Shown piece after piece: positions 1 through 33,948 of a stretch of 33,948 bases of DNA (within the stretch, counting starts at the first letter, position 1; each line of letters starts with the position of its first letter). The notes under the pieces are model-generated. The model searched no databases, was not told the DNA's origin, and worked only from the letters and a program-made list of their open reading frames with translations. This stretch comes from Deltaproteobacteria bacterium. Lineage in GTDB: Bacteria; Desulfobacterota; Syntrophia; Syntrophales; Smithellaceae. Made by a program: the position numbers and the translations under genes. Location of the stretch: positions 1 through 33,948 of the forward strand of contig JANYAY010000185.1 in the NCBI GenBank assembly GCA_025361065.1. Direction: 5' to 3'.

Positions 1-1
1 G

Positions 2-511
2 AACGGTATTTTTATAGCTACACCGGAACCAACTTCGATTGAAAATGTCTACCGGCTGATCCGGTCTATTTATTTCCGCCGGATCCATCAGTCTTTTACC
101 GTGTCTGATTTTAAGGCGCTGGAAGAAGAAGCTGTGCAGCATTTCGGTAGTGGTGCTTATGGCAAGCCGGAATGTATAATGCAAACTGTTCAAAGGATAT
201 ATCCGGAAACGGGTATAAAACTGGAGCATGATTTTGCCGCGTTTAAATTTAAACTCATTATTAATCAGCTGCATAAACAGGATGATGTCGGATTAGGTGC
301 GCAGATTTGCAAACTTGTTGAAAGGCATCTGGGACTCAAAATCGATTTTTCCGGAAACATTGCTTATGATGAACATGTCCATGATGCCATCTGTCAGCGG
401 GTATCCTTTTTAGATCGCTATCCTTATACCCGGACCGCCGGTGATTTGCGTGAACTCAGTAAGCAAATCATTTATTCCGCGGGCGAGCAGTTGATGATCA
501 ATTATTCCTGA
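2..511 (+). CDS. MinD/FlhG/ParA-like P-loop ATPase, C-terminal part (5' end outside window)
   Basis: The frame is open from the window edge, so only the last ~169 residues are seen. The segment reading TPEPTSIENVYRLIRSIYF is typical of MinD/FlhG-type ATPases, where a TPEPT stretch follows the nucleotide-binding core and an 'INQ' strand follows later (here LIINQLHKQDD). The Walker A motif lies upstream of the window. A GTG at 101 is an internal codon, not the start. Family members act in cell-pole, division-site or flagellar placement by an ATP-dependent membrane-binding cycle; the exact role here cannot be decided. It is followed 50 bp later by a J-domain/HTH gene on the same strand, probably in the same operon. 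Confidence 0.75.
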   Translation, partial: NGIFIATPEPTSIENVYRLIRSIYFRRIHQSFTVSDFKALEEEAVQHFGSGAYGKPECIMQTVQRIYPETGIKLEHDFAAFKFKLIINQLHKQDDVGLGAQICKLVERHLGLKIDFSGNIAYDEHVHDAICQRVSFLDRYPYTRTAGDLRELSKQIIYSAGEQLMINYS

Positions 512-561
512 AATATTTACCGGTCGCGATAAGTTTCGTGGAAAAGCACCCGGGAGTGAAT

Positions 562-1224
562 ATGGAAAAAAAATTTGACAGACTGAATTATTATGAAATG
601 CTGGATTTAAAACCGGATGCCACATTGTTTGAAATTCGTCATGCCTATAATGCTGCTCTACAGATATATCAAAAAGATTCTCTGATAAGTTATTCATTCT
701 TTTCCCCGGAGGAAAGGAAGGCAATACTTGGTCTCCTGGAAAACGCTTATCTTACGTTGATTAATGAAGAGAGAAGACAAGGCTATGATAACGAGCTAAT
801 CCGGCTGGGGCTTCTCCACAAGACGGCAAAGAAACCAGTTGTGAAGACACCGGTGAGCATTTTTGACATTAATCGGACACAGAGCAAGTGCGGACCGATA
901 AAAAATGCCGCTGCTGTCTTAAGGACAAAGGTTATGGAAAATCAATTCATCACAGAAATATTGTCCCGGGAGGAATTAAGTGGCTCTGATCTCCAGACGA
1001 TTAGAAAAGAACTGGCAGTGCCCTTGGAACACATTGCCCAGGAAACAAAAATACGGATAGATTATTTGCACGGGATCGAAAGAGATGATGTCCGGGCATT
1101 ACCGGCAGGGGTTTTTCTCCGCGGCTTTATTAAAGCATATCTGAAATGCCTCTGCCTGGAGCCCGTTGACGAAATCTGCCGCAGATACATGAATCGTTCA
1201 GCTTTATGTGGAGGAAAAGTATGA
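562..1224 (+). CDS. J-domain-like protein with RodZ-type helix-turn-helix
   Basis: 220 residues. An N-terminal segment (about residues 7-75, beginning NYYEMLDLKPDAT) resembles a J-domain, but no HPD tripeptide is visible where DnaK-stimulating J-domains carry it, so it is probably a structural or non-canonical J-domain. The C-terminal part (about 140-215) looks like the RodZ/HTH_25 helix-turn-helix: LRKEL-type first helix, a central 'IAQETKIRIDYLHGIE' and 'LPAGVFLRGFIKAYLK'. No transmembrane helix is seen, unlike true RodZ. The ATG at 562 is preferred over the upstream in-frame GTG at 538 because GGGAG sits 7 nt before it. The stop overlaps the next ATG (ATGA at 1221-1224), implying translational coupling. 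A role with the upstream MinD-like ATPase in cell shape or polarity is inference. Confidence 0.7.
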   Translation: MEKKFDRLNYYEMLDLKPDATLFEIRHAYNAALQIYQKDSLISYSFFSPEERKAILGLLENAYLTLINEERRQGYDNELIRLGLLHKTAKKPVVKTPVSIFDINRTQSKCGPIKNAAAVLRTKVMENQFITEILSREELSGSDLQTIRKELAVPLEHIAQETKIRIDYLHGIERDDVRALPAGVFLRGFIKAYLKCLCLEPVDEICRRYMNRSALCGGKV

Positions 1225-2153
1225 TCCAAAAGAACTTTACATTCCAGGCTCCGGACAAAACTCAAATATATGTTTATAAATGGCTGCCGGAAGGCCCGAT
1301 AAAAGCAGCAATAAATATCAGTCATGGGATGGCGGAAACCGCTGCCCGTTATGAACGTTTTGCCGGAATATTGACAAAACACGGATATGCAGTTTATGTC
1401 GCGGATCAGCGCGGTCACGGTAAAACCATCAAGGATCCGGCACATGCCGGCGAGGTGGGAGCAGATGCATTCAACCGGATGCTGGGCGATCTTCACCAGT
1501 TGTCGGAAATTATAAAAAAAGAAATTCCGGCAGTTCCTCTTTTTTTGCTGGGTCACAGCATGGGTTCTTTTTTAGCCCAAGGATATATTGCCCATTGGGG
1601 TGATCAATTAAAAGGGGCGATATTATCAGGGACGGCAGGCCCCGCTGATCTTATGACAGTTATCGGTCAGGGTGTGGCATTTCTGGAAAAATGGCGGGTT
1701 GGAGCAACAGGGAGAAGCAATCTCCTGAACACTCTGAGTTTCGGCAGTTTTAATAAACAATTTCAGCCGGCCCGCACTGATTTTGACTGGCTGAGCCGTG
1801 ATGAGAAAGAAGTCGACAAATATATTGCCGATCCCTTTTGCGGGGGGATTTTTCCGGCTGCTTTTTTCTTTGATCTGATAAAATTTATCCGGCAGATTCA
1901 TCATCCGGATCAGTTGCGCAAGATTCCGAAAAATCTGCCTCTGTATTTTTTTTCCGGCAAAAAAGATCCGGTCGGAGCGAATACCGCAGGAGTTAAAAAA
2001 TTAATGAAAATATATGAAAAACTGGGAATTGCCGACTTGAGTTTTAATTTTTACGAAGATGGCCGCCATGAAATGCTCAATGAAATAAATAGAGAAATTG
2101 TGATCGCGGATGTAATCAGGTGGCTGGATACAAAATGTCGTTCCGTGCTTTAA
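1221..2153 (+). CDS. alpha/beta hydrolase, lysophospholipase/monoacylglycerol lipase type
   Basis: 310 residues, a usual length for the Hydrolase_4 family. An N-terminal HGMAETAARYERF segment is followed by ADQRGHGKT, both typical of monoacylglycerol lipases and lysophospholipases. The catalytic triad can be placed: Ser113 in GHSMGS, Asp249 in FSGKKDPVG and His283 in EDGRHEML. No signal peptide or membrane segment is seen, so it is probably cytoplasmic and cleaves ester bonds of acylglycerols or lysophospholipids; the substrate is not determined. The ATG at 1221 is chosen over 1206 because GGAGG lies about 6 nt upstream and the start overlaps the previous stop. A palindromic repeat begins at the first base after its TAA. 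Confidence 0.85.
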   Translation: MIQKNFTFQAPDKTQIYVYKWLPEGPIKAAINISHGMAETAARYERFAGILTKHGYAVYVADQRGHGKTIKDPAHAGEVGADAFNRMLGDLHQLSEIIKKEIPAVPLFLLGHSMGSFLAQGYIAHWGDQLKGAILSGTAGPADLMTVIGQGVAFLEKWRVGATGRSNLLNTLSFGSFNKQFQPARTDFDWLSRDEKEVDKYIADPFCGGIFPAAFFFDLIKFIRQIHHPDQLRKIPKNLPLYFFSGKKDPVGANTAGVKKLMKIYEKLGIADLSFNFYEDGRHEMLNEINREIVIADVIRWLDTKCRSVL

Positions 2154-2252
2154 TCCCGCTCACTTGGGGACGAGTGTTAATTCTCGTGAGCGAGCTCGCG
2201 ATATAATGACCTTCATTTCATGCCTCGACAGCGAGCTCGCGAGGTGGTTGAT
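2154..2252 (+). repeat. stop-codon-adjacent palindromic repeat, long copy 1
   Basis: A 99-bp element starting TCCCGCTCAC and ending GGTTGAT. It contains two palindromes built on GCGAGCTCGCGA (2190-2201 and 2231-2242), separated by an AT-rich spacer with ATATAATGAC. The first base follows directly after the TAA of the hydrolase gene. Similar copies lie at 19304-19401 (long), 27461-27517 and, on the minus strand, 7923-7980 (short). The arms can form hairpins in RNA, so it may end or stabilise transcripts; this is inference. Confidence 0.85.
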
Positions 2253-2397
2253 AAACGCTCCGGCAATAATTCTCAACTGTCTGAATTTCATTTGGCCAAC
2301 CATTAATATTGACTTACCGGCAACTTTCCTTTAGCCTTACGCCGCTTGTCTCGATGCCCGGCGGGAGTAGCTCTCAGCAGAGCCTTGATCCGGCTGC

Positions 2398-2436
2398 GCA
2401 TTGTTATCGCGGAAAGGCGAATGGCGATAACAATGC
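2398..2436 (+). terminator. perfect 13-bp stem-loop upstream of the metallophosphoesterase gene
   Basis: GCATTGTTATCGC (2398-2410) is exactly complementary to 2424-2436, with a 13-nt loop. AAAATTTTT follows. It may be the terminator of the upstream transcript, although the T-run is short and preceded by A residues. It ends only 12 nt before the GTG start at 2449, so it could also affect translation of that gene. The stretch 2253-2397 between the repeat and this hairpin holds nothing else I can support; a TTGACT at 2309 has no good -10 partner. Confidence 0.45.
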
Positions 2437-2448
2437 AAAATTTTTCCC

Positions 2449-3588
2449 GTGGATGACTTTATGGTAATATTTCTTTTATCGTTTTTATTACTTTACGGCG
2501 GAATTCATCTTTACGCATTTATTCGGATGGACAGCATATTTCATTTTTCCGCCGGGAGTAAAATACTTATTATCTGCCTGCTGATAATTTTGATCTTTGC
2601 TCCACTGTTGGTGCGTATTGCCGAGAGCCGTCATCTGGAATTTTTGGCACGGTCTCTGGCTTACGCCGGATATCTCTGGATGGCTTTTATTTTCCTTTTT
2701 TTCTGCCTCAGTATAATTTTCGATGCAGTAAGATTCACCTTTAAGTTTTTACCCTTTGCGGTTACCGCCGGTCCTTTAATCAATATTACATTCTGCCTGG
2801 CTGTTTCTCTCTCCTTTATTTTTGTCGTTTATGGATACTTTGATGCCCGAGTGATTAGAATTAAAAAGCTGGAAGTCGCCACCGGGCATACCTTGCCTGC
2901 CGGCGGGAAAATTCGTATTGTCCAGATATCCGATGTCCATGTCGGTTTAATCGTCAAAGAAAAACGGTTGCAGGTCCTGATGGATAAAGTAAAAGAAGCA
3001 CAGCCTGATATTTTAATTTCCACGGGAGATTTGCTCGATGGTGAATTAAATAATGTCTCGCCTCTGGCTGCAATATTCGAGCAGGTTAAACCAAAATTCG
3101 GCAAATTCGCCATTACCGGCAACCATGAATATTATGCCGGAATCGAAAAGTCTCTCCAGTTTACCAGGCAGGCAGGCTTTGATGTTCTCCTCGACGAAAT
3201 TAGAGAAGTGGCGGGGATAAATATTGTCGGTATTGATGATATTACCGGCAGAAGAGCTGCCGCCATTGTCAACGAAAATTCCCGTTCGACAAAAACAATG
3301 CCGGTGATACATAATGATAAATTTATCCTGCTGCTGAAACATCAACCCTATGTCAACAAATCCGATAATTTTAATTTGCAGCTCTCCGGTCACACGCACG
3401 GCGGACAGATATTTCCCTTCCGGTTGATAACCGCTCTGTTTTTCCAAAACAACTACGGTTATTATGCCTTGGAGAAAAACAAGTCGCTTTATGTCAGCAG
3501 AGGGGTCGGCACCTGGGGTCCGCCGGTACGGATATTTGCGCCGCCCGAAATTACAGTTATTGATTTGATCGGACAAAATGCAAAGTGA
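2449..3588 (+). CDS. membrane-anchored metallophosphoesterase (YkuE/YaeI-like)
   Basis: 379 residues. The first ~130 hold four hydrophobic segments (about 5-25, 38-57, 70-93, 112-131), then a calcineurin-like phosphoesterase domain. All metal-ligand motifs are visible: D162 and H164 in SDVHVG, D194 in GDLLDG, N225 and H226 in GNHEYY, H298 in LLKHQP, and H315 and H317 in SGHTHGGQ. Related proteins are dinuclear-metal phosphodiesterases or UDP-diacylglucosamine hydrolase relatives acting at the membrane; the substrate here is unknown. The start is uncertain: GTG 2449 or ATG 2461, neither with a clear Shine-Dalgarno sequence and both just after a perfect hairpin. The gene stands alone between intergenic gaps. 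Confidence 0.85.
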   Translation: MDDFMVIFLLSFLLLYGGIHLYAFIRMDSIFHFSAGSKILIICLLIILIFAPLLVRIAESRHLEFLARSLAYAGYLWMAFIFLFFCLSIIFDAVRFTFKFLPFAVTAGPLINITFCLAVSLSFIFVVYGYFDARVIRIKKLEVATGHTLPAGGKIRIVQISDVHVGLIVKEKRLQVLMDKVKEAQPDILISTGDLLDGELNNVSPLAAIFEQVKPKFGKFAITGNHEYYAGIEKSLQFTRQAGFDVLLDEIREVAGINIVGIDDITGRRAAAIVNENSRSTKTMPVIHNDKFILLLKHQPYVNKSDNFNLQLSGHTHGGQIFPFRLITALFFQNNYGYYALEKNKSLYVSRGVGTWGPPVRIFAPPEITVIDLIGQNAK

Positions 3589-3664
3589 TCAGTGAAAATA
3601 ATTCTGAACCAGTCGCCGATGTTTTTTAATCGGATTCCTCAGATTCACAAAGGAGGATCATTGC

Positions 3665-4543
3665 ATGCCGTTTTTTACCACAGATGATGGTGTTCGTCTG
3701 CATTACCGGATGAGCGGTGAAGGCAGGGCGGTCGTGCTGATTCATGGATTAACTGCAAGTTCCCGCCACTTCCAAAAACAGATTCTCGTAATGGCCGGAC
3801 ATTTTAAAATCGTTGCTCCGGATCTGCGCGGCCATGGGGAATCGGGGACACGGCACGACCATCTGACGCTCAAGCGTCTGGCCATGGATTTAAAACAGCT
3901 TCTGGAAGTATTGAATATATCAAAAGCCTCTTTCATCGGCTGGTCGATGGGTGCGCAGGTGATTTTTGAATACATCAGAAATTATTCCTGTAAGGAAATA
4001 GAAAAGATCGTCATCATTGATATGACGCCAAAGCTGCTGAAATCGGCGGACTGGAGCTGCGGCCTGCCGGGTATTTTCAGCAGGAAACAGGGCGATTTCG
4101 GCCACGAGGATAATCTTTATATCCTCTCCGTTATGCTGGATAATTGGGAGGCTTACAGTAAGGTTGTTGCCCGGCGGATTTTAAATAAATCACTATATAA
4201 TGAAAAAATGGAATTCGACGCCGAAGCCTCTTTCAAAGGTAAAGAGGATCTTCCCTGGCTTTACGAGGAGGCAAGAAAAAACAAAGCCTGGGTCGCTGCG
4301 GCTTTTTGGGTTGCCATGGCTATGCAGGATTACCGGCCTGTTTTGGCCAGCATTGATGTTCCCTGTCTTCTGACCTACGGCACGGAAAGCAATTATTATC
4401 CACCCGAAAATTATGAATACATGCAAAAGCAGATACCCAATGCTCGGGTTGTTCCGTTTGTCGGATGCGGCCATGCTTTGCATATTCAGGACCCGGAATT
4501 GTTCAACGAAACGGTGTTGAAGTTTTTGCTGGAAATCAGGTAA
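3665..4543 (+). CDS. alpha/beta hydrolase (haloperoxidase/esterase-like)
   Basis: 292 residues of a classic alpha/beta-hydrolase fold: LIHGLTASSRHF (oxyanion-hole region), APDLRGHGESG, and a nucleophile elbow GWSMGAQ with Ser94. The general-base His is His270 in GCGHALHI. The usual acid aspartate position appears to be Glu241 (YGTESNYY) rather than Asp, which some hydrolases tolerate. There is no signal peptide. The start has an excellent AGGAGG (3651-3656) 8 nt before the ATG. The substrate cannot be told from sequence; it is unlike the hydrolase at 1221 outside the fold motifs, so it is not a recent duplicate. Confidence 0.85.
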   Translation: MPFFTTDDGVRLHYRMSGEGRAVVLIHGLTASSRHFQKQILVMAGHFKIVAPDLRGHGESGTRHDHLTLKRLAMDLKQLLEVLNISKASFIGWSMGAQVIFEYIRNYSCKEIEKIVIIDMTPKLLKSADWSCGLPGIFSRKQGDFGHEDNLYILSVMLDNWEAYSKVVARRILNKSLYNEKMEFDAEASFKGKEDLPWLYEEARKNKAWVAAAFWVAMAMQDYRPVLASIDVPCLLTYGTESNYYPPENYEYMQKQIPNARVVPFVGCGHALHIQDPELFNETVLKFLLEIR

Positions 4544-4549
4544 ATTGTA

Positions 4550-5236
4550 TTATTTTGCCATTCTCTTTTTTGGGGCCTCGTTTACCTCATATTCTCTCAA
4601 ACTCCGCACCATTTCCTGAATTTGATCGGGAAGGGTAGTGATTGGTTTTCCTGTGGAAAGTGCCAAACAATATATATGCGCGACCTTTTCCAGGAGTTCC
4701 GCGGCCAGCAAGGCTTTATCCATATTTTTACCGAGGGCGATTATCCCGTGGTTCTGGATAATGTAAGCGTTGGCGTTATTCCGGAGTTTACCCGCAACGT
4801 TGGCAGCCAGTTCCGCGCTGCCGGAAAGAGCGTAAGGGACAACCTCCACCGATGCGCCGAGGGTAAAAGAGACCTCGTCAAAAAGTGAGGGGATGGGCTG
4901 GTTAAGCACGGCAAAAACGCTGCCGTAAATTTGATGTGTATGAACGACGGCATTTACGTCCGGCCTCGCCCGATAGACGACTGCATGCAACCCGGCTTCG
5001 ACCGAGGGAGCGCGGCTCCCTTCCACCACCACGCCGGAAAGATCGACAATACATATATCTGCCGGAGTAATCTCCTGATATTTTACTGATGACGGTGTGA
5101 CAGCCATCAAATCACTGCCGTCAATTCTCACGGAAACATTGCCGCCGGTGCTCCGCAGGGAACCAAAATAACCGCGTTCCGACAACCAGAGACCAGTCTC
5201 CAGAACTTCCTTTTTATATTGATTATATAATCCCAT
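4550..5236 (-). CDS. class II aldolase/adducin family protein (L-fuculose-phosphate aldolase-like)
   Basis: 228 residues, matching the ~215-residue L-fuculose-1-phosphate aldolase family. Zinc ligands are visible as His99 and His101 (VVHTHQIYG) and His163 (IIQNHGIIALG). Glu80 (PSVEAGLH) matches the catalytic glutamate, and GNVSVR (about 32-37) is the substrate phosphate-binding loop. Such enzymes split a sugar 1-phosphate into dihydroxyacetone phosphate and an aldehyde, or decarboxylate related acids; the substrate is not known. Immediately upstream on the same strand is the remnant of an FGGY sugar kinase (5245-5400), the usual partner that would make its phosphorylated substrate. AAAGGGG lies about 12 nt before the ATG. 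It is convergent with the hydrolase at 3665, six bases apart. Confidence 0.85.
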   Translation of the reverse strand: MGLYNQYKKEVLETGLWLSERGYFGSLRSTGGNVSVRIDGSDLMAVTPSSVKYQEITPADICIVDLSGVVVEGSRAPSVEAGLHAVVYRARPDVNAVVHTHQIYGSVFAVLNQPIPSLFDEVSFTLGASVEVVPYALSGSAELAANVAGKLRNNANAYIIQNHGIIALGKNMDKALLAAELLEKVAHIYCLALSTGKPITTLPDQIQEMVRSLREYEVNEAPKKRMAK

Positions 5237-5244
5237 ATGTCGTT

Positions 5245-5400
5245 TTAACCCCTTTCCCGAAAGTTATTGATTTGACCGGGTGCAGCAAGATGGGTCCAAC
5301 TCCGCTTGGCCATCTTTGTTGCTCCCGTTGCGGGATCCGGCAGGAGAGGGCGTCCCGAGCCGCCGCTCACATCAATTGCCATCAGGTATTGCGTTTTCAT
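5245..5400 (-). pseudogene. N-terminal remnant of an FGGY-family carbohydrate kinase
   Basis: A 51-codon minus-strand reading frame starts MKTQYLMAIDVSGGSGR and continues through DPATGATK to RSWTHLAAPG. This is the pattern of the first ~45 residues of FGGY sugar kinases (for example xylulokinase or LsrK type: YLxAIDxGTGSxRAxxxD ... EWxHxxxPG). Homology then stops and the frame terminates 8 bp before the aldolase start, so more than 90% of a ~500-residue kinase is missing. Replacement of the usual GT by SG in the phosphate loop (DVSGGSGR) is a further sign of decay. It has its own promoter (5433-5461) and AAGGAG (5415-5420), so the fragment may still be translated as the first cistron of the aldolase transcript. 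Confidence 0.65.
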
Positions 5401-5432
5401 AGGTTTGTCCGCAGCTCCTTTTTGCTGGAGGA

Positions 5433-5461
5433 AGTATAAAAATATTGGTTTTGTAAGTCAA
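5433..5461 (-). promoter_or_regulatory. sigma70-type promoter for kinase remnant and aldolase
   Basis: On the minus strand, TTGACT (5461-5456) and TATACT (5438-5433) are separated by exactly 17 nt. The predicted transcript start lies about 25-30 nt before the kinase-remnant ATG. This is one of the best promoter matches in the window. Confidence 0.7.
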
Positions 5462-5804
5462 GACATTATGGTCAGCCGTCTCTTGCCTTCTTTCATCCAA
5501 CTGAGCAGATCCACTCTCCCCATTTTATCCCGGCGTCTGAGGATAATTTATAACATTCATTATTCTACAGACACAAAAGACGGATGATGCAAGATTTGCC
5601 GGCGGCCAAATCTCTCTTGACTTCTCAACGATTTAGGAGCAGACATTAGACGAAATTTATCTGACTGGGGCGTCGTCAACAGAGCCACAACTAACATGAA
5701 TTTTTCAGTATGACCCGCCGTATAAATAGTTGCCGAAACCCTGTCTTTGAAAAGAGGCGGGAATTGTTTTTGGGGAACAAAATAATCGCAGGAGTTTTCT
5801 TCAA
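5462..5804. other. non-coding gap between divergent aldolase and sensor kinase genes
   Basis: Short frames on both strands here lack ribosome-binding sites and any family resemblance. No clear promoter for the plus-strand sensor kinase was found, apart from the GGAG (5791-5794) that serves as its Shine-Dalgarno sequence. Confidence 0.5.
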
Positions 5805-6494
5805 ATGAAAGATGCTGCCAAAACAAAAAGACAGCTTATAAATGAACTCCATGAATTAAGAAAGTCGGCAGTTGATGGGCAAAGCTCCGTAGAGCAATTC
5901 CGGCAACTAAAGGCAAGTGAAGAAAGATATCGCGTCCTGCTGGACGAGTCCACTGATCCCGTCTTCTCTTTCAGCCCGGACGGCCGGTATCTATATGCCA
6001 ACCGTGCTTTTGCCCAAGGAGTGGGAAAGGATATTGACCAGATTATCGGCAGGAATATCTGGGATGTATTTTCCCGGGAGGAGGCGGAGAAACGTTTTGC
6101 CGCTCTGAGCCATGTTTTTCAATCAGGTGAAGAAAAAGTCATCGAAATCCGTGTCCCCCGGTCTGACGGTGACCGCTTCTATATTACGACGATTACGCCG
6201 ATCAAGGACGAGCAGGGGAAGGTCCTCAGCGCTATTTGTTCATCCAAGGAAATTACCGACCGCAAAAGGACGGAAGAGGCACTGCGGCAAAGCGAGGGAA
6301 AGTATTCGGCGATATTTCGCCTCAGTCCCATGAATGTCTCCTTATCCACCTTAGTCGACGGTCGATATGTGGAAGCGAATGATTTATGGTTCCAGACAGC
6401 GGAATATACCCGCGATGAAGTCATTGGGCATACCTCTACGGAACTCAATATATGGGCCAATCCGGAGGATCGCCGGAGGATCGCCGGAGGATGA
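5805..6494 (+). CDS. PAS-domain sensor protein, N-terminal half of a split hybrid histidine kinase
   Basis: 229 residues. A short N-terminal coiled coil (about 1-45) leads into PAS domain 1 (about 40-150, with GRYLYANRAFAQ and a PAC end ICSSKEITDRKR) and the first half of PAS domain 2 (from about 160, with GRYVEANDLWFQ). There are no membrane segments, so sensing is probably cytoplasmic. GGAG sits about 10 nt before the ATG. The frame ends at TGA 6492-6494 inside PAS 2, exactly at an 11-bp tandem duplication. Removing one 11-bp copy joins this frame to the next gene as ...NPEDRRRMTKTIAEGG, a continuous PAS domain, so the two frames were one gene of about 680 codons. Confidence 0.8.
   Translation: MKDAAKTKRQLINELHELRKSAVDGQSSVEQFRQLKASEERYRVLLDESTDPVFSFSPDGRYLYANRAFAQGVGKDIDQIIGRNIWDVFSREEAEKRFAALSHVFQSGEEKVIEIRVPRSDGDRFYITTITPIKDEQGKVLSAICSSKEITDRKRTEEALRQSEGKYSAIFRLSPMNVSLSTLVDGRYVEANDLWFQTAEYTRDEVIGHTSTELNIWANPEDRRRIAGG
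6462..6492 (+). repeat. 11-bp tandem duplication causing a frameshift
   Basis: The unit CCGGAGGATCG occurs at 6462-6472 and 6473-6483, followed by a nine-base partial copy at 6484-6492. Eleven is not a multiple of three, so one unit more or less changes the frame of the sensor kinase. It also creates GGAGG at 6475-6479 and an ATGA overlap at 6491-6494. Confidence 0.9.
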
Positions 6495-7837
6495 CGAAAA
6501 CCATTGCGGAAGGCGGCACGATTCGTGATCAGGAATACCTCTTCCGATCAAAATCCGGCAGGTTATATATACTTTCCTTCACAGCTGCAGTTATTGAAAT
6601 ATCCGGGGTCCCACATATTGTGAGCATAGCTTTAGACATCACAGCACGCAAGAAAATGGAAGAAGAACATCATAAACTCGAGGAACGCCTCCAGCGGGCG
6701 GAAAAGATGGAATCTTTGGGAACACTGGCGGGTGGTGTTGCCCATGATCTCAATAATGTCCTCGGTGTATTGGTCGGCTATTCGGAGCTTCTTGCAGAAA
6801 AGCTGCCCGCAGATAGTTCCCTGAAACGGTATGCCGATAATATACTGGACTCCAGTATGCGGGGAGCGGCAATCATCCAGGATCTTTTGACTCTGGCGAG
6901 AAGAGGCGTAACCATTTCAGAAGTAGTTGATCTGAACAAGGTTGTTTCCGGTTATCTCCGGACGCCGGAGTTTGATAAACTGAAATCATATAATAGGGGT
7001 GTAAAGATTCAAACCGGTTTTGCAGAAGGCCTCCTGAATATCAAGGGATCTCCCATCCATTTAGGCAAGACGATCATGAATCTGGTCACGAACGCCATAG
7101 AGTCTATATCCGGCAATGGTGTGGTGACGATACAACCAGAGAATCGATACCTGGATCAGCCCCTCCCGGGATATGACTACATACAGGAAGGGGACTATGT
7201 GGTCATGACGGTTTCCGACACCGGCAGCGGTATCTCTGCCGCTGACCTGGGCAATATCTTCGAGCCCTTCTATACCAAGAAAGTCATGGGTAGAAGCGGA
7301 ACCGGGTTGGGGTTGGCTGTTGTCTGGGGGACCGTGAAGGATCACCATGGCTACATTGATGTACAAAGTGAAGAGGGTAAGGGGAGCACCTTCACCCTCT
7401 ATTTCCCGGTGACCAGAGATGATCCGGGAAAAGTTGAAGAAGCCATATCTCCTGTTTTCTATGCGAGCAAGGGTGAATCCATTCTGGTTGTGGATGACGT
7501 GCCCGAACAGCGTGGGCTGGCCATGAGCATGTTGGAGCGGCTCGGGTATCAGGTTGAGGTTGTTGCCAGCGGGGAAGAGGCGATTGAATATCTCCAAAAC
7601 AAAAAGCCGGACCTGATAGTCCTGGATATGATCATGGACCCGGGGATTGATGGGATGGAGACATACCGGAAAATAAGGGAAATCAACCCCGGACAAAAGG
7701 CGGTGATCGTCAGCGGCTTTTCAGAGACTGCCCGCGTCAGGGAGGTTCAGGAAATGGGTGCCGGGCCTTTTGTCCGCAAACCATATATCCTGGAGAAGAT
7801 CGGTCTCGCAGTCAGGAAGGAACTGGACCGGAAATAG
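6491..7837 (+). CDS. hybrid histidine kinase with receiver domain, C-terminal half of split gene
   Basis: 448 residues from ATG 6491. The end of a PAS/PAC domain (1-60, ending IALDITARKK) is followed by a HisKA dimerisation helix with phospho-acceptor His85 (GGVAHDLNN). The HATPase_c domain has the N box (NLVTNAIESI), G1 box (DTGSGI) and G2 box (GTGLGLAVV). The C-terminal receiver (about 330-448) has its phospho-acceptor Asp379 (VLDMIMD) and a conserved KP near the end (VRKPY). It would autophosphorylate and pass phosphate to its own receiver; no output domain is present. The ATG overlaps the upstream stop as ATGA, with GGAGG 11 nt upstream, so coupled synthesis of a two-piece kinase is possible. 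Catalytic motifs are all intact, so decay is recent or absent. Confidence 0.85.
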   Translation: MTKTIAEGGTIRDQEYLFRSKSGRLYILSFTAAVIEISGVPHIVSIALDITARKKMEEEHHKLEERLQRAEKMESLGTLAGGVAHDLNNVLGVLVGYSELLAEKLPADSSLKRYADNILDSSMRGAAIIQDLLTLARRGVTISEVVDLNKVVSGYLRTPEFDKLKSYNRGVKIQTGFAEGLLNIKGSPIHLGKTIMNLVTNAIESISGNGVVTIQPENRYLDQPLPGYDYIQEGDYVVMTVSDTGSGISAADLGNIFEPFYTKKVMGRSGTGLGLAVVWGTVKDHHGYIDVQSEEGKGSTFTLYFPVTRDDPGKVEEAISPVFYASKGESILVVDDVPEQRGLAMSMLERLGYQVEVVASGEEAIEYLQNKKPDLIVLDMIMDPGIDGMETYRKIREINPGQKAVIVSGFSETARVREVQEMGAGPFVRKPYILEKIGLAVRKELDRK

Positions 7838-7922
7838 GCCGGGGCGATATCCACTACAAAAGATATTCACTTTTTTTAATTTTTGCCTATTTTATGCGGG
7901 CAGGTGACAACAATAATCGGTA

Positions 7923-7980
7923 ATCAACCATATCGCGAGCGAGCTCACGAGAATTAACACTCGTACCCAAGTGAGCGGCA
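7923..7980 (-). repeat. stop-codon-adjacent palindromic repeat, short copy 2
   Basis: A 58-bp minus-strand copy starting TGCCGCTCAC directly after the TAA stop of purQ (7981-7983) and ending GGTTGAT. It keeps the left palindrome (CTCGTGAGC...GCGA) and lacks the 41 bp between the two GCGAGCTCGCGA-type repeats of the long copies. Confidence 0.85.
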
Positions 7981-8805
7981 TTAGAATTCTTTACTGCGAA
8001 TGAAGTTAACGGCGTTGCGGAAAATCGTGAGACCCTGGCCTTCTTCAGGCAGGTCTTCGCGCGTCCAGCGGGGGTGATTGGTGCGATGCAAATATGCTTC
8101 GGGATGGGGCATTAAGCCAAAAAGCCTTCCCGTTTCGTTACAAATTCCGGCAATCGCCTGGACGGAACCATTGGGGTTGGCTGGATATTCCATCGTCGTC
8201 TCGCCGTCGGCATTGCTATATTGCAGGGCGAAGAGATTTTTCTTTTCGAGCGCGTTTAAAATTTTTGTGCTTTGAGGGATAAATTTACCTTCCCCATGCC
8301 GCACTGGCAGATATAAGACGTCGATATCTTTGGTAAATACGCACGGGCTTTGCTCATTACCCTTTAAATAAACCCAGCGGTCTTCGAAACGTCCGGAATC
8401 ATTAAAAGTAAGGGTTGTGCTTTGCGAGGTGTAATTATTTTTGAGCGCCGGCAGTAATCCCAGTTTCACCATCAGTTGAAAACCATTACAGACGCCCAGA
8501 ATTAATTTCCCGGCATTGATAAAATCGATCAAGTCGGCAAAGAGTATTTCCTTATGTCCGGTAATTCTGGCGTGCAAAAAGCGGTTGGCGCCGGCTTTGG
8601 CCGAGCCCAGATCGTCACCATCGAGAAATCCACCCGGCAAATTTAAAAAGGAATAATCGGCCAGACGCTTTTCCCCGTAGAGAAGTTCACTTAAGTGGAC
8701 AATATCAATTACGTCGGCACCGGCCAGTTTGCAGGCATGCGCCATTTCCATTTCGCAGTTAGTACCGTTGCCGGTTAAAACAATTGCTTTGACTTTACGG
8801 GACAT
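7981..8805 (-). CDS. purQ: phosphoribosylformylglycinamidine synthase, glutaminase subunit
   Basis: 274 residues, a class I glutamine amidotransferase that supplies ammonia to PurL for converting FGAR to FGAM in purine synthesis. The nucleophile is Cys106 in GVCNGFQ, and the His/Glu pair is His234 and Glu236 in MPHPE. The N-terminus (VLTGNGTNCE) and LPGGF with a downstream 'GD' loop are typical of PurQ. It is somewhat longer than the ~225-residue Bacillus-type PurQ and resembles the glutaminase domain of large fused PurL proteins. It lies 16 bp downstream of purL on the same strand, clearly one operon. A palindromic repeat abuts its stop codon. Confidence 0.93.
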   Translation of the reverse strand: MSRKVKAIVLTGNGTNCEMEMAHACKLAGADVIDIVHLSELLYGEKRLADYSFLNLPGGFLDGDDLGSAKAGANRFLHARITGHKEILFADLIDFINAGKLILGVCNGFQLMVKLGLLPALKNNYTSQSTTLTFNDSGRFEDRWVYLKGNEQSPCVFTKDIDVLYLPVRHGEGKFIPQSTKILNALEKKNLFALQYSNADGETTMEYPANPNGSVQAIAGICNETGRLFGLMPHPEAYLHRTNHPRWTREDLPEEGQGLTIFRNAVNFIRSKEF

Positions 8806-8821
8806 AGAATAAATCTCGCTC

Positions 8822-11803
8822 TCAAAAATTAAGCGGCTTTAGCCAGGCTTCTTTGAATTTACTGATTCTTTCTTTAATAATTGCCTGGCCATTGATGCCA
8901 GCGACTTCAAACAGGCCGTCGGCTGTGACAAAGCCTATTTCACTTACGACATTTCCGGCCATGATTTTGTCAAATTTGGCTTTTACCGACGGGTGGATTG
9001 TCACGACAAAGCGGCTGGCCGATTCGGAAAACAAAATGTAATCATTCCTCTTTTTGCCGCGATAGGGCACGTAATTCAAATCAATATTCATCCCCAGTCC
9101 GCCGGCAAAGGCCGTTTCGATAAGGGCAACAGCCAAACCGCCGTCGGAGCAGTCATGGCACGATGCAACCAGCCCCGCCCCCATTGCCTTATGCAGCGAC
9201 CGATACAGCTTTATGGCGCGGCCGGCATCGACCCTGGGAACATTATTACCGATGGCATCATGCATCGCCAACCATTCCGATCCACCCAGTTCATCTTTGG
9301 TTTCACCAAGAATATAAACCAGATCCTGCGGGCGCTTGGCATCCATTGTTACGGCCTTGCGGACATCTTTAATTTTGCCGATGACGGAGTAAAGGAGTGA
9401 CGGCGGAATGGAAATCTTGGTAGAGCCTATGGAATAGTCGTTCTTCATGCTGTCCTTGCCGGAAATGCAGGGAACACCATAAGCGGTTGTGTAATCAAAT
9501 ATGGCCATATTGGAGCGCACCAGCTGGGCCAGTTTGTATTCGCCGTCGGGCGTTTTGGCGGACTTTACCGGATCACACCAGCAGAAGTTATCCAGACCCG
9601 CAAGACAATCCAGATCGGCTCCCACGGCGACAGCATTGCGGACGGCTTCGTCAATAGCGCAGGCCGTCATATGATAAGTATCAATATCGCTGTAACGCGG
9701 ACAAATGCCATGCGCCACGACAACACCTTCCAGAGAATCAAGAATCGGCCGAATGACGGCGGCATCCGACGGGCCGTCATTAGCGGCGCCCACCAGCGGT
9801 TTGATTACCGAACCCGCCTGCACTTCATGGTCATACTGGCGCACGACGGATTCTTTCGAGCAGATATTTAACCTTGCCAGCATTCGGGTCAGCGCCTTGT
9901 TTAAGTTGGCCGGTTCCGGAAAATGCGGTTCCTTGTTTTTCGGCGGCTGCCACCTTGCAGCAAGTTTTAATTGCGGAACACCATCGTGCAGAAATTCCAT
10001 ATCGAGGAAGGCAACAGTCTTTTTGCCATAAAGGACGTGAAATTTCCCGGACGCAGTAAATTTGCCTAAGGTCGTAGCTTCCACATCCATCTTTTTGGCC
10101 AAATCTTTAAATTGCTTGACTTTTCGCGGATCAACCGCCAGCGTCATGCGTTCCTGAGCTTCGGAAACAAGAATTTCCCACGGTTGCAAGCCCGGATATT
10201 TTAAGGGAGCAAGCGAAAGGTCAATCCGGCAACCACCGGAATAAGTTGCCATTTCGCCTACCGAAGAGGAAAGCCCACCGGCGCCGTTGTCGGTAATGGC
10301 GCGATACAACCCCCGATTGCGGGCAACCAGGAGGAAATCGGTCATTTTCTTCTGGGTAATCGGATCGCCGATTTGCACCGCCGTAACTGGCGAACCTTCA
10401 TGCAGCTCTTCGGACGAGAAAGTAGCTCCATGGATTCCATCTTTGCCGATGCGGCCTCCGGTCATAATAATCACATCGCCCGGTTTGATTTCTTTGGTAT
10501 GGGTGGGCTTGCCGTTAAGCTTAGCAGGCATGATACCGGCCGTGCCGCAATAAACCAGGGGTTTACCCAGGTAGCGGTCGTCAAAAACAATGCTGCCGTT
10601 CACCGTAGGAATGCCGCTTTTGTTGCCGCCATGTTCAACCCCTTCGCGGACTCCTTCGTAAATACGCCGGGGATGAAGAATCCGGGGCGGCAGCTTCTTT
10701 TTGTAAAATGGAGAGGCAAAACAGAAGACATCGGTATTGAAAATCAGTTTGGCGCCGATACCGGTGCCGAAAGGATCGCGGTTAACCCCGACTATGCCGG
10801 TGAGCGCTCCACCGTAAGGATCAAGCGCCGATGGTGAATTATGTGTTTCGACTTTGAAAACCAGATTATAATTATCATTGAACTTGATTACTCCGGCATT
10901 ATCGACAAACACGGAAAGACAGAAATCATTTTTACCCTTGGCTTTCCGGATTTGGGCCGTAGAGCCCTTGATATATGTTTTGAAAAGCGAATCAATCGTT
11001 AGTCGGGCGTGAGCCGTGGTATAAGTGATCTGACTGTTAAAAATTTTATGTTTACAATGCTCCGACCAGGTCTGCGCAAGGCATTCCAGTTCGACATCCG
11101 TAATATTTTCATTAAGGCCGATTTTTCCCCGTGCTTCCACAATGCTTTTGCGCTGAAAATATTGCTGCATGGCTTTCATCTCTTCGAGATTCAGCGCCAG
11201 CAGCTTATCCTGGCTTATCTGCAAAAGCTGATCGTCATTAAAACGGGCCAGATCTATTTCTTCAACCGCCGGTTTATCTTCTCCCAGAACATGCGGTACA
11301 TAAGCCGGCAGGCCGCAGATGAAATTAAATTCATCGTGGCCGACAATCAGGTGTCTTTCGATCAGATCGTTGGCCAGTAGTCCGGAGGCGATCTTTGCGG
11401 CGTCGGTCCGGGAAATATTCCCGTGGAGGAGATATTGCCGGGAAGTATAAACACTTATTTTTCGCGCGCCTGTCTCGTCATTAAGCAATAGTTCAATTGC
11501 TTCGCGAGCGGTTTTACCGACGTTATCAGTGACACCGGGCCGGAAACCAACCTCAATGAGCCAGCCAAAATCGCCTGCCAGCGGCTTATTGATAGCGAAG
11601 TTCTGGATGACAGGATCGGATAGAGGGCCCGCGGCAGCCTGTTTTAATTGAGCTTTGGTTAACCCGCCTTCGATTGTGCAAACCTCGATGGTAGATACTT
11701 TTTCCACAGGCAGAGAAAAATTATCACGAATTCTTCTCTTTATTTTTTCGCCTAAAGCATCGCGAATACCTTTTTTAAATCCAACTTCAATTCGATCCGC
11801 CAT
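8822..11803 (-). CDS. purL: phosphoribosylformylglycinamidine synthase, synthetase subunit with N-terminal PurS-like duplication
   Basis: 993 residues from the ATG at 11803; AAGGG lies 5 nt upstream, so the longer 1019-residue reading is rejected. Residues 1-160 hold two PurS-like repeats, each beginning with an IEVGF stretch and a G-x-x-D spacing. Then come the PurL signatures: AQTWSEHCKHK (about 265), KVETHNSPSALDPYGGA with GGALTGIVGVNRDPFGTG (about 340-365), TDNGAGGLSS, a second ATP-grasp-like AIRS half with GDLDCLAGLDN-type sequence, and GKDSMKND. It makes FGAM from FGAR, ATP and the ammonia released by PurQ. No separate purS is nearby, consistent with the fused PurS-like region. Transcription probably starts from the promoter at 11861-11889. 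Confidence 0.93.
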   Translation of the reverse strand: MADRIEVGFKKGIRDALGEKIKRRIRDNFSLPVEKVSTIEVCTIEGGLTKAQLKQAAAGPLSDPVIQNFAINKPLAGDFGWLIEVGFRPGVTDNVGKTAREAIELLLNDETGARKISVYTSRQYLLHGNISRTDAAKIASGLLANDLIERHLIVGHDEFNFICGLPAYVPHVLGEDKPAVEEIDLARFNDDQLLQISQDKLLALNLEEMKAMQQYFQRKSIVEARGKIGLNENITDVELECLAQTWSEHCKHKIFNSQITYTTAHARLTIDSLFKTYIKGSTAQIRKAKGKNDFCLSVFVDNAGVIKFNDNYNLVFKVETHNSPSALDPYGGALTGIVGVNRDPFGTGIGAKLIFNTDVFCFASPFYKKKLPPRILHPRRIYEGVREGVEHGGNKSGIPTVNGSIVFDDRYLGKPLVYCGTAGIMPAKLNGKPTHTKEIKPGDVIIMTGGRIGKDGIHGATFSSEELHEGSPVTAVQIGDPITQKKMTDFLLVARNRGLYRAITDNGAGGLSSSVGEMATYSGGCRIDLSLAPLKYPGLQPWEILVSEAQERMTLAVDPRKVKQFKDLAKKMDVEATTLGKFTASGKFHVLYGKKTVAFLDMEFLHDGVPQLKLAARWQPPKNKEPHFPEPANLNKALTRMLARLNICSKESVVRQYDHEVQAGSVIKPLVGAANDGPSDAAVIRPILDSLEGVVVAHGICPRYSDIDTYHMTACAIDEAVRNAVAVGADLDCLAGLDNFCWCDPVKSAKTPDGEYKLAQLVRSNMAIFDYTTAYGVPCISGKDSMKNDYSIGSTKISIPPSLLYSVIGKIKDVRKAVTMDAKRPQDLVYILGETKDELGGSEWLAMHDAIGNNVPRVDAGRAIKLYRSLHKAMGAGLVASCHDCSDGGLAVALIETAFAGGLGMNIDLNYVPYRGKKRNDYILFSESASRFVVTIHPSVKAKFDKIMAGNVVSEIGFVTADGLFEVAGINGQAIIKERISKFKEAWLKPLNF

Positions 11804-11860
11804 GTTAACCCTTAAAATTATCCGATATTTTGATTTACTCTTTAGTGTGCAGACGATGCG

Positions 11861-11889
11861 CTTATACCGAAAAGATTGCAATAAAGCAA
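11861..11889 (-). promoter_or_regulatory. probable sigma70 promoter for purLQ
   Basis: On the minus strand, TTGCTT (11889-11884) and TATAAG (11866-11861) are 17 nt apart, with the ATG of purL about 60 nt downstream. The -35 match is partial. No purine riboswitch-like or PurR-like palindrome was recognised. Confidence 0.5.
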
Positions 11890-12119
11890 CTTACAAATTT
11901 TGCGAAATGCAGTACTAAGCCGCCTTGAAGAAAATATGAAAAGAGCCTTTTAATAAGACTTCTTTTCGTTATTCGGGGATGGGGGGGGGCAGTGGGTAGC
12001 AATCCTCGTTCATCCCTGCCCGCCAAATTATGTGACCCCGTGTGACCTTCAGGTTATCAGGTTATGATTGGGCAATCCGGCCCGACTTCCCCATCCCGCC
12101 TTTTGTGACCTGTTTTCCA
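11890..12119. other. non-coding gap between divergent purL and TRAP operons
   Basis: No gene is supported. A run of nine G residues at 11981-11989 is the most conspicuous feature and a likely spot for sequencing error. The rest is unremarkable until the plus-strand promoter at 12120. Confidence 0.5.
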
Positions 12120-12148
12120 TTGACATGCAAGAACCCATGTCTTATACT
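12120..12148 (+). promoter_or_regulatory. strong sigma70 promoter for the TRAP transporter operon
   Basis: TTGACA (12120-12125) and TATACT (12143-12148) are exactly 17 nt apart. A transcript would start near 12155, leaving a leader of about 155 nt before the dctP start. Confidence 0.75.
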
Positions 12149-12309
12149 CCAAACCTCAAAAAGCAATGGTTTATCATTTCCATTATTGAGTATTAACGGC
12201 CCCGTTTTATATATGGATAAATTTGCAAGAAATTACGGAAACGATAGGCCGGCAGGACGAAGCAATTTGCAAAATAGTCTCAAATAATCCCGGAAGGAGC
12301 AAGAAATTT

Positions 12310-13305
12310 ATGAAGAAATCATGGACCGTTTTATTGTTTGTTTTATTATCGGTGGCATTGGTCGCCTCACCGGTTCTGGCCAAATCAAGCTGGAACGCCA
12401 ACTCCGTTTGGCCCCCCAAGAATCACCAAAGTGCGGGCCTGACTGATTTTGCTGAAAAAGTGAAAAAAGCTACCAACGGTGAGCTGGAAATTGTGGTTCA
12501 CACGGGTGGTGCACTGGGCTACAAGGGCCCGGAACTTCTGAAGACCGTCCGCGATGGTCTCGTTCCGATTTCCGATATGCTGATCAGTGGCGTGGCCGGC
12601 GATGAAAAGATTTTTCAGATTGTAACTCTGCCTTTTCTGGTGCGTGACTTTAAGGAACTGCAGATTCTGCTCGACATTTGCCGACCCTATTTCGATAAGA
12701 CCGCAGAACAAAAATGGAACCAGAAGATCCTCTATATCGCCCCCTGGCCCGGTGCCGGACTCTGGACCAAGAAAAAGATCACCACCCTGGAGGAAATGAA
12801 GGGTCTCAAGACGCGAACCTACGACAAGAACGGCGCACTGGTCATGGAAGCCGTCGGCGCTACGCCTCATGCGCTGCCTTTCAGCGAAGTTTATACATCC
12901 CTCCAGACCGGTTTGATCGACTCCGTCATGACCTCAACGCCCACGGCTGTGGATGCCAAGTTCTGGGAGGTTCTCAAATATTACGAGCCCCTCAACATTA
13001 CCATCGCCACCGACATGGTAAGCGTAAACCTCAAAGCGTTTCAGAAACTTCCCAAGGATCAGCAGAATGCCCTTATAAAAATCGGCAAGGAAATGGAAAA
13101 AGAGATGTGGGCAAATGTCCCCAAACTTGACAAAGCACAGGAGGCCATCTCCAACAAAAACGGTATTGAAACAATTGCCGTCAGCAAGAAGCTGATTGCC
13201 GACCTCGAAAAGATTACGGAAAACATCCGGACGGAATGGCTGAAAACAGCCCCTGCCGAAGGCAAGAAAATCTATAGTGACTTTTTGAAAAAGGTAAAGA
13301 GATAA
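12310..13305 (+). CDS. dctP: TRAP transporter solute-binding protein, DctP family
   Basis: 331 residues. A signal peptide is plain (MKKSWTVLLFVLLSVALVA, cleavage after a VLA-type site near residue 23), so the protein is periplasmic. The body is typical of DctP/TAXI-like binding proteins: FAEKVKKATNGELEIVVH, LKTVRDGLVPISDM, an LPFLVRD stretch, MKGLKTRTYDKNG, and ALPFSEVYTSLQTGLIDSVMTS, which contains the region whose arginine (GLKTR) normally holds the substrate carboxylate. The ATG at 12310 is chosen for its GGAAGGAG sequence; the upstream frame lacks a signal. It is followed by dctQ and dctM. The ligand is probably an organic acid; see pxpABC next door for a hypothesis. Confidence 0.9.
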   Translation: MKKSWTVLLFVLLSVALVASPVLAKSSWNANSVWPPKNHQSAGLTDFAEKVKKATNGELEIVVHTGGALGYKGPELLKTVRDGLVPISDMLISGVAGDEKIFQIVTLPFLVRDFKELQILLDICRPYFDKTAEQKWNQKILYIAPWPGAGLWTKKKITTLEEMKGLKTRTYDKNGALVMEAVGATPHALPFSEVYTSLQTGLIDSVMTSTPTAVDAKFWEVLKYYEPLNITIATDMVSVNLKAFQKLPKDQQNALIKIGKEMEKEMWANVPKLDKAQEAISNKNGIETIAVSKKLIADLEKITENIRTEWLKTAPAEGKKIYSDFLKKVKR

Positions 13306-13330
13306 AATCATTCTCATCAAGAGCGAACCC

Positions 13331-13361
13331 GGGATTCCGGATATTCATTTTCCGGGGTCCC
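13331..13361 (+). terminator. stem-loop between dctP and dctQ
   Basis: GGGA-TT-CCGGA (13331-13341) pairs with TCCGG-GG-TCCC (13351-13361), followed by TTTCT. A processing or partial termination site here would give more binding protein than permease, as is common in transporter operons; that role is inferred. Confidence 0.5.
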
Positions 13362-13463
13362 TTTCTCTGCCCGGACTTTATTTCGGACGGTCTTGGCCGG
13401 CCATCACTGCAAGCGTCGTCCGGCAGCACACTTAAATAATTGTTTTGCTGATAGGACATCACC

Positions 13464-14000
13464 ATGAACAGAATTATAAATATTATCGATGCTCTATCCG
13501 GTGTCGGCGGCTGGTCGGCGGGAGTCCTGATGGCCATCGCCTTCGTCCTGGCCATCGCCGAGATTATCACCCGGAGCTTCTTCGGCGGGACTCTTTATAT
13601 CGCTGATGAGTACTCCGGTTATCTTATGGCTCTGATGACATTTAGCGGGCTCGCCTATACCCTGCGGGAACGCGGCCATATCCGCATGATGTTTCTCGTC
13701 CATATACTGAAAGGCCGGACAAAAACGATCTATAACATGATCTGTCTTGCCGTCGGATTTCTATTCTGCATAGCCATGACCGTGTTTGCCTGGGATTTTT
13801 TCTGGGATTCGGTGGTGAATAAATCCCAGTCCATGCAGCTGTCGGAAACTTATCTGGCTATCCCCCAGGCCATTTTGCCCCTGGGCGCGGCCCTCATGGC
13901 TCTGCAGTTTCTGGCGGAGTTCCTCAAAGGAGTAGCCGTGCTCCGCAACAAAACAGAAGGGTTGCACATTCAAGAGGAAGCAGACGAACTCGGGCGTTAG
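13464..14000 (+). CDS. dctQ: TRAP transporter small permease, DctQ family
   Basis: 178 residues with four hydrophobic segments (about 14-36, 47-68, 92-113 and 130-152), the normal topology of DctQ. The motif RERGHIRM after the second segment matches the conserved 'R-x-x-G-H' loop of the family. It forms the inner-membrane complex with DctM. It lies 158 bp after dctP and 18 bp before dctM in the same orientation. Its Shine-Dalgarno sequence is weak (AGGA about 8 nt upstream). Confidence 0.88.
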   Translation: MNRIINIIDALSGVGGWSAGVLMAIAFVLAIAEIITRSFFGGTLYIADEYSGYLMALMTFSGLAYTLRERGHIRMMFLVHILKGRTKTIYNMICLAVGFLFCIAMTVFAWDFFWDSVVNKSQSMQLSETYLAIPQAILPLGAALMALQFLAEFLKGVAVLRNKTEGLHIQEEADELGR

Positions 14001-14018
14001 AAAAGGGAGAAATAATTC

Positions 14019-15323
14019 ATGCACATTGATCTGGGACCTGCAGCGGCGGTTATTCTGGGCTTACTGCTCCTCTTTCTCGGCGGCTCCGTTTGGATTGGCA
14101 TCGCCCTGTTTCTGGTGGGCATCGGCGGTTTTTTTGTTTTTACCGATATTTCCTTTGGTGCGATCCTCGCCAACATCGTCTGGAACAACACCAGCGGTTC
14201 AGCCATGATGGCTCTGCCGCTCTTCGTCTGGATGGGAGAAATCCTCTTTAGGAGCAAAATTTCGGAGAATCTTTTCCGGGGGCTGTCCCCCTGGATGGAC
14301 TCCATTCCCGGACGCCTTGTGCACGTCAATATCCTGGCCTGCACCTTTTTTGCCGCTGTGAGCGGCTCTTCGGCCGCAACCACGGCGACGGTGGGCAAGA
14401 TCACCGTTCCGGAACTGCATAAGCGGGGTTACGATCATGACCTTTCCATCGGCTCCCTGGCCGGTGCCGGAACACTGGGGTTCATGATTCCGCCCTCCAT
14501 GATGATGCTGGTTTACGGCATTATCGGGGATGTGAGCATCGGTAAACTCTTCATCGCCGGTTTTATCCCCGGCTTTATGATTGCTTTTCTGTTTTCCGCC
14601 TATATCCTGATCCGCTGCCTCATCACGCCGAGCCTCGCTCCCCGGGGTGAGGAACGTTACTCCTGGAAGGATCGCTTCCTGGCCATTCCCGCAATTGCTC
14701 CGGTAGTAATCCTTGTGCTGTTTGTCCTGGGCAGTATCTACATGGGATGGTCAACACCCACCGAAGCCGGCGCCATCGGCGTACTGGGTGCGTTCTTTTT
14801 TGCCGCCCTGACGCGCAGCCTGACATGGGAGGTTTTTAAAGTCAGCCTGCTGGGGACAGTCAAGACCAGTTGCATGATCATGCTGATTGTCATGGGCGCA
14901 TCCTATCTGTCCAACGTCATCGGTTACCTGGGTATCACCAGGGCACTGACGGATTACGTAACCATCCTGAAGCTTTCGCCCTACACTTTGATCATCATTC
15001 TCTCGATACTTTACCTGATCCTGGGCTGCCTGGTCGACGGTTTCTCCATGATCGTCATGACGGCGCCGGTCGTGATCCCCCTCGTTCAAGCGGCCAAGTT
15101 CGATCCTATCTGGTTTGGAATTTATCTTGTTCTGATGATCGAATTGGCGCAGGTTACTCCGCCGGTGGGGTTCAACCTCTTCGTCATCAGCGGCCTGAAC
15201 AACGACAGTATCGGGAAAATTGCCAAAGCCGCTTTTCCTTTTTTCCTTCTGATGCTGCTGGCCACGTTCCTGATCACCGTTTTCCCGGAGATCGTTCTGT
15301 ATCTGCCCAACAAGATGAAATGA
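14019..15323 (+). CDS. dctM: TRAP transporter large permease, DctM family
   Basis: 434 residues, about 12 hydrophobic segments, the normal size for DctM. Family motifs are visible: AVSGSSAATTATVGKI (normally SGSGPATVAAIG), GFMIPPSMMMLVYG, STPTEAGAIGVLGAF and QVTPPVGFNLFVI. This subunit carries the sodium-coupled transport path. AAGGGAG lies upstream of the ATG. It is the last gene of the TRAP operon and is convergent with pxpC, 48 bp away. A small inverted repeat (TGATAT at 15321-15326 with ATATCA at 15339-15344) lies between the two stops. Confidence 0.92.
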   Translation: MHIDLGPAAAVILGLLLLFLGGSVWIGIALFLVGIGGFFVFTDISFGAILANIVWNNTSGSAMMALPLFVWMGEILFRSKISENLFRGLSPWMDSIPGRLVHVNILACTFFAAVSGSSAATTATVGKITVPELHKRGYDHDLSIGSLAGAGTLGFMIPPSMMMLVYGIIGDVSIGKLFIAGFIPGFMIAFLFSAYILIRCLITPSLAPRGEERYSWKDRFLAIPAIAPVVILVLFVLGSIYMGWSTPTEAGAIGVLGAFFFAALTRSLTWEVFKVSLLGTVKTSCMIMLIVMGASYLSNVIGYLGITRALTDYVTILKLSPYTLIIILSILYLILGCLVDGFSMIVMTAPVVIPLVQAAKFDPIWFGIYLVLMIELAQVTPPVGFNLFVISGLNNDSIGKIAKAAFPFFLLMLLATFLITVFPEIVLYLPNKMK

Positions 15324-15371
15324 TATTATTCCGCGGCGATATCATCATGAATCGAGCAATGGAATCAGGTG

Positions 15372-16328
15372 TCAGGATACCCGCCTGCAAACTTGCCTCA
15401 GGGCGGCCAGTCTTTTTTGCCGGTCTTCCCAGAGATGCTCCGCTTCAGCCATTGCAACCAGTTCGAACAGAACATAATCGCCCGGTTGCAAATGGGCCAG
15501 TCGATCCAGATCCGCTCTGATTACCCTGGCGACCCTGGCGTAACCTCCAATAGTCCTCTCATAGAGCATAATAATGGGCAGGCCGTCCCCGGGAATCTGC
15601 ACAGTGCCGGGCAGGATGCCCTCGGAGATGATGCTTTTGTCAACATCATCGCGAAAGGTAAGCGGCTGGCCTTCCAGACGGATGCCCGTCCGGTTAATGG
15701 TCGCCGATACATCATAAACGGAGCGGCCTTTCCTTTCCGCAAAGATTTTTTGCGCAGCATCGGTGAAATAATGATATTCCGGTCCTGCGGTGACGCGCAG
15801 AAGATGGGGGGATTTCATCCCCGGAATCGCATTGCCGGGAATCGCACCCCGGGGAATGTCATAACAATCGTCAATGTTGATCCTGTCGCCGAAGGTGAGT
15901 GCCCGGCCCTTATAGCCGCCAAACCCACACTCCAGATTAGTGGCAAATCGGTCGATGACGCGCTCCAGAGCCATGCTTCCGGCAAAGCCCAGATAGTAGC
16001 GGAATCCTTCTATTACCTCATGAACTTTCAGGATACTGCCTGCTGCCGCCGAAAAAGACATCCATGGGTTCAACGGGTTATCATCCAGAGATGCCCGGAC
16101 CAGTGCGCCCGTTATTGCACAAGTCATGGCCTCGTGAAACCGGAGGGAAAATTGGGCGCCGATGATTTCCAGTGCCGGCGCATGACCATCCTGACCGAGC
16201 AGGCGATTGAGGGCGCCATAGGCAAAGCCATCCAGCGCCGCCGAAGGCGGCACACCCACGGCGGCGTAGCCATAGCGTCCGCTGTCCACGATGCAGGTCA
16301 TTGTTCCCTGATGGATGATTTCAATCAT
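15372..16328 (-). CDS. pxpC: 5-oxoprolinase subunit C (allophanate hydrolase subunit 2/KipA family)
   Basis: 318 residues, matching the biotin-dependent carboxyltransferase-like family to which PxpC and KipA belong. Visible signatures are IVDSGRYGYAAVGVPPSAALDGFAYG near the N-terminus, ALEIIGAQFSL, and DRINIDDCYDIPRGA-type sequence in the middle. The C-terminal motif ERTIGGYARVARVI resembles the usual 'QTTGGYPKIA' segment. PxpABC hydrolyses 5-oxo-L-proline (pyroglutamate) to glutamate using ATP in the cytoplasm. The ATG overlaps the pxpB stop as ATGA (16325-16328). A long antisense frame on the other strand is a shadow. Confidence 0.88.
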   Translation of the reverse strand: MIEIIHQGTMTCIVDSGRYGYAAVGVPPSAALDGFAYGALNRLLGQDGHAPALEIIGAQFSLRFHEAMTCAITGALVRASLDDNPLNPWMSFSAAAGSILKVHEVIEGFRYYLGFAGSMALERVIDRFATNLECGFGGYKGRALTFGDRINIDDCYDIPRGAIPGNAIPGMKSPHLLRVTAGPEYHYFTDAAQKIFAERKGRSVYDVSATINRTGIRLEGQPLTFRDDVDKSIISEGILPGTVQIPGDGLPIIMLYERTIGGYARVARVIRADLDRLAHLQPGDYVLFELVAMAEAEHLWEDRQKRLAALRQVCRRVS

Positions 16329-16996
16329 GCGCTGATATATTTTACCTTGTCTCCAATCTGCAGGAGACTGTAGGGTTCCTTCCCGGGATTGAATAAGCGG
16401 GCATCGGTGCGACCGATGATTCGCCAGCCGGCGGGCGATGGAAAGGGATAAACGCCGGTCTGGCCCTGGGCAATGCCGACGGATCCGGCGACAATTCTGG
16501 TTCGGGGCGTCTCGAGCCTCGGAACATGGATACGCCGATCCAGCGTTCCCATATAGGGAAAGCCCGGAATGAAGCCCACGGCAAAAACGGTATAAATGAC
16601 AGCAGAATGGATGGCGATCACATCGCTCTGGGCAAGTCCCGTCTGCCGGCAGACGACTTTCATATCCAGCGCATCCGGGCCGCCGTAGTGAACGGGAATC
16701 TCATGGAGTGTGGGATCCGGCGTGTTGCCGGTGCAAAGTGATTCGTCCTCTTTTTCCCTGAGCAGTGAAGACAGGCAGGCAAAGTTTGTGAGGCGTGTGT
16801 CGAAGTGGATGAGACAGGACCGAAAGCTGGGGGTAAGATCGATGATTTCCGGCAGGGCCAGCGATCTCATAAAAAAGTAGAAGTTCCTCACTTTTTCATG
16901 AATTTCCAGGTCATAGGTTTCACCAAAGAGTATGCGGATACCGTCTTCACCAAACCGCGAAATATTCATCTGGGATGCAGTCGCCAAAACAGTCAT
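16325..16996 (-). CDS. pxpB: 5-oxoprolinase subunit B (KipI/allophanate hydrolase subunit 1 family)
   Basis: 223 residues. The family signature GFIPGFPYMGTLD is perfect, followed by PRLETPRTRIVAGSVGIAQGQTGVYP (split here for length: PRLETPRTRI and VAGSVGIAQGQTGVYP) and WRIIGRT. The usual GGQTGIYP is GQTGVYP preceded by Q. The start overlaps the pxpA stop as ATGA (16993-16996), and the end overlaps pxpC, so the three are translationally coupled. It works as a complex with PxpC and PxpA to hydrolyse 5-oxoproline. Confidence 0.9.
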   Translation of the reverse strand: MTVLATASQMNISRFGEDGIRILFGETYDLEIHEKVRNFYFFMRSLALPEIIDLTPSFRSCLIHFDTRLTNFACLSSLLREKEDESLCTGNTPDPTLHEIPVHYGGPDALDMKVVCRQTGLAQSDVIAIHSAVIYTVFAVGFIPGFPYMGTLDRRIHVPRLETPRTRIVAGSVGIAQGQTGVYPFPSPAGWRIIGRTDARLFNPGKEPYSLLQIGDKVKYISA

Positions 16997-17778
16997 CGGG
17001 GGATGATTTCTCCCAGAGGCTTTATTTTGATGCCTTCACGCGTGAGGGCATCAACAATCATCCTGGCGGCGGCAATACTTCCCGGATTATCGCCGTGGAT
17101 GCACAAAGTGTCAACATCCACGTCGATCCACCGGCCGTTGATGCTCTCGAAACCCTTCTTCAAGACCATCGCCACGGCTCGCCTTGCTATCAATTCCGGG
17201 TTATTCAGAACGACGCCCGTCTGCTCGCGGGGGATAAGCTCTCCTTCGTCGTTATACTGGCGGTCGGGAAAAACCTCTAAGGCGATGCGCAGCCCCTCGA
17301 GGCTCGCCTTTTCCTTCAATAAAGCGGCTTGTTTTGTAGCCAGCGTCAGAAAGACGGGATTACCGAACGCCTTGCTCAGCCTTTGGACAAGCCCGTAAAA
17401 AAGGTCGGGTTTGCCGACGAGGTCATTGTAAAGAGCGCCATGGAGTTTAATGTGCTGCAAAGACATACCATACATGGATAAAAATCCCTGGAGGGCGCCG
17501 ACCTGATAGACAACGTATTGTTGCAGTTCTGCCTCGCTTATATTCAAAAACCGGCGGCCGAATCCCAGCAGATCGGGATAACCGGGGTGAGCCCCGACAC
17601 CGACATGGTGATCGCGGCACAAACGTACTGTCCGATCCATGACCATCGGGTCGGAGGCATGAAAGCCACAGGCGATGCTGGCCGAAGAAATGGAAAGCAC
17701 CGCCTCGTCATCACGGCCCATGGTGTAGGCCCCGAAAGACTCGCCCATATCGCAGTTGACGTCAATGACATTGGTCAT
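16993..17778 (-). CDS. pxpA: 5-oxoprolinase subunit A (LamB/YcsF family)
   Basis: 261 residues, the standard length. It opens with the family hallmark DVNCDMGESFGAY, then SASIACGFHASDP, VGAHPGYPD and, further on, KLHGALYND. GGGGTGA lies about 6 nt before the ATG. It is the first gene of a tight pxpABC operon on the minus strand. Convergence with a complete TRAP transporter suggests the pair could import and use 5-oxoproline or a related cyclic amide; this is inference from neighbourhood only, since they are on opposite strands. Confidence 0.92.
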   Translation of the reverse strand: MTNVIDVNCDMGESFGAYTMGRDDEAVLSISSASIACGFHASDPMVMDRTVRLCRDHHVGVGAHPGYPDLLGFGRRFLNISEAELQQYVVYQVGALQGFLSMYGMSLQHIKLHGALYNDLVGKPDLFYGLVQRLSKAFGNPVFLTLATKQAALLKEKASLEGLRIALEVFPDRQYNDEGELIPREQTGVVLNNPELIARRAVAMVLKKGFESINGRWIDVDVDTLCIHGDNPGSIAAARMIVDALTREGIKIKPLGEIIPR

Positions 17779-18184
17779 GTTTGATCACCCCGTCATAAAA
17801 GTATGGTAAGCATGATTTCGCTGTGGCGGCTGGCCGCTCTTTTTATCGATAGCGAAAGATCACCCAGGCGATTGATTTAACACACCGTATCTTCCGGGGC
17901 AATTAAATTCTTCCCGGCACACAATCTCACATCAACTTACAAATATATGTCGAAAATGACTAAGAGCAGTTATAATTACCAAACCACTGATGAATCTCCC
18001 AACTGTGCAGATGTAATTTATTGACAATACCTATACGGGATATTAAAGGATACACGTTCGGAGATTTGGATTTACCTGGGTCAGCCTCGCGGCGAATCCC
18101 TAAGGCCGGCAGCGGAAAAACATACAGAAGACAACACGAAAATCGCGCTTATTAAACTTTACCGAAAATAAATCAAGGAGTTGA
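17779..18184. other. non-coding region between divergent pxpA and yeaO-like genes
   Basis: No gene is supported in these ~400 bp. TTGACA at 18021-18026 is a perfect -35 but has no -10 at a proper distance (TATTAA lies only 14 nt away). GATTTCGCT near 17813 and AGCGAAAGATC near 17851 form an imperfect inverted repeat around a GC-rich palindrome and a T-run, of unknown role. Confidence 0.4.
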
Positions 18185-18574
18185 ATGATGACAGTGCGCA
18201 TAGTACGTCTGGGGACGCAAAGGGTTCCCGATGAAGGAATTCGTATCGGGACGGTCCGGCGGCCGCCCCGCGGCGTGAAAAAGAGCGACTATTCTTCGGC
18301 CAATTGGTTTGATGTATGGTTTCCCAATCTTTCGCCCGGCCCCGAGACCATAGAGCTTGGCCGGCGCGCAGATACGGAAGCAAAATGGAAAGCCTTTTTA
18401 CGAAAATACCGGACGGAAATGTCCCGCCCCGAAAACAGCCGGATTCTGGACCTGCTGGCCGCACTTTCACTCACAACCAACTTTTCCGTCGGCTGTTATT
18501 GCCCTGATGAACTGCGCTGCCACCGTTCAGTCCTGCGTGCCCTTTTATTGAAGAGGGGTGCAAAAGTGGCATGA
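18185..18574 (+). CDS. DUF488/YeaO-family protein
   Basis: 129 residues, within the usual 115-130 of the YeaO branch of DUF488. Recognisable features are an early R-x-P-R-G stretch (VRRPPRGVKKSDY), WFPNLSP, a central W-K-x-F-x-x-x-Y block (KWKAFLRKYRTEM) and a C-terminal VGCYCPDELRCHRSVL, where cysteine and C-H-R are typical of the family. The biochemical function is not established. AAGGAG lies 5 nt before the ATG at 18185; a second ATG follows at once at 18188. It is a single gene with its own downstream promoter separating it from the lipoprotein gene. Confidence 0.75.
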   Translation: MMTVRIVRLGTQRVPDEGIRIGTVRRPPRGVKKSDYSSANWFDVWFPNLSPGPETIELGRRADTEAKWKAFLRKYRTEMSRPENSRILDLLAALSLTTNFSVGCYCPDELRCHRSVLRALLLKRGAKVA

Positions 18575-18599
18575 AAGTAATTCCCAATTCGTATTTTTC

Positions 18600-18629
18600 T
18601 TGACACTTCGTTCTTTTGGCCGCTATATT
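18600..18629 (+). promoter_or_regulatory. sigma70 promoter for the lipoprotein gene
   Basis: TTGACA (18600-18605) and TATATT (18624-18629) with an 18-nt spacer, about 55 nt before the ATG at 18683. Confidence 0.65.
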
Positions 18630-18682
18630 TTCCCCATGGCTTCAGAATAATTATTTTGATTTTAAGGAGGGGTTTTTCCCAT

Positions 18683-19303
18683 ATGAAACAATATTTAACT
18701 TTCAAAAACATCATCGTTTCAATTATTGCGGTGCTTTTACTATTCGGCTGTGCGGCAAGCACCAAGGTCACGATGAGCTCTGATAAATATTCACCGGCTT
18801 TCCGGGCGGCAGATGTAAGCCGGTTAAAAGGGAAAAAGTTAATCCTTTCATCATTCTCCAATCAGGCGCAAAATACCAAAGCCTGGAATTACTTCAGTGC
18901 TGATAAAAAATATATGTACGAGGGTAATGCCCAGCTGGAAACATACTATTGGAACTGTTTTTACAAAGCCTTCAAACTGGCCGGAGTAAATCTGGTTGAT
19001 TATACCTATGGTAATTACAGGGGGCCGCATCCTTACTGGTGGGGCGCTCCTCCTCCCGCGGCGCCTCAAGCCAAAGGCATTTTGGAATTCCAATTAATTC
19101 TGACATCCTTGACCGATCAGGAATTCAAGTTTAAAGCGCTATTGTTTAAAGATGGCCAGACGAAATATGAAAAAGAATTTACCGTAACCATGAATGCCGC
19201 GGAATCGGAAAACGCTGCCGAACTGGAAAAAAGAGCATATCGGCTGGTAGATTTAGCTTTTACTACCATTATAAAAGATCGTGAATTTCAAAAAGCATTT
19301 TGA
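18683..19303 (+). CDS. hypothetical lipoprotein
   Basis: 206 residues, no family recognised. A type II signal peptide is clear: basic N-terminus, hydrophobic IIVSIIAVLLLF, then LFGC with lipid-attachment Cys23. The mature part has a Trp/Pro-rich patch (PYWWGAPPPAAPQ, about 123-135) and otherwise looks like a soluble periplasmic beta-rich domain ending in a charged helix. The ATG at 18683 is preferred because AAGGAGGGG lies upstream and the signal peptide begins there. The gene has its own good promoter. It ends with TGA, and a palindromic repeat starts at the next base. Probably anchored in the outer or inner membrane facing the periplasm; function unknown. Confidence 0.75.
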   Translation: MKQYLTFKNIIVSIIAVLLLFGCAASTKVTMSSDKYSPAFRAADVSRLKGKKLILSSFSNQAQNTKAWNYFSADKKYMYEGNAQLETYYWNCFYKAFKLAGVNLVDYTYGNYRGPHPYWWGAPPPAAPQAKGILEFQLILTSLTDQEFKFKALLFKDGQTKYEKEFTVTMNAAESENAAELEKRAYRLVDLAFTTIIKDREFQKAF

Positions 19304-19401
19304 TCCCGCTGACGCGGGACGAGCGTTAAATCTCGTGAGCTCGCTCGCGATATAATGACGTTCATTTCATACCTCGCAAGCTAGCTCGCGAGGTGGTTGA
19401 T
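19304..19401 (+). repeat. stop-codon-adjacent palindromic repeat, long copy 3
   Basis: A 98-bp copy beginning TCCCGCTGAC directly after the TGA at 19301-19303 and ending GGTTGAT. It aligns over its whole length with copy 1, including ATATAATGAC and TTCATTTCAT in the spacer. In this copy CCCGC and GCGGG at the left end can form an extra hairpin, and the right palindrome is CCTCGC...GCGAGG. Confidence 0.85.
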
Positions 19402-19448
19402 TGGTAAACTTATCTAAAATACACAACAAATTAAGGTAAAGCATTAAA

Positions 19449-20771
19449 ATGGAAATAATCCTGATTATAGTATTAATCCTGACGGCGGCTGTTTTTGTGC
19501 TGCAAATTTGGCTTACCAAACGAGGCTCTGTTGATCTCTCTCCCCTTGCCGGCAAGTTGGATTCTCTGCAGGGCCTGCAGGAAAGAACTGACCGCTCCGT
19601 CCGGGATGAAATTGCCGGTTTTCGTGCCGAAATACAAATCCGGGCCCATCAGGAAAGAGCAGAGTTGGCCTCGTCGCTGAAATCCTTTGGCGATTCCGTG
19701 CAGAAAAGCATGGCGGAAATCGCCGGCCTGCAGCGCTGCCAACTCGAAGGTTTTGCCGCCCAGTTATCAGTTTTAACCGTAACTAACGAACAAAAAATGG
19801 ATGCTGTCCGGCTGATTGTCGATGAGAAACTCAAACAAATCCAGGAAGACAATGCCCGCCAGCTCGATCGGATGCGCGAAACCGTCGATGAAAAATTACA
19901 GGGTACTCTGGAAAAGAGATTGGGGGAATCTTTCAAGCAGGTTTCCGAACGCCTGGAACTGGTGCATCAGGGTTTGGGGGACATGCGCAATCTTGCCGCC
20001 GGTGTCGGCGATTTAAAGAAGGTGCTCACCAATATCAAAACACGCGGCACCTGGGGCGAAGTACAGCTCGGCGCCCTGCTTGCAGAAATTCTCGCTCCCG
20101 AGCAATATGCCAAAAATGTCCGTATCCAGGAGCATTCCAATGAGGCCGTCGAGTTTGCCATTAAACTTCCCGGCCAGGGTGAGCAAGGTGGCGAGCATGT
20201 CCTGATTCCGGTGGATGCCAAATTTCCGGTGGAAGATTATCAGCGTCTGCTTTCTGCCCAGGAAAACGCCGATGCGGGCGCCGCCGAAGAAGCGTCCCGA
20301 CTTCTGGAAACCAGAATCAAGAAAGAAGCAAAAGACATATTCAGTAAGTATATCTCTCCTCCCAGGACTACGGATTTCGGAATTATGTTTTTGCCGTCCG
20401 AAGGCCTTTATGCGGAGGTAATTCGCAGGACGGCTCTCGTGCAGATATTACAGCGGGAATATCATGTCGTCGTTTCCGGGCCTTCGACTTTTGCTGCTTT
20501 TTTAAACAGTTTGCAGATGGGTTTCCGCAGCCTTGCCATTTCGAAACGCTCCGGCGAAGTCTGGAAGGTGCTGGGTGAAATAAAGACTGAATTTGATAAA
20601 TTCGGGCTCACACTGGATGCTGTCCGCAAAAAGCTGGAACAGGCAACCAACTCGATGGATGATGTTCAAAAGAAATCGCGCACTATTCAGAGAAAACTGC
20701 GTTCGGTTCAGGATCTGCCCGGAAGCGCAGCCAAAGGTTTGATCGAAGATCAAGAACCGGAAGATGCTTGA
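19449..20771 (+). CDS. rmuC: DNA recombination protein RmuC homologue
   Basis: 440 residues. An N-terminal membrane helix (EIILIIVLILTAAVFVLQIW) is followed by a long coiled coil (about 30-175) and the RmuC nuclease-like domain (about 175-400). The family hallmark is visible at TRGTWGEVQLGALL, then the PVDAKFPVEDYQRLL stretch, FLPSEGLYAEV and GPSTFAAFLNSLQMGFRSL. RmuC limits inversions at short inverted repeats and is thought to cut or restrict recombination intermediates; in the present window that is notable because palindromic elements flank it. The start at 19449 has a modest AAGG upstream. Single gene. Confidence 0.92.
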   Translation: MEIILIIVLILTAAVFVLQIWLTKRGSVDLSPLAGKLDSLQGLQERTDRSVRDEIAGFRAEIQIRAHQERAELASSLKSFGDSVQKSMAEIAGLQRCQLEGFAAQLSVLTVTNEQKMDAVRLIVDEKLKQIQEDNARQLDRMRETVDEKLQGTLEKRLGESFKQVSERLELVHQGLGDMRNLAAGVGDLKKVLTNIKTRGTWGEVQLGALLAEILAPEQYAKNVRIQEHSNEAVEFAIKLPGQGEQGGEHVLIPVDAKFPVEDYQRLLSAQENADAGAAEEASRLLETRIKKEAKDIFSKYISPPRTTDFGIMFLPSEGLYAEVIRRTALVQILQREYHVVVSGPSTFAAFLNSLQMGFRSLAISKRSGEVWKVLGEIKTEFDKFGLTLDAVRKKLEQATNSMDDVQKKSRTIQRKLRSVQDLPGSAAKGLIEDQEPEDA

Positions 20772-20959
20772 TGAAAATAAAGTCCCGAGAGTTATTTTGC
20801 CGGGATTTATAATTGCTTTTTTGCATTTTTTTATTTGACACAAAAGTTGATATATGGTTTATCTCTCAAAACTAATAGCAAATTACATTAAGAGGTCGCG
20901 GGCGTAAATGGTCTGCAGAAACGATTACAGGATAGAGAGCAAAATAGGCCGGAATTATT

Positions 20960-21046
20960 ATGGCTATTACTATTATTGCAATATCCGGTATCGGTCTGCC
21001 CCTTGCTGAAAAGCTTCTAAATAAATCGAAAAAAAGCCACGGGTAG
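20960..21046 (+). CDS. possible 28-residue hydrophobic leader peptide or small membrane peptide
   Basis: The frame reads MAITIIAISGIGLPLAEKLL followed by NKSKKSHG. Nine of 28 residues are Ile or Leu, five of them Ile within the first 11, and the tail is basic. The stop codon (21044-21046) lies in the loop of a strong terminator just before livK. Two readings fit: a regulatory leader peptide for a branched-chain amino acid transporter, or a small single-helix membrane peptide. The ribosome-binding site is weak (CCGGAA about 7 nt upstream), and TTGACA at 20835 has only a poor -10. Existence as a gene is unproven. Confidence 0.35.
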   Translation: MAITIIAISGIGLPLAEKLLNKSKKSHG

Positions 21047-21068
21047 ATCAAGACACCGTGGCTTTTTT
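21030..21068 (+). terminator. strong intrinsic terminator or attenuator upstream of livK
   Basis: AAAAAAGCCACGG (21030-21042) pairs perfectly with CCGTGGCTTTTTT (21056-21068). It ends about 30 nt before the Shine-Dalgarno sequence of livK, leaving little room for a promoter after it, so either livK transcripts read through it or a weak AT-rich promoter lies at about 21070-21095. The region 20772-20959 upstream holds only an imperfect hairpin after rmuC (TCCCG...CGGGA, 20783-20805). Confidence 0.8.
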
Positions 21069-21112
21069 ATTTTAAGCAAAATCAGCATAATATTTTAAAA
21101 AGGAGATTGCTT

Positions 21113-22255
21113 ATGTTGAAAAAAATGTTGAGGTTAATTCTTTCCATGGCAGTTGTCGGGCTTATGGCCGGATCAGCTTTTGCTGCTGCTCCCATCAAGA
21201 TCGGGGCGCTTTTCTCCGTATCCGGGCCGGCTTCCTTCTTAGGCGAACCGGAACGCAACACCGCCGAAATGATGGTGACTGAAATCAACAAGGCCGGCGG
21301 GATCAAGGGTCAGAAGCTTGTGCTTATTGTCTATGACACTCAGGCGGATGCGACAAAGGCGGTACAGGCGGCCAATAAACTGATTAAGGACGATAAGGTT
21401 GTCGCCATTATCGGACCGAGCACAACCGGCGATACCATGGCCGTGATTCCGGTAGTGGAGAAGGCCGGAATACCTTTGGTTTCCTGTGCGGCGGGAATCA
21501 AGATTACCGAGCCTACAAAAAAGTGGGTTTTCAAAACAGCGCAAAATGATGCTCTGGCCGTAGCCAGAATATTTGACTATCTGAAAAAAAAGAAGATTTC
21601 TAAAATTGCAATTCTAACAGTATCGGATGGGTTTGGTTCTTCCGGCAGAGAGCAACTGGTGTTTCAGGCCGGCAAATTCGGCATACAAATAATCTCCGAT
21701 GAAACATACGGACCAAAGGATACGGACATGACGGCGCAATTGACTAAAATCCGCGGCGGTGCGGCCCAGGCTATTGTTTGCTGGGGGACCAATCCGGGTC
21801 CGGCGGTTGTTGCCAGAAATGTTAAACAACTGGGGATGAAACTTCCTTTATTTATGAGCCACGGTGTTTCTTCCATGAAATTCATTGAACTGGCCGGTGA
21901 TGCGGCGGAAGGCATTATCCTGCCCTCCGGCCGGGTTGTTGTTGCCAATCAACTTCCCAAGAATGATCCCCAGAAAAAGGCGCTGCTCAATTATGTAGAA
22001 AATTATAAGAAGCACTATAATGTGGAAGGCGATCATTTCGGGGGACATGCGTATGACGCCATTATGCTCATTAAAGGCGCTATCGAACGCGGCTCCGATT
22101 CGCCTGCTGCCATTCGGGATCAATTGGAGAAAACGGAAAAATTCGCCGGTATCGGCGGAACATTCCAATATTCTCCGCAGGATCATGCCGGTCTTACCAG
22201 CGATGCTTTTGTCCTGGTGCAAATTAAAAATAAAGGCTGGACACTGCTGAAATAA
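21113..22255 (+). CDS. livK: branched-chain amino acid-type ABC transporter substrate-binding protein
   Basis: 380 residues. A signal peptide (MLKKMLRLILSMAVVGLMAG, ending AFA) precedes a periplasmic-binding protein of the Peripla_BP_6 family: IKIGALFSVSGPASFLG, NTAEMMVTEINKAGGIKGQKL, AIIGPSTTGDTMAVIP and GHAYDAIMLIKGAI. The AGGAG 8 nt before the ATG at 21113 decides the start; an in-frame TTG at 21107 is rejected. It is followed by the two permeases and two ATPases of the same system. In anaerobes such proteins bind branched-chain amino acids, amides or aromatic acids; the linked CoA ligase hints at an aromatic acid, but sequence alone cannot say. Confidence 0.9.
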   Translation: MLKKMLRLILSMAVVGLMAGSAFAAAPIKIGALFSVSGPASFLGEPERNTAEMMVTEINKAGGIKGQKLVLIVYDTQADATKAVQAANKLIKDDKVVAIIGPSTTGDTMAVIPVVEKAGIPLVSCAAGIKITEPTKKWVFKTAQNDALAVARIFDYLKKKKISKIAILTVSDGFGSSGREQLVFQAGKFGIQIISDETYGPKDTDMTAQLTKIRGGAAQAIVCWGTNPGPAVVARNVKQLGMKLPLFMSHGVSSMKFIELAGDAAEGIILPSGRVVVANQLPKNDPQKKALLNYVENYKKHYNVEGDHFGGHAYDAIMLIKGAIERGSDSPAAIRDQLEKTEKFAGIGGTFQYSPQDHAGLTSDAFVLVQIKNKGWTLLK

Positions 22256-22273
22256 GTGTGTATTTATTTGACG

Positions 22274-22308
22274 AAGAGCAACGCAGGCTTGTTTCCTGCG
22301 TTGCTCTT
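22274..22308 (+). terminator. perfect 14-bp stem-loop between livK and livH
   Basis: AAGAGCAACGCAGG (22274-22287) pairs exactly with 22295-22308 around a 7-nt loop, followed by ATTATTAATC rather than a clean T-run. It is probably a partial terminator or 3' mRNA stabiliser that raises the binding protein above the permeases. Confidence 0.65.
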
Positions 22309-22405
22309 ATTATTAATCAAACGGGTATTATACCCTTCGCGGCACGGGATTGTTCAACTTGCCAATTCCTCCGCGCTTCTTCTCGAAATTGGAGTTTCAC
22401 AATAA

Positions 22406-23290
22406 ATGGATAACTCCCGGCAACTATTTCAATACATATTATCCGGCCTTTCCAATGGTGCGATTTACGCGCTGATCGGCTTCGGCTTTGCCATTATTTA
22501 TAATGCCACCGGGATTATAAATTTTGCCCAGGGTGAATTTGTCATGCTGGGCGGTATGTTCACTATTTTTTTTCTGGCTTTTTTCCATCTGCCACTGCTC
22601 CCGGCAATTATTTTGGCTATTCTTTTCTCCACAATTATCGGTATTGCTTTTGAACGACTGGCTATCCGGCCGCTCAAAAATGCAACCCCTTTGAGTTTGG
22701 TAATTATAACCATCGGGGCCAGCATATTGCTTCGCGGCATCGCCATGCTGGTCTGGGGCAAAGATACTCATGCCGTGACTGCATTTTCCGGCAATGACCC
22801 GCTTTATATTGCCGGAGCGACAATCCTGCCGCAGCATATCTGGATTTTTGCCATAACGCTTTTGATTATTGCGGCCAACAAAATATTTTTTAATTACAGC
22901 ATTGTCGGCAAGGCCATGCGTGCCTGTGCATACAACAGTCAGGCCGCCAGCCTCGTCGGGATCAATGTCAAGACGATGGTTCTTCTTTCGTTTGTCATCA
23001 GTTCCGCTATCGGTTCAATGGCGGGTATCATTATTGCGCCGCTGACAATGACTTCTTTCGATGTCGGCATCATGCTGGGGCTGAAGGGTTTTTGTGCCGT
23101 GATTATCGGCGGCATGAGCAGCGGTTTGGGAACTATAATGGGTGGGCTACTTCTGGGATTATTGGAATCGCTCGGCGTCGGATATATCTCCGCCTCCTAT
23201 AAAGATGCCATTGCTTTCATAATTTTATTGTTAATCCTTTTTATCCGGCCGGAAGGGCTTTTCCGGACAAAAGAGACCGAGAGAGTTTAG
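22406..23290 (+). CDS. livH: branched-chain amino acid ABC transporter permease LivH
   Basis: 294 residues, eight or so hydrophobic segments. Family motifs are seen near the start (LSGLSNGAIYALIGFGFAII, then GIINFAQGEFVMLG) and near the end (GGMSSGLGTIMGGLLLGLLE and FIRPEGLFRT). It forms the inner-membrane channel with LivM. It starts at ATG 22406, 150 bp after livK, with a hairpin in between, and ends 13 bp before livM. The Shine-Dalgarno sequence is weak, so coupling with livK expression is not tight. Confidence 0.92.
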   Translation: MDNSRQLFQYILSGLSNGAIYALIGFGFAIIYNATGIINFAQGEFVMLGGMFTIFFLAFFHLPLLPAIILAILFSTIIGIAFERLAIRPLKNATPLSLVIITIGASILLRGIAMLVWGKDTHAVTAFSGNDPLYIAGATILPQHIWIFAITLLIIAANKIFFNYSIVGKAMRACAYNSQAASLVGINVKTMVLLSFVISSAIGSMAGIIIAPLTMTSFDVGIMLGLKGFCAVIIGGMSSGLGTIMGGLLLGLLESLGVGYISASYKDAIAFIILLLILFIRPEGLFRTKETERV

Positions 23291-23303
23291 TTGCGGGACT
23301 GGC

Positions 23304-24278
23304 ATGACAAAAGAAAAACGCGAAATACTGATATTTTTTATTTTCACACTGGCCGTGCTGATTACACCCTTCTTTCTGCAGGGCAGCTATTTCCTGAATG
23401 TCCTGGTGTTTATCGGCATCAACACGATGCTGGCCGTGGGTCTGAATCTCTTGCTGGGTTATGCCGGCCAGATTTCACTGGGACATGCCGCTTTCTTCGG
23501 GTTAGGGGCATATATTTCCGGGATTCTGACAACCAGGTTCGGCCTTGATCCCTGGTTTGCCCTGGTCATAGCGGCTGTTGCCAACGGCGCTCTCGCTTTT
23601 GTTATCGGGTTCCCCATTTTAAAGTTGAAAGGTCATTACCTGGCGATGGCCACACTTGGTTTCGGGATTATCATGTTTATCATTTTCAATGAAACAGTGG
23701 CCGTTACGGGGGGGCCGTCCGGGCTTTCGGGGATACCCAACATTCAGATAAGCTCTCTAATATTTGATAACGACTTGCGCAATTATTATCTGATCTGGAT
23801 AATTACACTGCTGGTTATGCTGTTTTCGATTAATTTGTCACATTCGCGCATCGGGCGCGCACTGCGAGCAATTGCCGATTCGGAAGTTGCCGCCAGGGTT
23901 TTGGGCGTTAATGCCCGGGTTCTCAAAGTTCAGATATTTACGGTTTCCGCTGTTATTTCAGCTATTGCCGGAAGCTTATATGCACATACAATGACTTTTA
24001 TCTCCCCTGCTTCTTTCGGGTTTAATTTTTCTATAGAGTTGGTGACGATGGTGATTATCGGTGGCTTGGGAAGCATTTACGGTTCCTTCCTCGGTGCGGC
24101 AATTTTGACTATCCTGCCGGAGTTCCTCCGTGTTCTGCGGGATTTCGACATTATCGTTTACGGTCTCTTGCTGATTATCATGACTATGTATATGCCCGGC
24201 GGCCTGATTAGCGGCCTCACGCGGATAGCGGAGTTTATCGTCGGCAAGATAAAAAGCCGGGGTGCGCGTCATGCTTAG
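23304..24278 (+). CDS. livM: branched-chain amino acid ABC transporter permease LivM
   Basis: 324 residues with about nine hydrophobic segments. Typical LivM motifs are GLNLLLGYAGQISLGHAAFFGLGAY (seen as NLLLGYAGQISLGHAAFFG), KLKGHYLAMATLGFG, VAVTGGPSGLSGIP and IGGLGSIYGSFLGA. It pairs with LivH. The end overlaps the livG start by 8 bases, showing the operon is intact here. Confidence 0.92.
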   Translation: MTKEKREILIFFIFTLAVLITPFFLQGSYFLNVLVFIGINTMLAVGLNLLLGYAGQISLGHAAFFGLGAYISGILTTRFGLDPWFALVIAAVANGALAFVIGFPILKLKGHYLAMATLGFGIIMFIIFNETVAVTGGPSGLSGIPNIQISSLIFDNDLRNYYLIWIITLLVMLFSINLSHSRIGRALRAIADSEVAARVLGVNARVLKVQIFTVSAVISAIAGSLYAHTMTFISPASFGFNFSIELVTMVIIGGLGSIYGSFLGAAILTILPEFLRVLRDFDIIVYGLLLIIMTMYMPGGLISGLTRIAEFIVGKIKSRGARHA

Positions 24279-25023
24279 ACTCGACAAGATAACTAAAATA
24301 TTCGGCGGTCTTACTGCTCTCACGGATGTATCCCTGGAGGTAAGGAAAGACTCCATAACCGGCGTTATCGGCCCGAATGGCGCCGGTAAAACCACATTAT
24401 TTAATATTGTTACCGGCCTTTATACACAAACATCCGGTGATGTTTATCTGGGCGAAAAAAATATTTCCCGCTTTGCGACGGAATCACTCGCTGCGCTTGG
24501 TCTCGTACGCACTTTCCAGAACGTGGAACTCTTCGGGAAAATGACTGTACTGGAAAACGTCATGGTCGGACTCCATACTAAAAGCAGAAGCGGTATTATT
24601 TCCTGTGCGTTTAAATTGCCCGGGCAGATCAAAGAAGAAAAGATGATTGCGGAAAAGGCCAGGCACTGGCTGGAATTTACCGGCTTGATTGCTGACGCCC
24701 CGAATTCGGCCAATAATCTGCCTTTCGGCAAAGGCCGGATTCTGGAGATTGCCCGTACCCTGGCTGTGGAACCGCAGCTTATCCTGATGGATGAACCGGC
24801 GGCAGGATTAAACAGCCAAGAGACGACGCAGTTAGCCGTGCTCATCCGGAAAATCCGGGAATCCGGCATAACTGTAGTGCTGGTGGAACATGATATGGAT
24901 CTGGTGATGGACATTTGTGACTCCATCATTGTTTTAAATTTGGGGAAAAAACTGGCCGCAGGGACACCGCGAGAAATTCAGGAAAATAAGGCGGTTATCT
25001 CAGCCTATCTGGGTGATAGTTAA
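24271..25023 (+). CDS. livG: branched-chain amino acid ABC transporter ATPase LivG
   Basis: 250 residues. Walker A is GPNGAGKTT with Lys40; the Q-loop segment is LVRTFQNVELF; the signature region reads LPFGKGRILEIAR, as in LivG proteins where the usual LSGGQ is relaxed; Walker B is LILMDEPAAGL and the switch His is in VLVEHDMDLV. The ATG at 24271 is preferred to GTG 24262 because family proteins begin just before the first strand. It overlaps livM. A MITE-like element starts right after its stop, before livF. Confidence 0.93.
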   Translation: MLRLDKITKIFGGLTALTDVSLEVRKDSITGVIGPNGAGKTTLFNIVTGLYTQTSGDVYLGEKNISRFATESLAALGLVRTFQNVELFGKMTVLENVMVGLHTKSRSGIISCAFKLPGQIKEEKMIAEKARHWLEFTGLIADAPNSANNLPFGKGRILEIARTLAVEPQLILMDEPAAGLNSQETTQLAVLIRKIRESGITVVLVEHDMDLVMDICDSIIVLNLGKKLAAGTPREIQENKAVISAYLGDS

Positions 25024-25024
25024 C

Positions 25025-25144
25025 GGCTTGTTAAAATTGCCATATACAGCGTTGCGCTATGGTCTTCGTCATTGCGACGTACGAAAATGTACGTCTCATT
25101 CCTCATCCCCAGCGCGCCTTGTCTATGACAATTTTTCCAAAGCC
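25025..25144. mobile_element. MITE-like element 1 between livG and livF
   Basis: About 120 bp bounded by imperfect inverted repeats of ~34 bp (25025-25058 and 25111-25144, sharing GGCTT, AAAATTG, CATA, ACA and GCGCT blocks). In the centre GACGTAC and GTACGTC (25076-25095) form a hairpin. It has no coding capacity. It lies in the livG-livF junction, where operons of this type normally have a few bases or an overlap, so it is probably an insertion. Confidence 0.6.
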
Positions 25145-25169
25145 TTAAATTGAAAGACGAAATTTTAAC

Positions 25170-25913
25170 ATGCTGAAGATTAAAAACATAAATACATATT
25201 ATGGTCAGGTCTATGCCTTGAAAAATGTTTCTCTGCACCTGAAGGAAGGGGAAATAGTCACGCTTATCGGCGCCAACGGCGCAGGCAAAACGACTCTGCT
25301 TAATTCCTTATCATGTATTGTGCCGGTACAAAGCGGTGAGATTCTTTTCGCCGGAGAATCAATAAGTAATCTTGCCCCGAGTCAGATCGTCAGGCTAGGC
25401 ATATCGCAGGTTCCGGAAGGAAGGCAGGTGTTCAAACCGCTGTCCGTGGAAGATAATCTGGAACTTGGCGCCTATCAGCATTACAGCTCAAGGGCGGGCA
25501 GGGCGGAGGCGAAAAATACCGCCTCAATGATCTACGATTTATTTCCCATACTGCACAAAAGAAGAAAACAACTGGCCGGAACGCTATCGGGCGGGGAACA
25601 GCAAATGCTTTCCATCGGTCGTGCACTGATGGCTAAACCAAAACTTTTACTGCTCGATGAACCGTCGATGGGACTGGCGCCGATGATTGTCCAGGAAATA
25701 TTTCGGGTTATTGAAAATCTGTCGCAAGAAAAGCAAACGACTGTCCTCTTAGTGGAACAAAATGCCCGTGCTGCCTTGAAAATGGCCCATCGCGGTTACG
25801 TGCTGGAAACGGGAAAAATGATTCTGGAAGGAACTGCTGCCGAATTACTCCAAAACAAAGACGTGCAGCGGGCCTATCTCGGCAGGGATAAGAAGGAAAT
25901 CTGGGAGAGGTAG
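25170..25913 (+). CDS. livF: branched-chain amino acid ABC transporter ATPase LivF
   Basis: 247 residues. Walker A is GANGAGKTT with Lys40, the signature is LSGGEQQML, Walker B is LLLLDEPSMGLAP, and the switch His is replaced by Gln in VLLVEQNA, as is normal in LivF. It drives transport with LivG. The start is separated from livG by 146 bp containing a MITE-like element, and a second, unrelated element begins two bases after its stop. There is no good Shine-Dalgarno sequence at 25170, which may reflect the insertion upstream. Confidence 0.92.
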   Translation: MLKIKNINTYYGQVYALKNVSLHLKEGEIVTLIGANGAGKTTLLNSLSCIVPVQSGEILFAGESISNLAPSQIVRLGISQVPEGRQVFKPLSVEDNLELGAYQHYSSRAGRAEAKNTASMIYDLFPILHKRRKQLAGTLSGGEQQMLSIGRALMAKPKLLLLDEPSMGLAPMIVQEIFRVIENLSQEKQTTVLLVEQNARAALKMAHRGYVLETGKMILEGTAAELLQNKDVQRAYLGRDKKEIWER

Positions 25914-25917
25914 AGGT

Positions 25918-26110
25918 CTGTTGAAAAACGCTCCCGGCATACGAGACTGTGTCACAATAGCAGATAAAACCATCAACACCGTCATGCCGGTGGAAACCGG
26001 CATCCAGAACTTACTGAAAATACTGGATTCCGGGTCGCGCTTCGCTTGCCCGGAATGACGAAACGGTAATTACGACAAAGTCTCATACGCCGGGAGCATT
26101 TTTGAACAGC
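25918..26110. mobile_element. MITE-like element 2 between livF and the CoA ligase gene
   Basis: 193 bp with terminal inverted repeats of 31-32 bp (25918-25948 and 26079-26110) that agree at about 27 of 31 positions, sharing CTGTT, GCTCCCGGC and GAGACT. The interior has two strong hairpins: ATGCCGG/CCGGCAT (about 25983-26002) and ATTCCGGG/CCCGGAAT (about 26028-26057). No open frame fills it. Its right end supplies an in-frame TTG upstream of the CoA ligase that is not the true start. Confidence 0.7.
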
Positions 26111-26158
26111 CCCCAAAAAGGGGAATTTGCAAAGCTTAAATTACCGGGAGGTTTTATT

Positions 26159-27460
26159 ATGAACATCTGGGATCAAACTCATGAGTGTATGTCGCGCGAT
26201 GAACTGGAACAACTGCAACTGGAAAGGCTGCAGGCGACAATCAACCGGGTGCATAAGAACGTTACTCATTACCGGAAAAAATTCGCCCAGCCGGGCATCA
26301 TCCCGGAAGATATTCGCTCGCTTAGTGATTTGACAAAACTTCCTTTCACCACCAAAGAGGATTTGCGCATTAACTATCCTTATGGAATGTTTGCCGTTCC
26401 GCTTAGAGAAGTCGTCCGCATTCATTCGTCTTCCGGAACAACCAGCAAACCGATTGTTGTCGGTTATACAAAAAACGATCTGCGCATCTGGTCTAATCTC
26501 GTTGCCCGTTTTATGACGGCTGCCGGTGTAACTTCCGATGATCTCGTGCAGATAGCATTCAGCTACGGTCTTTTTACCGGTGCTTTCGGCATCCATTACG
26601 GTGCGGAAGTAATCGGGGCTTCGGTAATTCCGATGGGTACGGGCAATACTGAAAAGCAAATCATGATCATGCAGGATTATAAAACAACCGTTTTGGTCAG
26701 CACGCCGAGTTATGCCCTGGAACTCGCCGGCCGTATCAGCCAGGCCGGAATCGATCCGCAAACTCTTTCTCTCCGGTTCGGCCTTTTTGGCGGAGAACCC
26801 TGGTCGGAAAAAATGCGCCGGGAAATCGAAAGCAGGCTTCATCTTAGTGCTACGGATAATTACGGCCTGTCGGAGGTAATCGGGCCGGGTATTGCCGGTG
26901 AATGTCAATGTAAAAACGGCATGCATGTTTATGAAGATTCCTTTATTCCGGAAATTATTAATCCCCAGACAGGTGAGGTTCTCCCGGCCGGCGCGGAGGG
27001 TGAATTAGTGCTGACGACATTAACCAAAGAAGCCTTTCCGATGATTCGTTACCGTACCGGGGATATTACCAGCCTGGATTATTCGCCGTGCGCCTGCGGC
27101 AGAACGCAGGTCAGAATGCAGAGAATAGTGCGGCGTTCCGACGACATGCTGATCATCCGGGGCATAAATGTATATCCTTCGCAAATTGAAGAAGCAATTG
27201 TCAGCGTGGCCCAGGGTGAAGCCCCCTATCAGATTGTTGTTGAGCGCAAAGGTGCTATGGATAGCCTCGAAATAATAATTGAAGTTACAAGCAAGATATT
27301 TTCCCTGGAGCTGCAAAAGCAGCGCTCTTTTCTGGAAGAGCTGAAAAAGCGCATCGGGTCAGTGACGGGTATTGGAGTATCCGTAAAGTTAGTCGAAGCC
27401 AATAGTTTGCCCAAGACTGAAAACAAGACGAGCAGAGTAGTGGATAAAAGGCAGATTTAA
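26159..27460 (+). CDS. paaK: phenylacetate-CoA ligase family AMP-forming enzyme (PaaK-like)
   Basis: 433 residues, the PaaK size. The nucleotide-binding loop is SSSGTTSKP (about 90-98), the core motif is NYGLSEVIGPGIAGEC, and MIRYRTGDIT and the C-terminal RGINVYPSQIEE complete the adenylate-forming pattern. It activates an aryl acid with ATP and CoA in the cytoplasm. GGGAGG 7 nt before ATG 26159 fixes the start. It follows the liv operon after a MITE-like element and may be co-transcribed; together they suggest uptake and CoA activation of phenylacetate or a related aromatic acid, which is inference. Its TAA is followed immediately by a palindromic repeat. Confidence 0.87.
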   Translation: MNIWDQTHECMSRDELEQLQLERLQATINRVHKNVTHYRKKFAQPGIIPEDIRSLSDLTKLPFTTKEDLRINYPYGMFAVPLREVVRIHSSSGTTSKPIVVGYTKNDLRIWSNLVARFMTAAGVTSDDLVQIAFSYGLFTGAFGIHYGAEVIGASVIPMGTGNTEKQIMIMQDYKTTVLVSTPSYALELAGRISQAGIDPQTLSLRFGLFGGEPWSEKMRREIESRLHLSATDNYGLSEVIGPGIAGECQCKNGMHVYEDSFIPEIINPQTGEVLPAGAEGELVLTTLTKEAFPMIRYRTGDITSLDYSPCACGRTQVRMQRIVRRSDDMLIIRGINVYPSQIEEAIVSVAQGEAPYQIVVERKGAMDSLEIIIEVTSKIFSLELQKQRSFLEELKKRIGSVTGIGVSVKLVEANSLPKTENKTSRVVDKRQI

Positions 27461-27517
27461 TCCCGCTCACGCGGGACAAGCGTTGATTTTCCGCAGCAAG
27501 CTCGCGAGGTGGTTGAT
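27461..27517 (+). repeat. stop-codon-adjacent palindromic repeat, short copy 4
   Basis: A 57-bp copy beginning TCCCGCTCAC directly after the TAA (27458-27460) of the CoA ligase gene and ending GGTTGAT. It keeps the left CCCGC/GCGGG hairpin and the right AGCTCGCGAGG end, with the middle missing. Confidence 0.85.
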
Positions 27518-27549
27518 TCGGTCGTTTAAAAAATAAGTTGTAAATAAAG

Positions 27550-27615
27550 TGCCGGGTTCGATTCTCTCTGAGTATGCACAGTTTTCAGGTGTGCATACTC
27601 AAAGGAAATCCGGCA
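27550..27615. terminator. long hairpin between convergent CoA ligase and thiolase genes
   Basis: GAGTATGCACA (27570-27580) pairs perfectly with 27590-27600 around a 9-nt loop, and the outer TGCCGG (27550-27555) pairs with CCGGCA (27610-27615). It lies between two convergent genes and could end both transcripts, although no long T-run follows. Confidence 0.6.
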
Positions 27616-27646
27616 TATTGATGATCTTGAAATTGTTCAAATATGG

Positions 27647-28831
27647 TTACATTGCTTCAATAATTACGGAACGGGCGGGGCCATTTCCTCCACAGAGAGT
27701 GGCCAGGCCTAAATTAACGCCCCTTCTTCTCATTTCATAAATCAAAGTAATAACCAGTCTGGCTCCGGTCGGACCGCCCGGATGTCCCAGGGCGATAGCT
27801 CCACCGTTGACGTTGGTTATTTCTCTATTCAGGCCGAGCAGTTTTTCAACAGTCAAATATTGAACAGCAAATGCTTCATTAACCTCAATCAACCCGATAT
27901 CGGAAAGTTTGATACCGGTTTTAGCCAGCAATTTTTGCGTCGCCGGAACCGGTCCATAACCCATAAGTTCCGGTTCAACCGCAGCGAGCGCTCCGCCAAT
28001 GATTTTAGCCAGAGGTTTAATACCCAGTTCTTTAGCTTTATCTAAGGACATCATCAGGACTGCCGAGGCTCCATCGTTTAAACCGGAAGCATTACCGGCG
28101 GTAACCGAACCGCCCTTCTTAAATGCGGGCGGTAACTTGGCGAGGTCTTCCATCGTCATGTTGAATCTGACGCGCTCATCAACCTTGTAATCCTCAATTT
28201 TTCCTCTTCCCTTGGGAACAGGTACGGGAACGATTTCTTCATTAAACAGGCCGTTTTCGATAGCTTTCTGGGCACACTGATGGCTGCGCAGAGCATATTC
28301 ATCTTGTTCCTGGCGGGAAATGTTATATTTGTCGGCCAGGTTTTCCGCCGTTAAACCCATGATGATGTTGCCGCCACCGCTCATGCCTTCCCACAAACTA
28401 TCGACCAGCACGTCATTTTGCAGCTTGAAACCGGTGCGGTGGTTTTTTAATACAAAGGGCATCTGGGTCATGCTGTCCGATCCCGCGGCCATAACCACGT
28501 CTAAATTACCCAGTTGAATGTGTGCGGCAGCTATATCGATGGCTTCCATAGATGAAGGACAAACCCGGTTAACGGTCATGCCTGGAACAGTGGGGGGAAA
28601 TCCGGCCTTCAGTGCAGCCACGCGGCCCGCATTGTTCTGGGCTGCATCGTAACCTGTACATCCCAAAATCACGTCATCAATCAGTTTGGTGTCCAGGCCG
28701 ACCCGATCGGCTGCTTCTTTCAAGCAAATCGCCGCCATATCTGTCGTTGATATGCTCTTGAGAGAACCCAGAAGCTCTCCAATGGCGGTTCTACAAGCTG
28801 AAACAATTACTGCTTCCTTTAAATTTGCCAT
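27647..28831 (-). CDS. thiolase (acetyl-CoA C-acetyltransferase family)
   Basis: 394 residues with the catalytic set in the canonical places: Cys91 (NRVCPSSM), His350 (ALGHPGGPTGAR) and Cys380 (LCGGNGPA), which matches Cys89/His348/Cys378 of the well-known biosynthetic thiolase spacing; NEAFA is also present. The nucleophile context CPSSM, instead of the usual CGSGL, sets it apart from most acetoacetyl-CoA thiolases and may mean a different acyl chain. It joins or cleaves acyl-CoA and acetyl-CoA in the cytoplasm. AAGGAGGT lies upstream of the ATG. It could serve fatty acid or aromatic degradation linked to the CoA ligase next door. Confidence 0.92.
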   Translation of the reverse strand: MANLKEAVIVSACRTAIGELLGSLKSISTTDMAAICLKEAADRVGLDTKLIDDVILGCTGYDAAQNNAGRVAALKAGFPPTVPGMTVNRVCPSSMEAIDIAAAHIQLGNLDVVMAAGSDSMTQMPFVLKNHRTGFKLQNDVLVDSLWEGMSGGGNIIMGLTAENLADKYNISRQEQDEYALRSHQCAQKAIENGLFNEEIVPVPVPKGRGKIEDYKVDERVRFNMTMEDLAKLPPAFKKGGSVTAGNASGLNDGASAVLMMSLDKAKELGIKPLAKIIGGALAAVEPELMGYGPVPATQKLLAKTGIKLSDIGLIEVNEAFAVQYLTVEKLLGLNREITNVNGGAIALGHPGGPTGARLVITLIYEMRRRGVNLGLATLCGGNGPARSVIIEAM

Positions 28832-29269
28832 TTCTTTTATTTACCTCCTTACTATTATGTTTTTATACCTTGCGATATTTGTGACTTTCAGCATTGATAA
28901 TTTTTAGACATTTGTGTCGAAATAAGCATGACGTTAATACAAACTATCCATCCATAATTATGCAAGATAAACACCACAAACTCATCCGGCTTATAAAGCT
29001 TCTGTATCACACGAAAAATCATTAAAGTGTTTCTCAGTTACCATCATCCCGCACCATATGTTGTTCCTGATAATCCATATATGGTGCACCGACCTGCATT
29101 TTTTCACCAATGATCCTGCCATTTACGGTAATCAGGCCGGGCAAAGAGATTATCCGGCTGCCGATCGAACCATCAGCAGCAATCAGCATACGCAGAATAA
29201 ATTTGCGAATCGTCTTTTTCTTGGTTGCTGTTTTTGTAAGAAATTTTTCCTTTATAAGTTAGCACATGC
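28832..29269. other. non-coding stretch; last, gene-poor unit of the cassette array
   Basis: It contains the thiolase leader and, from about 29269 leftwards on the minus strand, what would be the final cassette after attC 29270-29327. A minus-strand frame of about 67 codons without an obvious start (about 29257-29040, containing RMLIAADGSIGSRI and ending VRDDGN) looks coding-like but matches nothing I know. No closing attC could be found before the thiolase gene. CACCATAT and ATATGGTG (about 29051-29085) form an inverted repeat. Confidence 0.35.
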
Positions 29270-29327
29270 GCCCAACACTAAGGTTACCGGCCTGCGGAAT
29301 GAAGATCCGATGGATTTAGCGTTAGGC
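29270..29327 (-). other. attC-like recombination site A
   Basis: On the minus strand the 58-bp segment begins GCCTAAC (fits RYYYAAC) and ends GTTGGGC (fits GTTRRRY). The arms are complementary apart from G-T type mismatches: GCTAA near the left with TTAGT near the right, and TCGG with CCGG. It follows the stop of the membrane-protein gene (29403) by about 75 bp. Confidence 0.65.
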
Positions 29328-29402
29328 GTTTTCCCTTCATCCCTGCAGAAGTATTCCAGACAATAAATATGGCTGATCTTGAATAGTCCGCATATAAACA
29401 AG

Positions 29403-29903
29403 TTAACGAATATTTTTCACTAATTCCTGAAGCCAATCTAAATATTGTTGTCCACGTTTCATGGCAAAATAATCGGCCACCAACATCAAGAAAGATTGAA
29501 TAAATAATCCCGCTCCGATTCCTTTACCCGTACTTCCAAAAATTTGCGTTAAGATTAAAATTACTCCAACGGCAGCCAACGCTATTTCGACCCAGCGGTA
29601 AACGTCAAATTTTTTCATCACTGTTTCCATTCTCGGAATTTCTTCGGTTGTAAGGGCACTATGGTTAGTTGAGAACATTATTTCTACACGAGCAATATCT
29701 TTGGGAGAGCGAATAAAAACTGTGGTACCTACAAATAATTGAATAACTGCAATAATGATTAGCGGCCAGGCAATTCCCGAATAAAACGGTTTTTTTAAAG
29801 AAATAAGGAAATAAATACCAGCAGCAAATGCAATTATGCCAATTGCTATAAAAACCAGACTTTCCGCTCTTTCTGCCTTGAAATATAATTGTATGTTTTC
29901 CAT
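29403..29903 (-). CDS. hypothetical four-helix membrane protein, cassette-borne
   Basis: 166 residues from ATG 29903; GGAG lies 6 nt upstream, so the TTG at 29915 is rejected. Four hydrophobic segments are seen: about 16-37, 43-65, 104-125 and 130-150, with a charged loop (SPKDIARVE) between the second and third and an amphipathic C-terminus. No family is recognised. The start is 13 nt after the core site GTTAGGT of an attC-like sequence, the short leader typical of integron cassettes. The gene is AT-rich compared with the metabolic genes to the left. Confidence 0.65.
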   Translation of the reverse strand: MENIQLYFKAERAESLVFIAIGIIAFAAGIYFLISLKKPFYSGIAWPLIIIAVIQLFVGTTVFIRSPKDIARVEIMFSTNHSALTTEEIPRMETVMKKFDVYRWVEIALAAVGVILILTQIFGSTGKGIGAGLFIQSFLMLVADYFAMKRGQQYLDWLQELVKNIR

Positions 29904-29916
29904 TTTAATCTCCAAG

Positions 29917-29970
29917 ACCTAACGGAAAATCAGCCGGAGCGCTTCGATCGCCGGATTGATTTTGTTATCT
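29917..29970 (-). other. attC-like recombination site B
   Basis: On the minus strand the 54-bp segment begins AGATAAC, which includes the vapC stop codon, and ends GTTAGGT (fits GTTRRRY). The inner arms match strongly: AAAATCA-CCGG on both sides, with one extra unpaired base, as in L boxes. AGATAAC is the exact complement of GTTATCT at the far end of the vapBC unit (30610-30604), as expected if the two ends meet in a circular cassette. Confidence 0.7.
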
Positions 29971-30333
29971 ATTTTTTAGATAATTTTTGTACAGGCTATC
30001 CGCCGTATGCGCCAGTTTCTTATCCAGTGTCCAGATAGGAACACCTGTCAATACGGCGGACGCAATAAGATGGACATCCACATAGCCCATCCCTTTTCCC
30101 ATAAGACAGTTATTCTCAATAAATGACAATACTTCTTCATGTTCGGCTTCAATGCTCATCGGTAGCAATTGCAAAAACGAAAGGATGATTGCTCTGTCCT
30201 TAAGATTACCGCAGGCAAGTTCTCCTACAATCAATGGGTGGCAGAGCACCCTTCCATCATTGAGCAGGCGTGCAAGTTCAACATTTCCATCCCTCAAATG
30301 TGAAACCCAAACCGACGTATCCACAAGAACCAT
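29965..30333 (-). CDS. vapC: VapC-family PIN-domain ribonuclease toxin
   Basis: 122 residues of a PIN domain. The acidic metal-binding residues are all visible: Asp5 (VDTSVW), Glu38 (VGELACG), Asp86 (VDVHLIAS) and Asp104 (TLDKKL). Such toxins cut specific tRNA or rRNA to stop translation until neutralised by VapB. It starts 3 nt after the vapB stop and ends inside an attC-like site, so the pair fills one integron cassette. Stabilisation of the array by the toxin-antitoxin pair is a known role for TA cassettes in large integrons. Confidence 0.9.
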   Translation of the reverse strand: MVLVDTSVWVSHLRDGNVELARLLNDGRVLCHPLIVGELACGNLKDRAIILSFLQLLPMSIEAEHEEVLSFIENNCLMGKGMGYVDVHLIASAVLTGVPIWTLDKKLAHTADSLYKNYLKNR

Positions 30334-30336
30334 TTC

Positions 30337-30531
30337 TTATAATGCCCCTTTTCTTCTTGGTATTGCTTCCAAATGCTTTTGAGTCCCACCGAGTCTTGCA
30401 AGCCTCTTGCCACTTTCCCTGGCAATAAGCGCCTCAAGCCCAAGCTTAACGAGGGTGGTCTTCTCCTTGATTCCAGTCATTTTGGATGCTTTGTCCATCA
30501 GATTATCTTCGATATTCAAAGTTGTTCTCAT
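30337..30531 (-). CDS. vapB: VapB-family antitoxin
   Basis: 64 residues. The N-terminus MRTTLNIEDNLMDKASKMTG is a ribbon-helix-helix DNA-binding pattern of the short VapB type; the C-terminus (LARLGGTQKHLEAIPRRK) would wrap the toxin. GAGGTGAAG precedes the ATG. It lies just before vapC and downstream of a promoter overlapped by an inverted repeat, the usual autoregulation by VapB and VapBC. Confidence 0.88.
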   Translation of the reverse strand: MRTTLNIEDNLMDKASKMTGIKEKTTLVKLGLEALIARESGKRLARLGGTQKHLEAIPRRKGAL

Positions 30532-30560
30532 AGCTTCACCTCATACAATTAGTATGCTTG

Positions 30561-30589
30561 AATATGTATCATAGATGCATATCTGTCAA
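30561..30589 (-). promoter_or_regulatory. vapBC promoter with overlapping operator palindrome
   Basis: On the minus strand, TTGACA (30589-30584) and CATATT (30566-30561) are 17 nt apart. Between and over them, ATATGTATC (30562-30570) and GATGCATAT (30574-30582) form an almost perfect inverted repeat around ATA, the likely VapB binding site. The cassette thus carries its own promoter. Confidence 0.65.
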
Positions 30590-30603
30590 GCCATTCTTAG
30601 ATA

Positions 30604-30667
30604 AGATAACTCTGCGCATCAGTGGCGCTGGAAACAGCCCGCGTCCGCCGGGATGTTCCTGTTAGCG
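30604..30667 (-). other. attC-like recombination site C
   Basis: On the minus strand the 64-bp segment begins CGCTAAC, 5 nt after the stop of the deoxyribosyltransferase-like gene, and ends GTTATCT. The arms share TAAC/GTTA, CATC/GATG and GGCG/CGCC blocks. The core GTTATCT deviates from GTTRRRY at one position, but pairs exactly with the other end of the vapBC unit. Confidence 0.55.
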
Positions 30668-30671
30668 AAAA

Positions 30672-31301
30672 TTATTCCTTTGTTAATGATTCATCTATTA
30701 CTTGGCAGATCACTTCATCCGGCCAATTTTTCTTAAACATCTTTTCCGGCAATCTTTCTAATATGGACGAAATACGTTTCCCATTAGAAATTGCTTTTTT
30801 CAAATCGCTCGGTGGAGATACTAAATCAGTTTTCCGAGATATCACATCCATGAGAGCAAAAGGTAAATCCTTCAATTTACCAACAATTCTTCCACGCACC
30901 AGACTCGTCAGCATTGAATTATCATAGCCGCCAAAAGGCGCCCTGATATCATCTTTGTAAAGCACCAGAGGCTTACCGGTTGCATATGCCAGAGCTGCTT
31001 CCACTATCATTCCTTCGTCGGGAACGCGTCCATTCAGATTGCATACTACAGCACTGCATCTTTCAATCAGCTCGTATACATCTAAAGAAAATATGGCATA
31101 ATCAATCCGTGTACGTATCCCAGAAATGATTGATGGAAAAGATGAGTTGGAGAAACGCAAGACGTAACCTTCAATTCCGTCACGATGGGGCAAGAATGTT
31201 TGAAAACCTGCGTCTTCCAGTACTTTTGCAATTGCACTCATACCACCAATTTCTTCCGCGCAAAACAATGGACCTGAACAATAAATTCGGTATTTTACCA
31301 T
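30672..31301 (-). CDS. nucleoside 2-deoxyribosyltransferase-like protein, cassette-borne
   Basis: 209 residues from ATG 31301, which has GGAA 7 nt upstream; the in-frame TTG at 31328 is rejected. Recognisable parts are IYCSGPLF at the N-terminus (the ribose-phosphate loop), FLPHRDG, and DVYELIERCSAVVCNLNGRVPDEGMIVEAALAYATGKP, cited here in parts: CSAVVCNLNGRVPDEG and IVEAALAYATGKP. Glu101 is the expected nucleophilic glutamate. Such enzymes exchange bases on deoxynucleosides or hydrolyse nucleotides. The C-terminal 70 residues are not recognised. Lying between two attC-like sites, it is a typical cassette gene of uncertain role; nucleotide-modifying enzymes also occur in phage defence, so that is a possibility. 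Confidence 0.75.
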   Translation of the reverse strand: MVKYRIYCSGPLFCAEEIGGMSAIAKVLEDAGFQTFLPHRDGIEGYVLRFSNSSFPSIISGIRTRIDYAIFSLDVYELIERCSAVVCNLNGRVPDEGMIVEAALAYATGKPLVLYKDDIRAPFGGYDNSMLTSLVRGRIVGKLKDLPFALMDVISRKTDLVSPPSDLKKAISNGKRISSILERLPEKMFKKNWPDEVICQVIDESLTKE

Positions 31302-31316
31302 TTTATATTTCCAATA

Positions 31317-31383
31317 AGTTAACGCCAAGTCTCACGATGGATGATTATTTACTCGAAAGATATATGCCATTCGTTTTTTAACC
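31317..31383 (-). other. weak attC-like site E
   Basis: On the minus strand this 67-bp segment begins GGTTAAA and ends GTTAACT. CGAATGG and CCATCG pair with one extra A, in the orientation expected for L boxes. Spacers are unequal (3 and 11 nt) and the core does not fit GTTRRRY, so this is the least certain site. Confidence 0.3.
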
Positions 31384-31385
31384 AT

Positions 31386-31652
31386 TCATTTTTTGTTGGA
31401 TTCCACTCTTATTTCATTTTTAAATTGTACATCATTTGTATTTGATGACGAGCTTTGAATCACGAATACCTTTCTAAAGTCAGGCTTCCCGGCAACTGCA
31501 AGCGCTCCAAATGGAGCTAACAGCCCCGCTTGGATTATTGCTTCAATAGCCTCTTTTCTTGGCGGTACAGGGCTAAATGCTCTTACTGAGTGCCGTGCTC
31601 TTACAATGAAATCGAGGGCCGCACTATGTTCGGGTGTGATGTTTTCAAACAT
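31386..31652 (-). pseudogene. truncated nitroreductase-family protein
   Basis: 88 residues. The first ~70 match the start of nitroreductases: FIVRARHSVRAFSPVPPRKE, then AIIQAGLLAPFGALA and FRKVFVI. After that the sequence becomes low-complexity polar (SSSSNTNDVQ) and stops, so about 100-130 residues, including most of the flavin site, are missing. GGGAG lies before the ATG. It sits between attC-like sites D and E, so the loss may have happened at cassette recombination. It is not closely alike to the Acg-type protein at 31839. Confidence 0.6.
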
Positions 31653-31686
31653 GCTGTTCTCCCATCATTTGTCATCCTTTCGCTAC

Positions 31687-31743
31687 GCCCGAAAACGAGT
31701 TGAGCCGCCGAGATACGAGGTCGGCTGCAACGCATAGCTGGGC
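31687..31743 (-). other. attC-like recombination site D
   Basis: On the minus strand this begins GCCCAGC (one change from RYYYAAC), then TATGC, GTTGCAGCCGACC, a short loop, GGCGGCTCAACTC and an ending GTTTTCGGGC. The two inner boxes pair as AGCCG-A-CC with GGCGGCT, leaving one extra A, as in textbook attC L boxes. The right-hand core is degraded. All sites point the same way. Confidence 0.6.
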
Positions 31744-31838
31744 GCTGCTTTTTTGTATGCTATGACAGCCAACCTACGTCCGCTCAGGTCCGTTCGAAAC
31801 CACAATGAAAGCGCCTCGGCCATTTGTGCCATGAGTCC

Positions 31839-32990
31839 TCAAGTTATGACGAGCCTGGATAACGGCATGCGGAGACTCACGGGGTCCGGGTAGGAGTTCA
31901 GGTAGCCTATCCTCAGTATCCATTGGACCTCTCCGCTCAAGCCCAGTTCCTTTGCTATGGCATCTCTTCCCGGGGTTTCTTCGAGCATCTGGGTCATGGG
32001 GTGAATGGCAACCTTCCTTTCCCTGATCCTGAGGAGCATCCCCTCAAAAACCATTCCGTACTCGATCAACGTTTCAATCCGTGAATCTCGACTGGTGACG
32101 ACCAGCCATCCGCCGCACGTCCTCACTTGCTTTATCACCTTATCCACGGTGGTTTCCCGAAAACTCTTGGAAAGAACGGACTTGCGGTCATAGAAGTTGC
32201 GTACGAACAACCCTGCAATACCGGTTATCTCCATGCTGTCGGGCGTCAGTCCATTTCGCTGCTCCTCGGCATCCTTGTTTGACCATCTTATCCAATTGGC
32301 AAGCTCCTGCTGCGCGGGATCTCGAAGTGCCTGTTTTTTGTTAGCTTCGATAGTTCCTTCCTGAAGATACTTACCTTGGGGAGAACGGTTCGGAAAGTAG
32401 AAGCCGTGGGGCCTCATCACCTCGACAAGGTGCCGTCGCTTATCATGAAGGGTTATATATCTCAAATCGTCGGCACCGATCTCTCGATCGGAGAAGTTAT
32501 TCCTGATGGTCCGCCTCGTCTTGATCTTTTCAAGAGGAAAATCGCGCACAGATCCCTTTCTCAGCCGAATGTCAACAATCTCTTTATCTGACGTACTCTT
32601 TGCAACGACGCTCAGATCTACCGCGTAGCCATGGACTTCGGCTGCAATTACGAGGTTCTCCAGAAAGGCGCCTATGGAAAGCAGCACTTCACGGTTTTGC
32701 GGGTCTACGGCCGGCAGCCAGCGTTCTCTGGCTGATCCGACGATCCAATGCTGCGGTTCGACGATCCTCACTGTCCAGGGCTGGGTATTATGACTACTCG
32801 GTGCAAGGGACGCTAAATAGAGGATATCCATTTCTTCCCCCGTAAGACCTGCTATTTGTCGTTGCTTCTGATCCCGAGCAGACAAGCGATCCCGGTCCAC
32901 CCCGCCACAAGAGTTCATCACGCCAAGACTCCCCAGCAGGAAGACTCCCTGGCCCACATACCTTAGAAAACATCTTCGATCTACTATCAT
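31839..32990 (-). CDS. Acg-family nitroreductase-like protein with Tat/lipoprotein-type signal
   Basis: 383 residues. DRRCFLR at positions 4-10 is a twin-arginine motif, followed by a hydrophobic stretch and MNSCGG with Cys28, a weak lipobox, so export as a folded, possibly lipid-anchored, flavoprotein is likely. The motif LASLAPSSHNTQPW (about 59-72) is the hallmark of the Acg branch of the nitroreductase superfamily, and a second TRRTIRNNFSD block starts the next half-domain. Known Acg proteins bind FMN and may sequester it; no catalytic role is shown. The start is supported by GGAGGATAT just upstream. Codon use is more GC-rich than in the cassettes to its left. Confidence 0.75.
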   Translation of the reverse strand: MIVDRRCFLRYVGQGVFLLGSLGVMNSCGGVDRDRLSARDQKQRQIAGLTGEEMDILYLASLAPSSHNTQPWTVRIVEPQHWIVGSARERWLPAVDPQNREVLLSIGAFLENLVIAAEVHGYAVDLSVVAKSTSDKEIVDIRLRKGSVRDFPLEKIKTRRTIRNNFSDREIGADDLRYITLHDKRRHLVEVMRPHGFYFPNRSPQGKYLQEGTIEANKKQALRDPAQQELANWIRWSNKDAEEQRNGLTPDSMEITGIAGLFVRNFYDRKSVLSKSFRETTVDKVIKQVRTCGGWLVVTSRDSRIETLIEYGMVFEGMLLRIRERKVAIHPMTQMLEETPGRDAIAKELGLSGEVQWILRIGYLNSYPDPVSLRMPLSRLVIT

Positions 32991-33113
32991 TTTATATATC
33001 CTCCTTCAACGAGTTGATCCAGCCTCGACTCGGCGAGCCTGGTGCCACAATGCTGGCGACTCCCCTTTGTTTGGTTGCTCGCAAGGTGTCAGGGGAAGCA
33101 ACATCTCGCGTTT

Positions 33114-33948
33114 CTAACACTTTCGCACTCGCAACAAACTGGTTGCCAGGATAACAATTGCTCCAATGGCTGAAGCATACCATCCCCAGCCCAGTGAGCC
33201 AACCAGATTGAGAAGGCTCTCGGAAGCATAGGCATGTTGTACCTGCGTCAAGACACGGGGCAGCCAGATGAGAAAGAGAACCAAGCCTGCGGACGCAATG
33301 CCTCCGCCGATTCCAAGAAAGAGGCGGGAGGCGGTCAGGCTCGCTATGAGAGCAAGCGCCGCCCCCAATAGCAACAGAATATAGACAATCATCACCCGGC
33401 CGACTTCGACGGCCTCGACGGTCGTCGCGCTGTCGGAGAAATGAGTATAGAGCACAAGGTCCATCGGCACGACCTCGAAGCAGAATCGTTCCGCCCCGAG
33501 AAGGGTGTCAAATTGGAATAAGCCAAACGGGCTTTTCCAGAAACCCAACCCCACAGACGCAAGAATGAACACGCTGCCAATCCCTCCGATGATTCGACTC
33601 GTCCATTGTGTACTCGAAGATATTCCGGCCAGGTCTGCCGGCGGGGAGCAAAACCAATATTCCAAGGCGAGCAGCAGGGCTGCGACTGTTAGAAGTGGTC
33701 CGGGAAGATACCAAAGCCGCCCAACCGTGGTAAAGCAGATCATCGCGGGCAGGAAGACACCGAGGAAAACCGCCAGCTTGCTATCATTGCTCGGCAATTC
33801 CAGACTGCGGGCTGAGACAATTGCTCCTAAAGCCATACCACTCAAAAGAAATGTAACGACTCCCAATATGGCCGGATTTTCCTTGTTTCCAATCCAGGGT
33901 GGGATTTGTGCTCCGATGGTTAGCTCAATCAGACCTGCCAGAAGTCCC
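33114..33948 (-). CDS. hypothetical multi-pass membrane protein, 5' end outside window
   Basis: At least 278 residues; the frame stays open to the window edge, so the TTG at 33866 is not the start. About seven or eight hydrophobic segments are seen, with short loops and a basic C-terminus (SLLRVRKC). One larger outside loop (about SFGLFQFDTLLGAERFCFE to TVEAVEVGR) lies between the middle helices. No family is recognised. It is followed 122 bp later by the Acg-type gene on the same strand, so both could be one operon. Confidence 0.6.
   Translation of the reverse strand, partial: GLLAGLIELTIGAQIPPWIGNKENPAILGVVTFLLSGMALGAIVSARSLELPSNDSKLAVFLGVFLPAMICFTTVGRLWYLPGPLLTVAALLLALEYWFCSPPADLAGISSSTQWTSRIIGGIGSVFILASVGLGFWKSPFGLFQFDTLLGAERFCFEVVPMDLVLYTHFSDSATTVEAVEVGRVMIVYILLLLGAALALIASLTASRLFLGIGGGIASAGLVLFLIWLPRVLTQVQHAYASESLLNLVGSLGWGWYASAIGAIVILATSLLRVRKC

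Follow-up and report, generated by a model that had tools for sequence, protein, structure and literature searches.

An 11-bp tandem duplication interrupts PAS domain 2 of a hybrid histidine kinase gene and probably represents a slippage frameshift

The window analyzed here is a stretch of 33,948 bp, contig 20 of a draft genome of 3.95 Mb in 186 contigs. A hybrid histidine kinase gene on its forward strand is divided between two overlapping ORFs, and a short tandem array lies at the point of division. The features of the locus are listed below.

4528-7973 (no strand assigned): segment of 3,446 bp with an aldolase-like gene and the kinase, absent between the same neighbors in genome G003
5790-5794 (+): AGGAG, Shine-Dalgarno (SD)-like, 10 nt 5′ of ATG 5805; best anti-SD duplex -6.9 kcal/mol
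5805-6494 (+): upstream ORF, 229 aa, with the N-terminal part, intact PAS domain 1 and the first half of PAS domain 2
5940-6269 (+): PAS domain 1, intact (PAS_4, 74.7 bits)
6303-6655 (+): PAS domain 2, interrupted by the array; the read-through sequence reaches 33.8 bits against PAS_9 (cut-off 27)
6452-7837 (+): downstream ORF, with the second half of PAS domain 2, HisKA, HATPase_c and the receiver; frame open from 6419
6462-6492 (+): tandem array, CCGGAGGATCG × 2.82 (units 6462-6472 and 6473-6483, partial unit 6484-6492 of 9 bases)
6475-6479 (+): GGAGG, possible SD sequence for a restart, 11 nt 5′ of ATG 6491; duplex -9.5 kcal/mol
6491-6494 (+): ATGA overlap of a possible restart codon (ATG 6491-6493) and a stop codon (TGA 6492-6494)
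6716-6904 (+): HisKA domain (43.4 bits)
7049-7414 (+): HATPase_c domain (81.2 bits)
7481-7804 (+): receiver domain (79.3 bits)

The upstream ORF is terminated by TGA 6492-6494, and the downstream ORF contains in-frame ATG codons at 6452 and 6491. Apart from the array, both halves of the gene are open in frame. HisKA, HATPase_c and Response_reg occur together in the downstream ORF, each above its Pfam cut-off, in agreement with an initial annotation of the DNA that had described the kinase and receiver motifs as intact. The kinase frame contains no whole PAS domain; PAS domain 1 lies in the other ORF and PAS domain 2 is split. No Rfam family reached threshold in the window.

The same annotation had reported 2.8 copies of an 11-bp unit that divide a PAS domain, with a continuous PAS frame on removal of one unit, and each of these statements was borne out. 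The array consists of 2.82 perfect copies. Translation with one unit omitted gave NPEDRRRMTKTIAEGG, in the frame used by the relatives, and the domain is continuous in all of the 20 other homologous places described below. The first half of PAS domain 2 by itself (6303-6491) scored 14.3 bits, below the Pfam PAS cut-off, and the second half (6491-6646) had no Pfam match; the PAS domain of the nearest homologue scored 36.1 bits in the same comparison. Because the read-through sequence passes the PAS_9 cut-off and the halves alone do not, PAS domain 2 is the domain that the array divides. The fold of the nearest homologue's PAS domain was modeled with AlphaFold2 (18 sequences, mean pLDDT 93.9), and the model placed a helix at residues 54-65, followed by strands at 70-78, 84-96 and 99-108. 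The break aligns with NPEDRQRM (residues 53-60) in this helix. According to the model, the upstream piece would retain two of the five PAS strands and the downstream piece three.

The array showed 100% matches and had the top score among the 10 TRF rows for the window, where it was the sole perfect array with at least 2.5 copies at a period of 7-40. Forty windows were simulated with the first-order Markov base transitions of the window itself and scanned for match runs at periods of 7-60. The longest periodic match run was 13 in the simulations vs 20 here, and a run of 20 was reached in none of the 40, which rules out a chance repeat. The scan was extended to 18 further stretches of this genome (341,607 bases in total with the window) for perfect arrays with a period of 7-60, at least 2 copies, and in addition either 20 bp or 2.5 copies. 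Fourteen rows were obtained, of which seven were 7-bp and 35-bp GACTGA-type arrays on contig 76. With these set aside, the kinase array was the longest (31 bp) and alone had at least 2.5 copies.

Two other groups of repeats were observed in the genome. On contig 76 (G000:C76; L117 1509-1977 and 5408-5441) there are 7-bp arrays of GACTGAR type, which resemble the TAACTGA heptamer repeats of Beggiatoaceae as given in the excerpted text of PMC4679880. With overlapping matches counted, the pattern GACTGARGACTGARGACTGA had 13 matches in G000, 11 of them in contig 76, and 2-4 in each of three same-genus genomes; its reversed control had 0. At L112 4377-4398, an 11-bp duplication (GATAAAGAAAG × 2.0) separates a frame of 568 aa from one of 163 aa and doubles a purine-rich stretch at the start of the latter.

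A comparison of repeat counts in orthologues had been proposed in the initial annotation, and we searched 59 genomes with the read-through PAS domain 2 plus the start of the kinase as query. The nearest PAS relatives were found in G034 and G028, which belong to the same family and to another genus. L043 and L044, PAS hybrid histidine kinases of the same family, each have the PAS domain within one uninterrupted open frame (963 and 817 aa). Their identity to PAS domain 2 was 77% and 73%, respectively, over 114 aa (70% and 66% over 134 aa with a longer query), and their kinase half is related (about 66% DNA identity). At the site, the G034 and G028 relatives read TGGGCCAATCCCGAGGATCGTCAAAGGATGGCG and TGGGCCAATCCTGAGGATCGTCAAAGGATGTCG, which correspond to the window flanks minus one unit, without a repeat. 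The two nearest relatives share the reading TGGGCCAATCC(C/T)GAGGATCGTCAAAGGATG in single copy.

Of 71 loci, 20 places gave a tblastn match over the site at E ≤ 1e-8; the remaining loci had no match at this threshold, and some of them matched the longer query. L001, L038, L039 and L042, which are the window itself, were left out of this count, and L022 and L044 were counted once. Two of the 20 (L002 and L007) are paralogues in the same genome, L007 being only 26% identical. All 20 places were continuous across the site and none had the repeat, so the extra 11-bp unit is derived: the kinase has one more tandem unit than its homologues, and this unit breaks a frame that is continuous in them. No pair of separate genes lacking the duplication, an arrangement named in the initial annotation as evidence against its reading, was seen among the 20 places. 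As the homologues compared are single frames, a native gene pair is ruled out. A perfect-array scan of the relatives' loci (58 loci, 208,488 bases, excluding rows from an N run in L033) yielded two arrays of at least 20 bp (49 bp × 2.0 in L020 and 9 bp × 2.2 in L045), neither at the kinase site. A search of the genome contigs for a close orthologue, with residues 1-326 of the read-through protein as query, found none; 14 loci were confirmed of 74 candidate stretches, the best with 45% identity over residues 35-169. The site pattern had 0 matches in the viral contigs.

Three codons at the site differ between the two nearest relatives (CCC/CCT, CGT and CAA) and the window (CCG, CGC and CGG). Eighteen homologous PAS domains give EDRQ as their consensus at this position; because this has Gln where the window has Arg, the Arg codon of the window is the odd one. 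When one unit was removed from the window, a 9-bp direct repeat, CCGGAGGAT, remained at the 11-bp period.

These observations bear on whether the extra unit is real. If it were an assembly or sequencing artefact, the true gene would be whole, with 1.8 copies, and the division of the genome into 186 draft contigs leaves room for such errors. However, a 31-bp array is well within short-read length, and because the 1.8-copy form holds only the 9-bp repeat, a word-based assembly (words of at least 21 bases) should have no path that adds a unit. The 341.6 kb scanned also contain few comparable arrays, which gives no hint of a general artefact. Assembly error is unlikely, and we give very little credence to an artefact of either kind.

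The explanation that we favor, and regard as probable, is a recent and possibly reversible frameshift of the hybrid kinase gene by slipped-strand duplication. The three codon changes make the 9-bp direct repeat at the 11-bp period and may thereby have seeded slippage, which would have inserted one 11-bp unit. The shifted frame would then reach TGA within the PAS domain 2 helix, so that no full-length hybrid kinase would be made. The N-terminal piece would keep PAS domain 1 and have no kinase. The kinase-receiver piece would need an internal start, most plausibly the overlapping ATG, and from there would be made without a whole PAS domain 2 and without any link to PAS domain 1. Most likely, the kinase gene has lost its activity or no longer receives its signal. 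The present 20-bp repeat could lose one unit, which would restore the gene.

Pairwise dN/dS values (NG86) were low for PAS domain 2 (0.151/1.055 vs L043; 0.159/0.915 vs L044) and for the kinase half (0.145/1.332 vs the contig 84 paralogue). They fit a gene that was under selection for most of its history, although pairwise values mostly reflect the time before the duplication and say little about the time since. The open frames kept by both halves and the whole kinase and receiver domains count against inactivation.

These open frames and domains also bear on the suggestion in the initial annotation that a two-piece sensor might still be made. The stop codon and the overlapping ATGA restart with GGAGG upstream were present as it had described, and ATG 6491-6493 is in the downstream frame. 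In anti-SD pairing, the GGAGG located 11 nt before this ATG gave -9.5 kcal/mol, vs -6.9 kcal/mol for the gene's own AGGAG at 10 nt. The spacing between an SD sequence and its start codon is usually about 5-9 nt, which the 11 nt exceeds; copies of GGAGG end 0, 11 and 22 nt 5′ of the ATG. RNA folding gave no support for a special structure at the overlap (z -0.25; 73 of 200 shuffles were as stable or more so). Because the GGAGG pairs more strongly than the gene's own AGGAG, restart is plausible on this count; given also the ATGA overlap and the near-equal spacing, the kinase half may well be made. Some restart at ATG 6491 is quite possible.

In the two-piece reading, ribosomes that stop at TGA 6492-6494 would start again at ATG 6491, and the PAS protein and the kinase-receiver protein thus made would cooperate, or the kinase half would act sensor-free. 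The overlap, the strong pairing of the GGAGG, the whole kinase and receiver domains and the restart coupling measured at overlaps in Haloferax volcanii and Escherichia coli (excerpts of PMC6728339) speak for such a pair. Against it, the split falls inside the PAS helix and divides the five strands two to three between the pieces, neither half reaches the PAS cut-off, the spacing is long with the other GGAGG copies at 0 and 22 nt, and none of the 20 homologous places is split here. The compared relatives have one frame, not a conserved pair of genes. A two-piece sensor is possible, but a working one is unlikely. A more elaborate version is very improbable: a single slippage event would have created a coupled two-protein sensor, the units supplying both the frameshift and the SD sequence for restart, and further slippage would move the cell between a fused and a split kinase.

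Phase-variable contingency loci have repeat units in the coding region that are not a multiple of three, so that the number of units sets the frame; they are usually many-copy and recur between strains. The kinase array could be taken for such a switch, with frequent changes in unit number and a population mixed for the presence of full-length kinase, kept by selection. It is an uninterrupted 20-bp repeat at an 11-bp offset in a sensor gene, and, as in simple-repeat contingency loci, the unit is coding and not a multiple of three. Unlike those loci, the array has just 2.8 copies, and not one of the 20 homologous places, in related genes or species, has kept the repeat; nothing therefore indicates that a switch has been maintained. 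Because the full-length form would hold only the 9-bp repeat, switching off should also be rarer than switching on. The 9-bp repeat of gudB in Bacillus subtilis does revert, with an apparent frequency set beside the 1e-4 range, but the excerpted text of PMC3681913 explains this frequency by spontaneous mutation and selected growth, with no rise in mutation rate. We consider a contingency switch very doubtful.

The genomic setting of the kinase is variable. Among three other same-genus genomes, G003 alone had matches to the two flanks on a single contig: G003:C41 matches window positions 3004-4527 and 7974-8820, and 1,064 bp of other sequence separate the two matches. Because this sequence takes the place of 4528-7973, the segment that holds the kinase varies between lineages. 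The replacement sequence holds a 226-aa ORF that is lipoprotein-like by eye, with the same neighbors on either side. At the DNA level, 13 matches were obtained within the kinase's own genome, the gene itself among them; the closest kinase half, on contig 84, was 76% identical. Loss of the kinase may cost little because related kinase sequences occur elsewhere in the genome and the segment is absent from G003.

The 5′ leader of the kinase gene and its first 38 codons (5736-5918) are 83% identical to a stretch of contig 109 (L099 2886-3069); beyond those codons the PAS region matches L099 weakly (26% aa). We guess from this likeness that the leader is common to kinase genes. Farther along the window (12223-17778), TRAP-type transporter genes were recognized by eye, followed on the opposite strand by genes resembling a 5-oxoprolinase set.

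The split kinase looks ordinary in kind, a possibly reversible loss-of-function mutation and not a new type of switch. It offers a clean natural example of the path from a few codon changes to a short repeat to a gene apparently broken by slippage, with single-copy relatives that show the direction of change. For annotation, it warns that the two ORFs here should not be taken as two native genes. Literature searches, in the portions of text returned, found no report of a sensor kinase with an 11-bp duplication or of a kinase divided by a short tandem duplication. Interest in the locus would rise only if reads or strains were mixed in unit number, or if proteomics found both pieces.

Among known systems, the relatives L043 and L044 share the same PAS domain 2 and a related kinase half but have the PAS domain in a single open frame. 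Experiments on overlapping gene pairs detected coupled restart in both H. volcanii and E. coli, strongly in the latter for three of five tested pairs, and removal of the SD motif lowered it (excerpts of PMC6728339). The kinase locus resembles the pairs described there in its ATGA overlap and SD-like motif within the upstream frame; those pairs are whole genes, whereas the kinase overlap arose by mutation inside one domain. The nearest known case is the cryptic gudB (gudB-CR) of B. subtilis 168. According to the available parts of PMC3681913 and PMC4285742, the enzyme is inactive because of a duplication of 9 bp, and an active allele arises when one unit is lost, at the high apparent frequency that the authors attribute to spontaneous mutation and growth under selection. 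Reversion was measured for gudB, whereas for the kinase array we infer it. The gudB unit adds three amino acids and keeps the frame, whereas the 11-bp unit of the kinase shifts it; if reads gave mixed unit numbers, this sensor kinase gene would offer a parallel to gudB with a repeat that shifts the frame.
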